64,000 bases of DNA from Polaribacter vadi (GTDB lineage: Bacteria; Bacteroidota; Bacteroidia; Flavobacteriales; Flavobacteriaceae): positions 3,028,001 to 3,092,000 of the forward strand of contig NZ_CP017477.1 of NCBI RefSeq assembly GCF_001761365.1, given 5' to 3'. Positions within the stretch are counted from its first letter, which is position 1. Each line of letters begins with the position of its first letter. Below are positions 1-64,000 of this stretch, one piece after another. Under the pieces are notes generated by a model. The model saw nothing but the letters and a program-made list of their open reading frames with translations, was not told the DNA's origin and ran no database searches. Position numbers and translations under genes: made by a program.

Positions 1-2110
1 ACAGTAGTTGGATTAAATACAAAAGTAGCTTCACTATAAACTGTAATTGCTGCATCACTAATTACAGGAATTTCACTAACACTTATTTTGGCAGTATCAG
101 AAATAATTTTCGAACATCCACCAGAAGAAAAAGAAATTTCTACATAATAATAAATTTCTCCAAGAGTATTTGTAGGTGGATTATAAGAAGCTGCTGTTTC
201 TCCAGTAATTTCAGTTCCACCAGAATTTGCATCAACTGTATTCGAAAACCATTGATAAGCAGGAGTTCCTATTCCATTTTGATACGTTACTTGTAAAGGA
301 GTTACAGGTTTATTTAAACAAATTTCATAAGAAATAGGTTGTGTAACAAAATTTGGAGCGTCATTGATGATCAATTCAGAAATATCACTTGTAACACTAC
401 AACCAGATTCAGGTTGAGAAACAACTGAATAATAATAAAAAGTTCCAACATTTGTAGTTATTGGCGTATACGTATCACTATTTGCACCAGCAATTGCAGT
501 TCCACCTGTCGTAGAATTTGTATTATTGATAAACCATTGATATGTTTTAGTGGAAGTTGTACCACCAGAAACTGAAACAGCTAAATCAGTAGGAATTGCG
601 TTTTTACACAATTCTTGTGCTACAATTGGTTGACTATCGATAATTGGATCAGCAAGTACATTTATTTCAAAAACATCACTGAATGCAGATGAACAACCAT
701 TTCCATCTAAAGAGATTTCTGCATAAAAATAAAAAGTTCCAGCAGTTGCAAAAGCATTTGGAGTAAACGTATTATTTGTAGTGCCTATAATTTCTGTTCC
801 TCCAGCATTTGTATTTGTTGTGTTCGAAAACCATTTATAAGTAGCATTTCCTGCTCCTCCAGAAAAAGAAACTTCTAATTCATTTGCAGTTCCATCAATA
901 CAAATACTTTGTGTAGGAGTTATTGAATTTACAGTTATTTGAGGTTGCACATGTATGCTTGCTGTTTCAGAAATAATGAGTGAACAACCACCAGTTGCAA
1001 AAGAAATTTCTACATAATAAAATGTTTCACCCACCGAATTTGTTGGAGGATTATAAGAATTTGTTGTTTCACCAGTAATTGGATTTCCACCAGAATTTGC
1101 ATCAACTGTATTGGAAAACCATTGGTAATTTGGAGTTCCTGTTCCATTTTGATACGCAACTTCTAAAGTTGTTGCAGAACCATTTAAACATATTTCAGAT
1201 GAAATAGGATGTGTTATAATATTGGGAGCATCATTAACGATTAATTCAGAAATATCACTTGTAACACTACAACCAGATTCAGGTTGAGAAACAACTGCAT
1301 AATAATAAAAAGTACCAACATTAGTAGTTATTGGCGTATACGTATTACTATTTGCACCAGTAATTGCAGTTCCACCAGTTGTAGAATTCGTATTATTGAT
1401 AAACCATTGATATGTTTTGTCAGAGGTTGAACCACCAGAAGCTGTTATAGTTAAATCAGTTGGAGTTACACTTTGACACAATTCTTGAGTGGCAATTGGT
1501 TGGGAATCAATTACAGGATTCGTCAATACATTTATTTCAAAAGCGTCACTAGAAGCTGATGAACAACCATTTCCATCTAAAGAAATTTCTGCATAAAAAT
1601 AGAAATTTCCAGCAGTTGTAAATGCATTTGGAGTATATGTTTTGTTTGTGGCTCCAGGAATTTCTATTCCTCCAGAATTTGAATTTGTAGCATTAGAATA
1701 CCATTGATAACTTGCATTTCCTGTACCACCAGAAAAAGAAACTTCAAACTCGCTTACAGTTCCGTTTACACAAATTGTTTGTGGAGCAGCTACAGCATCT
1801 ACAGTTATTTGAGGTTTTATATGCACGTTTGCTGTGTTTGAAACTATAAATGAACATCCACCAGAAGAAAAAGAAATTTCTACATAATAAAAAGTTTCTC
1901 CCAACACATTTGTTGGAGGATTGTAAGAAGCTGTTGTTTCGCCAGCAATTGGATTTCCACCAGAATTTACATCAATAGTATTTGAAAACCATTGATAAGT
2001 TGGAGTTCCTGTTCCTTTTTGATAAGCAACTTCTAAAAGCGTTGCAGTTCCATTTAAACAAATTTCAGAAGAAGTTGGTTGTGTAGAAATTTCTGGAGAA
2101 GGATTTACGG
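1..2110 (-). repeat. 870-bp in-frame supra-repeat inside the giant exoprotein
   Basis: Matching landmarks recur at exactly 870-bp spacing: the motif around tgaacatccaccag at 111, 981 and 1851; the start of the C-type domain at 361 and 1231; the B-type domain tttatttcaa at 661 and 1531. The period equals 290 codons, i.e. three Ig-like domains (A, B, C) of about 96 residues. Roughly two and a half copies are visible and the array continues past base 1. The absence of any indel between copies points to recent duplication or strong length constraint. Confidence 0.9.
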
Positions 2111-4529
2111 TAATTATAAATTCAAGTGCGTCACTTTCACAAACACCAGATGTTGCAGTTGCAGTATAGGTAACTTGTTCAGGAGTAGTTCCATTATTAA
2201 TTAATGTCTGTGCAGGAATGATGTTGGAGTTTCCATTGGCTATAAAACCAGTAATATTTGCACCTGCATTTGCAATCCAAGCATAATTTACAGTTGGATT
2301 ATTGGATGCTATTGTAATTTCTGCAGTACTTTGACCCGAACAAATTTCTTGTATTAAATTGGTATTGGTAAGAATTGGTTTTTCGAAAATTTCGAAGGTT
2401 TGTGTTGCTGTGTTAGAAACGCCACATTCGCTTGTAACTTCTAAAGAAACTTCATAAACACCAGCAGTATTATATGTAATATCTCCAGGATTTAAAGATG
2501 TCGAATTTGCAGGAGTTCCACCAACAAAAGTCCAATTATACGTAATATTGCTTGTGTCAGAAGTACAATTTTCTACGACTGCAATAGGATTTATAGTTGT
2601 TTGTCCACAAAAATCATCAATAGGATTTATAGCTGCAGTCGGTGGTTTTTTTACGTCGATAATTTTTGAAACTGTTTCTTCTCCACAACTTGTAGTTGTT
2701 GTTTTGGTAAGTTCATATTTTCCAGAAGTAGTAAATATAAATTCTGGATTTTCTGAGGTTTCATCAGTTCCGTTTGTAAAAGAAAAACCTTCTACAGTAC
2801 CACAATTATCTGCAGCATATGTTACAGCCCATAAATACGTTGGAGTGCTACATAATTCACTTTGATCTGTTGTATTTGTAGTAATTACATTTAAAGGAAT
2901 ACAACCAGCATCTGTATTTACAGAAAATGTTGGAGTAATTTCTGGCTCTATACAAATATCTTTGGTAAAAACATCTGTACCACATTTACTTATTATTGAC
3001 AAAGAAACAGTGTAATTACCAGGTTGTGTATAGGTATGTTGTATATCTTCAGCAGTTTTTACAGATAATAAATTTCTTACAGTTCCATCTCCAAAGTTCC
3101 AAGTAATGTCAGCATTTTTTAAACAGCTAGATTCATCACCTATAATAGAAAGGTTATCAAACAAAATATTAGTGTTGATACAACTACTTTCTGGAGCATC
3201 AAATTCTGCTACTGAAGATTCTAAAACTGTAATATTAGATATTGTAAAAGGTGTAGATGAGCAAGCATTTTGTATAGTTAAGGTTGCAACAAACTGACCA
3301 TTCATTTCAGAACAGCTTCCTCTATTATAAGAATGAGGTGTGAGAAATTTAGATGAATTAGCAGGATTAGCAGCATCATAAGAAGAGGAAGCAATTAGTT
3401 CTGCTTGTGTGTATGTTTCTATAACACCATCTCCAAAATCTACAAAATACATGGTGTCAGATGAATTTAAACCCCAATTTGAAATTCCAAAATTTAAATT
3501 ATCTGTTGGTAAACATAAGTTGCTTGTATTTCCAGGACTTTCAAAACCTCCTGCAGGATTACTAACATTTTTTACTTGATATGAAACCTCGTTACTACAA
3601 CCATTATCTCCAGTTGCTTTAATTTTCATATCAAAAACACCAACACTTGTATACGTATGAGTTGCAGGAAAACTAGCTGCTGCAGTTGTAGAACCATCTC
3701 CCCAATCTATAAAATAAGAGTCAATACATGTAGTATTTGATATTTTTTCAACGAATACCTCATAATTTGAACTACTAGTAGATGAAATGTTACCACAATT
3801 TGTAAAAACACTTTCTCTAGTTTTTTGATCTCTAAATGCAATTTCTGGTTTTTCTTTTACTAATATTTGTTTGGCAAAGCTATTTGTACAACCATTTTTA
3901 TCTGTAATAATTAAACTTACACCATAGTCAATAATTCCACAGCCTAGAGAAGTATATGCATGAGTTGGGTTTTTTTCAGTTGATGAATTTCCGTCACCAA
4001 AATTCCAGAGATATGTAAATGGTGCTTCACCAGTTTCAGTAGTAACATTAAATTGAATCGTTTCTCCAGAACAAGCTTCGTTTTTATCAAAATCAAACGC
4101 TACAGTTGGTTTTTCATTGATACTAATTGTAATTTCTTGACCTGAAATTGCTTGTGAAGTAGATGCATTATCTTCTACTTTTATCAATTTAAAAATATAA
4201 GCTCCAGCAGCTGCATTTTTATATTTTAAAGTTGCTAAATTTCCATTTGTTGATTTTATGGTTGCTTCTGCATCATTATTTATTTGGTAGGTAAAAGTAT
4301 AAGGAGCAGTGCCACCAGAACCTGTGAAAATTATATCTGATTCTATATCAACGCAACCATTTGTTTTATCTGAACTAATTGTTGCTGTTGGTGCTAAAAA
4401 ATTAGCTAAAAAAGAAAAATTAATTTTATTAGAATAAAGATTTAAAAGAAAACCGAATACAAGAACAATGCTTACAAAAGTGATCTTATTCCTAAATTTA
4501 AAATGAATGGGGGAGGCTCTAAATTTCAT
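1..4529 (-). CDS. Giant secreted PKD/Ig-like repeat protein, probable T9SS cargo (partial, C-terminus outside window)
   Basis: Reading the minus strand from the ATG at 4527-4529 gives 1,509 codons with no stop down to base 1, so the gene runs off the window at its 3' end. The N-terminus (MKFRASPIHFKF...) is followed by a hydrophobic stretch at about residues 16-30, consistent with a signal peptide. Four PKD-like domains with WNFGDG, IDWGDG, VDFGDG and WNFGDG motifs map near 4005, 3700, 3430 and 3090. From about residue 810 (base ~2105) to the window edge the protein consists of Cys-containing Ig-like domains of about 96 residues in an A-B-C order, each with a YQWF/YKWF core and an FYYYVEIS/FYFYAEIS strand. 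Proteins of this type in Flavobacteria (SprB-like, gliding-motility-associated) usually end in a type B T9SS sorting domain; that part is not visible here. The divergent PorP/SprF gene supports T9SS export. Role in adhesion or gliding is inferred. Confidence 0.88.
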   Translation of the reverse strand, partial: MKFRASPIHFKFRNKITFVSIVLVFGFLLNLYSNKINFSFLANFLAPTATISSDKTNGCVDIESDIIFTGSGGTAPYTFTYQINNDAEATIKSTNGNLATLKYKNAAAGAYIFKLIKVEDNASTSQAISGQEITISINEKPTVAFDFDKNEACSGETIQFNVTTETGEAPFTYLWNFGDGNSSTEKNPTHAYTSLGCGIIDYGVSLIITDKNGCTNSFAKQILVKEKPEIAFRDQKTRESVFTNCGNISSTSSSNYEVFVEKISNTTCIDSYFIDWGDGSTTAAASFPATHTYTSVGVFDMKIKATGDNGCSNEVSYQVKNVSNPAGGFESPGNTSNLCLPTDNLNFGISNWGLNSSDTMYFVDFGDGVIETYTQAELIASSSYDAANPANSSKFLTPHSYNRGSCSEMNGQFVATLTIQNACSSTPFTISNITVLESSVAEFDAPESSCINTNILFDNLSIIGDESSCLKNADITWNFGDGTVRNLLSVKTAEDIQHTYTQPGNYTVSLSIISKCGTDVFTKDICIEPEITPTFSVNTDAGCIPLNVITTNTTDQSELCSTPTYLWAVTYAADNCGTVEGFSFTNGTDETSENPEFIFTTSGKYELTKTTTTSCGEETVSKIIDVKKPPTAAINPIDDFCGQTTINPIAVVENCTSDTSNITYNWTFVGGTPANSTSLNPGDITYNTAGVYEVSLEVTSECGVSNTATQTFEIFEKPILTNTNLIQEICSGQSTAEITIASNNPTVNYAWIANAGANITGFIANGNSNIIPAQTLINNGTTPEQVTYTATATSGVCESDALEFIITVNPSPEISTQPTSSEICLNGTATLLEVAYQKGTGTPTYQWFSNTIDVNSGGNPIAGETTASYNPPTNVLGETFYYVEISFSSGGCSFIVSNTANVHIKPQITVDAVAAPQTICVNGTVSEFEVSFSGGTGNASYQWYSNATNSNSGGIEIPGATNKTYTPNAFTTAGNFYFYAEISLDGNGCSSASSDAFEINVLTNPVIDSQPIATQELCQSVTPTDLTITASGGSTSDKTYQWFINNTNSTTGGTAITGANSNTYTPITTNVGTFYYYAVVSQPESGCSVTSDISELIVNDAPNIITHPISSEICLNGSATTLEVAYQNGTGTPNYQWFSNTVDANSGGNPITGETTNSYNPPTNSVGETFYYVEISFATGGCSLIISETASIHVQPQITVNSITPTQSICIDGTANELEVSFSGGAGNATYKWFSNTTNTNAGGTEIIGTTNNTFTPNAFATAGTFYFYAEISLDGNGCSSAFSDVFEINVLADPIIDSQPIVAQELCKNAIPTDLAVSVSGGTTSTKTYQWFINNTNSTTGGTAIAGANSDTYTPITTNVGTFYYYSVVSQPESGCSVTSDISELIINDAPNFVTQPISYEICLNKPVTPLQVTYQNGIGTPAYQWFSNTVDANSGGTEITGETAASYNPPTNTLGEIYYYVEISFSSGGCSKIISDTAKISVSEIPVISDAAITVYSEATFVFNPTT

Positions 4530-4834
4530 GCTGCTTTTTATGATAGTTTCATCAGATAAAACATAAGTTTTTTATGAATTAAAATCACATTTTTTTGGTT
4601 GATAACTTTATTGCTTAATAGCAAACAATAAAATCAAATATAGTAAAACTAATCTTTATGAATTGAGCTATAAATAGTTTTCTGTTTTTACTTAAGTTTC
4701 TAAAAATCAAAAATTAGAATACTTTATACCAAAACAGTAATTTATTCGTTTTTTACTGTGTTAAAACTTTACCTTAAAAAGAAATTATTCTTTTTAAATC
4801 TATATATTTGAAACTCAAAATTAATTTATTTTTA
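4530..4834. other. Divergent intergenic region between adhesin and PorP/SprF genes
   Basis: This AT-rich 305-bp stretch separates two divergently transcribed genes and should hold both promoters. A perfect Bacteroidota -7 box is present for the rightward gene (4803-4810). No clear box was found for the leftward gene, and no ORF or stable hairpin is evident. Confidence 0.5.
4803..4810 (+). promoter_or_regulatory. Bacteroidota -7 promoter box (TATATTTG) for porP/sprF-like gene
   Basis: TATATTTG is a perfect match to the TAnnTTTG -7 consensus of the Bacteroidota sigma factor. Its last three bases form an in-frame TTG that could be mistaken for a start codon. The ATG 25 bases downstream at 4835 is therefore the better translation start. 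No convincing -33 TTTG is visible. Confidence 0.6.
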
Positions 4835-5818
4835 ATGAAGTTATTGTACTCTAGAATTTCTATGCTGTTTCTACTTCTTTTTTCATTAAAAGGTGTTTCT
4901 CAAGAAACGTTACCTATTTATCAAGATTATCTTTCTGACAACGTTTATTTAGTACACCCTTCTGCAGCTGGTATTGGTAATTCTAGCAAACTACGATTTA
5001 CAGCAAGACAACAATGGGCAGGAATTCCGAATGCACCAGCTTTACAAACCTTAAGTTTTCATTCAAAATTTAGTGAATATTCGAATGCAGGTTTTGGTTT
5101 TGTGTTGTTTAATGACAAAAACGGATTTCATTCACAAAAAGGGGTTCAGGGAAGTTATGCTTATCATTTGCAAATGAGCGATGGTAGAGTTTTTAATCAA
5201 CTTTCATTTGGCTTGGCTTTTACGTTTGTTCAAAATCAATCTGATCAAAGATCTTTTACTGGAGATGCTGCTGTTGCTTCTATTGTAGAAAGTACTAGTT
5301 ATTATAATGCAGATTTTAGTATGGCTTATCACTTAGGTGGTTTTTCATCTTATTTTACCGTTAAAAATTTATTACTTACTGCAAAAAATAATCTAAACGT
5401 TCAAGAGCCTTTAGATTTAAGAAACTATATATTTTCTGCAGGTTATTATTTTGGACAGGATTTACCAATTCAATTTGAGCCATCTTTAATGCTACAGTTT
5501 AGAGAAGGAACAGGACAAAGAATTGCCGATTTTAATATAAAAGCATATAAGAATTTCTCTAAATCTCAATTATGGGCAGCTTTGTCTTATAGAAGAGGTT
5601 TTGATGCAAATGCTATCGAAAACGCGCAATTTATATCGCCAATTATTGGTTTAAATTATCAGAATTTATTGTTTTCTTATACCTACACAAATCAAATGAA
5701 TGAAACAGTTTTAACAACGACTGGTTTTCATCAAGTAACTGTTGGAATCAATTTATGGACTAGAGAGCCTAGAGCTGCTGCTTGTCCTAATATTAATGCT
5801 GCTTTTGGTGGATTTTAA
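4835..5818 (+). CDS. PorP/SprF family type IX secretion system membrane protein
   Basis: The 327-residue product starts MKLLYSRISMLFLLLFSLKG with a cleavable signal peptide ending near VSQ. It continues with the family hallmark IYQDYLSDNVYLVHPSAAGI and ARQQWAGIPNAP, followed by alternating beta-strand segments (for example FGLAFTFVQN, FSYTYTNQM) typical of an outer-membrane barrel. PorP/SprF proteins work in the outer membrane with the T9SS and are normally dedicated to a neighbouring type B CTD cargo protein; here the likely partner is the giant repeat protein on the opposite strand. An in-frame TTG at 4808 would extend the protein by nine residues but lies inside a -7 promoter box. The 3' end overlaps the convergent murI stop by four bases. 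Confidence 0.9.
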   Translation: MKLLYSRISMLFLLLFSLKGVSQETLPIYQDYLSDNVYLVHPSAAGIGNSSKLRFTARQQWAGIPNAPALQTLSFHSKFSEYSNAGFGFVLFNDKNGFHSQKGVQGSYAYHLQMSDGRVFNQLSFGLAFTFVQNQSDQRSFTGDAAVASIVESTSYYNADFSMAYHLGGFSSYFTVKNLLLTAKNNLNVQEPLDLRNYIFSAGYYFGQDLPIQFEPSLMLQFREGTGQRIADFNIKAYKNFSKSQLWAALSYRRGFDANAIENAQFISPIIGLNYQNLLFSYTYTNQMNETVLTTTGFHQVTVGINLWTREPRAAACPNINAAFGGF

Positions 5819-6609
5819 AAGTCTTTTTCATCAATATTGATAAGATTACTATTTTCTGAAATCATCATTGCTAAAACATCTTTATTTTTATTGATGTAAA
5901 ATTGATGTTTACCTTTTATGGCATCAGTTTTTAACAGTTGATTTTTTTCTAAAACAACCTTAGTTTGTTTTGCAACTGCTTGTCCAGAATCAATAATTTC
6001 CATTTTATTACCTACAATTTCTCTTATTTGTGGAATTAAATATGGATAATGAGTGCATCCTAAAACCAAACAATCTACACCTTCATTTATCAATGGGTTA
6101 AGATACAATGAAAGCAAGTTTTTCATTTCATTAGAATCTATTTTACCATCTTCTATGAGTTCAACTAAACCAGTTCCAATAGTTTCCTTAACAGTAATTT
6201 GTTTGTTGATTGTACTAGAGGTTTTTTCAAATAATTCACTATTTAAAGTCCCTTTTGTGGCTAGAATACCAATTTTATTGGTTCTAGTTTTTAAAGAAGC
6301 TGGTTTTATAGCAGGTTCTATACCTATAAATGGAACGTTATATTTTTCTCTTAAAAACTGAATAGCGTTTGTAGTAGCAGTATTACAAGCAACTACAATT
6401 AGTTTACAATTTTGTTTTAATAGAAACTCTGTGTTTTTTATAGATAAATTAATAATTTCCTGTTTGGTCTTTTCTCCATAAGGTGCATTTTTACTATCGG
6501 AAAGATATATGGTATTTTCATTTGGTAAAAGAGCTGTAATTTCTTTCCAAATAGAAGTGCCACCAATCCCAGAATCAAAAATACCAATAGGAAAATTAGT
6601 TGATTTCAT
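5815..6609 (-). CDS. murI: Glutamate racemase
   Basis: MurI interconverts L- and D-glutamate in the cytoplasm to supply D-Glu for peptidoglycan. The 264-residue product has the family motifs GIFDSGIGGTS near the N-terminus (Asp12), VVACNTATTNA with catalytic Cys75, and VLGCTHYPYL with catalytic Cys185. Length is normal for the family. It is the last gene of the minus-strand envelope block that starts at nadK, but a hairpin with a T-run lies between it and the upstream ompH gene, so it may be transcribed partly on its own. Its stop overlaps the convergent PorP/SprF stop. Confidence 0.97.
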   Translation of the reverse strand: MKSTNFPIGIFDSGIGGTSIWKEITALLPNENTIYLSDSKNAPYGEKTKQEIINLSIKNTEFLLKQNCKLIVVACNTATTNAIQFLREKYNVPFIGIEPAIKPASLKTRTNKIGILATKGTLNSELFEKTSSTINKQITVKETIGTGLVELIEDGKIDSNEMKNLLSLYLNPLINEGVDCLVLGCTHYPYLIPQIREIVGNKMEIIDSGQAVAKQTKVVLEKNQLLKTDAIKGKHQFYINKNKDVLAMMISENSNLINIDEKDF

Positions 6610-6626
6610 ATACGTGTAAAAATAAA

Positions 6627-6652
6627 AAAACCTACTTAAAAAAGTAGGTTTT
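6627..6652 (-). terminator. Rho-independent terminator after ompH
   Basis: A perfect inverted repeat AACCTACTT / AAGTAGGTT with a short A/T loop is followed on the minus strand by a run of seven T. It sits in the 67-bp gap between the stop of the small ompH gene and the start of murI. Confidence 0.75.
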
Positions 6653-6676
6653 CAAATACATTTAAAATGTGTTTTT

Positions 6677-7183
6677 TTAGAATCCTAATTTAGCTTTAAC
6701 AGCTGCAAAAAGATCTTCTCCTTTGCTTACTAATAAACCCTTACCCATTGAAGAGTCTAATACATATAAAATGCTTTTAGAAGCAGCAACATCATCGATT
6801 GCTTTTTGTGCAGTTTCTATGATTGGCTGTAAACCTTCTGCTTGTTTTTTCTGCATGTCTTGGTATGCAGTTTGTCTTAACTGCTCATATCTAGCATTTT
6901 CTTGTTGAACTTCTTGTGCTCTTATTTCGTTAATTTCTTTAGTTTGAGCATTTTGTTCAGCTTGGTATTTTTTCATTTTGGCATCTAATTTTTTAGCCAT
7001 TCCTTCAACTTCTTCTTGGTAAGTTTTACCTAACTTTTCCATATCCTGCTTTAACTTTTTTGTTTGCGGCATTTCAGCTACTAGCTTTTCAAAGTCTATA
7101 TGACCCATCTTTTGTGCATTTGCAACACCACCTAGTCCTAAAGTAAATACAGCAATTAATAGTAACGTTTTAAAATTTTTCAT
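6677..7183 (-). CDS. OmpH/Skp family periplasmic chaperone
   Basis: This 168-residue protein has a signal peptide (MKNFKTLLLIAVFTLGLGG, cleavage after ANA) and a long Lys/Glu/Gln-rich coiled coil at about residues 40-115. The short beta core QKMGHIDFEKLVAEMP is typical of Skp. Skp/OmpH trimers hold unfolded outer-membrane proteins in the periplasm and pass them to the BAM complex. The gene follows a second ompH paralogue and bamA on the same strand, the conserved flavobacterial arrangement. A terminator directly downstream separates it from murI. Confidence 0.93.
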   Translation of the reverse strand: MKNFKTLLLIAVFTLGLGGVANAQKMGHIDFEKLVAEMPQTKKLKQDMEKLGKTYQEEVEGMAKKLDAKMKKYQAEQNAQTKEINEIRAQEVQQENARYEQLRQTAYQDMQKKQAEGLQPIIETAQKAIDDVAASKSILYVLDSSMGKGLLVSKGEDLFAAVKAKLGF

Positions 7184-7219
7184 TCTTGTTTTTAATTTAA
7201 TTATTAATCTTGACTTTTG

Positions 7220-8074
7220 TTAATTATCTTCTTGTTTTTGTTCTTTCTTTTTCTGCTCTTCTTCTTTCTTTTTTCTAGCTTCTTCTTTTTTCTTTCTTAA
7301 CAGCTCTCTTTTTTCCTCTCTTTGTTTTAATCGAGCTTTCTTTTTTTCTTCTAATTGCTTTTTTTGAGCTTCTTGTGCTGCAACTTTCTTTTTTACAGCT
7401 TCTATCTGTCTATTTTTACTTTCTTCTACTTGGGCTTCTTTGTCAGCTGTTTTTTTAGCTAATAATTCTTTTTGTTCTTCAGATAGTTGTTTTGTTGGAG
7501 CATTCGTTGTTTGATTTCTTCGCTCTTCTTGTGCTTGCTTTTTTTCTTCTGATAATCTTGTTCTGTCTATTGTTGATAAAACAAGGTCGCTAATATCGTA
7601 TTTTTTATTTGAATAAAGCATGACTAAATCACTTGATTTTTCAAAAACAAAATCGTATTTTTTTCTAGCAGCAATACTTTGAATTGCGTTGTAAACTTGG
7701 TCTTGTATTGGTTTTACCAATTGTTTTCTTACCAAGAACATATCTCCATTAGGTCCAAAATACAAAGATTCTAATCTTCTTAACTCTTCTTGTTTAATTG
7801 TAATTTCTTCTTCTTTTTCTTCAATTAAGTCTTTTGTTAAAATTGCTTTCTCATTTGCTAAATCCGTTTTTAAAACTTCGATGAATCGCGCTTGTTCATC
7901 TAAATTTTTTCTCCATTTAGCAACTTTAGAATCTAACGTATTTTGTGCTTGTATATATTCAGGAACATTTTCTAGAATATACTCCATATCTATATAAGCA
8001 ATAATTTGACCTCTTTGCGACCAAGAAGTTGATACCGTAAATAAAAGAACTATAAATAAAAATAAATTTTTCAT
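7220..8074 (-). CDS. OmpH/Skp family chaperone, long form with charged C-terminal tail
   Basis: The 284-residue product begins with a signal peptide (MKNLFLFIVLLFTVSTSWSQ). The Skp core follows (IAYIDMEYILENVPEY), then a coiled coil and FVFEKSSDLVMLYSNKKYD near residue 165. Unlike the shorter downstream paralogue it carries about 90 extra C-terminal residues rich in Lys, Glu and Gln, ending in KKKEEEQKKKEQKQEDN. The paired long and short ompH genes behind bamA are common in Flavobacteriaceae. The tail may extend the chaperone tentacles or be disordered; its function is not evident from sequence. Confidence 0.92.
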   Translation of the reverse strand: MKNLFLFIVLLFTVSTSWSQRGQIIAYIDMEYILENVPEYIQAQNTLDSKVAKWRKNLDEQARFIEVLKTDLANEKAILTKDLIEEKEEEITIKQEELRRLESLYFGPNGDMFLVRKQLVKPIQDQVYNAIQSIAARKKYDFVFEKSSDLVMLYSNKKYDISDLVLSTIDRTRLSEEKKQAQEERRNQTTNAPTKQLSEEQKELLAKKTADKEAQVEESKNRQIEAVKKKVAAQEAQKKQLEEKKKARLKQREEKRELLRKKKEEARKKKEEEQKKKEQKQEDN

Positions 8075-8139
8075 TTGTATAATGTATTTAGAAAAAACCG
8101 TGCCAAAAAAACTTTTGACATTACAAATGTACAGTTTTT

Positions 8140-10668
8140 CTAGAATTGTCTTCCGATAATAAAATGTGTTTGCCAGCCAGACTTTTCTGTTAAACCAGGT
8201 AAAGGATCAAAACCATGAGCAAAATCTATCCCTAATAAACCGAATGCAGGCATAAATATTCTAACACCAACTCCAGCTGAACGTTTTAATTCAAACGGAT
8301 TAAATGTATCAAAATTGTCATAAGAGTTTCCAGCTTCTAAAAAACCTAAAGTATAAATAGAAGCAGAAGGTGCATCTGTTATAGAATATCTTAGTTCTAA
8401 CTGAAATTTATTATAAATGGAACCACCTTCTAAAGGCGATAATCTGTTATTTTCATATCCTCTTAAACCTATAACTTCTCTACCATCTAATTGAAAAACG
8501 GCAATTCCATCTCCACCAACAAAGTATCTTTCAAAAGGTGATAAACCAACAGCATCATTATAAAAACCTAAATAACCCATTTCAGCATTGGTCATTAATA
8601 CCAATTTATCTGTAAAGGCAGTGTACCATTTTCCTTTTGCGCTTAATTTATAATATTCTAACCATTTATATTTATCAGCAATTGCAGCACTTGTTTCAGC
8701 TTGTGATAATCCATCTGGAATACTATAATCTTTGTCATTTACTAAAGAATAAGGAAAAGTTGCTTTAACTCCAATAGAAAATTCAGATCCATATGTTGGG
8801 AAAATTAAACTTGGTCCTGCAGAATTTCTTGAAAGTGTTGCATTATAAGCTAAGTTGTTTAAAGTACCATTACTTAAAACATTTCCACCAACGTTAAAAC
8901 CGTAATTGTTTAATTTAAAACTTTGGTAACTTACTGTTTGTGATAATTGGAAATAATCATCTGGCCATTTTAAACGTTTTCCTAAACCAACAGAAGCTCC
9001 AACAATCCCTAAACTTCTACTTCTATCAACATCATAAGTCTGTGGGTTAAGTTGATATTGATTCGAAGAATAAATAGAAAATGATAATGATTGTGGTGTT
9101 TTTCCACCTAACCAAGGCTCTGTAAAAGAAAAACTATATGTACTAAATGTTCTACTTGTTTGTAAACGTAAAGATAAGTTTTGACCATCTCCCATTGGTA
9201 ATGGAGCATACGCTTCTTTGTTAAAAATATTTCTTATAGAAAAGTTGTTAAAAGATAAACCTAAAGTACCAATAAAAGAACCTCCACCATAACCACCTTG
9301 TAATTCTATCTGGCTTCCACCTTTTTCTATTACTGTAAAATCGATATCTGCAGTTTTATTTTGATAATCTGGAATTACATCTGGAGATACATTTTGGTCA
9401 AAGAAACCTAATTGACCAATTTCTCTAATAGATCTAATAATATTACTTCTACTAAATAAATCTCCTGGTTTTACACGTAGTTCTCTAAAAATAACGTGGT
9501 CATTTGTTTTATCGTTTCCAGAAACAGTTACTTTTCTAATTCTAGCTTTTTCGTCTTCTCTAATTCTAATTTCTACAGTAATAGAATCATTTTCAACCTT
9601 TGTTTCTACAGCATTTACTTGCGAGAATAAAAAACCACTATCTTGATACATCGTTGATAAATCTTCTGAAGTTGGAGAACCATCTCCTTTTACACGTTCT
9701 TTAAGAACTTCTCCATTATAAACATCACCTTTATCAATTCTTAAAATTCCTCTTAATTGTTCATCAGTATATTCTTTATTACCAACAAATAATATTTCAG
9801 AGAATCTGTATTGTCTTCCTTCTTCTAAATCGATATTTATATTGATAGTATTATCATCATTCCAAGAAATACCTTCGCTTAAAATACGAGCATCTCTGTA
9901 ACCTTCTCTACTATATTCTTTTATAATATTTTCTAAATCTTCTTGATAATCTTCCTCTATATATTTTGATGCTTTCCAAAAACGACCAATAAATTTTTCT
10001 TTGGTGTTTTTCATAGTTTTTCTAAGTTTTTTATCTGAAAAAGCTTCGTTTCCGTTAAAAAAGATGTTTTTAACTTTTATCTTGGAACCTTTATCAATAA
10101 AAACTTTCATATTAACAGTGTTAATATCAGAAGTATCATTTTTAATATATAAATTAACTTTAGTTTTAAGAAAACCTTTGTCGGTATATTTTTTAGTAAA
10201 ATAGTTAGTTGTGGTTACTTTTAAGTTGTCAGTAACCATGGCTCCAATTTTTAAATCGGCTTCTTTTAAAAGTTCTTTTGCTTTAGATTTTCTAATACCA
10301 ACAACTTCAATATTATTAAGTTGTGGTAATTCTTGTACATCAAACTGAAGATACACAGTATTGCCATCTAATCTTGCTAAATAAACATCTACATTGCTAA
10401 ACTGCTTACTTTCGTACAATTTTTTAATAGCACTTGTTAGTTTATCACCAGGTAATTTTATGACTTGCCCATTTCTTAAGCCTGTAAATACTTTTACGGT
10501 TTCTTCACTAAATTTCTTTAACCCAGTAACAGAAATTCCTCCTAAAATATATTCTTTATCTTTTTCAAATGAAGCAGTTGAAAGAGAGTCTTTTTCGGTT
10601 TGTGCTTTAGCACTATGAGTAAAGAATAGTGTAAAAAACACTAGTAATGTTGCAGAAAATAATTTCAT
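8140..10668 (-). CDS. bamA: Outer membrane protein assembly factor BamA
   Basis: BamA is the central beta-barrel insertase of the outer membrane. The 842-residue form starting MKLFSATLLVFF has a clear signal peptide ending in AKAQ. About 440 residues of POTRA domains follow (for example ILGGISVTGLKKFSEETVK, IRKVTVSGNDKTNDHVIFRE). The C-terminal barrel carries the conserved GLRGYENNRLSPLEGG loop and ends in ...IGRQF with a terminal Phe. A longer frame to 10707 exists but would overlap uppS and bury the signal peptide, so the ATG at 10668 is preferred; it lies seven bases after the uppS stop. The gene sits between uppS and the ompH pair. Confidence 0.96.
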   Translation of the reverse strand: MKLFSATLLVFFTLFFTHSAKAQTEKDSLSTASFEKDKEYILGGISVTGLKKFSEETVKVFTGLRNGQVIKLPGDKLTSAIKKLYESKQFSNVDVYLARLDGNTVYLQFDVQELPQLNNIEVVGIRKSKAKELLKEADLKIGAMVTDNLKVTTTNYFTKKYTDKGFLKTKVNLYIKNDTSDINTVNMKVFIDKGSKIKVKNIFFNGNEAFSDKKLRKTMKNTKEKFIGRFWKASKYIEEDYQEDLENIIKEYSREGYRDARILSEGISWNDDNTININIDLEEGRQYRFSEILFVGNKEYTDEQLRGILRIDKGDVYNGEVLKERVKGDGSPTSEDLSTMYQDSGFLFSQVNAVETKVENDSITVEIRIREDEKARIRKVTVSGNDKTNDHVIFRELRVKPGDLFSRSNIIRSIREIGQLGFFDQNVSPDVIPDYQNKTADIDFTVIEKGGSQIELQGGYGGGSFIGTLGLSFNNFSIRNIFNKEAYAPLPMGDGQNLSLRLQTSRTFSTYSFSFTEPWLGGKTPQSLSFSIYSSNQYQLNPQTYDVDRSRSLGIVGASVGLGKRLKWPDDYFQLSQTVSYQSFKLNNYGFNVGGNVLSNGTLNNLAYNATLSRNSAGPSLIFPTYGSEFSIGVKATFPYSLVNDKDYSIPDGLSQAETSAAIADKYKWLEYYKLSAKGKWYTAFTDKLVLMTNAEMGYLGFYNDAVGLSPFERYFVGGDGIAVFQLDGREVIGLRGYENNRLSPLEGGSIYNKFQLELRYSITDAPSASIYTLGFLEAGNSYDNFDTFNPFELKRSAGVGVRIFMPAFGLLGIDFAHGFDPLPGLTEKSGWQTHFIIGRQF

Positions 10669-10675
10669 GTAAGTT

Positions 10676-11419
10676 TTACTCTGTAAGTTGTTCGCTAGTT
10701 TTTCCAAATCGTCTTTCTCTGTTCTGATAATCTATGATGGCATCATAGAAATGTTCTTGTCTAAAATCTGGCCAAAGTATATCTGTGAAATATAATTCAG
10801 CATATGCCATTTGCCATAATAGAAAATTACTAATGCGTTGTTCTCCACTAGTTCTTATCATTAAATCAACATCGGGCAAATTAAATGTATATAAATGGTT
10901 ATTTATAGTATTTTCATCTATTTTTTCTAAATCTAGTTCTTTATTAACAACTTTTTTAGATATGTTTTTGATTGCGTTAACAATTTCCTCTCTTGAACCA
11001 TAACTTAAAGCAAAAGTTAATACAATTTCTGTATTGTTTTTTGTTTCAAGAATAACATCATTTAAAACTCTTTGTGCTTTTTTAGGAAGTGATTCTATAG
11101 AACCAATTGAGTTCACTTTTACACCTTCCTTCATAAATTCTGGTAATTCTTTTTTTAATGAGTTTATTAAAAGACTCATTAAAGCATCTACTTCTAATTT
11201 GGGTCTGTTCCAATTTTCGGTAGAAAAAGCGTATAAAGTAATTGCTTCTACATTTACTTGAGAGGCTGCTTTTACAGATTCTCTAACAGCAGTTAAGGCA
11301 TTTCTGTGTCCAAAAATTCTACTCATTCCTTTACCTTTTGCCCAACGTCCATTACCATCCATAATAATGGCAACGTGTTTAGGTGTTTTTAGTAAATCGA
11401 TTTGTAGTTTTTTATCCAT
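10676..11419 (-). CDS. uppS: Isoprenyl transferase (undecaprenyl diphosphate synthase)
   Basis: UppS condenses farnesyl diphosphate with isopentenyl diphosphates to make the C55 lipid carrier for peptidoglycan and surface glycans. The 247-residue cytosolic protein has the cis-prenyltransferase motifs IIMDGNGRWAKGKG (Asp21 is the catalytic Asp), YAFSTENWNRP, and DLMIRTSGEQRISNFLLWQ near the C-terminus. Three bases separate it from the upstream porG-like gene and seven from bamA downstream, indicating one operon. Confidence 0.97.
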   Translation of the reverse strand: MDKKLQIDLLKTPKHVAIIMDGNGRWAKGKGMSRIFGHRNALTAVRESVKAASQVNVEAITLYAFSTENWNRPKLEVDALMSLLINSLKKELPEFMKEGVKVNSIGSIESLPKKAQRVLNDVILETKNNTEIVLTFALSYGSREEIVNAIKNISKKVVNKELDLEKIDENTINNHLYTFNLPDVDLMIRTSGEQRISNFLLWQMAYAELYFTDILWPDFRQEHFYDAIIDYQNRERRFGKTSEQLTE

Positions 11420-11422
11420 AAA

Positions 11423-12100
11423 TTAAAATCCAGTTGTGTAACAAGCAGGTCTTCCAAAGGTATATATTAAAGATACACCAGTAAAAACATACCAGTCGTT
11501 ATTATTACCACCAAAATTTAAATTTGGGATTGTCTCTGTGGTGTAATCTAAATCGTCGTTTAAAGAATAACGAAACTTTGTTTCAACAGCAAATGCAAGT
11601 GGCCCAATAAGTTTCGATTTAAAACCAACTCCAAAAGGAATGGTAAATGAGTTTTTTGAGTCGTACAAGAATTCGTCAGGTTGTGGTTCTGCAACAATAT
11701 ATTCGTAATTGTATGCTGCCAAATCTATAGTAATATAAGGAGTCCATGTTTTACCTGGTGTAGATAAATCATAGTCGTAAAAATTATATTCTAAACCTAT
11801 TGCCAATTCGTGTATGGTGTTTGTAAAACTGATTCCTCTATCGTTTTTAAAATCTGTATCTGCATCTACATCATTTCCTGAAAAAGGTAAATAACTATAG
11901 GTAGCTCTAAATGCTATTCTTGGATTATGATTGTATTTAAAAAACACAGTTCCAGCAATTTCGTTTGGATAAATATAGTTGGTTCTGCCAACATCTCCAA
12001 CAAAATTGGAGCCTCCAACAAAAATACCTGCTTCATATACTTGCCCTACTAAAATATTAGAAAAGCAAACAAAAATCATTAATAATATACTTTTTTTCAT
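11423..12100 (-). CDS. porG: PorG-like type IX secretion outer-membrane protein (DUF6089 family)
   Basis: The 225-residue product has a signal peptide (MKKSILLMIFVCFSNILVGQ) and an eight-stranded barrel-like pattern, starting with VYEAGIFVGGSNFVGDVGRT, the family signature. It ends in GVSLIYTFGRPACYTTGF with a conserved Cys. In Bacteroidota this family corresponds to PorG, a component of the T9SS outer-membrane assembly. Its position between nadK and uppS is conserved in Flavobacteriaceae. The assignment rests on the signature and on context; the exact T9SS role in this organism is inferred. Confidence 0.82.
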   Translation of the reverse strand: MKKSILLMIFVCFSNILVGQVYEAGIFVGGSNFVGDVGRTNYIYPNEIAGTVFFKYNHNPRIAFRATYSYLPFSGNDVDADTDFKNDRGISFTNTIHELAIGLEYNFYDYDLSTPGKTWTPYITIDLAAYNYEYIVAEPQPDEFLYDSKNSFTIPFGVGFKSKLIGPLAFAVETKFRYSLNDDLDYTTETIPNLNFGGNNNDWYVFTGVSLIYTFGRPACYTTGF

Positions 12101-12206
12101 CCTAAAAAATAGCGAGCAAATATAGGTATTTCAATTTGCTTTTTAAAGTTAATATTCAGTCTTTTTTGAATAACAACTAATTAAGGGTTTTATTGTAATG
12201 TAAACG

Positions 12207-13106
12207 TTAAAGGTTGGTTTCGTTTCTTGTATCTTCTCCCCACAATAATTTAGTACGTAAAGTTTGCAAAAAAGATTGGTTTTTAGGAATAATACTTTGA
12301 ATTGTAAATGCCGCTTTTTCTATAAATACCTCCGTGTTTTTTGGTACTGTTGTAATTCTGGAATCTAAAGAAATTAAAAAATCTTTTTCTCTAGAGTCTA
12401 CAGTTAATTGAATTGATGTTTTATCAGAAATAACCATAGGCCTTGCATTTAAATTATGAGGTGCAATTGGCGTTATTATAAAGTTTTTAGAATCTGGCGA
12501 AATTACTGGCCCATTACAACTTAAAGAATATCCTGTAGAACCTGTGGGTGTTGCAATAATTAAACCATCTGCCCAATAATTAGTTAGGTATTCGTTGTTT
12601 AAACTGGTTTTTACGCCAATCATAGAAGTTGTGTTTTTTCTAGCAATGGTAACCTCGTTTAGCGCAAAATCTAGTTCTTTAAAAGAAGCTGTTTTAGGTG
12701 ATGTTCTTACAGAAAGTAACGTTCTTTCTTGAATGGAAAACTCTCCATTTAAAATTAGGTTGATACTTTCTTTAATGGTTTTTTTATTGATGATAGCCAA
12801 AAAACCTAATCTCCCAGTATTAATCCCTAAAATAGGAATGTTTAAATCTCTTATATACGTTACAGCTCTTAAAATAGTTCCATCTCCACCAAGGGTAAAC
12901 ATGGCGTCAAAAGAGTTGTTTAAATCGGAAAAGTGAGAAAATGTTGGGTATTTTTTATCTAGAATATTGCCATCTACTAATAAATCATAAAATTTATCTT
13001 CAATAAAACTTACAATATTATTTTTATTCAAAACTTCTAGTAAAATCTGCATTTCTTTCTCTGCAGAAATTGAATAAGACTGACCGTAAATTGCAACTTT
13101 TTTCAA
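12207..13106 (-). CDS. nadK: NAD kinase (TTG start)
   Basis: NadK phosphorylates NAD to NADP using ATP. The 299-residue protein has the GGDG motif (residues 73-76, Asp75 catalytic) in FTLGGDGTILRAV, an NE motif in ALNEVTIARKNT, and the glycine-rich TPTGSTGYSLSCNGP loop. No ATG is available near the expected N-terminus; the codon for MKKVAIYGQ is TTG (13104-13106), which fits the family start. A (AACTTCC)8 heptanucleotide tract lies 26 bases upstream. It is the first gene of the block leading to porG, uppS and bamA. Confidence 0.95.
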   Translation of the reverse strand: MKKVAIYGQSYSISAEKEMQILLEVLNKNNIVSFIEDKFYDLLVDGNILDKKYPTFSHFSDLNNSFDAMFTLGGDGTILRAVTYIRDLNIPILGINTGRLGFLAIINKKTIKESINLILNGEFSIQERTLLSVRTSPKTASFKELDFALNEVTIARKNTTSMIGVKTSLNNEYLTNYWADGLIIATPTGSTGYSLSCNGPVISPDSKNFIITPIAPHNLNARPMVISDKTSIQLTVDSREKDFLISLDSRITTVPKNTEVFIEKAAFTIQSIIPKNQSFLQTLRTKLLWGEDTRNETNL

Positions 13107-13132
13107 TGTATTTTTTAATTTTTGTACTATTT

Positions 13133-13188
13133 AACTTCCAACTTCCAACTTCCAACTTCCAACTTCCAACTTCCAACTTCCAACTTCC
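13133..13188. repeat. Heptanucleotide microsatellite (AACTTCC)8
   Basis: Eight perfect copies of AACTTCC (GGAAGTT on the other strand) fill 56 bp. The tract ends a few bases past the stop of the CBS-domain gene and lies just upstream of nadK. The unit is not a multiple of three and the copies are identical, as expected for a slippage-prone tract. Confidence 0.97.
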
Positions 13189-13191
13189 CAG

Positions 13192-13851
13192 TTACATTTC
13201 AAGATATTTTTGTAAATATTCAGATCTGTTTTTTAAATCCTCTAAATAAATATCATTTTCGTGCGTAGAAATTACTTTGTAATCATAGCGTCTAAACGTA
13301 TGCATAATTTCGTTTATTTCTTCGGATACAATTTTTAAGGTTATTTGTGCAGCTCCTTCATTTCTTTCGGAAATATATAAACCTAACAATTTACCTCCAT
13401 TACTTTCTACAATTTGGGTAACTTCACTCATAGAATAGTCTTCCTCTAATTTTTCTATAATTAAAGTTTCACTTTCTTCAATCATAAAAGGACTTGTAGA
13501 AAAAACATCTAAAACATCACGCAAATCATAATACCCAATATAATTTCGTTCTTTATTTAAAACAGGAATTACATTCGTGTCATTATCAGCAAAAATCTTT
13601 AATAATTCTAAAACAGTGGCTTTTTCATCAGCAAAAAAAGAATTTAATAAATGAGCATAACTTACTAATTCATCTTCTTTATTTTCAATAGTTTGTAAAT
13701 CATCTTCAGCAAAAGAACCTAATAGTTTATCATTTTCAATAACAGGAAAATGAGTAATTGGGTAATTTTTAAACAAGCTTTGGGCATCTTTTACAGTGTC
13801 CTTTAATTTTAGCGCTTTAATCTCTTCTAGTATGTAATCGTTTATGTTCAT
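13192..13851 (-). CDS. CBS-domain protein
   Basis: The 219-residue cytosolic protein has two CBS motifs in its first 130 residues: LKDTVKDAQSLFKNYPITHFPV...LLGSFAEDDL, and ATVLELLKIFADNDTNVIPVLN...YIGYYDLRDVL. The rest has ACT-like character (TQIVESNGGKLLGLYISER). CBS pairs bind adenosyl ligands and act as energy or metabolite sensors. The gene is conserved beside nadK and pdxJ in flavobacteria and is divergent from pdxJ. Its target is not evident from sequence. Confidence 0.85.
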   Translation of the reverse strand: MNINDYILEEIKALKLKDTVKDAQSLFKNYPITHFPVIENDKLLGSFAEDDLQTIENKEDELVSYAHLLNSFFADEKATVLELLKIFADNDTNVIPVLNKERNYIGYYDLRDVLDVFSTSPFMIEESETLIIEKLEEDYSMSEVTQIVESNGGKLLGLYISERNEGAAQITLKIVSEEINEIMHTFRRYDYKVISTHENDIYLEDLKNRSEYLQKYLEM

Positions 13852-13886
13852 TCGTTACGAATATAGGATAAAATGATTAAATGGGT

Positions 13887-13894
13887 TATCTTTG
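13887..13894 (+). promoter_or_regulatory. -7 promoter box (TATCTTTG) upstream of pdxJ
   Basis: TATCTTTG matches TAnnTTTG exactly on the plus strand. It lies 123 bases upstream of the pdxJ ATG, giving an unusually long leader for this window. The leader contains a CTGAAAATTTTCAG palindrome at 13981-13994. Confidence 0.45.
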
Positions 13895-14017
13895 AAGCCT
13901 AATTTTAGGTTAAAAATTAAAATTGAAGACACGAGTTTCTGAAAGATATTTAAATTTTTCTATTCTTTTAAATTGATGTCTGAAAATTTTCAGTTTAACC
14001 TAATTTAATTTTAAATA

Positions 14018-14731
14018 ATGACAAAGTTAAGTGTAAATATTAACAAAATTGCAACTTTAAGAAATTCTAGAGGTGGTAATGTGCCAAATCTGTTAAAAGT
14101 TGCTCATGATATTGAAGATTTTGGGGCAGAAGGAATTACAATTCATCCAAGACCAGATGAACGACACATTAAATATCAAGATGCTCGCGATTTAAAATAT
14201 TCAGTAAGAACCGAATTTAATATTGAAGGAAATCCTATTAAATCTTTTATGGATTTAGTTTTAGAAACAAAACCAACGCAAGTAACTTTAGTGCCAGATG
14301 CTGTAGATGCAATTACCTCAAATGCGGGTTGGAATACTATTGAACATCAATCTTTTTTACAAGAAGTAATTCAAGAATTTCAAAGAAATAATATCAGAAC
14401 CTCTATTTTTATTGATACAGATGCAAAATTAATTGAAGCTGCAGCAAAAACAGGAACTGACAGAATAGAATTATACACAGAAAATTTTGCTAGCGAGTTT
14501 GATAAAGGAAACAAAAACGCTATAAAACCATATACAGAAGCTGCAATTTTAGCACACAAATTAGGTTTGGGGATTAATGCTGGGCATGATTTAAGTTTAG
14601 AGAATATCCAATTTTTTAAAGAAAACATTCCCAATTTAGCAGAAGTTTCAATCGGACATGCTTTAATTGCTGAAAGTTTGTATTTAGGTTTAGAAAATGT
14701 TGTAAAAATGTATTTGCATCGTTTGAAATAG
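14018..14731 (+). CDS. pdxJ: Pyridoxine 5'-phosphate synthase
   Basis: PdxJ forms pyridoxine 5'-phosphate from 1-deoxy-D-xylulose 5-phosphate and 3-amino-2-oxopropyl phosphate, the last ring-forming step of DXP-dependent vitamin B6 synthesis. The 237-residue TIM barrel shows the family motifs [44 protein letters not shown] and [12 protein letters not shown]. Length is normal. It stands alone, divergent from the CBS-domain gene, and is followed by a repeat tract. Confidence 0.97.
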
Positions 14732-14804
14732 TTGGCAGTATTCAGTTGGCAGTTTGCAGTCTTCAGTTGGCAATATTCAGTTTGCAGTCTTCAGTTGGCA
14801 GTCA
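14731..14804. repeat. Short intergenic repeats related to CAGTTGGCAGT / GCAGTCTTCAGTTG
   Basis: Directly after the pdxJ stop, overlapping and alternating copies of GTTGGCAGT, ATTCAGTT and GCAGTCTTCAGTTG fill 74 bp. A degenerate relative (CAGTTTACAGATTGCAG...CTGCCAACTGAAAACTG) occurs at 40837-40878. No ORF spans the tract. Confidence 0.85.
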
Positions 14805-14872
14805 ATATGGTTAATAAATAAATATTTTAGCAAATAATAATAGTTTTTTTTATTTTAGACTGGATTATTTGT

Positions 14873-14977
14873 TTGTTAAAAGAGTATAAAAAAGAATTTC
14901 AATTAGGTTTTAAAATTGGATTTGTAATTACTGGTTTAATCATCGTTTATTTGGTGATAACAGGAAAAGCTAATTAA
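14873..14977 (+). CDS. Possible 34-residue single-pass membrane peptide (TTG start)
   Basis: In the 388-bp gap between pdxJ and the hydrolase, a short frame reads TTG then LLKEYKKEFQLGFKIGFVIT, followed by GLIIVYLVITGKAN and a stop. It combines a charged amphipathic N-terminus with a 17-residue hydrophobic helix, a plausible small membrane protein. There is no ATG, and no -7 box was confirmed. It could be chance in AT-rich DNA. Confidence 0.3.
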   Translation: MLKEYKKEFQLGFKIGFVITGLIIVYLVITGKAN

Positions 14978-15045
14978 AAATAATATTTCATTTTAAAAAA
15001 AATAGTAATCATAGTCTTACAAACTTATTTTAATAAATACTTTTC

Positions 15046-15118
15046 GAGTTTTCTCTGTGAAACTCTAATCAAGTTTACAAAAAGAAACCTCTGCGAATCT
15101 CTGCGTAAAAAAACAAAA
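15046..15118. repeat. CTCTGTGAAACTCTGCG-type intergenic repeat remnant
   Basis: Text such as TCTCTGTGAAACTCT and CCTCTGCGAATCTCTGCGTA just upstream of the hydrolase start belongs to the same family as the longer elements at 32682, 33879, 34734 and 62930-63262. Confidence 0.65.
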
Positions 15119-15119
15119 C

Positions 15120-15893
15120 ATGAAAGAAAATAATATTTTACACTCTATAATTTCAGGTGAAGGAAAACCACTATTAATTTTACACGGCTATTTTGGCTCG
15201 AGTGATAATTGGAAAACTTTAGGAAATCAGTTTGCAGAAAATTACCAAGTTCATTTAATAGATCAAAGGAATCATGGACGTAGTTTTCATTCAGATGAAT
15301 TTAATTACGAGCTTTTGGTTGATGATTTGTATGCCTATATTCAACATCATCAATTAGGAAATATTTATTTGTTAGGACATTCCATGGGAGGGAAAACAGC
15401 GATGTTATTTGCTGTAAAATATCCTGATTTGGTTGATAAATTAATAATTGTTGATATTTCGCCTAAAGAATATGCACCACATCATAATGCAATTTTAGCA
15501 GGTTTAAATTCGGTAGATTTTTCAATTCAGAATTCCAGAAGTTTGGTAGATGATAAAGTGGCTGAATTAATTCCAGAATTGGGTGTGCGTCAGTTTTTAT
15601 TAAAAAATGTGTATTGGAAAGAGAAAGGCGTGTTAGATTTTCGTTTTAATTTAAAATCACTCACAGAAAATAACCCAGAAGTTGGCAAACCTTTACCACA
15701 AAATACAACCTTTACCAAAGAAACCTTATTCTTAAAAGGAGAAAAATCTGATTATATAATTCCTTCAGAACATTTGTTGATTGATGCTCATTTTCCTAAT
15801 AATAAAATTATAGAAATTAAAAAAGCAGGCCATTGGTTGCATGCAGAAAACCCAAAAGATTTTTATAAAGAGGTAATTGGCTTTTTAGAGTGA
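15120..15893 (+). CDS. Alpha/beta-fold hydrolase (YbfF-like esterase)
   Basis: The 257-residue cytosolic protein has the alpha/beta hydrolase layout: ILHGYFGSSDNW oxyanion-hole region, DQRNHGRSFHSD, the nucleophile elbow LLGHSMGGKTAML (GHSMG Ser), and a C-terminal AGHWLHAENP containing the catalytic His. The HGRS and GHSMGG context matches the YbfF-type esterase group acting on short acyl esters or thioesters. The physiological substrate cannot be told from sequence. It is an isolated gene preceded by a repeat remnant. Confidence 0.9.
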   Translation: MKENNILHSIISGEGKPLLILHGYFGSSDNWKTLGNQFAENYQVHLIDQRNHGRSFHSDEFNYELLVDDLYAYIQHHQLGNIYLLGHSMGGKTAMLFAVKYPDLVDKLIIVDISPKEYAPHHNAILAGLNSVDFSIQNSRSLVDDKVAELIPELGVRQFLLKNVYWKEKGVLDFRFNLKSLTENNPEVGKPLPQNTTFTKETLFLKGEKSDYIIPSEHLLIDAHFPNNKIIEIKKAGHWLHAENPKDFYKEVIGFLE

Positions 15894-15973
15894 TAAGTGT
15901 ATAAAATTTATTGCTGATTTGTTGGAAAAAGTTTAAGTTCTATTTGTTATATTCTGATGTTGGTAATAGTGTT

Positions 15974-16570
15974 TTAGTTTTTCGCTATTTTATTAATTTT
16001 AGGTTGTATAATCCAAATCCCAATAAAATAAAACCATAGCATAAAAAAATCACTCGCAAAATCTCCGAAATTCACCTCTTTTTGTAATTCTACAGTTTTG
16101 AGTGTTTTCGCAACAAAATATATTGAGTAAAATATTCCAAACATAGAAAGTAAATGAAGTGGAAGAATTATTCCAATCATTCCAATAACATATCCTACAC
16201 TTGGTTCAGTTCCATTTAGCATTATTCCACTAAAAACTCCACCAATGAAAAGGGAAATAAAAAATATATAAACTAATGGAATGAAGAAAAATATTTTAAA
16301 TTTTTTAGTTTTCATTTTTATATTCCCAGGTATTTTTGTTTGTAGTCCTATTGATATAGACCAAAACCATCCAAAAAGTACTCCCATATATATAATCACT
16401 ATTATTGGAAAGAAATTCATATAGTCAGATGTCATTATGAGTTCTGACTTTGATTCAGTTCCAATATTTGAGATCATAGAATCCATCATTATAAATTGAA
16501 AAATTATAGGTATTCCAAAAGTCAATAAGAATAACTGCCAATGTTTTGCTTTTAAAAATTTGTCTATCAT
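15974..16570 (-). CDS. Unknown multi-pass membrane protein
   Basis: The 198-residue product has about five hydrophobic segments (for example WQLFLLTFGIPIIFQFIMM, IIVIIYMGVLFGWFWSIS, FKIFFFIPLVYIFFISLFIGG, and a final FFMLWFYFIGIWII), so it is an inner-membrane protein. I do not recognise a family. Two bases separate it from the upstream membrane gene at 16573, so they are probably co-transcribed. Both belong to a small island of lineage-specific genes next to a palindromic intergenic element. Confidence 0.7.
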   Translation of the reverse strand: MIDKFLKAKHWQLFLLTFGIPIIFQFIMMDSMISNIGTESKSELIMTSDYMNFFPIIVIIYMGVLFGWFWSISIGLQTKIPGNIKMKTKKFKIFFFIPLVYIFFISLFIGGVFSGIMLNGTEPSVGYVIGMIGIILPLHLLSMFGIFYSIYFVAKTLKTVELQKEVNFGDFASDFFMLWFYFIGIWIIQPKINKIAKN

Positions 16571-16572
16571 TT

Positions 16573-17028
16573 TTATATAGTGGTTCTTGATTGTTCGTTT
16601 TTATTCAACCATTTTAAACTTAATGTAATTCCTATTAGCAAAGCTATTCCGTAAGAAAATTTCATAATACTTTCTTTTTCAATTTCTTGATAAAAAACTC
16701 CAACAAATAGAGTGTTAATTATTCCGCTAATAGTAAACCAATATCCTACAAACTGAAAGAAGTTCAAACTTTTAGATAAGTTTAAAGAAATAGGATTTTC
16801 ATTCCAATTTGGTTTTAAGAATTTAATTCCGAATAAACTCAAAAGTTTAGAGACAACAGTTAGAAATAAAATTACGAAAATAAAAACAACAAAACTGATT
16901 CCTAAATAATGTTCATTCATTAGTTCTGAATTCTTTTTAAAATTCAACAGCAATAATTCTACCAAGCAAAAAAATAAAATTAAATAACTTTTAATCTTTC
17001 CTATTCTATTCCAACTTTCAACTTTCAA
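16573..17028 (-). CDS. Unknown small membrane protein (TTG start, N-terminus uncertain)
   Basis: This 151-residue frame has about four hydrophobic segments (SYLILFFCLVELLLLNF, YLGISFVVFIFVILFLTVVS, FVGYWFTISGIINTLFVG and SYGIALLIGITLSLKWL). No family is recognised. The only upstream initiator is TTG within a GAAAGTTGAAAGTTGGAA stretch, so either it uses TTG or its start has been altered by the adjacent intergenic element (17056-17188). It is followed two bases later by another membrane gene. Confidence 0.6.
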   Translation of the reverse strand: MKVESWNRIGKIKSYLILFFCLVELLLLNFKKNSELMNEHYLGISFVVFIFVILFLTVVSKLLSLFGIKFLKPNWNENPISLNLSKSLNFFQFVGYWFTISGIINTLFVGVFYQEIEKESIMKFSYGIALLIGITLSLKWLNKNEQSRTTI

Positions 17029-17055
17029 TTTTTTAGAGTTTGATTGGTAATAATT

Positions 17056-17188
17056 GCTAACGTGTTGTGTATGATTAGTTGCGTTGGCAGGAACTAAGTT
17101 ACTAAAAGAAAACGAACCAGAGGAAAATCCGTAGGATTTTCCGAGTACACACAGACCAGCAATTGATTATACACGTTGTTGTAAGCCG
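17056..17188. repeat. Palindromic cassette-boundary-like intergenic element
   Basis: Ends GTGTATGATTAGTTGC (left, near 17067-17082) and GCAATTGATTATACAC (right, 17159-17174) are imperfect inverted repeats (13 of 16 match). The middle contains a perfect GGAAAATCC GTA GGATTTTCC hairpin at 17132-17152. The right edge carries GTTGTAAGCC (17178-17187), whose inverse GGCTTACAAC lies at 17836-17845 on the other side of the neighbouring gene. The element resembles mobile or cassette boundary sequences and contains no ORF. Confidence 0.6.
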
Positions 17189-17192
17189 TTTT

Positions 17193-17819
17193 TTAGATTA
17201 CCGATTTCCAAATATTTTCTGTCGGTTTCTTTCCTGTTAAAACCTCTAGAATGTTAGTTATAAAGTCATTTTCAGTTTCTCCACTATCATCAATCATTTT
17301 TTTAAAGCTCATTGTTCCTAATGAAAATAAATGAGTTATATCAATTCTCCATACTTTGTCTTCACGATAAAAGTGAAAGAAAAAAGGTGTTTTCTGTCCA
17401 TTAACTACAAATTCAGCTTTTGAAAAATCTCCGTTTGTAATTACATTTCCTAATTCAGCATTTACAACACTATTTTTTCCAACCATTCCATTGTCAATTG
17501 CGTAAACAACTAAATCTTTACCATTGAAATTTAGCAAATCATTTTTAGCCACTCTATGTCTCATAGTCAATACAGTAAGTTTGTCTATTATTCCCATTGA
17601 ATCCACTTCCAATGAGTCAGCCGTTTTAACTTTATCCAAAATAGTTGAATAGTAATTTATAGTTCGACTGTCGACAAAATCAGCTGCTAACTTTCCTTTA
17701 TCGGTTAGAATAGCATTTTTATAATTCTCGAATGATTTTAAAACCAATTCTTTATCCGATTGTGAATAGCTTTTAATTGATAAAAAAATCAGAAATGTTA
17801 GTATAACTATTTTTTTCAT
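17193..17819 (-). CDS. Unknown secreted protein
   Basis: From the ATG at 17819 the 208-residue product starts MKKIVILTFLIFLSIKSYSQ, a clear signal peptide. The mature part (SDKELVLKSFENYKNAILTD..., FVVNGQKTPFFFHFYREDKV, WRIDITHLFSLG) looks like a small alpha+beta domain reminiscent of SnoaL/NTF2-like or DUF4878-type folds, but no family can be assigned. A longer frame to 17873 would place the signal peptide internally. The gene is bounded by inverted copies of GTTGTAAGCC, suggesting it moves as a cassette. Confidence 0.72.
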   Translation of the reverse strand: MKKIVILTFLIFLSIKSYSQSDKELVLKSFENYKNAILTDKGKLAADFVDSRTINYYSTILDKVKTADSLEVDSMGIIDKLTVLTMRHRVAKNDLLNFNGKDLVVYAIDNGMVGKNSVVNAELGNVITNGDFSKAEFVVNGQKTPFFFHFYREDKVWRIDITHLFSLGTMSFKKMIDDSGETENDFITNILEVLTGKKPTENIWKSVI

Positions 17820-18077
17820 ATTGTTTTGTTCAAATGGCTTACAACTCCTTATATAGTAACTTTTATTAAGCATATCCCGTAAATTTAACTGGATAAGATA
17901 ATTTTTTTGTTATAGTTATTCAGTAAATATAATTAAATTATTATCGTCTTAAAAACTTTTGTTCAGATTGGTTTTTTATCATTCTAGCAATAAGATTTTA
18001 CTTAAAAATTTACAAGAATAATTTTCAACCTTAAAAGAAATAATATCTCTAAACAAACCAAATTATTTTAGAAACTT

Positions 18078-18085
18078 TATCTTTG
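18078..18085 (+). promoter_or_regulatory. -7 promoter box (TATCTTTG) for PAP2 gene
   Basis: TATCTTTG is a perfect TAnnTTTG box. The TTG inside it is in frame with the downstream gene but is more likely promoter DNA; the ATG at 18104 follows 18 bases later. Confidence 0.6.
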
Positions 18086-18103
18086 GGGCTTCAATTTTAT
18101 TTA

Positions 18104-18964
18104 ATGAAAAAAGTATTTGTTATTTTTCTATTCACCATTTGTGTGAGTACAAGTTTTTCACAAACTGAAAAAATCTCTTTTAATTTAGAGTCAAACAGAA
18201 ATTTTTGGCAAAAATTTACCTACGATTTAGGGAATATGGCTGGTGGAATGGGTTATGCTTATTCAAGACCTTTACATTGGAAAAAAAAACAATTCGCAAA
18301 CTTTGGTTATGTTGCAGCTGGTACAGTAGCTCTTTACACAGTTGATGACGATATAGATAATTGGGCAAAAGGTTGGAGTGGACATACGCCTCGTTGGTTG
18401 GTAGATTATGGAAATGATATTGGAAGTCCAAACAACAATTACAAGTTAACTGGTGCTGTTTATTTAGTAGGTTTGTTTACAGACGATCCTAAATTAAGAA
18501 GAACTGGAGTTTTATTAATTTCATCTGCATCTGCTGCTGGTTTATTACAACAAGTATCCAAAAGAATTATTGGTAGAGCAAGACCAAGAATAGATGTTGG
18601 TAAAGATAAATTTGATCCTTTTCATATAGACAGAGTTTTTAACTACGATTCTTTTCCATCAGGTCATGTAATGTTAGGTTTTACAAATGCGTATGCAATT
18701 GCGAAACAATTTGATAACCCGTGGATAAAAGCTGGTTTATACACAGTAGGTTCTATACCTGGTTTAAGCAGAATTATAGATCGTTTTCATTGGGTTTCAG
18801 ATGTTGTGTTTTCTACAGCAATCAGCATTTTTATTGTAGAAGCAATCGATCGTTTTTTAGATACTAAATACGATGAAAAATACAACTCCGTAAAAAAACA
18901 GAAAAAAGTAGTTTGGGATTTACAAGTAACTCCAAGAACTTTTGGAATTTCTATGAATTTTTAA
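18104..18964 (+). CDS. PAP2-family phosphatase
   Basis: The 286-residue protein has a signal peptide (MKKVFVIFLFTICVSTSFSQ) and the three PAP2 phosphatase motifs: KRIIGRARP (residues 153-161, KX6RP), FPSGHVM (PSGH 185-188) and SRIIDRFHWVSD (222-233, SRX5HX3D). It probably removes phosphate from an isoprenoid or lipid phosphate at the periplasmic face or outer membrane. The ATG at 18104 is chosen because the upstream TTG sits in the -7 box. Ten bases separate it from the MazG-like gene, so a small operon of three genes is likely. Confidence 0.9.
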   Translation: MKKVFVIFLFTICVSTSFSQTEKISFNLESNRNFWQKFTYDLGNMAGGMGYAYSRPLHWKKKQFANFGYVAAGTVALYTVDDDIDNWAKGWSGHTPRWLVDYGNDIGSPNNNYKLTGAVYLVGLFTDDPKLRRTGVLLISSASAAGLLQQVSKRIIGRARPRIDVGKDKFDPFHIDRVFNYDSFPSGHVMLGFTNAYAIAKQFDNPWIKAGLYTVGSIPGLSRIIDRFHWVSDVVFSTAISIFIVEAIDRFLDTKYDEKYNSVKKQKKVVWDLQVTPRTFGISMNF

Positions 18965-18973
18965 TCAAATAAA

Positions 18974-19300
18974 ATGAGCATACAAAACGCACAACAACAA
19001 GTAGACGATTGGATAAAAAATCACGGAGTTCGTTATTTTAACGAGCTTACAAATATGGCGCAATTAACGGAAGAAGTTGGCGAAGTTGCCAGAATTATTG
19101 CAAGACGTTATGGAGAGCAAAGTGAAAAAGAATCGGATAAAAATAAAGATTTAGGAGAAGAATTGGCAGATGTTATGTTTGTAGTTTTGTGTTTGGCAAA
19201 TCAAACAGGCATTAACTTACAAGATGCTTTTGATAAAAAGTTAGATATTAAAACAAAACGCGATCATAATCGTCATCATAATAATGAAAAACTAAAATAA
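18974..19300 (+). CDS. MazG-like nucleotide pyrophosphohydrolase
   Basis: This 108-residue all-alpha protein carries the MazG/NTP-PPase metal site: QLTEEVGEVARIIARRYGE (EEXXE) and DLGEELADVMFVVLCLANQ (EXXD). It should hydrolyse nucleoside triphosphates to monophosphates and pyrophosphate, a house-cleaning or pool-control role. Length is normal for single-domain MazG proteins. The next gene begins at the base directly after its stop. Confidence 0.92.
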   Translation: MSIQNAQQQVDDWIKNHGVRYFNELTNMAQLTEEVGEVARIIARRYGEQSEKESDKNKDLGEELADVMFVVLCLANQTGINLQDAFDKKLDIKTKRDHNRHHNNEKLK

Positions 19301-19549
19301 ATGAAGTTTACAGAAAAAATAAAACATCCAGAATTTTGGAGAAATTTTACAAGAATTGCCATTCCTTTTTTTATCATCGTTATTGTTTTCTCTCTGTTAT
19401 GGAATAGTTGGAGTCAAATTTTTTCGGGTGATTTTGCAGCAGTTGCAGAAACCAACTTTAATGATGGAAAATGGAAAACATTCTTTGGCGTTAAAATAGT
19501 AGTATGTGTTATTTACGGTTTGTATGTAACTAATAAAAATATGAAATAA
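19301..19549 (+). CDS. Small unknown membrane protein
   Basis: The 82-residue protein has two transmembrane helices (FTRIAIPFFIIVIVFSLLW and GVKIVVCVIYGLYVTNK). It starts immediately after the MazG-like stop and ends at a strong terminator. Small proteins of this kind next to MazG and aroA are common in Flavobacteriaceae, but their function is unknown to me. Confidence 0.8.
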   Translation: MKFTEKIKHPEFWRNFTRIAIPFFIIVIVFSLLWNSWSQIFSGDFAAVAETNFNDGKWKTFFGVKIVVCVIYGLYVTNKNMK

Positions 19550-19578
19550 AAAAAAGCGACTTATTAAGTCGCTTTTTT
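19548..19578 (+). terminator. Rho-independent terminator of the PAP2-mazG-membrane protein operon
   Basis: A perfect stem AAGCGACTT / AAGTCGCTT with loop ATT and flanking A- and T-runs begins at the stop codon of the small membrane protein gene. Confidence 0.85.
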
Positions 19579-19700
19579 GCACTTTGGTAATCTCAATGTG
19601 TTATTTTGAGATTGAACTGGATTTAAATAAAACCACATTATTTTCGTGTTTTCCAATTACAATGAATCTAATGAACGTCAGTCTGAGCTTGTCGAAGACG
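19579..19700 (+). repeat. MITE-like unit, copy 1 (left of GIY-YIG gene)
   Basis: This ~122-bp unit opens with GCACTTTGGTAATCTCAATG and ends with GTCAGTCTGAGCTTGTCGAA. It matches the unit at 20094 along nearly its whole length, including the inner landmarks GGATTTAAATA and AACAATGAATCTAA (here TTACAATGAATCTAA). Its left terminal repeat is decayed compared with the other copies. It ends six bases before the GIY-YIG stop codon. Confidence 0.8.
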
Positions 19701-19706
19701 ATTCAA

Positions 19707-20015
19707 CTACATTCTAGAATTAAAATTTTCTGTATAATTTTTAGAAAACTTTACTAAATCATCCCAATTTTCATCAATTAAAGCTTGTTTTTTTCTTCTA
19801 GACCAACCTTTTATTTTCTTTTCATATTGAATTGCATCTCTAGGGTCTGAACATTCCAAATACCATTTCAGTTCTAAAGGTAATCTAGAACTTGTATAAG
19901 AATCTTTACTTTTACCAGACTTATGTTCTATTATTCTTCTTTCTAAATCGTTCGTCATTCCTGTGTAAAACGATTTATCAGAACAAAGTAAAATATAAAC
20001 ATAATAGACTCTCAT
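19707..20015 (-). CDS. GIY-YIG nuclease family protein
   Basis: The 102-residue protein is a single GIY-YIG domain of the UPF0213/UvrC-N type: VYYVYILLCSDKSFYTG (YVY and YTG as the GIY and YIG equivalents), NDLERRIIEH with the catalytic Arg region, and IQYEKKIKGWSRRKKQALI with the metal-binding Glu (Glu65). Such domains cleave DNA with one metal ion. There is no additional DNA-binding domain. The gene is enclosed by MITE-like repeats: its stop lies six bases from copy 1, and copies 2-4 start about 80 bases upstream of its start. Several flavobacteria carry many such genes; a link with the repeats is inferred here. Confidence 0.9.
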   Translation of the reverse strand: MRVYYVYILLCSDKSFYTGMTNDLERRIIEHKSGKSKDSYTSSRLPLELKWYLECSDPRDAIQYEKKIKGWSRRKKQALIDENWDDLVKFSKNYTENFNSRM

Positions 20016-20093
20016 TTTTTATTTTAAATTGATGTGATTTGATAAATTACTTATGTAAATATATTAGTTGAGCTTATGGAAAATCACTCAGTT

Positions 20094-20480
20094 GCATTTC
20101 GACAAGCTCAATGTGACCTTTTGAGTTTCAATTGGATTTAAATATAACTACATTATTTTCTTGTTTTCCAATAACAATGAATCTAACGAACGTCAGTCTG
20201 AGCTTGTCGAAGACCTTTGTACGCATTTCGACAAGCTCAATGTGACATTGTTAGTTGTTAATTGGGTTTTAGTAAAACTACATTATTCTTTTATTTTCAA
20301 ATAGTAGTAAAAATAACGAATGTCAGTCTGAGCTTGTCGAAGACTTTTTGTTGTATTTCAATAAGCTCAATGTGACATCCTTATTTTTAATTGTTTTTAG
20401 TAAAACTAAATTATTTTATAAATTTCAAATTATAATAAATCTAAAGAATGTTAGTTTAAGTTTACTAAAAAACATCAATC
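20094..20480 (+). repeat. Three tandem ~129-bp MITE-like units (copies 2-4)
   Basis: Units start near 20094, 20223 and 20353. In copies 2 and 3 the left end TTTCGACAAGCTCAATGTGA and the right end GTCAGTCTGAGCTTGTCGAA form terminal inverted repeats matching at 17 of 20 bases. All units have the same orientation. Copy 4 is degenerate (ATAAGCTCAATGTGAC to GTTAGTTTAAGTTTACT). Together with 20016-20093 they fill the 459-bp gap before the next gene, and no coding sequence was seen there. Confidence 0.9.
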
Positions 20481-23400
20481 CAACTGAATCAAATCGATAT
20501 TACTGTCTTTTACTTTTTGATTTAACTCTTTTACACCATTTGTAAAAAGAGCATTTAATTTCACCAGTTCTGCATCAATTTCTTTTGTAATTTTATTTTT
20601 AAAATCGATTGCTTGTTGAGTAGGAGCGTAGTTACCAATTCTTGTTAACGAGTTTAAATGTGCCAATTTATTATTTAAACGTATTGGATAATTCAAAGGG
20701 TCTTGTCCACTTTTAGATTTTGTTTGATATAAAGTTTCCTCAATTTTGGTCATATCTTTTACAAGTTTATCAGCAAAATCTAGTAACTCTTTATGTTTTG
20801 TTTTATCAGTAATAGATTTTTTTAACAACCCAACTTGACTTCTTACTTTCTTTACATTTTTCAATGCTTTGTGTATTTCAGTCATTTTACTGTTAATGTC
20901 GTTGATGAAATCAAACTGTGCTTTCATTTCAGATTCACTAACTTCAGAACTTGGGTTGTTGATAATTTTAAAATTTTGAGTTTGCTTAGAATCATTTACA
21001 ACCAATTCCACTTTATAAGTTCCAGGCAAAGCCATTGGCCCATTTAAAGAAGCCCACCACAAAATCATTCCTTCTACAGATTCTGCTCCATCATACATCA
21101 TATTCCAGTTAAAAATATTATTTCCATCTTCAACTTTTAGAGTACCTTCTTTATTTTCTTTGTTTGGTTTTGTTGAGAATTTCTTAATTAAATTATCATT
21201 CAAATCATAAAAAGAAAGTGAAATTGTATCTTTTTTATTTACTGATTTGATAAAATAATTCACAGCAACTCCACCTGCATGATTGGTTCCAGCAGTTCTA
21301 GAAGTTCGTCCATTTCCACCAGATAAATTATACGCATCTTTCGGTTTGTATAAAACAACTTCTTTTTTTAATGTTGATGAATTTAGTTGATGTAAAGGTG
21401 TTAAATCGTCAATAATCCAAAGAGATCTACCTTGCGTTGCTACAATTAAATTATCGTCTTTTATGGCTAAATCTGTGATAGGTACAATTGGTAAATTTTG
21501 CTGAAAAGATTCCCAATTTTTACCATCATCAAACGAAACATACATTCCTTTTTCAGTTCCTGCATACAACAAACCTTTACGTTTTGGATCTGCTCTTAAA
21601 GCTCTTGTAAAACTTTCTTCTTCAATACCATCAACTATTAAATCCCAAGATTTTCCATAATTTTCAGTTTTATAAATGTAGGGTCTGTAATCTCCAGATT
21701 TGTATTTTGTACCAACAATATAGGCACTTCCTTTATCAAAAGGACTCACTTCAATACAGTTAATCATCATCCATTCTGGCATTTTTTTAGGAGTGATATT
21801 TTCCCATTTTTCACCATTATTTTTAGAAACGTGCACTAAACCATCATCTGAACCTGTATAAATTAAACCCGTTTCTAAAGCAGATTCTGTAGCAGCGAAA
21901 ATGGTTCCATAATATTCTACACCAGTATTATCTTGTGTAATTGGCCCTCCAGAAGATTTTAAAGTTTCAGGATCATTTCTTGTTAAATCTGGACTGATTA
22001 ATTTCCAAGATTGCCCTTCATTTTCTGTTACATGCAAATGATTAGAACCTGCATATAATCTTTTTTTATTGTTTGGTGAAAAGAAAATTGGGAAATTCCA
22101 CTGAAATCTGTATTTAAAATCTTCAGCTCCATGACCCATTGGGTCATCTGGCCAAACATTAATAGCACGAGTTTCATTCGTTTTATGATTTACTCTTGTA
22201 AGCAAACCACCATAACTTCCACCATAAACAATATCATCATTTAAAGGGTCCACAGCAATATGTGCACTTTCTCCACCAGCAGTTGAACTCCAATCAGATT
22301 CTGTTATAAATCTACCATCATTTCTGTGCGAAATTCTCACAGTAGAATTATCTTGTTGTGCAGATAAAATTCTATATGGAAAATGATTGTCTGTAGTAAC
22401 TCTATAAAATTGAGAAGTTGGTTGGTTGTTCATGGTACTCCAATTTTCACCAGCATCAAAAGAAATTTGCGCTCCTCCATCATCACCAATAATCATTCTT
22501 TGGTTATCTTCTGGAGCAATCCATAAATCATGATGATCTCCATGAGGAGCATTGTAGGTTTTATACGTTTTTCCACCATCTGTAGATTTATGATAGCGAA
22601 CATTTAATACATATAAAATATCTTCATCTTGAGTATCTGCATACAAACGTGTGTAATACCAAGCTCTTTGTCTTAATTTTCTTTCAGAATTTATTAAACT
22701 CCAAGTTTTTCCTGCATCTGTAGATTTGTAAACTCCACCTTTTTCATTTTCGATTAAAGCGTACACAATATCAGAATTTACAGGCGAAACTGTAACTCCA
22801 GCAATTCCCCAAATTCCAGTAGGTAACCCTTTATTTGTAGAAATATTCGTCCACGTTTCACCTTCATCAGTACTTTTCCAGAGTGCAGAACCTTTTCCTC
22901 CAGAAGATAAACTGTAAGGAGTTCTTCTCACATCCCAAGTTGTGGCATATAAAATTCTTGGATTATTAGGATCGATAATTAAATCTATAACTCCAGAATT
23001 TTCATCAGAAAATAGTACTTTTCTCCAAGTTTCTCCACCATCAACAGTTTTGTAAACACCTCTTTCTTGAGTCGGTTTGTATAAATCTCCCATAACTCCT
23101 GCAAAAACAATATCTGCATTTTTTGGATGAATTCTCATTCTTGGAATATGTCTTGAGTTTTTTAAACCCATATGTTTCCATGTTTTTCCTGCGTTTTCAG
23201 ATTTCCAAATTCCATCTCCAGAAGAAACATTTCCACGAACTGTTTTTTCTCCCATTCCAACATAAATTACATTATTATCCGATTCTGCAACTGCAACTGC
23301 ACCTACTGAACCTCCAAAAAATCCGTCGGAAATATTTTGCCAAGTGTTACCTGCATCCGTAGTTTTCCATACACCACCACCAGTTGCACCCATGTAAAAT

Positions 23401-23582
23401 AAGTTTGCTTTGTTATTTACGCCTGTTACTGCAGCACTTCTACCACCTCTAAAAGGACCAATATTTCTGTATTTTACTTTGCTAAAATATTCGTCAGAAA
23501 CTTGGGTAGCTTTTTTTTGTGCATTAACTTTGGCATTCGCAGATAATAAAAAGCAAAAAGCCAGAAAAAGAATTTTTTTCAT
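20475..23582 (-). CDS. Large secreted BNR/VPS10 (sortilin-like) beta-propeller protein
   Basis: The 1,035-residue protein has a signal peptide (MKKILFLAFCFLLSANAKVNA) and a long series of BNR/sortilin repeats with the Asp-box-like pattern SxDxGxTW (for example TTDAGNTWQNIS, SENAGKTWKHM, TVDGGETWRKV, STDEGETWTNI, STDAGKTWSLI, SDDGLVHVSKNNGEKWENI) up to about residue 740. The family signature FRGGRSAAVTGV is near the N-terminus. The last 150 residues are alpha-helical and charged. These proteins are annotated as VPS10-domain or BNR glycosyl hydrolase-like; enzymatic activity is unproven. The gene is monocistronic and divergent from aroA. Confidence 0.88.
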   Translation of the reverse strand: MKKILFLAFCFLLSANAKVNAQKKATQVSDEYFSKVKYRNIGPFRGGRSAAVTGVNNKANLFYMGATGGGVWKTTDAGNTWQNISDGFFGGSVGAVAVAESDNNVIYVGMGEKTVRGNVSSGDGIWKSENAGKTWKHMGLKNSRHIPRMRIHPKNADIVFAGVMGDLYKPTQERGVYKTVDGGETWRKVLFSDENSGVIDLIIDPNNPRILYATTWDVRRTPYSLSSGGKGSALWKSTDEGETWTNISTNKGLPTGIWGIAGVTVSPVNSDIVYALIENEKGGVYKSTDAGKTWSLINSERKLRQRAWYYTRLYADTQDEDILYVLNVRYHKSTDGGKTYKTYNAPHGDHHDLWIAPEDNQRMIIGDDGGAQISFDAGENWSTMNNQPTSQFYRVTTDNHFPYRILSAQQDNSTVRISHRNDGRFITESDWSSTAGGESAHIAVDPLNDDIVYGGSYGGLLTRVNHKTNETRAINVWPDDPMGHGAEDFKYRFQWNFPIFFSPNNKKRLYAGSNHLHVTENEGQSWKLISPDLTRNDPETLKSSGGPITQDNTGVEYYGTIFAATESALETGLIYTGSDDGLVHVSKNNGEKWENITPKKMPEWMMINCIEVSPFDKGSAYIVGTKYKSGDYRPYIYKTENYGKSWDLIVDGIEEESFTRALRADPKRKGLLYAGTEKGMYVSFDDGKNWESFQQNLPIVPITDLAIKDDNLIVATQGRSLWIIDDLTPLHQLNSSTLKKEVVLYKPKDAYNLSGGNGRTSRTAGTNHAGGVAVNYFIKSVNKKDTISLSFYDLNDNLIKKFSTKPNKENKEGTLKVEDGNNIFNWNMMYDGAESVEGMILWWASLNGPMALPGTYKVELVVNDSKQTQNFKIINNPSSEVSESEMKAQFDFINDINSKMTEIHKALKNVKKVRSQVGLLKKSITDKTKHKELLDFADKLVKDMTKIEETLYQTKSKSGQDPLNYPIRLNNKLAHLNSLTRIGNYAPTQQAIDFKNKITKEIDAELVKLNALFTNGVKELNQKVKDSNIDLIQLD

Positions 23583-23638
23583 GTTTGGTTAGTTGTAAGT
23601 TTAAGCCTTAAAAATAAGAATTAAAATCAATTTTTAGA

Positions 23639-24874
23639 ATGGACATATTGTTAAATATTTTAGCTGATAAAAAAATAAACGAAAAAATTACTATTTCTGG
23701 TTCTAAAAGTGAATCTAATAGATTGCTGATTTTACAAAAACTTTTTCCAGAAATCACTATTGAAAATTTATCAGATTCTGATGACTCTGTGCACATGCAA
23801 CATGCACTTTCTACAAAAGAAGAACTAGTTGATATTGGGCATGCAGGAACTGCTATGCGTTTTTTAACAAGTTATTTTGCTGTAAACGATGGTAGAGAAA
23901 CTGTATTAACAGGTTCTCATAGAATGCAAAACAGACCCATTGAAATTTTGGTAAATGCTTTGAGAGATTTAGGTGCTGAAATTACCTATGAAGATAAAGA
24001 AGGGTATCCACCAATAAGAATTAAAGGAAAAAAGATTACAAAAGATAAAGTACAAATTAATGGAAATGTAAGTAGCCAATATATTTCTTCTTTGTTATTA
24101 ATTGCATCAAAATTAGAAAACGGATTAGAAATTGAATTGATTGGTAAAATTACTTCTGTTCCTTATATAAATATGACATTGAGTTTGTTAACGCAATTAG
24201 GAATTGAAAATACCTTTGAAGGAAATCTTATAAAAGTACATCCGAAGAAAAATATCGCAAAGCAAATTGTTGTGGTAGAATCAGATTGGAGTTCTGCAAG
24301 TTATTTCTATTCGATTGCTGCATCTTTGGCCATTGGTTCTACAATTCAATTGTCAGCTTATAAAAGAGAAAGTTTACAAGGCGATTCTTGTTTGGCAGAA
24401 ATTTACCAACATTTTGGGGTAACAACCACTTTTGGTGATCATTTTATTACACTAAAAAAAGAAAAAGAATGCAATAAAGAGGTTTTAGAAATCGATTTGA
24501 AAAACGCTCCAGATATTGCACAGACAATTGCAGTTACCTGTTTTTCTGAAAGTATTGCTTGTAATTTAACAGGTTTACACACGCTAAAAATTAAAGAAAC
24601 GGATAGATTGGTGGCTTTAGAAGACGAATTAACGAAATTAGGAGCAAATATTTCTGTTACAAATGAAAGTTTGCAGTTAGAAAAATCAACTGAAATAAAA
24701 GAAAATATTGCCATAAAAACCTATAATGATCATAGAATGGCAATGGCTTTTGCGCCTTTAGCATTAAAGGTTCCTTTAAAAATTTTAGATGCTGAAGTTG
24801 TTACAAAATCGTATCAAAAATTTTGGGACGATATGCAACAAATTGGCATCCAAATAAAAGAAGTTAAAAGATAA
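23639..24874 (+). CDS. aroA: 3-phosphoshikimate 1-carboxyvinyltransferase (EPSP synthase)
   Basis: AroA joins phosphoenolpyruvate to shikimate 3-phosphate in aromatic amino acid synthesis. The 411-residue protein has the N-terminal SGSKSESNRLLIL (Lys/Ser/Arg substrate contacts), VDIGHAGTAMRFLTSYFA, the middle DWSSASYFYS, and the C-terminal LKIKETDRLVALEDELTKLG and YNDHRMAMAFAPLA. It is slightly shorter than typical proteobacterial enzymes, as usual in Bacteroidota. It is followed by queA 67 bases on, which has its own promoter. Confidence 0.96.
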   Translation: MDILLNILADKKINEKITISGSKSESNRLLILQKLFPEITIENLSDSDDSVHMQHALSTKEELVDIGHAGTAMRFLTSYFAVNDGRETVLTGSHRMQNRPIEILVNALRDLGAEITYEDKEGYPPIRIKGKKITKDKVQINGNVSSQYISSLLLIASKLENGLEIELIGKITSVPYINMTLSLLTQLGIENTFEGNLIKVHPKKNIAKQIVVVESDWSSASYFYSIAASLAIGSTIQLSAYKRESLQGDSCLAEIYQHFGVTTTFGDHFITLKKEKECNKEVLEIDLKNAPDIAQTIAVTCFSESIACNLTGLHTLKIKETDRLVALEDELTKLGANISVTNESLQLEKSTEIKENIAIKTYNDHRMAMAFAPLALKVPLKILDAEVVTKSYQKFWDDMQQIGIQIKEVKR

Positions 24875-24886
24875 ATAGTCAAACAC

Positions 24887-24918
24887 TTGACAACGCCTAT
24901 TCGCATATCGTATCTTTG
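24887..24918 (+). promoter_or_regulatory. Promoter of queA (-33 TTG, -7 TATCTTTG)
   Basis: A TTG at 24887-24889 and TATCTTTG at 24911-24918 are separated by 21 bases, matching the Bacteroidota TTG/TTTG-N19-22-TAnnTTTG arrangement. The queA ATG is 23 bases downstream. This is the most complete promoter seen in the window. Confidence 0.7.
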
Positions 24919-24941
24919 CATTTTTTAAGCAAATTATATAT

Positions 24942-25991
24942 ATGAAATTATCACAATTTGATTTTGAATTACCAGAAGAATTGTTAGCGGTTTATCCTCC
25001 AGAACATAGAGATGAATCTCGTTTAATGGTATTGAATAGAAAAGAACAAACTATTGAGCATAAAAAGTTTAAAGACCTTATTGATTATTTTGATGAAGGT
25101 GATGTAATGATGCTGAATAACACCAAGGTTTTTCCTGCAAGAATGTATGGTAACAAAGAAAAAACAGGTGCAAGAATCGAGGTTTTCTTATTGAGAGAAT
25201 TAAATTCAGAAAATAGATTATGGGATGTTTTGGTAGACCCAGCAAGAAAAATTAGAATTGGAAACAAATTATTTTTTGGTGATGATGATAGTTTAGTTGC
25301 AGAAGTTATCGATAATACAACCTCAAGAGGAAGAACATTGCGTTTTTTGTTTGATGGTAGTTACGAAGCTTTTAGGGAAAAATTATTAGAATTGGGTGAA
25401 ACACCTTTGCCAAGATCAATTAATAGAGAAGTTGAGGCTTCAGATGAAGAGCGTTACCAAACAATTTACGCAAAAAATGAAGGTGCAGTTGCAGCACCAG
25501 CAGCTGGTTTGCATTTTTCTAAACATTTACTAAAACGTTTAGAAATTAAAGGTGTAGATTTTGCAGAAATGACATTACATATTGGTTTAGGAACTTTTAG
25601 TTCTGTAGAAGTAGAAGATTTATCAAAACATAAAATGGATTCTGAGCAAGTTATAATTTCTGCAGCAACTGCAGATAAAATTAACAAGGCAAAGAAAGAA
25701 AAACGAAGAATTTGTGCAGTAGGAACCACAGTTATGAGAACTGTAGAATCTTCAGTTTCTTCTAAGCAAGAATTAAATGCTTATGAAGGTTGGACGAATA
25801 AATTTATTTTTCCTCCTTACGATTTTAGCATCGCAAATGCAATGATTACGAATTTTCATCCACCAAAATCTACGTTAATGATGCAAGGAGCAGCATTTGC
25901 AGGGTATGATTTTTTAATGGAAGCGTACAAATTAGCAATCAAAGAAGGCTATAAATTCTCTACATATGGAGATGCACTTTTAATTATCTAA
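24942..25991 (+). CDS. queA: S-adenosylmethionine:tRNA ribosyltransferase-isomerase
   Basis: QueA transfers and isomerises the ribosyl group of SAM onto 7-aminomethyl-7-deazaguanine in tRNA, making epoxyqueuosine. The 349-residue protein carries the family motifs [23 protein letters not shown] (split family signature at the start), [29 protein letters not shown] and [16 protein letters not shown]. Length is normal. A full promoter precedes it and a terminator follows at 26018. Confidence 0.96.
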
Positions 25992-26017
25992 GAAAATTTT
26001 AAGTTCAAAATACTATT

Positions 26018-26048
26018 AAAAACTGACGATTTATAATTGTCAGTTTTT
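26018..26048 (+). terminator. Rho-independent terminator of queA
   Basis: AAAACTGAC and GTCAGTTTT form a stem around an AT-rich loop, followed by a T-run, 26 bases after the queA stop. Confidence 0.75.
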
Positions 26049-26057
26049 TTGTTTTTT

Positions 26058-26172
26058 GGGCGTTCCCTAAAAAGGTCGCGCTTTCCATTGTATCTTTTTT
26101 TAAGAAAAATAAAAAAAGGATGGAACCTGTCTTGAGCAAAGTCGAAAGGTTTCAATCGCTAACGCAAGCCAA
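26058..26172. repeat. Conserved-looking intergenic element with nested REP-like insertion
   Basis: The text GGGCGTTCCCTAAAAAGG, TCGCGCTTTCC and later TTTCAATCGCTAACGCAAG resembles a frequently seen flavobacterial intergenic element. Within it, CCTGTCTTGAGCAAAGTCGA (26117-26136) resembles the ends of the MITE-like units near 20,100. No ORF is present. The family assignment is from memory of similar sequences and not from a search. Confidence 0.45.
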
Positions 26173-26208
26173 TTTAACAACAATAGTTATAAGCTAAAAT
26201 TATATACG

Positions 26209-26216
26209 TATTTTTG
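26209..26216 (+). promoter_or_regulatory. -7 promoter box (TATTTTTG) for rlmN
   Basis: TATTTTTG matches TAnnTTTG and lies 26 bases upstream of the TTG start of rlmN. No -33 box is obvious. Confidence 0.5.
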
Positions 26217-26242
26217 CACATCTATTTTAAAAATTAGAAAAG

Positions 26243-27280
26243 TTGATTAAAAAGAAAGACATAAGAGCCTTAACTAAAGAACAATTACGTGATTTTTTTG
26301 TAGAAAATGGCGATAAAGCATTTCGTGGAAATCAAGTTTATGAATGGCTTTGGAGCAAATCTTTGCACACTTTTGAAGACATGACCAACATTTCTAAACA
26401 AACCAGAGAAATGTTAGAGAACAACTTTGTGATTAATCACATAAAAGTTGATTCCATGCAAAAGAGTGAAGATGGCACCATAAAAAACGGTATTAAGTTA
26501 CATGATGGTTTAATTGTGGAATCTGTTTTAATTCCTACAAAAAAAAGAACCACAGCCTGTGTTTCCAGTCAAGTTGGTTGTAGTTTAGATTGCAAGTTTT
26601 GTGCAACTGCTCGTTTAAAAAGAATGCGAAACCTAAATCCTGATGAAATTTACGATCAAGTTGTTGTGATAGATAAACAGAGTAGGTTATATCATAATCA
26701 TCCCTTAACAAATATTGTTTTTATGGGAATGGGTGAGCCTTTAATGAACTACAAAAATGTTTTAAAATCTATTGAGATGATAACCTCTCCAGAAGGTTTA
26801 GGAATGTCATCAAAAAGAATTACAGTTTCTACTTCTGGTGTGCCAAAAATGATTAAAATGATGGCAGATGAAGACGTGAAATTTAATTTAGCAGTTTCTT
26901 TACATTCTGCAATTGATGAAGTTAGAACGTCAATTATGCCTTTTAATTCTACGTTTCCTTTAGCAGACTTAAAAGAATCTTTAGAATATTGGTACGAAAA
27001 AACAAAACGTGCAATTACGTACGAATATATTGTTTGGAATGGAATTAACGACAAAAAAGAAGATATCAAAGCATTAGTAGATTTTTGCAAAGCTGTACCT
27101 TGTAAAGTAAATTTAATAGAATACAATCCTATTGATGATGGTGAGTTTCAACAAGCAAGTTCAGCTGCAATTAACAACTATATTTCTAATTTAGAAATGA
27201 ACGATATCACTATAAATGTAAGAAGAAGTAGAGGTAAAGATATTGATGCTGCTTGTGGACAATTGGCAAATAAATCGTAA
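26243..27280 (+). CDS. rlmN: 23S rRNA (adenine-C2)-methyltransferase / tRNA m2A37 methyltransferase (TTG start)
   Basis: RlmN is a radical-SAM enzyme methylating A2503 of 23S rRNA and A37 of some tRNAs. The 345-residue protein has the cluster motif CSLDCKFC (Cys113, Cys117, Cys120), the SAM-binding MGMGEPLMNY, and Cys338 in DIDAACGQL, the second catalytic Cys. No ATG occurs before residue 47, while IKKKDIRALTKEQLRDFFV is the normal family N-terminus, so translation should begin at the TTG (26243). Confidence 0.95.
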   Translation: MIKKKDIRALTKEQLRDFFVENGDKAFRGNQVYEWLWSKSLHTFEDMTNISKQTREMLENNFVINHIKVDSMQKSEDGTIKNGIKLHDGLIVESVLIPTKKRTTACVSSQVGCSLDCKFCATARLKRMRNLNPDEIYDQVVVIDKQSRLYHNHPLTNIVFMGMGEPLMNYKNVLKSIEMITSPEGLGMSSKRITVSTSGVPKMIKMMADEDVKFNLAVSLHSAIDEVRTSIMPFNSTFPLADLKESLEYWYEKTKRAITYEYIVWNGINDKKEDIKALVDFCKAVPCKVNLIEYNPIDDGEFQQASSAAINNYISNLEMNDITINVRRSRGKDIDAACGQLANKS

Positions 27281-27290
27281 TTTTTAAAGT

Positions 27291-27382
27291 AAGTTCGAGC
27301 GCAGTCGAGAACTATTTATAAATAAAAAAAATGTTTACTTTTGATACTAATATTGACCTTTCGACTGCGCTCAAGGTGACAA
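27291..27382. repeat. REP/MITE-like inverted repeat pair (GAGCGCAGTCGA...TCGACTGCGCTC)
   Basis: Two 12-bp arms, GAGCGCAGTCGA near 27297 and TCGACTGCGCTC near 27361, are perfect reverse complements about 52 bases apart. The right arm context CTTTCGACTGCGCTCAAGG and following GTGAC resembles the left end of the units at 20094 (TTTCGACAAGCTCAATG), so this looks like a diverged member of the family. Confidence 0.8.
27336..27343 (+). promoter_or_regulatory. -7 promoter box (TACTTTTG) inside the repeat loop
   Basis: TACTTTTG matches TAnnTTTG and lies between the two arms of the 27291-27382 repeat, 50 bases upstream of the polyprenyl synthase ATG. If used, the transcript would carry one repeat arm in its leader. 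Confidence 0.4.
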
Positions 27383-27393
27383 GTTAAAAATTT

Positions 27394-28371
27394 ATGAATC
27401 AAGTAGAACTTATTAAGCTTCCTATTAAAACTGAAATGGAACTCTTTGAGAAAAAGTTCAAAGATTCTATGTTGTCTAAAGTGCCACTTTTAAACAGAAT
27501 TACCTATTATATTGTTCGTAGAAAAGGAAAACAAATGCGACCAATGTTTGTTTTTTTAGTCGCAAAAATGGTTTCTAATGGTGGTTTTGATGAGCGAACT
27601 TATAGAGGAGCCTCTGTTGTAGAATTGATTCATACTGCAACTTTAGTACATGATGATGTTGTAGACGATTCTAATAGAAGGCGTGGTTTTTTCTCTATTA
27701 ATGCTTTATGGAAAAATAAAATTGCTGTTTTAGTAGGCGATTTTTTATTATCTAAAGGATTGCTTTTATCTATAGATAATGAAGATTTCGATTTGCTAAA
27801 ATTAATTTCAATTGCTGTTCGTGAAATGAGCGAAGGCGAACTACTACAAATCGAAAAAGCTAGAAAGTTAGATATTACAGAAGATATTTATTTTGATATT
27901 ATCAGGCAAAAAACAGCCACTTTAATTGCTGCTTGTTGTGGAATTGGTGCAGCTTCTGTGGGTGCAAATCAAGAAACTGTACAACAAATGCGAAAATTTG
28001 GGGAGTATATTGGTATTGCTTTTCAAATAAAAGACGATTTATTTGATTATACAGATGAAAAAATAGGAAAACCTACAGGAATTGATATCAAAGAGCAAAA
28101 AATGACCTTGCCTTTAATTTATACCCTAAACAATTGCTCAAAAAAGGAAAAAGCTTGGATTATCAATTCTATCAAAAAATACAACAAAGACAAAGTTAGA
28201 GTAAAAGAAGTAATTGCTTTTGTAAAAAATAATGGTGGAATTGAATATACAATTTCGCAAATGAATGACTACAAGAGTAAAGCTTTATCCATCTTAAATA
28301 ATTATCCAGAATCTCCTTATAAAGCTTCGCTTTTACAAATGATTGATTATGTTGTAGAACGTAAGGTTTAG
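27394..28371 (+). CDS. Polyprenyl diphosphate synthase (trans-type)
   Basis: The 325-residue all-alpha protein has the first Asp-rich motif DDVVD (residues 87-91, in LVHDDVVDDSNRRRG), the upstream RKGKQMRP diphosphate-binding segment, and the second motif DDLFDYTDEKIGKPTG. It elongates an allylic diphosphate with isopentenyl diphosphate, most likely to make the menaquinone side chain (IspB/octaprenyl-like). The product chain length cannot be read reliably. It follows rlmN with a repeat in between and is probably transcribed separately. Confidence 0.93.
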   Translation: MNQVELIKLPIKTEMELFEKKFKDSMLSKVPLLNRITYYIVRRKGKQMRPMFVFLVAKMVSNGGFDERTYRGASVVELIHTATLVHDDVVDDSNRRRGFFSINALWKNKIAVLVGDFLLSKGLLLSIDNEDFDLLKLISIAVREMSEGELLQIEKARKLDITEDIYFDIIRQKTATLIAACCGIGAASVGANQETVQQMRKFGEYIGIAFQIKDDLFDYTDEKIGKPTGIDIKEQKMTLPLIYTLNNCSKKEKAWIINSIKKYNKDKVRVKEVIAFVKNNGGIEYTISQMNDYKSKALSILNNYPESPYKASLLQMIDYVVERKV

Positions 28372-28395
28372 TTTTTTATAACTAGAATTTTTCAG

Positions 28396-28403
28396 TATTT
28401 TTG
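28396..28403 (+). promoter_or_regulatory. -7 promoter box (TATTTTTG)
   Basis: TATTTTTG matches TAnnTTTG just 24 bases before the first ATG of the next gene. Its TTG is in frame with that gene but is better explained as promoter. Confidence 0.55.
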
Positions 28404-28436
28404 AAATTATCGATTTCTGATAAACCAATGAATGCT

Positions 28437-30317
28437 ATGAAAAAAATATTCCTTCTTATTGTAATTACTTTTATTTCTTTATCAAATTTAACAGCACAAA
28501 ACACGTATGATATTCGGTTTTCTCAGAATACGAATACAGATGCTAATTGTGGTTATTTTAATGCATATTTTAAAAACACACCAAAAGAAATTGGCTATTC
28601 GATTTTAAGAGAAGGGAACAAACTTTATTTTCAAGTTACTGATAAAAATTGGGGGATTAATTTATTTAAAAAATCGGGAGATGGAATTGCAATAGATGTT
28701 GTGTCGAAAGTTAGATATAAATGTGATTCCATAATAGAAGATAGTCAAATTAGAGGTACAATATTACAACCAGTATATGCAAAACAATTGGTTAGAGGCT
28801 TTAAACCAACTTTAGGAGATAGATTTAAAACCTTTGTTGGTACAGTTCCTTCAGATTTACAAGACGAAGAATTAGAGTTTAATATCCTTTTTTTAAACAA
28901 TAAAGTGCTTTGTAGATATCAAAGAATTTATAATTTGGAATCCTACCCATGGGATTTGTTAGATATGGGAGTTTATTTAGATTCGCTTACATATAAATCA
29001 AAAGAAATAACAACCGAAAAAGATAAGTTTGTTACAAAATATAAAAAATTAAAATTTGTAATTCCATTTCAAAAAAACAAAGCTGCTTATTTACCTGAAG
29101 ATATAAAACCCGTATATGATTCTTTAAAATTGACGGATTTCAATATCAAAAAAATAAATATTAAAGCTTATTCATCTATTGAAGGGAGTTTAGAAAGAAA
29201 TTTAGAATTACAAAAATTACGTGCAGAAAGTATTGCAAAATCGATGCAATCTTTCCAAAAACCAGACATTGAAACAGAAATTTCATCTGCTGAAAATTGG
29301 GTGGAATTTTTGAATGACATCAGCAAAAGCAAGTATAAAAACTTAAAAAATCTCTCTAAAAAAGAGATTAAACAAAAAGTTGTAGGTTCAGTTTCTGATG
29401 AATTAGAAATCTATTTAAAAAACCACAGAAAAGCTGTTATTATTTTAGAATTGGAGAAAAAGGATAAGTATAAAGAAATGACAACTAATAAATTAATTAC
29501 TATTTTCAATGATTTTATACTGAAAGAAAATATTGAAGAAGCTTTGGTTGTGCAAAATTCAATTTTTGAGAAATTAAAAGAAGAAAATTCCCCTGATAAA
29601 TTGAGAGAATTGACGGTTCCAAAACAACAAAAATTCGTGCCTATTTTAAATAAAAACAGCATGTTTAAGTATTTGTTGAATATTAGTTATGCTAAAATTG
29701 CTTTTGATGAACTTAAAATGTTAGAAAAATTAGATCCTAAAAACATTAAAATAAAATATAATTTAGTGGTTTTGAGATTTATAATTTGGGAAAATAATTG
29801 GGAAAAAATAACCATCGCAGATTTTAAAAAAGATATTTATCAACTTAAAAAAATAGGGGTAAAAAGCAGTTTAATTGATAGGATGTTCGTTAATTTTCAT
29901 ATAGTAAAAGCAAAAAAGAATATGATTGCTAAAAATTATGATGCTAAAGACGATTCAATAGATTTTATAGTAGATACTTATGAGAATTTTGATTTATCGA
30001 ACTACGATTATTTAAGTTTAGCGCAGTTTTTGAATTATTATTCTAATAAAGATGACGCAATAGATTTGTTAGATGTAAAAGTTAGAACAATTACTGTAGA
30101 TGAGGATTTATTATTCTATTATTTAAATTTAACAATTACTAATAAATACAATGTTGCTTCAAATAATTACAGAACCATGATGTTAAATGCAATTAATATG
30201 AACGAAAAAAGATTCTGTAAAATATTTAATGCTTCTTTGAATGATGGGGTTACTTTTCAGTTGTTAGAAAATGAATATTTAAGAAAAACTTATTGTGAAA
30301 GTTGTGTAAATGAGTAA
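28437..30317 (+). CDS. Secreted protein with OmpA-like segment and TPR-like helical half
   Basis: From the ATG at 28437 the 626-residue product begins with the signal peptide MKKIFLLIVITFISLSNLTA; an ATG at 28428 would add three residues. Around residues 235-265 the text INIKAYSSIEGSLERNLELQ, followed by LRAESIAKSM, matches the start of OmpA peptidoglycan-binding domains (usually GHTD...N..LS..RA..V), here with the usual Asp residues replaced. The second half is helical and repetitive, like TPR segments. I do not recognise a named family. It may be a periplasmic peptidoglycan-associated protein; function unknown. It is convergent with the GH3 gene, with one base between them. Confidence 0.72.
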   Translation: MKKIFLLIVITFISLSNLTAQNTYDIRFSQNTNTDANCGYFNAYFKNTPKEIGYSILREGNKLYFQVTDKNWGINLFKKSGDGIAIDVVSKVRYKCDSIIEDSQIRGTILQPVYAKQLVRGFKPTLGDRFKTFVGTVPSDLQDEELEFNILFLNNKVLCRYQRIYNLESYPWDLLDMGVYLDSLTYKSKEITTEKDKFVTKYKKLKFVIPFQKNKAAYLPEDIKPVYDSLKLTDFNIKKINIKAYSSIEGSLERNLELQKLRAESIAKSMQSFQKPDIETEISSAENWVEFLNDISKSKYKNLKNLSKKEIKQKVVGSVSDELEIYLKNHRKAVIILELEKKDKYKEMTTNKLITIFNDFILKENIEEALVVQNSIFEKLKEENSPDKLRELTVPKQQKFVPILNKNSMFKYLLNISYAKIAFDELKMLEKLDPKNIKIKYNLVVLRFIIWENNWEKITIADFKKDIYQLKKIGVKSSLIDRMFVNFHIVKAKKNMIAKNYDAKDDSIDFIVDTYENFDLSNYDYLSLAQFLNYYSNKDDAIDLLDVKVRTITVDEDLLFYYLNLTITNKYNVASNNYRTMMLNAINMNEKRFCKIFNASLNDGVTFQLLENEYLRKTYCESCVNE

Positions 30318-30318
30318 T

Positions 30319-31827
30319 TTATAAACTCAACAACTCTTCAACAAAAGCTCTGGAATTAGACAATCTTGGTACTTTATGTTGCCCACCTAATTTGTCTTTT
30401 TTCTTTAACCAATCATAAAATAATCCCTCTTTTGCTACATGAATTTTTGGCATTGCTAAGGTCATAGAATTGTAACGTTTTGCTTCATAATCAGAATTTA
30501 TTGCTTTTAAGGCATTGTCTAAGAGCTCAGTAAAATAATTCATATTTTCAGGTTTTTTACTAAACTCGATAATCCATTCATGACCACCACTTTTTTTATC
30601 TTTCATAAAAATAGGGCCAACAGTATAATCAATAATTAAAGAATTTGTTTTTTCAGTTGCCATTTTTAAAGCATCTTCTACATTTTCGATGTTTAATTCT
30701 TCACCAAAAACGTTGATATAATGTCTTGTTCTACCCGTAATTTTAATTCTGTAGGGTTCTAAATTTGTAAATCTGATGGTATCACCAATTAAATAACGCC
30801 ATAAACCACTATTAGTCGTAATTATTAAGGCGTAATCGATTTCTTTTTTAACTTCAGATAAAGTGATTGTTTTAGAGTTTTCTCCTTTATAATCGGTCAT
30901 TGGAATAAACTCATAGAAAATTCCATAATCTAGCATCAACAATAATTCTTTAGAACCATTGTTATCTTGAATTGCAAAAAAACCTTCAGAAGCATTATAA
31001 ATTTCATAATACTGAAAATTCTTTTTTGGAATTAGCTTTTTGTACTGTTCTCTGTAAGGATTAAAGTTTACACCTCCATGAAAATACACTTCCAGATTTG
31101 GCCAAACTTCTAAAATATTATCTTTTCCTGTTCTTTCTAAAACTCTGTTTAAAAGTACCAACATCCAACTTGGTACACCCACCAAACTTGTAATATTTTC
31201 GTTGATAGTTTCATCAATAATCGCTTCCATTTTGGTTTCCCATTCAGATAATAAAGCAACTTCTTGGCTTGGAGCAGAACTATAATCTGCCCAAAAAGGT
31301 AAATTTTCTGTAATAATTGCAGACAAATCTCCAAAGTAAGAACTATTGTCTTCGTAAATATCAGAACTACCTCCTAAACGCAAACTTTTGCCTGTAAAAA
31401 GCTGTGTATGTTCGTTATTGTTAATGTACAAACACAACATATCTTTACCAGCTTTCATGTGGCAATATTCCAAAGCCTCATCACTTACAGGAATAAATTT
31501 ACTTTTTGCATTGGTGGTGCCACTACTTTTTGCAAACCATTTTATATTGGTGTGCCAAAATAAATTCTGTTCGCCTTTTCTGCAACGTTCAATTAATGGC
31601 TCAATACTTTCGTATTTTTGAATAGGCACTAATTTTGCAAAATCTTCATAGTTTTTAATCGATAAAAAATTATGTTGAATACCAAACTCAGTTTTTTTTG
31701 AGGCTGAAACTAATTTTAATAAAAGTTCATTTTGAACATCTATTGGGTATTTTAAAAACAACTCAATTTGATGAATTCGTTTTTTAAGAAACCAAGAAAT
31801 GATTGAATTTACTATGGGAAATGCCAT
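30319..31827 (-). CDS. GH3-family (auxin-responsive promoter family) acyl-adenylating-like protein
   Basis: The 502-residue cytosolic protein has the GH3/adenylate-forming layout: SSGTTNAKSKFIPVSDEA (phosphate-binding loop), GVPSWMLVLLNRVLE, YNASEGFFAIQD, and GLWRYLIGDTIRFTN followed by ITGRTRHYINVFGEELN. Plant relatives join amino acids to acyl acids, and bacterial relatives are uncharacterised. Length is normal. Gene order shows a single gene divergent from the DUF2797 gene. Confidence 0.9.
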   Translation of the reverse strand: MAFPIVNSIISWFLKKRIHQIELFLKYPIDVQNELLLKLVSASKKTEFGIQHNFLSIKNYEDFAKLVPIQKYESIEPLIERCRKGEQNLFWHTNIKWFAKSSGTTNAKSKFIPVSDEALEYCHMKAGKDMLCLYINNNEHTQLFTGKSLRLGGSSDIYEDNSSYFGDLSAIITENLPFWADYSSAPSQEVALLSEWETKMEAIIDETINENITSLVGVPSWMLVLLNRVLERTGKDNILEVWPNLEVYFHGGVNFNPYREQYKKLIPKKNFQYYEIYNASEGFFAIQDNNGSKELLLMLDYGIFYEFIPMTDYKGENSKTITLSEVKKEIDYALIITTNSGLWRYLIGDTIRFTNLEPYRIKITGRTRHYINVFGEELNIENVEDALKMATEKTNSLIIDYTVGPIFMKDKKSGGHEWIIEFSKKPENMNYFTELLDNALKAINSDYEAKRYNSMTLAMPKIHVAKEGLFYDWLKKKDKLGGQHKVPRLSNSRAFVEELLSL

Positions 31828-31848
31828 AAATTAAGTTCCGTTTTTTTG

Positions 31849-31856
31849 TAAGTTTG
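31849..31856 (+). promoter_or_regulatory. -7 promoter box (TAAGTTTG) for DUF2797 gene
   Basis: TAAGTTTG fits TAnnTTTG and lies 30 bases upstream of the ATG at 31887. Confidence 0.5.
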
Positions 31857-31886
31857 TGAGGAGCTAAAAATAACAAAAATTTATTT

Positions 31887-32678
31887 ATGCAATATCAAGG
31901 AGTTTTAAAAAAAATGAAGACTGAAAATGGAGATGAAATCCAGTATTATTTAGATATGAACACTGATTTTATAAACATGAATCAGTTACTAAATAAGGAA
32001 ATTTCGATCAGTTTTATAAAATACGAATGTTTAAATTGTCATTTAGAAAAAGAAATTTACAGACAAGGTTTTTGTAAATCTTGTTTTTTTGATATTCCAA
32101 ATGCAGCAGATTGGATTATGAGACCTGAATTAAGTCAAGCACATTTAGGTATTGAAGATCGAGATTTAGCTTATGAAAAATCGGTACAATTAAAACCACA
32201 TATTGTGTATTTGGCAAACTCTAGCAATGTAAAAGTTGGAGTTACCAGAAAAGGACAAGTGCCAACAAGATGGATAGATCAAGGAGCACATGAAGCCATA
32301 GAAATTGTAGAAGTGCCCAACAGATATTTAGCAGGAATTACAGAAGTTGCTTTAAAAGAACATGTTGGTGATAAAACAAATTGGCGAAAAATGCTGAAAA
32401 ATGATATTGAAGATGAAAACTTGGTGGAGTGGAGAGAGAAATTAAAACAATACATTCCTGATGAAGCCAAAGAATATTTTATAGAAAATAATTCGGAAAC
32501 CAATTTGAATTTTCCTGTGCATAAATATCCTGTAAAACCTAAAAGCTTAAATTTGATAAAAACACAAAAGTTTACAGGAAAGTTGGTTGGAATTAAAGGT
32601 CAATATTTAATTTTTGAAGATGAAACCGTTTTTAATGTAAGAAGTAATGAAGGTTTGGTGGTTTCTATTGATATATAA
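31887..32678 (+). CDS. DUF2797 family protein
   Basis: The 263-residue protein carries four Cys in two CxxC pairs (Cys48, Cys51, Cys63, Cys66 in YECLNCHLEKEIYRQGFCKS), a likely zinc site. A distant GIY-YIG-like core follows (HIVYLANSSNVKVGVTRKGQ, then RWIDQGAHEAIEI). Both features match DUF2797. Members are conserved in Bacteroidota and Actinobacteria but are not biochemically defined; the GIY-YIG resemblance suggests nucleic acid binding. Palindromic repeats follow its 3' end. Confidence 0.85.
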   Translation: MQYQGVLKKMKTENGDEIQYYLDMNTDFINMNQLLNKEISISFIKYECLNCHLEKEIYRQGFCKSCFFDIPNAADWIMRPELSQAHLGIEDRDLAYEKSVQLKPHIVYLANSSNVKVGVTRKGQVPTRWIDQGAHEAIEIVEVPNRYLAGITEVALKEHVGDKTNWRKMLKNDIEDENLVEWREKLKQYIPDEAKEYFIENNSETNLNFPVHKYPVKPKSLNLIKTQKFTGKLVGIKGQYLIFEDETVFNVRSNEGLVVSIDI

Positions 32679-32681
32679 CTT

Positions 32682-32768
32682 TTCTCTCTGTGAAGAAAGT
32701 CTGTGCGACTCTGTGTAATAGTATTACGCAAAGATTCACAGAGAAAACACAGAAATTCATAGAGAAAT
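32682..32768. repeat. CTCTGTG/CACAGAG palindromic element, copy A
   Basis: The left arm TTTCTCTCTGTGAAG...GACTCTGTGTAATAG and right arm TATTACGCAAAGATTCACAG then GAGAAAACACAG are imperfect inverted repeats around 32730. The transcript could fold into a long hairpin. Confidence 0.8.
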
Positions 32769-32827
32769 ATTTAACATGGTACGAAGTTTTTTTTAGTTTT
32801 ATTATTTACAGTTTCAATTAAGGTTTT

Positions 32828-33283
32828 ATGAAGTATTTACTAATAATCTATATTGCTTTAGGATTAGTTTTATCTTGTATAATTAGCATTGAATATAATT
32901 GTTTAGGAGATGAAATGTTTCCAAAATTTTACGGAAGTCCATTTGTTTTTGTAAAAACTTCGATAGCAAGTTCATTGGAATATTATTATGGAATTTTAGG
33001 AATTATTTTAAATACTTTAATTTGGAGTTTAGTTTTACTTGTAATCAATTTATTTATAAGAAAATTAACTAAAAAAGTAAAAGACCTTAAAATTATAAAA
33101 TGGTTTCGCATTTTAATAATTGGTTTTTTATTGCTTTTTTCAACATTAAATATTTTAATGTCTTACGAATTGTCTGGAAGAGGATTTGATGAGAATTTGA
33201 ATTATTGGCATCTAAATATGGAAGAGGATGCCAAAATTTGGAAAATGAATTGCGAAGGAAAAATAAGGTTATTTTTAATATGA
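32828..33283 (+). CDS. Unknown small membrane protein
   Basis: The 151-residue product has three hydrophobic segments (YLLIIYIALGLVLSCIIS, ILGIILNTLIWSLVLLVINL and IKWFRILIIGFLLLFSTLNI) and a Glu/Asp-rich C-terminus. No family recognised. Its stop overlaps the ATG of the following broken lipoprotein gene (ATGA arrangement). Both genes lie between two palindromic CTCTGTG elements. Confidence 0.65.
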   Translation: MKYLLIIYIALGLVLSCIISIEYNCLGDEMFPKFYGSPFVFVKTSIASSLEYYYGILGIILNTLIWSLVLLVINLFIRKLTKKVKDLKIIKWFRILIIGFLLLFSTLNILMSYELSGRGFDENLNYWHLNMEEDAKIWKMNCEGKIRLFLI

Positions 33284-33871
33284 AAAAACTTTTAATTTTA
33301 TTACTGATTTTCTCTTCTTGTAAAAAAGAGGTTTATTATTATCCATCAAAAAGTTTTTTTGATGAAATTAATCCCCAAGAAATTAGTATTGATAATTTAA
33401 ATTTTGAACAAATAATTGATGCTGTTTCTAATAAGATATTTAAAAAAGAAAGACTTGTATATTACATTATTAGATAAAAATAGAGAAATTAAAATAAGTC
33501 CTTTTACCTGTACAGGAGGTTTCATAAAAGAGAAAAATGGTTTATAAATTAATAATGATAGTATTTATATTTCAGATAAAAAATATCCTAAATCTCAAAT
33601 GCAGAAGTATTTAAAACTTCATTATGATAATAATAGTAGAATAGAACATTTTTCAACTTCATCAAATTATGCATTTATTAATATTGTTTTGAAAACTAAT
33701 AAGAAAGGGAAAAAACTAAAAAATGTGTTATTGGAAATTATAAAAAATTTTGAAAGTTCTAATATCGAAAATAAAGAAAACATTGACTTGTCAATTATGC
33801 TAAGTTTACCTTTGGATTCAGAATTTTTAAAAATTCCACCACCTCCAAGTTTTTTGAAAATAGAAAACTGA
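33280..33871 (+). pseudogene. Broken lipoprotein gene (frameshift plus stop)
   Basis: The frame starts MKKLLILLLIFSSCKKEVYY with a lipobox Cys (SSC) and reads to IDAVSNKIFKK, where an A-rich run at 33442-33447 precedes an unrelated tail and a stop at 33475. In another frame the protein continues KDLYITLLDKNREI, SPFTCTGGFIKEKNG, meets a TAA at 33545, then continues INNDSIYISDKKYPKSQMQK to SFLKIEN at 33871. One frameshift plus one nonsense codon therefore split a lipoprotein of roughly 195 residues. Sequencing error could explain the frameshift but not easily both lesions. Family not recognised. Confidence 0.75.
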
Positions 33872-33878
33872 TATAAAA

Positions 33879-33974
33879 AACTCCGTGAATCTCTGTGAAA
33901 AACTCTGTGCGACTCTGTGTAATAGTTTTACACAAAGATTCTCAGAGAAAACACAGAGATTTACAGAGAAATAT
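33879..33974. repeat. CTCTGTG/CACAGAG palindromic element, copy B
   Basis: Left arm CTCTGTGAAAAACTCTGTGC then GACTCTGTGTAATAG, right arm TTTTACACAAAGATTCTCAG then AGAAAACACAGAGATTTACAG. It is closely similar to copy A at 32682 and in the same orientation. Confidence 0.85.
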
Positions 33975-33984
33975 TTTAAACGAT

Positions 33985-34204
33985 ATGAAAAACAACCTAT
34001 TAAAAGTAGCCTTAGCACAAATTTCTCCTGTTTGGTTAAACAAAGAAAAAACAATCGAAAAAATTGAGAAATCAATTGTAGATGCAGCAAAAGAAAACTG
34101 CGAATTGATTGTTTTTGGAGAAGCATTATTTAAGACCAGATGTTACTAAATTACACGTAAACAGAGATAGACAAATTGCATTTTTTTATGATGATAAATT
34201 ATGA
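33985..34204 (+). pseudogene. Nitrilase/carbon-nitrogen hydrolase remnant with internal deletion
   Basis: The frame from ATG 33985 reads MKNNLLKVALAQISPVWLNK through VDAAKENCELIVFGEAL, the start of a nitrilase-family enzyme up to the catalytic Glu region, then ends at KTRCY. Directly after, in another frame, RPDVTKLHVNRDRQIAFFYD with a stop at 34202-34204 matches the usual C-terminus of the same family (GHYSRPDV...). So about 240 internal codons, including the catalytic Lys and Cys, are missing and the join is out of frame. The stop overlaps the ATG of the next gene, preserving the original operon junction. Confidence 0.8.
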
Positions 34205-34623
34205 TTTTTGAACAACTAGAAATACAATTACAACCTTATAAAAGAGGATTTCATTTAATAACTGATGAAGTTTTGGGGAAATTTCCAGCAATAAAATCAA
34301 TCAAAAAAGGTTTTTTGAAAGTGTTTATAAAACACACTTCTGCAAGTTTAACAATTAATGAGGATGCAGACCCAACAGTTCGTTTGGATTTTGAAAGTCA
34401 TTTTAATAAAATGATTCCAGAAAATGCTCCTTATTATATTCATACTTATGAAGGTTCTGATGATATGCCAGCACATTTAAAAGCATCTATTTTAGGTTCG
34501 TCTGTAGATATACCAATTACAAACGGAAAATTAAATTTAGGCACTTGGCAAGGAATTTACTTATGTGAACACAGAAATTATGGAGGTTCAAGAAAATTAG
34601 TACTTTCTGCTTTTGGAGTTTAA
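34201..34623 (+). CDS. YjbQ family (UPF0047) protein
   Basis: The 140-residue protein has the YjbQ fold signatures FIKHTSASLTINEDADPTVR, DDMPAHLKASILGSS and LGTWQGIYLCEHRN with conserved His residues. E. coli YjbQ has been reported to have secondary thiamine-phosphate synthase activity; the native role is unclear. Length is normal and the gene looks intact although its upstream operon partner (nitrilase) is deleted. The shared ATGA junction shows the two genes were translationally coupled. Confidence 0.9.
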   Translation: MIFEQLEIQLQPYKRGFHLITDEVLGKFPAIKSIKKGFLKVFIKHTSASLTINEDADPTVRLDFESHFNKMIPENAPYYIHTYEGSDDMPAHLKASILGSSVDIPITNGKLNLGTWQGIYLCEHRNYGGSRKLVLSAFGV

Positions 34624-34651
34624 TTTTTTGAATTTAGTTTGATAATTATTC

Positions 34652-34713
34652 GCTAGTGCTCGTTTTTAACGAGTACCGAAAAAGTTTGGCACTCGTTAAA
34701 AACGAGCGTTAGC
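34652..34713. repeat. Long hairpin element with perfect 17-bp stem
   Basis: GCTCGTTTTTAACGAGT (34658-34674) and ACTCGTTAAAAACGAGC (34691-34707) are perfect reverse complements. Two G-T wobble pairs and GCTA/TAGC extend the RNA stem to 23 bp with a 16-base loop. There is no T-run, so it is unlikely to be a simple terminator. Confidence 0.9.
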
Positions 34714-34733
34714 AGTTTACAAACTAACAAAAT

Positions 34734-34792
34734 CTTCTGTGAATCTCCTTAAAATAAATCAAAAGAAACTCTGTGGATCTCTGTGTAAGAAT
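34734..34792. repeat. CTCTGTG-type repeat remnant
   Basis: TTCTGTGAATCTCC and AACTCTGTGGATCTCTGTGT belong to the same family as the elements at 32682 and 33879, with one arm only. Confidence 0.6.
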
Positions 34793-34798
34793 ACGTAA

Positions 34799-35605
34799 TT
34801 ATAAAGAAGCAATCAATTTTTTCAAAATCCTTTCAACTCCAAAATTATCGTTACTTTCAGTAGAAAAATCTGCTAATTCTGTAATATCTTTATGCGCATT
34901 TTTCATTGCAAAACTAAAATCAGCCTCTTTCATCATTTCTATATCATTTAAATAATCGCCAAAAACCATCGTTTCTTTTCTGGTGATATTTAGCAATTTT
35001 TGCAGATGATTTAAAGCAATTCCTTTGTTTGATTTTTCATCAGAAATATCTAACCAATTTTGCCCTGAAACTTTTAGTAGAATTTCGTTTTCTAAATGTT
35101 TTATTTCAGGATATATATATTCTTCTGAAGATTCATAATGAAAAACAGCAATTTTATAAACAGGGATATTTTTTGCAATTTCCACTAAATCATCAATAAT
35201 TTCAAAGCTTGTATAATATTCTTTAAATAAGTTGATAAAACGTGCATCTTTACTTTCTATATACGCTGCATCATCACAGCATAAAACGATATTTGTGCCA
35301 TTTATTTCTCTTAAAATCGGAAGTATTTTTAAAACTTTTTCAGCTTCTAAAAAATTAGAAAGTAAAACTTCTTTCCCTTTTTTTGCAACACCCCCATTTT
35401 CTGCAATTACAAAAATATCCTCTTTAATTTTAGCTAATCGTTCAACAATGCTGTTGTGTTGTCTTCCACTTGCTGCACAAAACAAAATATTTTTTTCTTG
35501 TAGTTTTTTAAAAAGTTCAAAAAACTGGTTGCTAACTTCGTGGTTAGAGTTTAGCAAAGTTCCATCCATATCAGAAACTACTAATTTAATTTTTGATAAA
35601 TCCAT
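34799..35605 (-). CDS. HAD-superfamily phosphatase, Cof type
   Basis: The 268-residue protein has HAD motif I in VSDMDGTLLNS (Asp12, Asp14), motif II region CAASGRQ, Lys in SNKGIALNHLQKL, and motif IV GDYLNDIEMMKEADFS. The large type IIB cap (residues ~85-190) places it in the Cof/YbjI group that dephosphorylates sugar phosphates or similar metabolites. It begins four bases after the stop of the LacI-family gene, so the regulator may control it. Confidence 0.93.
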   Translation of the reverse strand: MDLSKIKLVVSDMDGTLLNSNHEVSNQFFELFKKLQEKNILFCAASGRQHNSIVERLAKIKEDIFVIAENGGVAKKGKEVLLSNFLEAEKVLKILPILREINGTNIVLCCDDAAYIESKDARFINLFKEYYTSFEIIDDLVEIAKNIPVYKIAVFHYESSEEYIYPEIKHLENEILLKVSGQNWLDISDEKSNKGIALNHLQKLLNITRKETMVFGDYLNDIEMMKEADFSFAMKNAHKDITELADFSTESNDNFGVERILKKLIASL

Positions 35606-35609
35606 TATA

Positions 35610-36623
35610 TTACCTTGTAGAATCTCTAATTACGATATCTGTTTTAATAACTTTTGTAACGATATCTGTATTTTTATTTTTTAATTTATCAATCAAAATT
35701 TCAGCAGCAGTTGCTCCCATTTGTTCTCCATGTTGACTAATTGTCGTCATTTTTGGGCTTGAATGTCTTGATAAAATTCCGTTAGAAAATGCAATTACAG
35801 CAACGTCTTTAGGTATTTTTTTGCCACTTTTTTTAATCGCTTTCATTGTAGAAACAGCCACAGATTCTCCAGTGGTAATAACAGCGTCAATTTCTGTGTC
35901 TTTTACAAAGGGTTTAACTTGTTTTACATATTTTTTATAATCTCTTTCCAAAATATTTAAAACCAAATTTTCATCAAAAGGCAACCCTACTTTTTCTAAT
36001 CCTTTTTTGTAGCCTAAAAGACGTTGTTCTCCAATATGTAAATCGCTAATGGTCGAGATAAAAGCAATTTTTTTATGTCCTTTTTTATATAAAAATTCCA
36101 CAGTACTTGCAGCTGAGTTTAAATCGTCAGTCACAACTTTATCACATTCAATCGATTTTGCAACTCTATCAAACATTACAATTGGCGTTCCGTTTTCGAT
36201 AGATTCTTTAAAATGATCGTGTTTGTTGTTTAGTTCGGTTTCTTTTGCCATGGATAATAAAAAACCATCTATACTTCCATTAGAAAGCATTTCAATAATT
36301 TCTACTTCCTTATCATAAGATTGGTTAGAAATACACGTAATTACTTTGTAACCTCTTTCTAAGGCTGTTTTTTCTATCCCTTTAAATACTTGTGCAAAAA
36401 AGTAATTAAGCATTGTTGGTATAATAACACCAATTGTTTTTGTGCTTCTGTTTTTTAAACTTAACGCATTAAAGTTAGGTTTGTAATTGTTCTCTTTAGC
36501 ATATTTCTGAATTTTCTCTTTTGTAGCTTCACTAATTTCGTAGCTATCATTTAAAGCCTTAGAAACTGTGGAAATAGAAACATTAAAATGTTTGGCAATA
36601 TCTTTTATGGTTAGTTTCTTCAT
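35610..36623 (-). CDS. LacI-family transcriptional regulator
   Basis: The 337-residue protein has a LacI HTH at residues 1-50 (LTIKDIAKHFNVSISTVSKA) followed by a periplasmic-binding-protein-like sensor domain (TIGVIIPTMLNYFFAQVFKG, then VVTDDLNSAASTVEFL and DVAVIAFSNGILSRHSSPKM). It should bind an operator controlled by a sugar or sugar phosphate. No sugar transporter is adjacent; its direct partner is the HAD phosphatase downstream. Confidence 0.94.
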   Translation of the reverse strand: MKKLTIKDIAKHFNVSISTVSKALNDSYEISEATKEKIQKYAKENNYKPNFNALSLKNRSTKTIGVIIPTMLNYFFAQVFKGIEKTALERGYKVITCISNQSYDKEVEIIEMLSNGSIDGFLLSMAKETELNNKHDHFKESIENGTPIVMFDRVAKSIECDKVVTDDLNSAASTVEFLYKKGHKKIAFISTISDLHIGEQRLLGYKKGLEKVGLPFDENLVLNILERDYKKYVKQVKPFVKDTEIDAVITTGESVAVSTMKAIKKSGKKIPKDVAVIAFSNGILSRHSSPKMTTISQHGEQMGATAAEILIDKLKNKNTDIVTKVIKTDIVIRDSTR

Positions 36624-36681
36624 CTAAAAAAATTTAATTACGAAGATATAAAAATATACCTCGTTAATATTTGAGAAAGTA

Positions 36682-38073
36682 TTAATTTATCATTTTTTTT
36701 CTATGAAACCTTCTTATTTCATAAAAAATGTAAGTATATACGACTAAATATTCAAGAGCTACAAACCATAAATTTTCTTGCCAAGGATTATTTGCATATG
36801 CTTGGTAACTTAAAATAATAACAAAACTCCAAACAATAGGAAATTTATATTTTGTAAATACTGATAAAATAATTGGCGTTGCTAAATACCAAGGATGTAC
36901 AGTTGTGGACGTAAAATAATAAAAACAAAGTCCGAAAAGCATTGCTGTAAATACTTGTTTTAAAGTGATATTTTTTCTAAAAAACGTTTGTATTATCAAT
37001 ACTAAAATGGTTAAAATTGGTGTTATTTTACCAATAATAGCAATTTCGTTATAACCTCTAAAGAGGAAGCCAATTTCCCTAAAAAGATAATAGAAACTTG
37101 CATTAAATTCGAACTTACAAAACCACAAACCAACCGATTTTGAGTAATTTTCTATGAATGTTGATGATAAAAATGGCAAAAATAAAATAACAACAGTTAA
37201 AATTGTAAGTATATAAAATGATGAAAGTTTTAATAAATTACGAATTCTCGATTTGGCTTTAACAGATATAATGATGTCTTTTTGAGAATTATTTTTACAC
37301 ACAAACCACTGAAAAAATAATGGCAAAAATAACAATGGAATTAATTTTACAGAAATAGAACAACCGATTAAAATAGCTGCTAATGCCCATTTTTGTTGAT
37401 ACAATTTATACATCCCAAAAATAAAGAAGAATAGCATTACAGGTTCAAAATGCAAATTCCCTGTCATTTCTATAATGATAAAAGGATTTAAAATGTACCA
37501 GAAAATATTTTTGATGGGTAGATTTAGTTTTTCTAAAAGTTTTTTTCCAACATATAGAATTCCAAGATCTGCTAAAATAATAATCAATCTTAAAACAACA
37601 ACAGAACCAAAAATACTTTTGCTAGCAAATAACGCTGCAATAAAAAAACAAAGCTGATTTAACGGCGGGTAATTTGTATAATGACTTCCATTTAATTCGC
37701 CCATTCCTGCATACAATTCTTCTGCATCTGCAATTGGAAAGTTGTTTTGTTGCACGATGTTTTCTGGCAAGGTTAGATAGGGATTTAAACCTTCAAAAAG
37801 CATGCGACCATCCCAAATAAATCTGTAAAAATCTTGCGATAAACTTGGCGTTGCAAAGAGAAATATCAACCTAAAAAGAATAGCAATACCAACTAAAGTA
37901 GAGAATGAGATTTGCTTGTTTTGCATCAATAGATAAAAACAACCAAAAAGTGCAAACCACAAAGAAATAAGGATGTTAAATTCCGTTCTTTCTAAAAAAT
38001 AAGCAAAGAAAATATAAAGAAGTATGCTACTAAAAATTAGCAGTACGTTTTTGTATTTGCTAAAAAAAGGCAT
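36682..38073 (-). CDS. GT-C type integral membrane glycosyltransferase (mannosyltransferase-like, GT87/DUF2029)
   Basis: The 463-residue protein has about eleven hydrophobic segments. It carries FYRFIWDGRMLFEGLNPYLT, the DG-containing first periplasmic loop typical of polyprenol-phosphate-sugar-dependent GT-C enzymes, and YTNYPPLNQLCFF and HPWYLATPI later. It probably moves a sugar from a lipid-linked donor on the periplasmic side. It overlaps the upstream cellulose synthase-like gene by one base, so the genes form one operon. Acceptor and sugar unknown. Confidence 0.85.
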   Translation of the reverse strand: MPFFSKYKNVLLIFSSILLYIFFAYFLERTEFNILISLWFALFGCFYLLMQNKQISFSTLVGIAILFRLIFLFATPSLSQDFYRFIWDGRMLFEGLNPYLTLPENIVQQNNFPIADAEELYAGMGELNGSHYTNYPPLNQLCFFIAALFASKSIFGSVVVLRLIIILADLGILYVGKKLLEKLNLPIKNIFWYILNPFIIIEMTGNLHFEPVMLFFFIFGMYKLYQQKWALAAILIGCSISVKLIPLLFLPLFFQWFVCKNNSQKDIIISVKAKSRIRNLLKLSSFYILTILTVVILFLPFLSSTFIENYSKSVGLWFCKFEFNASFYYLFREIGFLFRGYNEIAIIGKITPILTILVLIIQTFFRKNITLKQVFTAMLFGLCFYYFTSTTVHPWYLATPIILSVFTKYKFPIVWSFVIILSYQAYANNPWQENLWFVALEYLVVYTYIFYEIRRFHRKKMIN

Positions 38074-39563
38074 TACGCTTTTGAGAAAATTGACTTAAAG
38101 AAAACATAAGCAAAACCAACAAAAAGCATAAAATGAAAAGGGAAAAGCCCAAAATCTCCTCCTTGATCGCCCACAATAAATGCGCTATACATTCCAAAAA
38201 TGAAATAAATAGCTAAAAGGCCTTCTAAAATTACATGAACAGAAGGTCTCTTTTTAATATATTTATTGTTTTTCCAACCATCTTTAATGGTTGTAATATT
38301 AAATTTTGGAGTTCTTACAAATTCACTTTTTTTACCAATATGTCCTTCTAAAACAGCAATTGTATTGTGCAAAGAAAAACCCATTGCCACTGAAAAAAAC
38401 GTAAAAAATGCGCCAATATATTTTAAAAATCTTATAAAACCACCACCATAAATATTTTTATACATGTGCCAATAACACACAAAGAAGATTAGAGAACTTG
38501 CTACAAAAAAGCTCATCACATAAAAATAATTCTTTAAATGTTCATATTCATTTTTGATGTATAGCATTGGAATACTCAAAACAGCCACTAAAAAAATACA
38601 GATAAACATAGAGCTGTTTAACAAATGTAATAATCCGTGAATTTTAGTTTTTATAGAAATGTTTTTATTGGTAATAATGCGTTTAATCATTTTCTGAAAA
38701 TTCTCTGCACCACCTTTATTCCATCTAAATTGCTGCGATCTTGCTGCACTAATAATTACAGGAAGTTCTGCAGGAGTTTCTACTTTTTCTAAATACTTAA
38801 ATTTCCAATTTTTTAGCTGTGCTCTATAGCTTAAATCGATGTCTTCTGTAAGTGTATCTCCTTGCCAATTACCAGCATCGTAAATACATTCTTTTCGCCA
38901 AATACCAGCAGTTCCATTAAAGTTTATAAAATGACCTTTGCTATTTCTACCCACTTGTTCTAGGGTAAAATGAGCATCTAACATAAAAGCTTGAATTCTT
39001 GTTAGTGTAGAGTAATTTCTGTTGATATGACTCCATCTTGTTTGAACAACGCCAATTTTTTCATCTTTAAAATAAGGGACTGTTTGTAACAACCAATCTT
39101 TTTTTGGTAAAAAATCAGCATCAAAAATGGCAATAAACTCGCCTTTTGCAGTTTTTAGACCTTCTTTTAAAGCTCCAGCTTTAAAACCTTGTCGATTTGA
39201 TCTTCTAATATGTTCAATATCAATTCCTTTCTCTTGAAGTTTTTTAACGTGTTTTGCAGTTATTTCTACAGATTCATCAGTAGAATCATCTAAAACTTGA
39301 AACTCTATTTTATCTTTTGGATACTCTAGTTTTGCAATATTTTTTAACAAACGTTTCATTACATACAACTCGTTAAAAACGGGTAATTGTATGGTTACAA
39401 AAGGAATTTCATTTGGGTTTGTAAAGTCAAATTTAGGAGAATTATCCTCTTTATTTCTATACTTTAAATAATTGATAAGCAGATTTAACTGTGCAAGTGC
39501 GTAGATAAAAATAAGCACCAAACAGAACGTGTAAATAATTATAATAAGATACTCTAAAATCAT
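38073..39563 (-). CDS. Membrane GT2 glycosyltransferase, cellulose synthase-like
   Basis: The 496-residue protein has an N-terminal membrane helix, then a GT-A domain with VLDDSTDES (residues ~91-98), DADFLPK (Asp148, Asp150), TEDIDLSYRA and QQFRWNKGGAENFQK (the QxxRW acceptor motif). Four C-terminal transmembrane segments follow. This is the processive GT2 layout of cellulose synthase/CcmB-type and glucomannan synthases. Both ends overlap neighbours by one base (39563 and 38073), showing translational coupling with the two other glycosyltransferases. Confidence 0.9.
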   Translation of the reverse strand: MILEYLIIIIYTFCLVLIFIYALAQLNLLINYLKYRNKEDNSPKFDFTNPNEIPFVTIQLPVFNELYVMKRLLKNIAKLEYPKDKIEFQVLDDSTDESVEITAKHVKKLQEKGIDIEHIRRSNRQGFKAGALKEGLKTAKGEFIAIFDADFLPKKDWLLQTVPYFKDEKIGVVQTRWSHINRNYSTLTRIQAFMLDAHFTLEQVGRNSKGHFINFNGTAGIWRKECIYDAGNWQGDTLTEDIDLSYRAQLKNWKFKYLEKVETPAELPVIISAARSQQFRWNKGGAENFQKMIKRIITNKNISIKTKIHGLLHLLNSSMFICIFLVAVLSIPMLYIKNEYEHLKNYFYVMSFFVASSLIFFVCYWHMYKNIYGGGFIRFLKYIGAFFTFFSVAMGFSLHNTIAVLEGHIGKKSEFVRTPKFNITTIKDGWKNNKYIKKRPSVHVILEGLLAIYFIFGMYSAFIVGDQGGDFGLFPFHFMLFVGFAYVFFKSIFSKA

Positions 39564-40255
39564 TATTTAAAACTATATTTAAAAATCCAACCTAAAATTT
39601 TAACTCCTGCAAATATAGTACCTTTTACAGTACCTGAAACTTTTGAGACACCTATTCTGTTTCTATATTTTACAGGGATTTCTTTGTAGGTCATTTTTTG
39701 CTTTAAAACCTTTAGTTGCATTTCTACAGTCCAACCATAGGTTTTATCTTCCATGTTTAAAGCTAATAATTTATCGTACTTAATAGCTCTAAAAGGTCCT
39801 AAATCAGAGAATCTTGCTCCAAAAAACAGCTTCATTAAAAAAGTTGCTAGCCAATTCCCAAAAACTTGTTGAGGTGTCATAGCACCATTTTCACGTAATT
39901 CTTTTACTCTTGCACCTACTACAAAATCTAAGTTTTGGTTGATGATTGGCGAAACAATTTCCGTTAATTGTTCTGGATAATCAGAATAATCACCATCTAA
40001 AAAAACAATAATATCTGGTTTTATTGACTGCTTAGCAATATAATCCATGCCTTTTAAGCAAGCATAACCATAACCTTTTCTTGTTTCTGATAAAACAGTT
40101 GCACCAGCATTTTTGGCGTTAATTTCTGTGTTATCAGTAGAGTTATTACTAATTACAATAATTTCATCAACTATTTTAGGAATATCTTTAACAACACTTC
40201 CAATAGAATCTTGCTCATTATAAGCAGGAATAATCACTTTTATAACTGGCTTCAT
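39563..40255 (-). CDS. GT2 glycosyltransferase (DPM1/GtrB-like)
   Basis: The 230-residue GT-A protein has VIIPAYNEQDSIGSVV at the N-terminus, IIVISNNSTDNT, and FLDGDYSDYPEQL (Asp-Gly-Asp donor site near residue 86), with a hydrophobic C-terminus (VKGTIFAGVKILGWIFKYSF). It resembles dolichyl/undecaprenyl-phosphate sugar synthases that load a sugar on a lipid carrier. With the cellulose synthase-like and GT-C genes downstream it forms a lipid-linked glycan operon. Confidence 0.9.
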   Translation of the reverse strand: MKPVIKVIIPAYNEQDSIGSVVKDIPKIVDEIIVISNNSTDNTEINAKNAGATVLSETRKGYGYACLKGMDYIAKQSIKPDIIVFLDGDYSDYPEQLTEIVSPIINQNLDFVVGARVKELRENGAMTPQQVFGNWLATFLMKLFFGARFSDLGPFRAIKYDKLLALNMEDKTYGWTVEMQLKVLKQKMTYKEIPVKYRNRIGVSKVSGTVKGTIFAGVKILGWIFKYSFK

Positions 40256-40741
40256 CTATCTTAAATCAAATATGTTATTTTCTTTTTTAAAAGAGGATAA
40301 ACTTGTCCATTCTTTTATTTTTTTACCTTCTTTAAATTTTGAGGCCTTTATTATTTCCTCTTCTTTATAAACCAAACAATATCCGTTTTTCTGATTATTT
40401 TCTAGTTGGCATTTATAATTTACAATTCCGTTTTCATCATAAAATAACCACCAATTTTCTTTAATACCTTTCTTAAAATGCCCTTCTTTATCTATAAGAG
40501 CATTTTCGGTGTAAAAGTACCAATATTTTATTTTTTGACCCTTTTTGTAACTGCCTTCTTGCTTTAAATTTCCATTTTCGAAATAAAATTTCCAGTAATC
40601 AACTTTTTTATCATCTAAAACCCAACCTTCTTCTTTTAATTGACCAGAATCATAATATTCCTTTTGATACGTTTTTTGAGCAAAAGAATTTACTGAAAAT
40701 AATAAAATTGCTATACTAATTCCATAAAAATGCAAAGACAT
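40256..40741 (-). CDS. Secreted MORN-like repeat protein (YwqK-type)
   Basis: From the ATG at 40741 the 161-residue product begins MSLHFYGISIAILLFSVNSF with cleavage near AQ. About five repeats of a Y-x-F-Y-x-x-G-x-L-x-x-E-G type follow (YYDSGQLKEEGWVLDDKKVD, FYFENGNLKQEGSYKKGQKI, FYTENALIDKEGHFKKG, FYDENGIVNYKCQL), as in MORN/YwqK toxin-antitoxin-like annotations. A frame reaching 40834 would add 31 residues before the signal peptide. The stop directly abuts the GT2 start codon, so it is part of the glycosyltransferase operon; role unknown. Confidence 0.78.
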   Translation of the reverse strand: MSLHFYGISIAILLFSVNSFAQKTYQKEYYDSGQLKEEGWVLDDKKVDYWKFYFENGNLKQEGSYKKGQKIKYWYFYTENALIDKEGHFKKGIKENWWLFYDENGIVNYKCQLENNQKNGYCLVYKEEEIIKASKFKEGKKIKEWTSLSSFKKENNIFDLR

Positions 40742-40836
40742 AAATTTCTTGCAGTTTAGAAGAAAAAGATTTTTTAAATTATTTATCAATTGATATGTTG
40801 ATAATTCTTGTACTAATTTAAATTTTTTATACATAC

Positions 40837-40878
40837 AGTTTACAGATTGCAGAAATTGAGACTGCCAACTGAAAACTG
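40837..40878. repeat. Degenerate CAGTTGGCAGT-family repeat
   Basis: CAGTTTACAGATTGCAG and ACTGCCAACTGAAAACTG form a loose inverted pair related to the tract at 14731-14804. It fills the gap between the Fe-S gene and the glycosyltransferase operon. Confidence 0.5.
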
Positions 40879-40890
40879 TTTTGCAGAATA

Positions 40891-42513
40891 CTATTTCTTA
40901 TTAATTAAATTCATTAAATCAACATCATTTCCTAATAGAATTTCTGTTGGATTAATTCTCCCATCTTCAGGGCCGTTTTCTAATTTTAAAACGCCTCTTG
41001 GGCAAACTGCAGAACAAACTCCACAACCCACACAACTAGAACGAACGATGTTTTCTCCTTTTTGTGCATAGGCTCTTACATCAATTCCCATTTCACAATA
41101 AGTAGAACAATTTCCACAAGAAATACACTGTGCACCATTTGTGGTAATTCTAAATCTCGATTTAAAACGCTGAACCATTCCTAAATAAGCTGCTAAAGGA
41201 CAACCAAATCTACACCAAACTCTGTTTCCAAAAATTGGGTAGAAACCTGTTCCTATAACTCCAGCAAACCAAGCACCTATCAAGAAACTATACGTATCTT
41301 TTATCCATTGGGTTTTAATTCCGAGAAAAGATTGTGCTCCTGAGAAGTAACAATACAAAGTAACGAGTGTCATCAACAGAGAAAAAATTAACACAGAATG
41401 GATTAACCATCTTTCTAATTTCCATGCATTCAGGCTTTTATCTGAATGTTGTCTGTAAGGGTCTCCTAAAGTTTCTGCTAAACCTCCACAACCACAAACC
41501 CAAGAACAATACCAACGTTTTCCAAAAAAATAAACCATTACTGGCACAATTACTAAGGTTAAAACAATTCCCCAGACTAAAATAAATAGTCCAATTGAGC
41601 CACTTTCAGTCAATGTTTTTAAATTCCATTCAAAGAAGAAATCATAATCTAAAGGAAAAGCATTTTTAAAATCGTAACCAGGCATGTTTAAACTGGTCAT
41701 AATTTCTGGGATTAAAAAAGCAAACACAATTTGAAAGAATAAAACAGAGGTTGTTCTTATAATTTGATACTTATTATGTCTGTATTTAATGTACATTCTT
41801 ACAGCCATTGTTACCATAATTGTACAGTATAAAAAGCCGTACACAAACCATTGAGAAGCTTCACCACCATTTAAAGCTTTGCTAATTGGATCTAGAATAA
41901 ACGTCCAGTTTACAACATAATCTGCCATAAAATAAAGCACCAAATAAAAAGTAACCAAATACACTAAAACCACCCAAGCAATCCAGCCTCTGTTTGTGGA
42001 CGATTTATGATAAATTCCGTCATTTTTTATTCCTGGTTTTCCTAACAAAATTAAGTTTGGTAGCATAAATAGTAATGCTCCTAATATGCCTAATCCAAAA
42101 GTTAGAAACCACATTAAGCCAGCATTTTCTTTTACAAAACCACTTCCTGCTTTTTTGGCGATTTGAAAACTAATGGTATGAGGTTTACCATCAACTCTAT
42201 ATTGATATTGAGCACCTTTTTTATCCCAATTTTTTTCTTTATTATATTTTTCGATTAAATCATTGTAATGCTTATTATTTGTTTCTACAGCATTTCTAAC
42301 ACGTTCAGAAAATTGAAAAATATTTAAATTTTCTTCGGTCACAATTGCTTTTGATAATTCTTCTTTGATGATTTCACTTTTATACCCTTTTTCTTGAATA
42401 AAAGAGTCTAATTCCTGTTCTGTGAAACTAAAATTTCCAGTAAAAATAGATGCTGTAAAAATGCTTAATCCTATTAAAAAAATTACTAAACCTGTATATT
42501 TTATTGCTTTCAT
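40891..42513 (-). CDS. Membrane-bound 4Fe-4S protein (NapH/NosR-like)
   Basis: The 540-residue product from the ATG at 42513 has an N-terminal membrane helix, a periplasmic domain (~residues 25-115), about seven transmembrane helices, a NapH/NosR-type Cys motif (WYCSWVCGCGGLAETLGD and NRVWCRFGCPLAAYLG), and a C-terminal ferredoxin domain with two 4Fe-4S motifs (CISCGNCSTYCEMG and CVGCGVCSAVCPRG). It probably passes electrons across or along the membrane. The upstream ATG-like extension to 42546 would overlap the preceding FAD gene. Five bases separate it from that oxidoreductase, its likely electron donor. Confidence 0.85.
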   Translation of the reverse strand: MKAIKYTGLVIFLIGLSIFTASIFTGNFSFTEQELDSFIQEKGYKSEIIKEELSKAIVTEENLNIFQFSERVRNAVETNNKHYNDLIEKYNKEKNWDKKGAQYQYRVDGKPHTISFQIAKKAGSGFVKENAGLMWFLTFGLGILGALLFMLPNLILLGKPGIKNDGIYHKSSTNRGWIAWVVLVYLVTFYLVLYFMADYVVNWTFILDPISKALNGGEASQWFVYGFLYCTIMVTMAVRMYIKYRHNKYQIIRTTSVLFFQIVFAFLIPEIMTSLNMPGYDFKNAFPLDYDFFFEWNLKTLTESGSIGLFILVWGIVLTLVIVPVMVYFFGKRWYCSWVCGCGGLAETLGDPYRQHSDKSLNAWKLERWLIHSVLIFSLLMTLVTLYCYFSGAQSFLGIKTQWIKDTYSFLIGAWFAGVIGTGFYPIFGNRVWCRFGCPLAAYLGMVQRFKSRFRITTNGAQCISCGNCSTYCEMGIDVRAYAQKGENIVRSSCVGCGVCSAVCPRGVLKLENGPEDGRINPTEILLGNDVDLMNLINKK

Positions 42514-42518
42514 ATATC

Positions 42519-43868
42519 TTATGCTTTGCTGAAAATGCGTTTCCAACTTTTCTTTTTAACCTGAATATTTGTGCTATTTTCTTGATTGAATTTTGCTACA
42601 ATGTCTTTTTCATATAAATTGTAAAATTCAGGATCAAAATTGGCATTTTTTAGATATTCTAAAACGTGCTCTATAGATTTGTTTTCTGTCAACCATCGAT
42701 CAAAAATTTCGTGACGCATTCTAATTCCGAATGTATTTATCCCTAAAAATTTATGGGTAATTTTATCATAAGAAATGGTAATGCAAATATTTTCTTTAGG
42801 ATGTTGCCATTGAAAATATGCTTCATTTTCTTGTTTGTTTCGTTCGCTAAAAACCCAGCCATACGTTTGGTATTCTATATCTAAAAATTTGGCAGAATTA
42901 AACCAATGTCCAGGATTGTATGCCATTTTATTGCCGCAAATTGTTTGTGCTAAAACTTCGCCCATCATTCTTCCTGTATACCAAACAGCTTCAATATTTC
43001 TACGTTGTCCAATCGCTTTATGTTGCTCTGCACAATCGCCAATTGCATAAATATCTTTGATATTGGTTTCTAAAAAATGATTGACTAAAACACCTTTTTT
43101 GGTTTCGATGCCAGAATCTTTTAAGAAATCGATATTTGGAGTTACACCAGCTGTTAAACCAACAACATTACAAAAGATTTCTTCGCCAGTTTCTTCAATA
43201 ATGATCGATTTTACTTTCCCATTTTCATCACTTTTAATTTCTTTTAAATTGGTTGATAAACGCAAATCTATATGATGCTCTTTGATATGTTTATTAATCA
43301 TTTCAGATTCTTGTGCTGGCAAAACTCCATTCCAAAAACTATCTTCACGCACTAAAAAAGTAACAGGAATTTTTCTACTTCTCAACATTTCTACCAATTC
43401 GATTCCTATTAAACCACCACCAACAATTACAGCTCTTTTACAAACCTCATTATTTGGTGCGTATTTTTCTAGTTTTTCTAAATCTTGCTTATGATACATG
43501 CCCATAACTCCATCCAAATCTTGTCCTGGCCAACCAAATTTATTTGGTTTAGAACCAGTTGCGATAATTAATTTATCGAAAGAAAGCGTAGAAGAATCTT
43601 TAAAATTTAGTATTTTTTTATCAGTATTAATACTAGAAACATAGCCTTCTTTTAGGTTGATGTTATTCTTGTCCCAAAACCAATTTTCGTAAGGTTGTGT
43701 ATGCTCGAATTTCATGTGCCCCATGTAAATATACATGAGTGCAGTTCTAGAAAAGAAATATTTGGTTTCTGCAGAAACAATTGTAATTTGTTTGTCAGAA
43801 TTTTTCCTGATATGTCTTGCAGCTGAAACTCCAGAAATTCCATTCCCAATAATTACAATATGCTCCAT
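42519..43868 (-). CDS. NAD(P)/FAD-dependent oxidoreductase
   Basis: The 449-residue protein has the FAD-binding IVIIGNGISGVSAARHI, the NAD(P)-binding AVIVGGGLIGIELVEML and the second FAD motif IYAIGDCAE, typical of NADH-dependent reductases such as nitrite reductase NirB N-terminal or rubredoxin reductase types. A C-terminal extension of ~120 residues is unlike the simplest members. It immediately precedes the membrane Fe-S gene, suggesting a NADH-to-Fe-S electron transfer module. Substrate unknown. Confidence 0.9.
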   Translation of the reverse strand: MEHIVIIGNGISGVSAARHIRKNSDKQITIVSAETKYFFSRTALMYIYMGHMKFEHTQPYENWFWDKNNINLKEGYVSSINTDKKILNFKDSSTLSFDKLIIATGSKPNKFGWPGQDLDGVMGMYHKQDLEKLEKYAPNNEVCKRAVIVGGGLIGIELVEMLRSRKIPVTFLVREDSFWNGVLPAQESEMINKHIKEHHIDLRLSTNLKEIKSDENGKVKSIIIEETGEEIFCNVVGLTAGVTPNIDFLKDSGIETKKGVLVNHFLETNIKDIYAIGDCAEQHKAIGQRRNIEAVWYTGRMMGEVLAQTICGNKMAYNPGHWFNSAKFLDIEYQTYGWVFSERNKQENEAYFQWQHPKENICITISYDKITHKFLGINTFGIRMRHEIFDRWLTENKSIEHVLEYLKNANFDPEFYNLYEKDIVAKFNQENSTNIQVKKKSWKRIFSKA

Positions 43869-44105
43869 AGTTAGTGAATTGATTATTTGCTTTAAGTCGT
43901 AGCGAAAGTTAAGAACTTAAAAGTTAACGTTAGTTTAGAATTGATATAAATAGACTTGTTAAAAGAAACTGTAATTATTTTTCTTTTAAACATGAAACTA
44001 CAGAATTTTTAAATTTAAAAGAGGAAATAATACAGGTTTATAGCAAAGTTTTAACATTGGTTTAAGAGCGTTGTTCTAATAAAAAGAACTATTTTTCGGA
44101 AGATT

Positions 44106-45107
44106 ATGAAAATATATAAACTTTCTTTTTTACTGCTGATAATCTTGCAGTTTTCTTGCAATAGTCAAGTTAAAAAAATAAACGGATTAAGCTTTGTAGC
44201 CTCAAGAGATTCTATTGATGCAAAACATATAAACCCAGCTCTAAGAACCAATAGCAATTATGTTGCTTTAATGCCTTATAGTTTTATTAGAAATATTGAA
44301 ATTCCTAGAATTGAATTCAACACAAACAGAGAATGGTTTGGCGAAAGCAAAAACGGATTGTTACAATATGCCAAGGAGTTTCAAAAAGTTGATGTAAAAA
44401 TTATGATAAAACCTCATTTATGGCTTAGAAGAGGAGGTTTTACAGGGAATTTAAAACCAACTACTGAAGAAAACTGGATACTTTTAGAAAATTCTTACAG
44501 AGATTATATATTAACCTATGCAAAAGCTGCAACAGAATTAAATGCAGAAATACTTTGTATTGGTACAGAACTAGAAGAATTTGTAATGAATAGACCCATT
44601 TATTGGCAAAAATTAATCAAAGAAATTAAGGAAGTTTACAAAGGCAAATTAACATACGCAGCAAATTGGAACGAGTTTAATCGTATTCCTTTTTGGGGAG
44701 AATTAGATTTTATTGGTATAGACGCATATTTTCCTTTAAGTGAAAAAAAATCACCAACAATTCAAGAATTTGAAAATGGTTGGAAACCTCACAAAGAAGA
44801 TATTATTCGAATTCAGAAAAAGTATAACAAGCCAGTTTTATTTACAGAATTTGGTTACAGAAGCGTCGATTTTACAGGCAAACAACCTTGGGATTCTAAT
44901 AGAGTAGAAGGGAGTTTAAATTTACAAGCACAAGTAGATGCTTTGCAAGCAATACACAATCAATTTTGGAAAGAAGATTGGTTTGCAGGTGGTTTTATTT
45001 GGAAATGGTTTCATGCTCATGAAAAAGTTGGTGGCGAAAACGACAATAGATTTACACCTCAAAATAAACCCGCAGAAACTTTATTACATCAATTATATAA
45101 ACAATAA
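44106..45107 (+). CDS. Lipoprotein glycoside hydrolase, GH113-like
   Basis: The 333-residue protein begins with a lipoprotein signal (LLLIILQFSCNSQ, Cys18). The mature part is a TIM barrel with IMIKPHLWLRRGG, the acid/base region LCIGTELEEF (Glu155), AANWNEFN, IGIDAYFPLS and LFTEFGYRS with the likely nucleophile Glu248. Those motifs match GH113 enzymes (beta-mannanase-like). It would act on the cell surface. No carbohydrate-binding domain is present. The substrate is inferred from family only. Confidence 0.86.
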   Translation: MKIYKLSFLLLIILQFSCNSQVKKINGLSFVASRDSIDAKHINPALRTNSNYVALMPYSFIRNIEIPRIEFNTNREWFGESKNGLLQYAKEFQKVDVKIMIKPHLWLRRGGFTGNLKPTTEENWILLENSYRDYILTYAKAATELNAEILCIGTELEEFVMNRPIYWQKLIKEIKEVYKGKLTYAANWNEFNRIPFWGELDFIGIDAYFPLSEKKSPTIQEFENGWKPHKEDIIRIQKKYNKPVLFTEFGYRSVDFTGKQPWDSNRVEGSLNLQAQVDALQAIHNQFWKEDWFAGGFIWKWFHAHEKVGGENDNRFTPQNKPAETLLHQLYKQ

Positions 45108-45157
45108 GTATTTTATAAAACATGATAAAAGTCCTGTAATAAAAGAGAAAAGAGACT

Positions 45158-45165
45158 TAATTTTG
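45158..45165 (+). promoter_or_regulatory. -7 promoter box (TAATTTTG) for universal stress protein
   Basis: TAATTTTG matches TAnnTTTG and lies 26 bases upstream of the ATG at 45192. Confidence 0.55.
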
Positions 45166-45191
45166 TTTCTTAAATTAAAAAATAAATCACC

Positions 45192-46025
45192 ATGAACAAA
45201 ATAATTGTACCTATCGATTTTTCAGAATATTCAGAATATGCTTTAAAAGCAGCAGTACTTTTATCAAAAAAAACAGCGGTTACTATTTATGCTTTACACA
45301 TGTTAGATTTGCAAGAAGTAAGTTTATCTCAAAGTGCAGAATACACACAAGAAAAAGCAGTTTTCTTTTTAAAGTTAGCAGAAAAAAGATTCAAAGAATT
45401 TTTGCAAAAAGAGTATTTAAAAGATGTAAAAATTGTGCCAATTGTTAAGCATTACAAAGTGTTTAGTGAAATAAATACAATTGCGAAAGAAGTAGATGCA
45501 GATTTAATAATTATGGGTTCTCATGGAGCAAGTGGTTTAAAAGAATTTTTTACAGGTTCTAACACAGAAAAAGTTATTAGATATTCTGACATACCAGTAA
45601 TGGTGCTAAAAAATGAACTAAAAGATATCGATTTTGCTGATATTGTATATGCAACAGATTTTTCTGAAGAATCTGTAGATGCATTTAAAAAAATGCTAAC
45701 TTCTTTAGATTTTTTAAACGTAAGAAAACATCTTTTATATGTTAATTTACCAAATGATAAATTTAAAACCACTCCAGAAATGGATGCTTTAGCGAATAAA
45801 TTTTTAATGAAAGCAGAAGGAAACATAGATCGATTAATAAACGTTAACTTTGTTTGTGCAAGATCTATAGAAGAAGGTGTTTTAAATTTTTCTAACGTTA
45901 TTGGTGCAGATTTAATTACACTAATTACACATGGTAGAAAAGGGTTGTCTCATGTTTTTTCTGGTAGTATTTCAGAAGATATTTCAAATCATTCTGCGTT
46001 ACCAATTATGACTTTTAAAATGTAA
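45192..46025 (+). CDS. Universal stress protein, tandem UspA domains
   Basis: The 277-residue protein contains two UspA-like domains (1-143 and ~146-277). The first has IIVPIDFSEYSEYALKAAVL and the ATP-binding GSHGASGLKEFFTGSNTEK (G-2x-G-9x-G(S/T)). The second has IVYATDFSEESVDAFKKM and ITHGRKGLSHVFSGSISED. Usp proteins sense ATP or stress in the cytoplasm. It has its own -7 box and is followed after eight bases by an unrelated lipoprotein gene. Confidence 0.94.
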   Translation: MNKIIVPIDFSEYSEYALKAAVLLSKKTAVTIYALHMLDLQEVSLSQSAEYTQEKAVFFLKLAEKRFKEFLQKEYLKDVKIVPIVKHYKVFSEINTIAKEVDADLIIMGSHGASGLKEFFTGSNTEKVIRYSDIPVMVLKNELKDIDFADIVYATDFSEESVDAFKKMLTSLDFLNVRKHLLYVNLPNDKFKTTPEMDALANKFLMKAEGNIDRLINVNFVCARSIEEGVLNFSNVIGADLITLITHGRKGLSHVFSGSISEDISNHSALPIMTFKM

Positions 46026-46033
46026 TTATTTTT

Positions 46034-47431
46034 ATGAAATTAAAATATCTATTAACTTTTGTTTGTTTTTCTTTATTAATTTCTGCGTGTTCAGAAGATT
46101 CAGATACAATTGTAGCTAGAAATTTGCAAGGATATTTAGATGAAAATTCAGAAAAAGAAAAAGATACTTTAATTGCTTTTGCAGCAAATGCAGAGGCAAA
46201 TACAGCTTTAACCTATATATATTATTATCCAGAAATTGGTGCAACAGATATTCGATATTATGAAACTACAGGAGTTACTGCAGATAAAACCGATTATAGT
46301 GCTTACAGAAGGCAAAGTTTAGGAACAGAAGCTTTTTTTGGAGGTAAATTACAACGCTTTTCAAGATCTGGTACAACAGAAACATGGTGTTTGGTTACGT
46401 ATATAAAAGACGGTAAATTTCATATATCAGAACCAATTCTTTTAAAAAATGTTTCAAAAACAACAGAATATTCGAATGATGTTACTATCGAATATAAAAC
46501 AAATGTAGAACCAAATTTTACATGGGAAGATGGCACAATAGATGAAAACGTTCGATATTTTCAAGTAATATCTGATGAAGAAGATGATTTTAAATCGGGG
46601 ACTTTTACAAGTGATAAATTTTTTCAATATTATGATGAAAGTAGTTTTGAATCTACCATAAATTTAACCACTCCAGAAACTTTGGTAGAAGATGATGTGT
46701 ATAATTTTACAATGATGGGCATTAGCGAAGATAATTGGGTAAACTTAATTATTGAAGAGCAATTTATACCAAAAAATTTAGAAGAATATGTTGCTGAAAA
46801 TTCAGATAAAACATTAGATACCCTAATAGCTTTTGCAAGTACTGCAAACGGAAATAAAGAGCAAACATATATTTATTTTAATTCGATTACTGGTGCTTAT
46901 GATTATCGTTATTACGAAACAGAAAACACAAGTGTAGATAAAACTAATTTTAGCAATTATAAAAGAAGAAGTTTGCCAGAATCTACAGTTTTTGGTTCTA
47001 AATTAAGACGATTTACACATGCTTCTTCAGATGAAGTTTGGTGTTTGGTCACCTATATTACAGAGGGCAAGTTGCATATTTCTGACCCTATTAAAACTCA
47101 AAATAATTCTAAAGCCACAGAATATTCTACAGAAATAGAACTTATAGAAACAGAGCCTTTAATGCCAGTTTTTAATTGGACAGATATCACTTTTGATACT
47201 AATACAACCTATTTTCAAGCTGTTTCAAAAAATGATAACACATTTTTATCGGGAACTTTTACTACCGAAAAAACTTTTCAATATTATAATGAAGCAAATA
47301 TTACAGGTAAAATTCATACTGTAACTCCAGAAAATTTAGTTACAGATGCTACTTATAAGTTTGCTTTATATGGTATAAGTGAAGAAAATTGGGTAGATTT
47401 AGTGATACAGACATCTTTTGTAGCCAGATAA
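46034..47431 (+). CDS. Internally duplicated lipoprotein of unknown function
   Basis: The 465-residue product begins with a lipoprotein signal (TFVCFSLLISACSEDSD, Cys19). The rest is a tandem duplication of about 215 residues: LQGYLDENSEKEKDTLIAFA at residue 31 aligns with LEEYVAENSDKTLDTLIAFA near 250. Aligned pairs continue (TWCLVTYIKDGKFHISEPI with VWCLVTYITEGKLHISDPI; FMMGISEDNWVNL-like with FALYGISEENWVDL) through to the end. No family recognised. Surface exposure is inferred from the lipoprotein signal. It starts eight bases after the Usp gene. Confidence 0.8.
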   Translation: MKLKYLLTFVCFSLLISACSEDSDTIVARNLQGYLDENSEKEKDTLIAFAANAEANTALTYIYYYPEIGATDIRYYETTGVTADKTDYSAYRRQSLGTEAFFGGKLQRFSRSGTTETWCLVTYIKDGKFHISEPILLKNVSKTTEYSNDVTIEYKTNVEPNFTWEDGTIDENVRYFQVISDEEDDFKSGTFTSDKFFQYYDESSFESTINLTTPETLVEDDVYNFTMMGISEDNWVNLIIEEQFIPKNLEEYVAENSDKTLDTLIAFASTANGNKEQTYIYFNSITGAYDYRYYETENTSVDKTNFSNYKRRSLPESTVFGSKLRRFTHASSDEVWCLVTYITEGKLHISDPIKTQNNSKATEYSTEIELIETEPLMPVFNWTDITFDTNTTYFQAVSKNDNTFLSGTFTTEKTFQYYNEANITGKIHTVTPENLVTDATYKFALYGISEENWVDLVIQTSFVAR

Positions 47432-47572
47432 GAAACTTAAAAAAATATTGATATAGAAAAAGCAAATCTTTATTTTGAGGTTTCGTTTTTATAATTATCA
47501 TTCTCTTTTAATTCCATACCTATTTTTGCGGATACACTACTATTTCTGTAATTCTAAAATAGTAGCTTTGTA

Positions 47573-47580
47573 AAAAAAAT
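47573..47580 (+). promoter_or_regulatory. -7 promoter box (TAGCTTTG) for phosphoesterase gene
   Basis: TAGCTTTG matches TAnnTTTG and ends four bases before the ATG at 47585, implying a very short or leaderless mRNA. A second TATTTTTG occurs at 47521-47528 and would give a longer leader. Confidence 0.45.
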
Positions 47581-47584
47581 AAAA

Positions 47585-48313
47585 ATGAGAACTTTTGCAA
47601 TTGGCGATATTCATGGAGGTTTAAAAGCCTTGATACAGGTTTTAAATCAGCTTGAAATTACAGAAAAAGATACGCTAATTTTTATGGGAGATTATGTAGA
47701 TGGTTGGAGCGAATCTGCACAAGTAATCGATTTTTTAATCAATTTATCAGAAAAAATAAATTGTATTTTTATCAAAGGGAATCATGATGTTTGGTGCGAA
47801 AACTGGCTAAAAGATCAAACTGATGTAAACCCAACTTGGTATTTACATGGAGGTAAAGAAACGATAGATAGCTATGAAGGTTTTACGATTGATAAAAAAA
47901 ATGAGCATTTAAATTTTTTCGAAAATTTAAAAATGTATCATTTAGATTCTGAAAACAGATTGTTTTTACATGCTGGTTTTACATCTATGCATGGTGTAGA
48001 AAGAGAAACCTATCCTCATAAGTTTTGCACAGACAGAACTTTGTGGGAAATGGCTTTGGCAATGGATAAAGAAATTGAAAAAAGTAGTTCTAATTACCCA
48101 AGAAGATTACAACATTATAATGAAATTTATATAGGACACACACCCACTACTAATTATGGTGAAGCTGCTCCTATGCATGCTATTAATATTTGGAATGTAG
48201 ATACAGGTGCAGCTTTTAAAGGAAAAATTACAGCTTTAAATATTAATACAAAAGCTTATTTTCAAAGTGATGAGCTACCAAAACTATACCCGAATGAAAA
48301 AGGTAGAAATTAG
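47585..48313 (+). CDS. Metallophosphoesterase (PPP-type phosphatase-like)
   Basis: The 242-residue protein has the calcineurin-like phosphoesterase motifs GDIHGG (Asp8, His10), MGDYVDG (Asp36), KGNHDVWCE, LHAGF and IGHTP. This is the bacterial PPP (PrpA/ApaH-like) layout using a dinuclear metal site. Substrate could be phosphoprotein or a dinucleotide. It stands alone. Confidence 0.93.
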   Translation: MRTFAIGDIHGGLKALIQVLNQLEITEKDTLIFMGDYVDGWSESAQVIDFLINLSEKINCIFIKGNHDVWCENWLKDQTDVNPTWYLHGGKETIDSYEGFTIDKKNEHLNFFENLKMYHLDSENRLFLHAGFTSMHGVERETYPHKFCTDRTLWEMALAMDKEIEKSSSNYPRRLQHYNEIYIGHTPTTNYGEAAPMHAINIWNVDTGAAFKGKITALNINTKAYFQSDELPKLYPNEKGRN

Positions 48314-48415
48314 AAACAATTTCATTAAAGTTCTTTTTTAAATATATTAAATAATTCTGGTTTGAAAGGGCACAATAATGTTTTAAATGAGCACATTTTT
48401 TAGTGAATATTAAAA

Positions 48416-48492
48416 TATATTTGTAGTAGATATTGATATTGGGGGATATCTTTATGTATTACAAACTGCTTCATTATTGAAGCAGTTTTTTT
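48416..48492 (+). ncRNA. Candidate small RNA: promoter box followed by two hairpins and terminator
   Basis: A perfect -7 box TATATTTG (48416-48423) is followed ~70 bases later by a strong terminator (48463-48492). The interval contains a GATAT-TGGGGG-ATATC hairpin near 48437-48452 and no convincing ORF. The upstream protein gene ends 100 bases before the box. The predicted transcript is about 65 nt. It could instead be a decayed leader; there is no expression evidence. Confidence 0.35.
48463..48492 (+). terminator. Rho-independent terminator (AAACTGCTTCA stem)
   Basis: A perfect 11-bp stem AAACTGCTTCA / TGAAGCAGTTT with loop TTAT is followed by a run of T on the plus strand. Confidence 0.9.
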
Positions 48493-48513
48493 TGTGCCAA
48501 ATTTGAAAACATA

Positions 48514-49428
48514 CTAATCAATTATAAAAGTTATTGGTAAATTATATGTTGTTTTTATAGCTTTTCCATTTTGTTCACCAGGAATAAATTGAGGTAACTT
48601 TTGAATCATTTTAAATACCTCTTCTTTTATTTTAGGATGTGGTGCTCTTATTTTTATATCAATTACATGTCCATCTTTATCAATGGTAAATTGTGTAAAT
48701 ATTTTATATTTTCTTTTTGATAAACCTAAATTATGAGTCCAAGATGTGTCAAAATTATCCTGAACAAAGTTTATCATTCTTTCATCAAAATCTTTTTTGG
48801 CTTTTTCTTTTGATAGATTTTTGGCTTCTTTAAATCTTGGAGGATTTTCAATAATTATAAAACCTATTGTTTCTTCTAAAACAATTTCTCCTTCAGTTGT
48901 CATAATATCACCAACTATTTCTATTTCACGTGTATTACCCATTACTATTATTTCTGGAGTTGAATCAATTGATGGACACCAACTAGGTTCAACTATTGTA
49001 GAATCTATAGTTTGCATAATAGGAGTTATCAAACCTAAATCTTCTTCATTAATTAAAGTTGAATCTTTTAAAATAACATTCTCTATTTTCTGTTTTTGGC
49101 CATCTTTATATTGGCAACTAAAAAGCGTAGCTCCCATCACAAAAAATAAAGCTAACACAAATATTTTTTGAAAAGAAAATTGTTGTTGAAATGTTATTTG
49201 AGGAATTTCGATAACAATACTATCTAATTGTTTCTTATAAAAATGCCCACAAACACGTTCACTTTTATGTTCTATTAAATATTCTTTTATTTCTGATGGA
49301 GATTTTTTAGTAAAATCAACAACCGTTTTTGAACAAGAATTACAAAATTTCCCTTTATCTTTTGGAGTCATTGCATTCCAGTTTTCGTGACAAGGTTTAG
49401 GAATGGTAATTTTAGATTTTGAATTCAT
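48514..49428 (-). CDS. TonB C-terminal domain protein with N-terminal Cys motif
   Basis: From the ATG at 49428 the 304-residue product reads MNSKSKITIPKPCHENWNAM, GKFCNSCSKTVVDFT (Cys motif, possibly metal-binding), a hydrophobic segment near residue 85-105 (FQKIFVLALFFVMGATLFSC), a linker, and a C-terminal TonB-like domain (KYKIFTQFTIDKDGHVIDIK, LPQFIPGEQNGKAI). The combination is typical of Bacteroidota energy-transducer-like proteins. A longer frame to 49467 overlaps the -7 box. The natural partner receptor may be one of the TonB-dependent receptors further along. Confidence 0.82.
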   Translation of the reverse strand: MNSKSKITIPKPCHENWNAMTPKDKGKFCNSCSKTVVDFTKKSPSEIKEYLIEHKSERVCGHFYKKQLDSIVIEIPQITFQQQFSFQKIFVLALFFVMGATLFSCQYKDGQKQKIENVILKDSTLINEEDLGLITPIMQTIDSTIVEPSWCPSIDSTPEIIVMGNTREIEIVGDIMTTEGEIVLEETIGFIIIENPPRFKEAKNLSKEKAKKDFDERMINFVQDNFDTSWTHNLGLSKRKYKIFTQFTIDKDGHVIDIKIRAPHPKIKEEVFKMIQKLPQFIPGEQNGKAIKTTYNLPITFIID

Positions 49429-49464
49429 AATTTGGGCTTTATGAATTGAAATCAAAGAAGATGC

Positions 49465-49472
49465 CAAAGTTA
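49465..49472 (-). promoter_or_regulatory. -7 promoter box (TAACTTTG) for TonB-like gene
   Basis: On the minus strand TAACTTTG matches TAnnTTTG, 36 bases upstream of the preferred ATG. The upstream in-frame TTG at 49467 is part of this box. Confidence 0.5.
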
Positions 49473-49500
49473 AAGTTTTGTTAAAGGAATTTTTTAAACA

Positions 49501-49534
49501 AAAAAATGCGCAAACAAAAGTTTGCGCATTTTAT
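49501..49534 (-). terminator. Terminator after DUF4374 gene
   Basis: The stem AATGCGCAAAC / GTTTGCGCATT with an AAAA loop, flanked by A- and T-runs, lies just downstream of the DUF4374 stop on the minus strand. Confidence 0.85.
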
Positions 49535-49550
49535 ATAATTTATAATTAGA

Positions 49551-50858
49551 TTAAAAAAGACCAATATAAGAAGCATCTGAAGTACCTGTTTTTAAAACAG
49601 CTCCTTTTGTAAAACCTGTAGAAGTAGCATTAGCAGGATCAAAAATATACACATTTCCTTCACCACCTAAAGAAGTTAAAGCCATAAATAATTTACCATC
49701 AATTACACTTGCCCATTGGTACTGACGTAACCATAAATCTAAAGAAATATCCATTTTTACAGCAGTTTTGTTGTAAATATCTACTCTTACAACATCCCAA
49801 TTAGAACTTGCGCTATCACCTTCATCAGTATTTAAAACAGGAACATATCCAATTCCATCACCCACATAAAACCAACCAGTATTTGCTTCTGCATTGTGCC
49901 CTAATAAATTTTTAATATTAAATTTACCATAAGAATCATCATAAGTACCATTGCTAATTCTAACTAAAGAAACATCTCCTTGAGTTACTAATTGATAGGT
50001 GTCTCCAAGTTCATCTTTATGTGCAACAGGAGTTCTATACCCATTTGTAGAACCTTCTGCTAAAGTAGAAGTTAAGGTAGTTGGGTTTTCTAAAGACGGG
50101 TAATCTACTACTAAAGTTTCTATATTTTCATAAACCATTGTTCCTCTTGCATCTGTAATAGGATCGTACAAACTTTTAGCAACACCATAATATAATTTAC
50201 CATTAGAAACTACAGGAGCATCAATTCTAGAAGTATAAATACCTTGTGAAGCTTCTGCTTCTGACCAAGGAAATTCGAAAGAATTATTAGAAATAATAGA
50301 CATTGTTTCTAAGTTTACTAATGCAATAGTTATAGTTGCACTTGTTCTTAGGTAAACTGGGCTTGCTGCATTTGGGTCATCATATATGTTTTCTGTTGCT
50401 ACGTATTGCAACATTGCATAATTCTCGTCTAACTTTGTCCAACGTGGATACGCAGTTCCCATAACAGCTTGTACATCTGTAGTTAAATCTAAATTATAAT
50501 TTTGACCACTTACATAATCATATTTAGAAATATCTCCACCACCATAATTTAGGTTATATAAAGTATTCCCATCATTAGAAGTATACACTCTTGCAGTTCT
50601 TGTAGAAGGAACTTCAAAACCAAAACCTTCGAAAGTAAATGTTTTTGTTGGGTCTAATAATTCTTCTACTGTTGCACCTTGTGTATATGTTGCAGAGTTA
50701 CCTGTTGAGCTAGAACCTACTACTAAATGATAAGTACGTTCAGTAGAAGGATCTGGTTCTACTGGATCTATAGTACTCTCATTACTACAAGAAATTGCGG
50801 TTAATGTTATGACTGATAAACAGGCTAATTTGATTAAAGATTTGAAATTAAAATTCAT
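49551..50858 (-). CDS. DUF4374 lipoprotein
   Basis: The 435-residue lipoprotein has a lipobox (TLTAISCSNE, Cys24). A beta-propeller-like mature part follows (YHLVVGSSSTGNSATYTQGA, YNLNYGGGDISKYDY, IGYVPVLNTDEGDSASSNWD). DUF4374 proteins are cell-surface lipoproteins encoded next to TonB-dependent receptors and are often iron/siderophore regulated in Bacteroidota. Here it follows the receptor gene with a 20-base gap, so the two form an uptake operon ending at the terminator at 49501. Confidence 0.88.
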   Translation of the reverse strand: MNFNFKSLIKLACLSVITLTAISCSNESTIDPVEPDPSTERTYHLVVGSSSTGNSATYTQGATVEELLDPTKTFTFEGFGFEVPSTRTARVYTSNDGNTLYNLNYGGGDISKYDYVSGQNYNLDLTTDVQAVMGTAYPRWTKLDENYAMLQYVATENIYDDPNAASPVYLRTSATITIALVNLETMSIISNNSFEFPWSEAEASQGIYTSRIDAPVVSNGKLYYGVAKSLYDPITDARGTMVYENIETLVVDYPSLENPTTLTSTLAEGSTNGYRTPVAHKDELGDTYQLVTQGDVSLVRISNGTYDDSYGKFNIKNLLGHNAEANTGWFYVGDGIGYVPVLNTDEGDSASSNWDVVRVDIYNKTAVKMDISLDLWLRQYQWASVIDGKLFMALTSLGGEGNVYIFDPANATSTGFTKGAVLKTGTSDASYIGLF

Positions 50859-50878
50859 GATAGTTGTTTTTAAAATAG

Positions 50879-53284
50879 TTATAAAATTGTAAATGTTAGT
50901 TTGCTGTAAAAACCTCTTCCAGGTTTTTGTAAGGCGTAATTATCGAATATTTGATTGTTTAAAATGTTTTTAATATCAAAACTAAAAGTTATTTTGTTTT
51001 TTGGAAATGTATATGCAAAACCAGCATCAAAAGAAATTTGTGTTGGTATTACAGTTTTACCAGAACCACCTAAAGTACTTCCGTGTCTAAAAAATTCATT
51101 AACATATAATAAATTAGAATAGGTAGAAAACAAAGATTCTTGTTGTATAAAATTTTTCGCATTGTATTTTACATTATAATTCATTGTAAAATAAGGTGTG
51201 TTTGCAAGTCGCTCGTAAGATGGTGTAATTGGGTTTCCATTTAAATCGTACGTAACATTGTAATCTCTTGCATTAAAAAATGAAGTATTTCCGCTAAAGA
51301 ATAATTTGTTATTGTAGTTGTAATTCAATTCAAAATCAAAACCTTCTGTATATATCTTACCAACGTTTGAGTTTTCAAAAAACTCCTCATCATTACCAAT
51401 AGGAAACTGCATAATTAAATCCTCAGTATCTCTTATAAATACATTTGCATTTACGCCAAAATTGTGTTTTTTGAATTTAATTTTATCAACAGAAAAACCC
51501 AAATTATAATTGTTACTATGTTCTGGTTTTAAGTTTATAGATGGATTTATATTCGTTGAAACATTCCCAAAAACTTCGCCAGCTTCTGGCAATCGAATTG
51601 CTTTTTCTGCAGAACCAAAAACAGTTAGTTTAGAAGAAACTTTATAAGAAATTGCGCCTCCAAAACCTAAATCATCAGATTTTACAATATTTTCTTCAAT
51701 CTCTATAGTTGCATTTGAGCTGTTGCTACTTCTTGTTCTTAATTTAGAGCTTCTATTCATATGATATGATTTCGCAAAAGCTGTAGTTCTTAATTTTTTA
51801 TTGAATGCTAAATTTTCATAAGAAAGAGAAAGTATATTTTTTTTATATTTTCTTTCTTCTTTCAACGCATTTTCAATAGCTGGCAACATTGGATCATCAG
51901 AATCTCTAGAAAAAGTATTTAATAAATGATTAAATTGAAGTGTATTGTTTTCTTTAATTCTGTAGGTTAAATTGGTTCTAGTATTAACTGTTTTATCAAT
52001 ATCTTTTTGTAGAGTTGGATTACCAGCTTCTGCACCAGAAGTCCAAACATCTGGAGTGTTGTAATAATTTGTTGGGTAACCAAGCCAACTATATTGTGTT
52101 GCAATAGTATCTATCGTTTTTCTATTTAATTTAGAGAAGGAAGCAAAAGCGCTTACATCTAAATTTTTTAAAATGTCAGTTTTCTTATAATCTAAACTGT
52201 ACATATTTGTGTTCTGTTCTGTAAATCTATTACCATACACAATTTCCATTGTGGCTGCAGTTTGAATTTGTTTATCCATATTAGAAAGTACAGCACCAAA
52301 TAAAAATTGATCTGCCCATTCTACATTTGTATACCCAATTTCTGCTTTTCCACCTTGCGATCTGTATCGATCATGAAAACGTTTTGCTCTTATATACACA
52401 TCTGGTGTTCCTGGTGCTAATGTAACAGCAACTTGATTTCCCCAAACTTTATAATCGTTGTCTGCATAATTTAAAAACGCAGAACCTCTTGCAGTAAAAC
52501 CATTTTTATTATTTCTATAACCACCAATTATATCTGCTCTATACGTACCAAAAGAACCAGCTGAAATAGAGGCACGTAATTCGTTTTTTGTAATGTTATT
52601 TAAAACAATATTAATTGCACCACCCATAGCATCATCAGATAAATAAGGAGGAACAACGCCTTTGTAAACTTCTATTCTTTTAATTAAAGAAGCAGGTATA
52701 CTGTTTAAAGAAAATGAAGGTCCAAAATTTCTTATAGGAACTCCATCTATAAATATTTTTACAGAATTACCAGACATTCCATTTAAATTATAATTTGCAG
52801 TGGAACCTAATCCACCAGATTGTCTAACTCTAACACCTGCAGATTGATCTAATAACTCGTTTACTTGAATAGATTGTATTGCTGCTTTTTTTGTTGAAAT
52901 TACATTTACAGCAAAACCCTTTTCTTCAATTATTTTTTTTCTTGATTTTGATACAATAAGAACTTCATCTAATTGATTTTCTATAAATTCTAATTCTATA
53001 TTTACAACTTTTTTACTTTCATTTAAGGTTGCAGAAACAGTTTTAGGTTTAGAGTTTAAAGAATGTATTTGAAAAGTATAATTTCCATAAGGAACTTCTT
53101 TTAAATAAAAATCTCCATTTATATCTGTGGATATTTCTTTATAATATTCGAAGCCATTTATAATAATAAATGCACCAATTGCAGGTTCATTAGTATTAAA
53201 TTTTATTTTACCATAAAAATCTCCATTCTGACTAAAAGTAACAGATGTTAAAAAGAAAAAGAATAAAGTTCTAATGAAAAGCAT
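50879..53284 (-). CDS. TonB-dependent receptor (siderophore/iron type)
   Basis: From the ATG at 53284 the 801-residue protein has a signal peptide (MLFIRTLFFFFLTSVTFSQ) and a carboxypeptidase-regulatory-like N-domain (FYGKIKFNTNEPAIGAFIII). The plug domain follows (NELLDQSAGVRVRQSGGLGS, IPASLIKRIEVYKGVVPPYL, DDAMGGAINIVL), then a barrel ending in ...FYSKLTFTIL. There is no SusD gene, so it is the classical small-substrate type. With the DUF4374 lipoprotein downstream it is probably an iron or siderophore transporter. The TTG at 53338 would add an unlikely 18 residues. Confidence 0.93.
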   Translation of the reverse strand: MLFIRTLFFFFLTSVTFSQNGDFYGKIKFNTNEPAIGAFIIINGFEYYKEISTDINGDFYLKEVPYGNYTFQIHSLNSKPKTVSATLNESKKVVNIELEFIENQLDEVLIVSKSRKKIIEEKGFAVNVISTKKAAIQSIQVNELLDQSAGVRVRQSGGLGSTANYNLNGMSGNSVKIFIDGVPIRNFGPSFSLNSIPASLIKRIEVYKGVVPPYLSDDAMGGAINIVLNNITKNELRASISAGSFGTYRADIIGGYRNNKNGFTARGSAFLNYADNDYKVWGNQVAVTLAPGTPDVYIRAKRFHDRYRSQGGKAEIGYTNVEWADQFLFGAVLSNMDKQIQTAATMEIVYGNRFTEQNTNMYSLDYKKTDILKNLDVSAFASFSKLNRKTIDTIATQYSWLGYPTNYYNTPDVWTSGAEAGNPTLQKDIDKTVNTRTNLTYRIKENNTLQFNHLLNTFSRDSDDPMLPAIENALKEERKYKKNILSLSYENLAFNKKLRTTAFAKSYHMNRSSKLRTRSSNSSNATIEIEENIVKSDDLGFGGAISYKVSSKLTVFGSAEKAIRLPEAGEVFGNVSTNINPSINLKPEHSNNYNLGFSVDKIKFKKHNFGVNANVFIRDTEDLIMQFPIGNDEEFFENSNVGKIYTEGFDFELNYNYNNKLFFSGNTSFFNARDYNVTYDLNGNPITPSYERLANTPYFTMNYNVKYNAKNFIQQESLFSTYSNLLYVNEFFRHGSTLGGSGKTVIPTQISFDAGFAYTFPKNKITFSFDIKNILNNQIFDNYALQKPGRGFYSKLTFTIL

Positions 53285-53298
53285 GCTTGTTTTTTTGA

Positions 53299-53306
53299 CA
53301 AATATA
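53299..53306 (-). promoter_or_regulatory. -7 promoter box (TATATTTG) for receptor/DUF4374 operon
   Basis: On the minus strand TATATTTG matches TAnnTTTG and lies 14 bases upstream of the ATG at 53284, which supports that start. Confidence 0.6.
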
Positions 53307-53538
53307 CTTTTATTTGTAATTAGTCTAAATAAAAACAATTTTTTTGAGGAATAAATAATTATTCTTTATTTTTTTAAAATAATTACTAAATTTTATGAGT
53401 TTAAATTTTTAATCATCAAAAAAACACCCTTATTTTTAATCATTCTACATAGTTGATTTTTGAAAATTCGTAAAATTGAAGCGCTTTTTTGTCTAAATAA
53501 GGAGATTTAACATTGATTAAAGAAAATAGTGCAAGTTT

Positions 53539-54402
53539 TTAGTGTTCGTTTTTACTTCTAAAACTCTCAATAATTACTGTCAATAAAATTAAGCTACCTC
53601 CAATAAAAGTATTTTGGCTTGGTATTTCATTTACAAAGATATAAGCGATTATAATACCAAAAATGGGTTGCACACTACTTATAATACTCGCAGTTGCTGC
53701 AGAAAAATGTTTTAAGGAATTCACTAACATTGTGTGTCCAATTGCAGTTGTTAAAAGGGCAACTAAAATTAATAACGGAATTTGGCTATACACATTCGAA
53801 ACATCGCTATAAAATAAAACAGGAATTAACAGCACAGTAACAACAATCATTTGATAGAACATTAACATGCTACCATTGTATTTTTTAACTTGTTTTTTTA
53901 CAACCAAATTTCTTACAGCATAAAAAAATGCAGAAAGAATACCGAGCAAAATTCCTTTGAATTGATCATTTTCTAAAGAGAATTCTGGTATCAATATAAA
54001 AACACCAAAAAATACTAAAACAGCTAACAGAACATGAATTAAATTCAATTTTTGTTTTGTAAAAAGAGGTTCTAAAAAAGCCGTTATTATTGGATAGGTA
54101 AAGATAGATAACATTCCTAAAGCAACATTAGACAGTTTTAAAGCATAGAAATACGTAACCCAATGTGCGCCCATTAAAAAACCACTAATTAAAAATGAAA
54201 CTGCATCTTTTTTTGAGTTGATTTTTAAATTTACTTTTTTAAATTTACAGAAAATAAAGATAAAAACACCTGCTAAAATTGCTCTAAACAAAATTATTAC
54301 TTCAGGAGAAAGTGCAATGTATTTTCCTAAAACACCAGATGTACTTATAAAAAGTGTTCCTAAAAGTAAAATCGAAATATTTTTTAAATGAGAGTTTTGC
54401 AT
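53539..54402 (-). CDS. EamA family (DMT superfamily) transporter
   Basis: The 287-residue protein has ten transmembrane segments in two EamA repeats (ISILLLGTLFISTSGVLGKY... and GILLGILSAFFYAVRNLVVK...), with SNVALGMLSIFTYPIITAFLEP and ATASIISSVQPIFGIIIAYIF at equivalent positions, as in RhaT/YdcZ-type exporters. Substrate is unknown, possibly amino acids or metabolites. It is a single gene downstream of mfd, separated by a hairpin. Confidence 0.92.
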   Translation of the reverse strand: MQNSHLKNISILLLGTLFISTSGVLGKYIALSPEVIILFRAILAGVFIFIFCKFKKVNLKINSKKDAVSFLISGFLMGAHWVTYFYALKLSNVALGMLSIFTYPIITAFLEPLFTKQKLNLIHVLLAVLVFFGVFILIPEFSLENDQFKGILLGILSAFFYAVRNLVVKKQVKKYNGSMLMFYQMIVVTVLLIPVLFYSDVSNVYSQIPLLILVALLTTAIGHTMLVNSLKHFSAATASIISSVQPIFGIIIAYIFVNEIPSQNTFIGGSLILLTVIIESFRSKNEH

Positions 54403-54460
54403 TATAATTTTATGAATGTCTTTGTGAGGTAGTATGTAATTTTTTGAGTTGCAATTTACA

Positions 54461-54491
54461 AACCTACAAGGTTTTGAAAACCTTGCAGGTT
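54461..54491 (-). terminator. Hairpin after mfd (AACCTRCAAGGTTTT)
   Basis: AACCTACAAGGTTTT and AAAACCTTGCAGGTT pair around a single G. It lies seven bases after the mfd stop on the minus strand. The T-run is weak, and similar AACCTGCAAGGTTTT palindromes are common in flavobacteria, so it may be a dispersed repeat. Confidence 0.6.
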
Positions 54492-54497
54492 ATAAAA

Positions 54498-57400
54498 TTA
54501 TACTTTTTGCAAAACTCCTAGAGCAGTTTTTACGGAATCAATTTTTATAAAAGTGATTAGCAAACGCAAGCCATTTTTAGTTTCTTTCTCTTTCATTACA
54601 CAACTCTTAGAATTTTGTTGCACATATTTAAGCATTCTCGAAAAAGCTTCAGTTTGGTAAAAATCGCTTTGTTGATTGGCTACAAAATACCCAATCATAC
54701 GTTTTTGTTTTAGGATGATTTTCTCTAAACCTAGTTCTTTGGCAAGCCATTTTATTCTTACAGAATCTAATAAATCTTCAACTTGTGTAGGGATTTCTCC
54801 AAACCTGTCAATAATTTCAGTTTCGAAAGTTTGTAATTCAGTTTCCTTTTCTAAATTCCCTAATTTGGTATATAAAGCCAATCTTTCTGTGATCGAATTT
54901 ACGTAATCATCAGGAAAAAGAATCTCAAAATCAGTATCAATCGTAACTTCTTTTACATATTCTTTTGGTTTCGATTTATCTTCAGGATATAATTCTGCAA
55001 ACTCATTTTCTTTCAATTCTTCAATAGCTTCTTGCAATATTTTTTGATACGTATCAAACCCAATATCGTTGATAAAACCACTTTGTTCACCACCCAATAA
55101 ATCTCCAGCTCCACGAATTTCTAAATCTTTCATGGCAATATTAATTCCACTTCCTAAATCAGAAAATAAAACCAAAGCTTCTAGTCTTTTTCTGGCATCA
55201 TCTGTCATCATATGGTAAGGTGGAGTTATAAAATAGCAAAACGCTTTTTTGTTACTTCTACCAACTCTTCCACGCATTTGATGCAAATCACTCAAACCAA
55301 AATTATTCGCATTATTAATAAAAATTGTGTTGGCATTTGGCACATCTAAACCACTTTCAATAATGGTTGTTGATACTAACACATCAAAATCGTTATTCAT
55401 AAAACCAAGCATTAAACCTTCCAGTTTTTTGCCTTCCATTTGTCCATGACCAATGCCTATTTTTGCTGATGGAACCAATCTTTGCAACAAACCTGCAACT
55501 TCCTTAATGTTTTCAATTCTGTTATGGATAAAGAAAACTTGGCCTCCTCTTGATATTTCGTAAGAAATTGCATCACGAATTACATCTTCAGAAAAACGAA
55601 TTACGTTACTTTCAATAGGATGTCTGTTTGGTGGAGGTGTTTTTATTACAGATAAATCTCTGGCGGCCATTAAACTAAATTGTAAAGTTCTAGGAATTGG
55701 AGTGGCAGTTAACGTTAAAGTATCAACATTTTCTTTCAACGTTTTTAATTTGTCTTTTACAGCAACACCAAATTTTTGTTCTTCGTCAATAATTAATAAA
55801 CCTAAATCTTTAAATTCTAAACGTTTATTTGTAAGTTGATGTGTGCCAATAATAATATCTACTGAACCATCATTTACACCATCTATAGCTTCTGTTTTTT
55901 GTTTTGCAGTTCTAAATCTGTTTAAATAATCAATTTTGATAGGAAAATCTTTTAAACGTTCTGTAAAAGTTTGATAATGTTGAAACGCTAAAATCGTTGT
56001 CGGTACTAAAATGGCGACTTGTTTTCCATTATCAACAGCTTTAAAAGCAGCTCTTACAGCAACTTCAGTTTTTCCAAAACCAACATCTCCACAAACCAAT
56101 CTGTCCATAGGTTGTTCTTTTTCCATATCATTTTTTACATCTTGAGTCGCTGTAAATTGATCTGGTGTATCTTCATACATAAAACTACCTTCTAACTCAT
56201 GCTGAATATGCGTATCTGGACCAAAAGCAAATCCTTTTTCTAGCTTTCTTTTTGCATATAATTGAATTAAATTAAATGCAATATGTTTAACTCTTGCTTT
56301 TGTTTTTTGTTTGATTTTTTTCCAAGCTCCAGAACCTAATTTGTAAATTTTAGGTGCTTTGCCATCTTTACCATTAAATTTAGAAATTTTGTGAAGCGAG
56401 TGAATGCTTACATATAAAATATCACGTTCTCCGTAAACCAATTTAATAGCTTCTTGCTTTTTACCTTGAACATCAATTTTTTGCAAACCACCAAATTTTC
56501 CAATTCCATGATCCATGTGTGTAACATAATCACCAATTTCTAATTTGTTTAATTCTTGAAGTGTAATGGCTTGTTTTTTGGCATAACCATTCTTCAATCT
56601 AAATTTATGATACCGTTCAAAAATTTGATGATCTGAATAACAAACTATTTTTTGATCAACATCTACAAAGCCTTGATATAAAGGAAAAACAATAGTTTCA
56701 TAATGAACTTCCTTGTCAGAATCATCAAAAATATCATGAAAACGTTTTGCTTGTTGTTCGTTTGCACAGAATATATAACTGGTAAAACCTCCTTTATGAT
56801 ATTCTTCTAAATTATCAATTAACAACGTAAATTGTTTGTTAAAAGAAGGTTGAGGTATGGTGTTGAATTTTATTTCTTTTGAGGTTTCTAGAGCCTTTTT
56901 ATTATTATTCGTTCCAAAATCAACCAAGCTAAATTCTTGTAATTGATTTTTTATAAACTCACCATTACAAAATAATTCGCTTGGTTGTGCGTGTTTTATT
57001 TCTTTGGATAAATCATTAAATGCGATTTCTGCTTTTTGGAAAAATTTATCTAAATTTCCAATCATCAAATCGATATTCTTACTAAAAATGATGGTTTTTG
57101 AAGAGATGTATTTTAGAAAACTTTCTCTTTTTTCTTGCAATGTCTTGTTCTCAACATTGGGCATGATAGAAACTTTTTTCAACTTTTCTGTTGATAATTG
57201 TGTTTCCACATCAAAAGTTCTGATACTATCAATTTCGTCGCCAAAAAATTCAATTCTAAAAGGTTCATCATTAGAAAAAGAAAAGACATCTATAATTCCA
57301 CCTCTTACAGAAAAATCTCCAGGTTCTGTAACAAAATCTACCCGTTTAAATTTATATTCGAATAAAACTTCGTTTACAAAATCTAACGATAAATTTTCTC

Positions 57401-57842
57401 CAACAGCAATTTTTAACGTGTTTTTTTCGAGTTCTTTTTTAGTAACAACTTTCTCAAATAAGGCTGTTGGGTAGGTTACAATTATAGCCGGTTTTTTTCT
57501 TGAATTTATTCTATTTAAAACCTCTGAACGCAACAGAACATTGGCATTGTCTGTTTCTTCAATTTGATAAGGTCTTTTATAAGATGCAGGATAAAAAAGC
57601 ACATTTTTATCACCTAAAAGTTGCTCTAAATCGTTTAAATAATAAGCAGCTTCTTCTTTGTCATTAAAAATTAAAAGGTAAGGTTTGTCTGCTTTTTTAA
57701 ATGTTTCTGAAATCACAAAAGACAATGAAGATCCTACCAAATTCGAGATTTGAAAACGGCTCTTATCTTCTTTTAAGTATACATTTAACTGCGAAACTAA
57801 CGCAGATTTTTGATATTGATTTACAATATTCTGGACAGTCAA
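54498..57842 (-). CDS. mfd: Transcription-repair coupling factor (TTG start)
   Basis: Mfd removes stalled RNA polymerase and recruits UvrA. The 1,114-residue protein has the UvrB-homology N-terminus (YPASYKRPYQIEETDNANVL, GDFSVRGGIIDVFSFS), the RNA polymerase-interacting CarD-like domain (GDYVTHMDHGIGKFGGLQKI), the helicase motifs GDVGFGKTEVAVRAAF (Walker A), DEEQKFGV (DEEQ box), TATPIPRTLQFSL, QMRGRVGRS, and the UvrA-binding regulatory C-terminus. The first codon is TTG (57840-57842); no ATG occurs near. It is monocistronic. Confidence 0.97.
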   Translation of the reverse strand: MTVQNIVNQYQKSALVSQLNVYLKEDKSRFQISNLVGSSLSFVISETFKKADKPYLLIFNDKEEAAYYLNDLEQLLGDKNVLFYPASYKRPYQIEETDNANVLLRSEVLNRINSRKKPAIIVTYPTALFEKVVTKKELEKNTLKIAVGENLSLDFVNEVLFEYKFKRVDFVTEPGDFSVRGGIIDVFSFSNDEPFRIEFFGDEIDSIRTFDVETQLSTEKLKKVSIMPNVENKTLQEKRESFLKYISSKTIIFSKNIDLMIGNLDKFFQKAEIAFNDLSKEIKHAQPSELFCNGEFIKNQLQEFSLVDFGTNNNKKALETSKEIKFNTIPQPSFNKQFTLLIDNLEEYHKGGFTSYIFCANEQQAKRFHDIFDDSDKEVHYETIVFPLYQGFVDVDQKIVCYSDHQIFERYHKFRLKNGYAKKQAITLQELNKLEIGDYVTHMDHGIGKFGGLQKIDVQGKKQEAIKLVYGERDILYVSIHSLHKISKFNGKDGKAPKIYKLGSGAWKKIKQKTKARVKHIAFNLIQLYAKRKLEKGFAFGPDTHIQHELEGSFMYEDTPDQFTATQDVKNDMEKEQPMDRLVCGDVGFGKTEVAVRAAFKAVDNGKQVAILVPTTILAFQHYQTFTERLKDFPIKIDYLNRFRTAKQKTEAIDGVNDGSVDIIIGTHQLTNKRLEFKDLGLLIIDEEQKFGVAVKDKLKTLKENVDTLTLTATPIPRTLQFSLMAARDLSVIKTPPPNRHPIESNVIRFSEDVIRDAISYEISRGGQVFFIHNRIENIKEVAGLLQRLVPSAKIGIGHGQMEGKKLEGLMLGFMNNDFDVLVSTTIIESGLDVPNANTIFINNANNFGLSDLHQMRGRVGRSNKKAFCYFITPPYHMMTDDARKRLEALVLFSDLGSGINIAMKDLEIRGAGDLLGGEQSGFINDIGFDTYQKILQEAIEELKENEFAELYPEDKSKPKEYVKEVTIDTDFEILFPDDYVNSITERLALYTKLGNLEKETELQTFETEIIDRFGEIPTQVEDLLDSVRIKWLAKELGLEKIILKQKRMIGYFVANQQSDFYQTEAFSRMLKYVQQNSKSCVMKEKETKNGLRLLITFIKIDSVKTALGVLQKV

Positions 57843-57858
57843 AGTAAAAATTTTTTTA

Positions 57859-57866
57859 CAAATGTA
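57859..57866 (-). promoter_or_regulatory. -7 promoter box (TACATTTG) for mfd
   Basis: On the minus strand TACATTTG matches TAnnTTTG, 16 bases upstream of the TTG start of mfd. Confidence 0.5.
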
Positions 57867-57963
57867 GTTTTCTTTGATAAAAAAAAAGATTTAATCCTCT
57901 TAATTATTTCAGAAAGTAATATTTTTACGTAAAATATGTTATCCTTAGTATAAAATAATAAAC

Positions 57964-58551
57964 ATGAAGAACTTAGTACTAATTTTTGCAATGGTTGTTT
58001 TTTTCTCTCAAACTATAATTGCTCAATCAAGTAGAGGAGATAAATATTCTTTTGGTGTAAGTCTTTCCTCTGTATTATTTAGTAAAGAAGATGCTCCAAA
58101 AATAGGACAACGTTATAATGCGCAATTTCCAAGATTCAATTTTTCAGGAGTATTGTCAGATAAATTTTCTTTCGATTTAGGACTTACTTTTAACGTTCTT
58201 GGTAATATAGAAGGTGTCATTAATAACAAGTTCGAGTATACTTCTTTAGATGCTGCAATTCGTTATAATCCTTTTAGAAATGATGCTATGATTGTGCCTT
58301 ATGTTGGTGTTGGAGCAAGTTATATTGGAGGAGCTTCCACAGTTTCAGCTGGAGATAATGCTTTAAGTGTAAATGTTTTAGCTGGTGGTGCAATTTGGAT
58401 TACTTCAAAATTTGGTCTTATTGGGCAGCTTACTTATAAGTTTGTTTCTGAAGATGCAAATTCTATGGCTTCTCATTTTCAAACTACTGCAGGAATTGCT
58501 TACAGATTTGGTTCTGGTTCAGAAAGTAGAAAACGTCTTTGGGATCGATAA
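57964..58551 (+). CDS. Outer-membrane beta-barrel protein
   Basis: The 195-residue product has a signal peptide (MKNLVLIFAMVVFFSQTIIAQ) and an OmpW/OmpX-like eight-stranded barrel pattern: YSFGVSLSSVLFSKEDAPKI, FSFDLGLTFNVLG, YNPFRNDAMIVPYVGVGASY, FQTTAGIAYRFGSGS. It is divergent from mfd and convergent with the thioredoxin gene. The two 3' ends share a TTATAAGCTTATAA palindrome at 58574-58587. Specific function unknown. Confidence 0.8.
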   Translation: MKNLVLIFAMVVFFSQTIIAQSSRGDKYSFGVSLSSVLFSKEDAPKIGQRYNAQFPRFNFSGVLSDKFSFDLGLTFNVLGNIEGVINNKFEYTSLDAAIRYNPFRNDAMIVPYVGVGASYIGGASTVSAGDNALSVNVLAGGAIWITSKFGLIGQLTYKFVSEDANSMASHFQTTAGIAYRFGSGSESRKRLWDR

Positions 58552-58573
58552 AATGGCTATTTTATATAGTTGT

Positions 58574-59032
58574 TTATAAGCTTATAAAATTTTTGGAATT
58601 TAAATAACCAACTATTTGGGCCTCAATTTCGAAACTACTATTTAAAATTGTGGTTGTTGGATAACTAATTCTACCTTTTATAGCTGCTAATTCTATTGCC
58701 AATTCATGTGTTCCTGTTTTATTTCCAGAAGGTTTATAAACAAATGTTTTTCCTAAAAAAGTAATCTCTTTTTTCTCTTCTCCATTTAAGTTGATGAAGT
58801 AAAATTTATCATTTAAAAGTTTGATGATTTCATTATTTTGAAACGTATTTTTTTTCATTCCGAAACAAATTTTGCACCAATCTGTATAAGTAAAAACAAC
58901 AATTGGTTTTGGTTTTTGTTGATGTAATTGTTCAACTTCTTCAAAAGAAAAAACTCTTAATTCGCTTTTTACTGATTGTGAAAATGTAGCTAAATTAGCT
59001 ATGAAAAGAATAAGAGTTATAATTTTTTTCAT
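58574..59032 (-). CDS. Secreted thioredoxin-fold protein (CKIC active site)
   Basis: The 152-residue protein from the ATG at 59032 has a signal peptide (MKKIITLILFIANLATFSQ) and a thioredoxin-like fold with the active site DWCKICFGM (Cys53, Cys56). It should act in the periplasm as a thiol oxidoreductase or thioredoxin-like protein. It follows the TonB-dependent receptor with 23 bases between them, so both are in one operon. The CKIC motif differs from the usual CGPC. Confidence 0.87.
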   Translation of the reverse strand: MKKIITLILFIANLATFSQSVKSELRVFSFEEVEQLHQQKPKPIVVFTYTDWCKICFGMKKNTFQNNEIIKLLNDKFYFINLNGEEKKEITFLGKTFVYKPSGNKTGTHELAIELAAIKGRISYPTTTILNSSFEIEAQIVGYLNSKNFISL

Positions 59033-59055
59033 CAACAAAAAATGATTTTTTTTAA

Positions 59056-61290
59056 TTAAAAAAGTGTGTATCTTAAACCTGCAAAGGCTCTAATGCCTTG
59101 GTTGGAAGCATATACATAACTTGGGTCGAAAGCCAGTTCTGGGTTTGCGTTAGTATCAATACCAACATCAAATGGATTGTTAGCGTTATTAATGCTATTT
59201 GCAGCTGGTGTAAAATTTAGTAAATTTTTTACACCTCCATAAACTTCCCAACTATTGCTAAATTTTTTACTTAATTGAATGTTTTGAATGCTAAACCAAG
59301 GGGATTTTTCAGCTCTAACATCATTTTCTCCTAATAAAGGTAAACGCATTGGACCATACACATTTCCTGTATAATCGATTGCAAAATTTTTCTCAAAACG
59401 ATATGAAATAGACCAAACTCCACTAAAACTTTCTGTTAATAATTGTTGAGTTTTTACATTGTTTTCTGTTACAGAAACTTTCATTAAAGTTGCACCAGTA
59501 TTTATAGCTAGGCCATTTGTAAATAATAGATCTGCGTTTAAAGAAATTCCTTTTGAAACCGAAAAACCATCTAAATTTGCATAGATAATTTTACTAGGAT
59601 CAGTTTCATAATCAGGTAAAATTCTGTTATTAAAATAGGTGTAAAAAGCACTTCCATCTAAAGTGATAAAAGCATTTTCTGTATTTATTTTTTTTACATA
59701 ATTTATGTTTGCATTCCAAGAAGTTTCTGGATCTAAATCACCATCAAATTCAACTTCTCTTGCACCAGTTAAAGCTGCATGATCTTCTGTAAAAACATTG
59801 GCAACTCTAAAACCATTTCCTGCACTTAGTCTAACAATATTAGAATTATCTTTAGAATTCCATTTGTAATTTACTCTTGGCGAAAATATATTTCCATGCA
59901 AACTATTATGATCCCATCTAACTCCTAAAAGTAATTTTTTTCTGTCAGTTATACTGATTTCATCTTGTGCAAAAATTCCTGGTAAATGAATTATTGATGG
60001 GCTGTTTTCTATGCCATCATCACCTAAAGTAGCAAAAGTGTTATCATCATAAAAAGTATATCTGTATGCTGCACCTAGTAATAGGTCGTGATTTTTGCCC
60101 AATTGTTTGTTGTAAACCAGCTGACCAAAACCAATGATTTGTTCTGCATTATAAGAAGTTTCTCCATAAAAAGAATTTTGGTAATGTCCATTTGCACTAA
60201 ATTGAAAACTTAAATTTTCTGTAGTTAGCAATTCGTAAGTTCCAAAAGTTTCCCAACGATTTGTGTAAATGCTTTCGCCATAAATTTGATTTCCACCTCT
60301 AAATTCTCTTTCCCAATCTAATTCTCCTCCCCATCTATCTTCATACACATATCTCCCAGCAATTGTGAAAACTTTATTGCTTTTTCTTGCAATATTTATT
60401 TTATTAAAAAGTGAAATTCTATTTTGTAGCGTTAAATCTGTAAAATTATCTTCATTATTATCAATTCTATTTTGAAAATTGAAATAATTGACTCCTAAAA
60501 GTCCATCAATTTTATGGGATGCTTTATAACGTAAACCCACATCTAAATTTACTTCTCCCCAAGAACTTGTAAAAGTATCTGTGGTTAATTTTGGTGCGTT
60601 TGTAGGTTTTTTTGTGATGATATTTATGATGCCACCAACAGCTTCTGAACCATATAAAGTAGATGCAGGTCCTTTTACAATTTCCACTCTTTCTATTAAA
60701 GCCTGTGGAATTCCTGTTAAACCATACACAGTGGAAAGACCACTTACTATTGGCATTCCATCAATTAAAACAAATGTGTAAGGACCTTCTAAACCATTTA
60801 TATGAATATCTCCAGTATTGCACACATTACAATTTAGTTGAGGTCTAACTCCATTTACATTTTGTAATGATTCAAAAATAGAAGGTGTGGGGTTTTTTCT
60901 GAAAAATGTTTCACTATAAACTTCTACAGGAACAGGACTATTTGTTTTTGATACGGGTCTTAATGTTCCAGAAACCACAATTTCATCTAAAGAATTATCA
61001 TCTAATAAGGTAATGTTTTGGAGGATGTTTTTATCATTTAGAACATTAATTTTAATAGTTTTTGTTCGATAACCAATACTGCTAACTACTAATGTATACT
61101 TATCTTTTGGCACATTTTTTAATTCATAAAAACCGTTTTCATTCGTTGAAGTTCCCATTTTTGTTTGCTTCAAATACACATTTGCATACGGAATTTCCTC
61201 TCCGTTTTTAGCGCTAATTTTTCCACTAATTGTCTGTGTGAAACTTAAGGTTGATAAAAATAGAAAGCCAAACAATATAAGATATTTCAT
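59056..61290 (-). CDS. TonB-dependent receptor with CNVC motif in plug domain
   Basis: From the ATG at 61290 the 744-residue protein has a signal peptide (MKYLILFGFLFLSTLSFTQ) and a CarboxypepD_reg-like domain (ISGKISAKNGEEIPYANVYL). The plug begins LQNVNGVRPQLNCNVCNTGD (Cys154, Cys157). It continues INGLEGPYTFVLIDGMPIVS and IERVEIVKGPASTLYGSEAV, and the barrel ends ...IRAFAGLRYTLF. The paired Cys in the plug are unusual and could bind metal. Divergence from a DtxR-type regulator and ZIP transporter points to metal uptake. The start is supported by a -7 box at 61311-61318. Confidence 0.92.
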   Translation of the reverse strand: MKYLILFGFLFLSTLSFTQTISGKISAKNGEEIPYANVYLKQTKMGTSTNENGFYELKNVPKDKYTLVVSSIGYRTKTIKINVLNDKNILQNITLLDDNSLDEIVVSGTLRPVSKTNSPVPVEVYSETFFRKNPTPSIFESLQNVNGVRPQLNCNVCNTGDIHINGLEGPYTFVLIDGMPIVSGLSTVYGLTGIPQALIERVEIVKGPASTLYGSEAVGGIINIITKKPTNAPKLTTDTFTSSWGEVNLDVGLRYKASHKIDGLLGVNYFNFQNRIDNNEDNFTDLTLQNRISLFNKINIARKSNKVFTIAGRYVYEDRWGGELDWEREFRGGNQIYGESIYTNRWETFGTYELLTTENLSFQFSANGHYQNSFYGETSYNAEQIIGFGQLVYNKQLGKNHDLLLGAAYRYTFYDDNTFATLGDDGIENSPSIIHLPGIFAQDEISITDRKKLLLGVRWDHNSLHGNIFSPRVNYKWNSKDNSNIVRLSAGNGFRVANVFTEDHAALTGAREVEFDGDLDPETSWNANINYVKKINTENAFITLDGSAFYTYFNNRILPDYETDPSKIIYANLDGFSVSKGISLNADLLFTNGLAINTGATLMKVSVTENNVKTQQLLTESFSGVWSISYRFEKNFAIDYTGNVYGPMRLPLLGENDVRAEKSPWFSIQNIQLSKKFSNSWEVYGGVKNLLNFTPAANSINNANNPFDVGIDTNANPELAFDPSYVYASNQGIRAFAGLRYTLF

Positions 61291-61310
61291 TTTTTTAATT
61301 AAAATTTCGA

Positions 61311-61318
61311 CAAATATA
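61311..61318 (-). promoter_or_regulatory. -7 promoter box (TATATTTG) of receptor/thioredoxin operon
   Basis: On the minus strand TATATTTG matches TAnnTTTG and precedes the ATG at 61290 by 20 bases. The palindrome at 61327-61342 lies immediately upstream, where the -33 region would be. Confidence 0.6.
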
Positions 61319-61326
61319 ATTAAATA

Positions 61327-61342
61327 TTTAGACAAGACTAAA
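61327..61342. promoter_or_regulatory. Candidate DtxR-type operator (TTTAG-N6-CTAAA)
   Basis: TTTAGACAAGACTAAA contains perfect inverted half-sites TTTAG and CTAAA around six bases. It is centred between the divergent receptor and regulator promoters. Its inner GACAAGAC (61331-61338) is repeated inverted as GTCTTGTC at 61375-61382 overlapping the regulator's promoter. Repression by the adjacent regulator is inferred. Confidence 0.45.
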
Positions 61343-61367
61343 AATTATTTTATATAAATAAAAAGTA

Positions 61368-61375
61368 TATATTTG
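61368..61375 (+). promoter_or_regulatory. -7 promoter box (TATATTTG) of regulator/ZIP operon
   Basis: TATATTTG matches TAnnTTTG and lies 20 bases upstream of the ATG at 61396. It is directly followed by GTCTTGTC, the inverse of the core of the 61327 palindrome. Confidence 0.6.
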
Positions 61376-61395
61376 TCTTGTCAAAAAATAGTTGA

Positions 61396-62052
61396 ATGTT
61401 TACACTTTCTGAAGAAAATTATTTAAAAGCAATTTATCATTTAGAGACAGATTCTAAAAAGGGAATTAGTACCAATGCCATTGCAAAAAGTTTAGCAACA
61501 AAGGCATCCTCTGTTACAGATATGGTTAAAAAATTATCTGATAAGAAAGTTGTTTTATATAAAAAATACCAAGGAGTTACCTTAACAGAATTAGGTTTAA
61601 AAACTGCTGCAAATATTGTTAGGAAACACAGACTTTGGGAGGTTTTTTTAGTGCAAAAATTAAATTTTTCTTGGGATGAAGTGCATGAAGTTGCAGAACA
61701 ATTAGAGCATATAAAGTCAGCTAAATTAATTAATCAATTAGATGTGCTTTTGGGATTTCCAAAATACGATCCTCATGGAGATCCAATTCCTGACAAAGAT
61801 GGAAATTTAAGTAAAATTGATAAGATTTTATTATCAACTTTATTAAAAAAAGAATCTGGTGTTTGTGTTGGTGTTGATGATTCCTCATCAGAATTTTTAC
61901 AATTTTTAGATAAAAAAGGTATCACTTTAGGAAAACAAATAAAAGTATTAGAAAAAGAAGATTTTGATGATTCTTTATCCATAGAAATTGATGGGAAAAA
62001 ATTATCAATCTCAAATAAAATTGCCAATAATTTATACATAAAAAAGTTATGA
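61396..62052 (+). CDS. DtxR/MntR-family metal-dependent transcriptional regulator
   Basis: The 218-residue protein has a winged HTH (residues 1-70, KGISTNAIAKSLATKASSVT), the dimerisation domain with metal-ligand positions His78, Glu101, Glu104, His105 (VRKHRLWE and VAEQLEHIKS), the GFPKYDPHGDPIP motif (His127), and a C-terminal FeoA/SH3-like domain (~150-218). The N-terminal ligand position has Asn8 instead of the Asp of MntR. It should repress its targets when loaded with Mn(II) or Fe(II). The ATGA overlap couples it to the ZIP gene. Confidence 0.93.
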   Translation: MFTLSEENYLKAIYHLETDSKKGISTNAIAKSLATKASSVTDMVKKLSDKKVVLYKKYQGVTLTELGLKTAANIVRKHRLWEVFLVQKLNFSWDEVHEVAEQLEHIKSAKLINQLDVLLGFPKYDPHGDPIPDKDGNLSKIDKILLSTLLKKESGVCVGVDDSSSEFLQFLDKKGITLGKQIKVLEKEDFDDSLSIEIDGKKLSISNKIANNLYIKKL

Positions 62053-62885
62053 GTACATTCGATCAATTAGTAGATTATGCAAAAGAAAATCCAATTTGGG
62101 CTGCATTATATGCCTCACTTTTTACTTGGGGGTTAACAGCTTTAGGAGCTGCATTAGTGTTCTTTTTTAGGAAATTAAATAGAGCAGTTTTAGATGGAAT
62201 GCTAGGTTTTACTGGAGGAGTAATGGTTGCAGCAAGTTTTTGGAGTTTATTATCGCCAGCAATTGAAAACAGTCCTGGAGAAGGCTTTATAAAAGTTTTA
62301 CCAGCAGCAATTGGTTTTGGTTTAGGAGCATTATCGCTCTTTGGAATGGATAAAATTTTACCACATTTACATATCAATTTCGAAAAAAACGAGGCAGAAG
62401 GCGTAAAAACAGAATTACACAGATCTACATTATTAGTTTTGGCAATTACGTTACACAATATTCCTGAAGGTTTAGCTGTTGGTGTGCTTTTTGGAGCAGC
62501 ATCAACGTTGGTTGGGGTTGAGCAAACAGAAATGATTATTGCTGCCATTTCTTTAGCAATCGGAATTGGAATTCAGAATTTTCCTGAAGGTTTTGCTGTA
62601 GCAATGCCTTTAAGAAGACAAGGAGTTAGCAGGCTAAAAAGTTTTTGGTATGGTCAATTATCTGCAATTGTAGAGCCAATTGCAGCAGTTTTAGGAGCTT
62701 TAGCAGTATCGTTTTTTACGCCAATTTTACCTTATGCTTTGGCATTTGCTGCTGGTGCAATGATTTTTGTGGTTGTTGAAGAAGTAATTCCAGAAACACA
62801 AAGAGATAAATATACAGATATTGCTACACTTGGTTTTATTGGTGGTTTTATTGTAATGATGTCTTTGGATGTTGGTTTAGGATAG
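62049..62885 (+). CDS. ZIP-family metal transporter (ZupT-like)
   Basis: The 278-residue protein has eight hydrophobic segments and the ZIP signature metal site: LHNIPEGLAVGVLFGAAST in TM4 and QNFPEGFAVAMPL in TM5. A cytoplasmic loop (KNEAEGVKTELHRST) follows TM3. ZIP proteins import Zn, Fe or Mn. The gene overlaps the regulator gene (ATGA), so it is most likely its target. The metal is not defined by sequence. Confidence 0.94.
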   Translation: MSTFDQLVDYAKENPIWAALYASLFTWGLTALGAALVFFFRKLNRAVLDGMLGFTGGVMVAASFWSLLSPAIENSPGEGFIKVLPAAIGFGLGALSLFGMDKILPHLHINFEKNEAEGVKTELHRSTLLVLAITLHNIPEGLAVGVLFGAASTLVGVEQTEMIIAAISLAIGIGIQNFPEGFAVAMPLRRQGVSRLKSFWYGQLSAIVEPIAAVLGALAVSFFTPILPYALAFAAGAMIFVVVEEVIPETQRDKYTDIATLGFIGGFIVMMSLDVGLG

Positions 62886-62929
62886 AAAAGCCCATCTTAA
62901 TCTTCCCAAAGGGAAGAAATACTCTTATG

Positions 62930-63262
62930 TTTTTTTCTGTGTGTCTTTTGTTGATTTCTATTAGTGAAAATCAGTGAAATTTTTTTATTTTTATTTTTTT
63001 TTTTGAGTAAAACTCTGTGAGCTTTTTTTCTCTGTAATTCTCTGCGAAAAACTCTGTGAAACTCTGCGTAATAATTTTGATATGTATCAGTGAAAATCCG
63101 TGAAATCTGTGTCAGAATTTATTTAAGTAAAACTCTGTTGGCTTTTTTTTCTCTGTAAATCTCTGTGAAAAAACTCTGTGTAACTCTGCGTAATAATTTT
63201 CCTCACCTTTATCATTTATCAGTGAAAATCCGTGAAATCTGTGTCAAAATTTTAAGTTTATT
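62930..63262. repeat. Cluster of CTCTGTGAAACTCTGCGTAA-type intergenic repeats
   Basis: At least eight tandem or interspersed copies of CTCTGTGAAACTCTGCG, ATCAGTGAAAATCCGTGAA and CTCTGTAAATCTCTGTGAA fill most of the 416-bp gap between the ZIP gene and the helicase. Blocks at 63040-63115 and 63165-63245 are near-duplicates of each other. No ORF is present. Confidence 0.9.
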
Positions 63263-63301
63263 TGCGTAAATTCGTGCAATTCGAGTCTTAAAAATAACGC
63301 T

Positions 63302-64000
63302 GTGCAACAATCCTCAACTTTTCAAGTTTACAATGCTTCTGCAGGAAGTGGAAAAACATTCACATTAGTAAAAGAATTCTTAAAAGTTTTATTAAGTTCT
63401 AATGATGTTTTTACGTTTCAGAAAGTTTTGGCAATTACGTTTACCAACAAAGCTGCTGGTGAAATGAAAGAGCGAGTTCTCGCTAATTTAGAAGATTTTG
63501 CTGATGAAAAAGAGAATGATTTATTATTTTTAATAATCAAAGAAGCTAATCTTGAGAAAGAAATAATTCAGCAAAGAAGTAAGAGAATTTTGAGTGCTAT
63601 TTTACAAAATTACTCAGCTTTTTCAATAACTACGATTGATAGTTTTACGCACAAAATAATTAAAAGTTTTGCTCACGATTTAGGATTATCGCTCAACTTT
63701 GAGGTTGAAATGGATGCAATTTCTCTGCTAAATGAAGCTGTAGATGTTTTAATTTCCAAAATCGGAACTGATAAAAAACTCACAAAATTATTAATCGATT
63801 ATTCTTTAGATAAAACTGATGATGATAAATCTTGGGATATTTCTAGAGATTTAAATGATTTTGCTAGAATTCTTTTAAATGAAGATGATATTAAGCATTT
63901 CAGAGAATTATCAAAAAAGAGTTTAGAGGACTTTACCAATTTAAAGTCGAAGCTTTTTTTACATCAAAAGGAATTAAAAATCGAATTTAAAAAAGTTGGT
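63302..64000 (+). CDS. UvrD/RecB-type helicase-nuclease (partial, 3' end outside window; GTG start)
   Basis: From a GTG at 63302 the frame reads QQSSTFQVYNASAGSGKTFT with Walker A GSGKT (residues 15-19), then VLAITFTNKAAGEMKERV (motif Ia), and ITTIDSFTHKIIKSFAHDLG (motif Ic-like), the N-terminus of a UvrD/AddA/RecB superfamily 1 helicase. The protein is open to the last base. No ATG is near, and an upstream in-frame extension has no better start. Repeats precede it. Most likely AddA/RecB-like exonuclease subunit. Confidence 0.9.
   Translation, partial: MQQSSTFQVYNASAGSGKTFTLVKEFLKVLLSSNDVFTFQKVLAITFTNKAAGEMKERVLANLEDFADEKENDLLFLIIKEANLEKEIIQQRSKRILSAILQNYSAFSITTIDSFTHKIIKSFAHDLGLSLNFEVEMDAISLLNEAVDVLISKIGTDKKLTKLLIDYSLDKTDDDKSWDISRDLNDFARILLNEDDIKHFRELSKKSLEDFTNLKSKLFLHQKELKIEFKKVG

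Follow-up and report, generated by a model that had tools for sequence, protein, structure and literature searches.

Why does a gene for a small GIY-YIG nuclease stand inside an array of repeats in Polaribacter vadi, with one copy of a repeat of ~130 bp on one side and three copies on the other? This question is raised by the stretch of 64 kb analyzed here (the window), which lies in a single-contig genome of 3.81 Mb. An earlier reading of the letters and open reading frames (the sequence-only reading) had proposed one family of MITE-like units driven by the nuclease. Our analysis suggests, with a probability of about 0.7, that small standalone GIY-YIG nucleases are dedicated partner enzymes of tag-plus-hairpin repeat families. 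The features of the window are as follows.

19550-19578, + strand: terminator-like hairpin with perfect 14-bp arms; a similar hairpin stands here in the insert-free relatives L261, L266 and L277
19580-20476, no strand: insert of about 890 bp, consisting of unit 1, the GIY-YIG gene and units 2-4; exact borders uncertain; site empty in L261 and other same-genus relatives
19581-19699, + strand: repeat unit 1; left arm decayed, about 19581-19602; right arm intact, GTCAGTCTGAGCTTGTCGAAGAC, 19677-19699
19707-20015, - strand: GIY-YIG nuclease gene, clade I; ORF of 102 aa; PF01541 at E=1.8e-17; AF2 mean pLDDT 83; nearest solved fold UPF0213 1zg2
20098-20214, + strand: repeat unit 2; arms 20098-20117 and 20192-20214
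20227-20344, + strand: repeat unit 3; arms 20227-20246 and 20322-20344
20357-20473, + strand: repeat unit 4; left arm 20357-20376 with 2 mismatches; right arm decayed, about 20450-20473
26117-26136, no strand: single related arm, CTTGAGCAAAGTCGAAAGG, recognized by sequence
27291-27382, no strand: two related arms, GTTCGAGCGCAGTCGAGAAC and, in reverse, GTCACCTTGAGCGCAGTCGAAAGG, recognized by sequence

The gene among one and three repeat copies had been described before, and this arrangement was confirmed by the ORF, by its domain match and by four copies lying in register, with cores at 19613-19690, 20128-20205, 20258-20335 and 20386-20463 (spacing 515, 130 and 128). The 20-bp unit ends match in inverted orientation at 17 of 20 bases, the same count as reported earlier, and the 20-bp end with up to 3 mismatches was found 6 times in the 64 kb compared with a mean of 0 in 100 shuffles. 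One arm has decayed in each of units 1 and 4, and the intact arm at 19677-19699 stops 7 bases short of the stop codon of the GIY-YIG gene (19707-19709). Comparison with insert-free relatives placed the left edge of the insert at the terminator-like hairpin; no target-site duplication could be established at the insert, as these relatives are too diverged to fix its borders. The two places at 26117-26136 and 27291-27382, earlier named as more distant relatives, do hold related arms. A known structured RNA was considered for 19400-20700 and rejected, as Rfam gave 10 matches at E<=1 and none at the gathering score.

The arm is more than a terminal inverted repeat: within it, a GTCA tag is followed by a small hairpin. 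Solitary arms exist as well, as do arms whose tags point outward. The MITE-like description holds for the terminal inverted repeats, which are present in the window units, but misses the make-up of the arm. One related arm in the window reads GTCA-CCTT-GAGCGCAGTCGA-AAGG, and the left arms of the window, GTCA-CATT-GAGCTTGTCGA-AATG, follow the same scheme of tag and stem. A scan of the window, L050-L055 and L065-L253 gave 211 distinct arms at 58 loci that fit the pattern GTCA nn CTGAGC N2-4 TCGAAG n'n'. The free stem pairs n'n'/nn were complementary in 409 of 422 cells, G-T counted, whereas shuffling gave a mean of 181 and a largest value of 219; with one arm per locus, 113 of 116 were complementary compared with 49 after shuffling. 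The test covers two outer pairs only, because the CT/AG part of the stem was fixed by the search pattern. All four Watson-Crick pairs were represented among the inner pairs of the stem. The complementarity of the free pairs thus indicates that the arm consists of a tag and then a 4-bp stem that is under selection and encloses a loop of 11-12 nt. A tetranucleotide tag with an imperfect hairpin, which is a feature of REPtrons, is found here as GTCA plus nnCT-loop-AGn'n'.

Across the whole genome, the end pattern (three free bases) had 16 perfect matches at six places and one-mismatch matches at two more, and with up to 3 mismatches it had 28 matches compared with 3 for a reversed control, which shows that the repeat is dispersed. 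The two largest clusters lie in the window and in the 1570-kb region. A single decayed arm adjoins a long 7-bp tandem, (CCACGAA)n, at L056:2380-2500 (P. vadi near 3678846).

The window protein consists of a single GIY-YIG domain (PF01541) and is close in size to UPF0213-type small nucleases, which have about 80-100 aa with conserved Tyr, Arg and Glu. Residues Y7, Y17, G19, R27 and E65 were invariant in 17 aligned homologues, and we take these to be the catalytic residues of GIY-YIG nucleases. The AlphaFold2 model (mean pLDDT 83, pTM 0.73) had one fold match at E<0.001, UPF0213 1zg2 (E=5.5e-6), followed by 1ywl (0.004), Slx1 structures (0.014 and above) and the N-terminal domain of UvrC (0.14); the solved sequence relatives at E<=0.01 were 1zg2 and 1ywl only. 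Slx1 and UvrC act on branched or distorted DNA. By a pattern of our own making, the C-terminus was SSTSSD, SSTGSD or close to these in 34 of 120 listed homologues (of 478 matches). A sequence such as TCTTCGACAAGCTCAGACTGA would encode this type of C-terminus, as a repeat arm would, judging from the protein sequences alone; LSLSKH was found inside two homologue N-termini.

The linkage of gene and repeat was measured in a sample with two parts: 80 named loci, the best 80 of 538, that belong to the protein clade of the window gene, and genes among the matches listed from 60 genomes of the same phylum. An HMM applied to these loci gave 228 GIY-YIG genes, 208 of them with usable flanks (250 bp or more). 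For each gene, up to 400 bp of one flank was aligned with up to 400 bp of the other in direct and in inverted orientation, and a score of at least 34 counted as a shared flank. ORFs lying 1.5 kb or more away, taken from the named loci and the window, served as controls. In this comparison, which the sequence-only reading had called for, GIY-YIG genes were repeat-flanked far more often than other genes: flanks were shared in 157 of 208 GIY-YIG genes (mostly Bacteroidota; best 80 of 538 loci plus the listed matches) and in 23 of 724 control ORFs, for which local repeat density is only partly matched because they come from the same contigs as the first set. The rate was 68/84 in the first set and 89/124 in the second, and 8/130 in small control ORFs; 51 of the 208 GIY-YIG genes stayed below the threshold. 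Within the genus sample, 20 of 30 GIY-YIG genes had shared flanks and 10 had none at the threshold. For clade-I genes of the named loci and the window, GTCA heads recurred on both sides in 65/82 compared with 16/724 controls; the strict window-type arm was present on any side in 46/82 compared with 20/724, and on both sides in 35/82 compared with 2/724.

Repeated flanks were also seen beside other small genes. Among the S23/23S_rRNA_IVP four-helix genes (PF05635; L332-L361), flanks were shared in 15 of 30, for the most part as short-period repeats in inverted orientation, e.g. CAGTAATCAGTAATCAGT; the inverted alignment scored at least as high in 13 of these 15, and recurring GTCA words stood on both sides in 7 of 30. 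Two control genes with strongly repeated flanks (L125:6917-7301 and L111:14270-14627) were, by eye, one DUF559-like and one S23 four-helix-like. Eight GIY-YIG genes stand in tandem with a spacing of about 364 bp in L202 (G052:C34:6991-9748), and smaller tandems were found in L167, L221, L227, L245 and L250.

A FastTree tree of 207 domains (one frame >250 aa omitted; few columns, with many forks unresolved) contained three large groups, clades I, II and III, with 90, 34 and 70 rows. Label A (GTCAnnCTGAG) was carried by 55 rows of clade I and label B (GTCAnTTCGAG), which is nested, by 17; label C (other GTCA heads) by 24 of the 34 rows of clade II; and label T (tRNA within 150 bp) by 42 of the 70 rows of clade III. 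These labels, which were defined after inspection of the heads, changed 50 times on the tree compared with a shuffled mean of 125. When genes were assigned by nearest reference, the clades had 101, 36 and 70 members, with shared flanks in 78, 25 and 53 of them, respectively. The flank copies were mostly in direct orientation (clade I 62/78, clade II 19/25, clade III 52/53). In a test less tied to the genome, the flank similarity of each of the 103 clade I/II genes whose flanks are shared to its nearest protein from a different genome was set against the median for 15 GIY-YIG genes drawn at random; it was higher in 93 cases, lower in 8 and equal in 2. A few pairs scored very high (e.g. 554 and 1385) and are probably syntenic orthologues. 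Against same-genome paralogs, the nearest-protein flank exceeded the mean in 17 of 22 cases and the maximum in 16, failing to do so in 5 and 6 cases, respectively. Repeat type thus tracks protein clade more than genome. The linkage of gene and repeat lies far beyond chance and is paired by clade, and the repeat is a selected hairpin with a fixed tag. The idea of one repeat family had to be given up, as other GIY-YIG clades have other repeats, including classical CGTC REPs.

Clade III differs in its surroundings. A tRNA gene lay within 150 bp of 43 of the 208 GIY-YIG genes, always on the same strand, compared with 2 of 819 control ORFs; it was upstream in 32, downstream in 7 and overlapping in 4, and direct flank copies were present in 30 of the 43. 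Several clade-III loci have a downstream partial tRNA copy in which one arm appears, by eye, to be swapped for another hairpin. Loci at tRNA genes include L178, L203, L166, L233, L234 and L158, the gene usually lying just 3' of the tRNA. A single uniform tag for all clades was rejected, as clade III is mostly without GTCA heads (both sides in 15/70) and is tRNA-linked instead.

P. vadi itself carries five small GIY-YIG genes and two long frames with the domain (608 and 456 aa), and the repeats beside the five small genes, read by eye, are mostly different. The window gene is flanked by GTCAnnCTGAGCTTGTCGAAG; gene 1637873 by arms of the GTCATTCCC..GGGAATCCAT type on both sides, with an array of GTCATTTCGACTTTTTAGGAG units on one side; gene 660303 by GTCATTGCGAGG..GGCAATCTG on both sides; gene 1530242 by arrays of GTCACTTCGACTTTAGGAGAA..TTCTCCTAGCGTCGAAATGAC; and gene 238837, between hisH and hisA, by TTCTGAACTTGTTTCAGAA and CCCTGAAACAAGTTCAGGG. 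Genes 1637873 and 1530242 have related flank DNA in common (score 103), and the flank of gene 1637873 is closer to that same-genome paralog than to the nearest protein elsewhere (27). Mobility driven by a RAYT was considered and rejected for the window repeat, as neither of the two PF01797 genes of P. vadi lies near class-A arms and both have other repeats in their flanks. By eye, these Y1 transposase genes (L330 and L331; P. vadi 566729 and 1192521) carry non-GTCA palindromes of their own, GCTCC..GGAGC and GCGAG..CTCGC.

A class of REP sequences from other bacteria fits the same pattern. As described in PMC3733652, CGTC repeats have a CGTC head, an 8-9 bp stem, a loop of 4-5 nt and a CCA-like tail, include Neisseria dRS3, and "apparently lack a dedicated transposase", their mobilizer being left open in that 2013 text. 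A tblastn search with the P. vadi clade-II protein matched 34 records of a plasmid collection, some of them chromosome-sized, and 16 of these were taken at first, two of which are not from Proteobacteria (L318 and L326). GTCA-headed hairpins flanked the gene on both sides at 9 of 16 GIY loci (control ORFs, 1 of 93) and on any side at 11/16 (control ORFs, 4/93); variant palindromes were seen by eye beside the genes of L318, L324, L326 and L329 as well. The description of CGTC REPs in PMC3733652 fits the clade-II flanks of several species, among them S. meliloti, A. lipoferum and N. gonorrhoeae, an example being CGTCATTCCCGCGCAGGCGGGAATCCAG beside the gene of L317. L320 and L322 had a palindrome on one side only, and no repeats were seen in the flanks of the gene of L328 (Sphingomonas paeninsulae), which lies between rnc and era. 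Six further loci were added, among them L365, L366 and L367, which nearly duplicate L327, L320 and L323; flanks were shared in 5 of the six. Over all 22 loci, flanks were shared in 18, compared with 0 of 7 housekeeping-like GIY-YIG genes (UPF0213), which were picked by names, neighbors and weak similarity; L370, one of these seven, has a GTCA-headed hairpin on its left side.

In four whole records, the CGTC pattern, which misses variant arms, matched 196 times in N. gonorrhoeae, 12 times in the S. meliloti record, 10 times in A. lipoferum p3 and 4 times in Aeromonas caviae, compared with 0 for a control pattern. Two of the four matches in the A. caviae record (4.94 Mb) have, by eye, an 8-bp stem, and both flank the GIY-YIG gene. 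A Sphingomonas parapaucimobilis gene (L363), matched by the window protein at 46% identity, carries CTGAGCGAAGTCGAAG arms, which belong to the clade-I repeat class of Bacteroidota but have GTTCA instead of GTCA before the stem. The GIY-YIG gene lies between sufB and sufC in Azospirillum lipoferum (L316) and, from the sequence, apparently also in Shinella sp. PSBB067 (L325). That of L318 (Planktothrix agardhii p1) stands with GTCATTCTGAG arrays and a four-helix gene among DISARM genes and a gene for an MmeI-type enzyme.

Relatives of P. vadi show the window site without the gene. In 14 relatives the two genes bordering the cluster, an 82-aa ORF and a sortilin-like gene, are neighbors with a gap of 51-254 bp, compared with 926 bp in P. 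vadi. The GIY-YIG gene was absent from this site in all 29 same-genus loci, 15 of which have no sortilin-like gene within 1.5 kb. L261 keeps the terminator hairpin and the downstream border and lacks the insert, L283 has one solo repeat unit, and L263, L265, L272 and L260 have other GTCA- or GTC-type dimers at the site. Close relatives of the window gene were found at other loci in G232, G215 and G220. The hisH-hisA gap measures 373 bp with its GIY-YIG gene in P. vadi and 0-64 bp in 14 of 29 relatives; the gene had no match in this gap in the 29 relatives, several of which carry other inserts. A GTCATTCC dimer stands in the gap in L288 and L295, a partial relative of the gene lies on the opposite side of hisH in L285, and in L286 and L293 the gap is occupied by an ORF of four-helix type (by eye) and AT-rich repeats. 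Clade-I genes of the genus had a neighbor in common in 59 of 435 locus pairs, the class-B group (L380-L387) being syntenic, and several GIY-YIG subclades keep the same locus in many genomes of the genus, indicating that the gene itself moves rarely.

At the level of genomes the association of gene and repeat is moderate. A clade-I profile match at E<=1e-25 was present in 20 of 58 genomes of the genus. The strict arm occurred in 43 of 198 genomes of the phylum, where a control pattern matched once in all, and at least 3 arms were present in 10 of 23 genomes with a clade-I profile match (E<=5e-28) compared with 18 of 175 others (p=2e-4). A strict dependence of repeat number on the gene was rejected: the link across the 198 genomes is only moderate, and G002, with 208 strict class-A arms and no clade-I profile match at E<=1e-12, contradicts a simple rule. 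Many arms without a clade-I match at E<=5e-28 were also present in G173, G079, G131, G048 and G024. Repeats abundant in genomes without the gene family had been named beforehand as a finding against a nuclease-driven repeat, and G002 is in part such a case; the flank enrichment and the agreement of repeat with clade speak for that proposal. Either G002 has lost its partner gene or another enzyme spreads its arms. Copies of GIY-YIG with stop codons lie between arms in G071 (E=5e-16, clade unsure) and G020 and beside arms in G169, which would fit loss of the partner gene after repeat spread; G102 has an intact gene between two arms.

The reading as partner enzymes rests on the flank association, its clade specificity, the stem covariation, the CGTC flanks and the empty sites, together with the absence of shared flanks in the seven housekeeping-like genes, the arm-like C-termini and the differing repeats beside the P. 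vadi paralogs. We counted against it the arm-rich genomes without a clade match, the genes without a shared flank, the persistence of the gene at one locus, the flank of gene 1637873 that is closer to a paralog, and the lack of an established target-site duplication. GIY-YIG is a homing-nuclease fold, and a freestanding homing endonuclease that targets the repeat, invades repeat sites and co-copies the flanking repeat, while the repeats spread by other means, would produce mostly direct flank copies through co-conversion or tandem growth; clade III, which lies next to tRNA genes and in many cases has a further partial copy downstream, also suits it. However, different GTCA- or GTC-type repeats occupy the same intergenic place in relatives without the gene, and repeats therefore insert without it. 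This explanation needs another mobilizer of equal clade specificity, and the two Y1 transposase genes of P. vadi carry other repeats; we regard it as improbable.

Still less probable, in our estimate, is that the nuclease stays in place to control the repeats by resolving or trimming cruciforms, the adjoining repeats being kept as its regulatory hairpins. The conserved position of several subclades within the genus and the fold relationship to the branched-DNA nuclease Slx1 (weak, E 0.014 and above) are in its favor, but gene and repeats stand together at a site that is empty in relatives, another such gene lies between sufB and sufC, and repeat-rich genomes without the clade exist. Chance or a shared preference, with small genes and REPs gathering in loose intergenic spots or a general transposase moving both, has a very slight probability: intergenic hot spots exist, and S23 four-helix and DUF559-like small genes also have repeated flanks, 7 of 30 S23 genes with GTCA words on both sides, whereas controls (23/724; small controls 8/130), the clade specificity of the repeats and the 0/7 of the housekeeping-like genes speak against it, and the S23 flanks are mainly short-period inverted repeats and not tag-hairpins.

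For the partner-enzyme reading, we propose that the nucleases are partnered with GTCA-tagged repeats in Bacteroidota and with CGTC REPs in Proteobacteria, each clade having its own hairpin class and the gene being carried between copies. The nuclease would recognize tag and hairpin when single-stranded or extruded and might nick at the hairpin foot; repair or strand transfer could then multiply the repeat at new intergenic places, and the repeat-gene-repeat cassette may be multiplied, more rarely, by the same route. A wider version is advanced tentatively, at slightly under even odds, namely that GIY-YIG nucleases as an entire class drive hairpin repeats and spread them by a hydrolytic route that would be new, clade I acting on GTCA repeats, clade II on CGTC REPs including dRS3, and clade III on tRNA 3' parts, leaving downstream a mutated tRNA copy with a different hairpin in place of one arm. 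The main novelty would probably be the convergence of an unrelated nuclease on the tag-hairpin design read by RAYT. A narrow search found no literature linking GIY-YIG to REP sequences, RAYT or repetitive extragenic palindromes, which does not prove novelty. Intergenic DNA of many bacteria is full of short palindromic repeats, and for the CGTC class PMC3733652, which defined it, reports no enzyme. A candidate enzyme family with matched repeat-protein pairs in single genomes makes the question of the mobilizer testable, and it would supply a function for many genes labeled 'GIY-YIG nuclease family protein', 'hypothetical protein' or 'excinuclease ABC subunit C'.

Among known systems, homing endonucleases of the phage T4 SegB type are alike in being small GIY-YIG genes near tRNA genes that spread by target cutting. 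SegB reportedly acts between phage tRNA regions, and we know of no REP-like repeat family associated with it. The UPF0213/YazA-YhbQ proteins (1zg2, 1ywl) have the same domain and size as the window protein, but the seven housekeeping-like genes of this type had no shared flanks, unlike the repeat-linked GIY-YIG genes. From CGTC REPs the window arms differ in their GTCA tag, shorter stem (4 bp) and longer loop (about 11 nt), and the enzyme-less state given for that class in PMC3733652 contrasts with the GIY-YIG genes flanked on both sides in 9/16 loci compared with 1/93 controls. The closest likeness suggested earlier, to REPs and their RAYT transposases (REPtrons), stands for the anatomy, with a tag and a covarying hairpin, and fails for the enzyme. 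In both systems a hairpin follows a 4-base tag, the repeats form clusters and inverted dimers, one gene lies between repeats of its own kind and many copies have no gene; for GTAG REPs the tag-hairpin is what RAYT reads (RAYT side from PMC3733652). The RAYT enzyme is a Y1 (HUH) tyrosine transposase (PF01797) with the tag GTAG, whereas the flanked gene here encodes a GIY-YIG nuclease (PF01541) with the tag GTCA or CGTC, for which the covalent tyrosine chemistry of RAYT is not expected. The pair described here would thus be a REP/RAYT-like couple in which a hydrolytic nuclease of the Slx1/UvrC fold may have replaced the tyrosine transposase.
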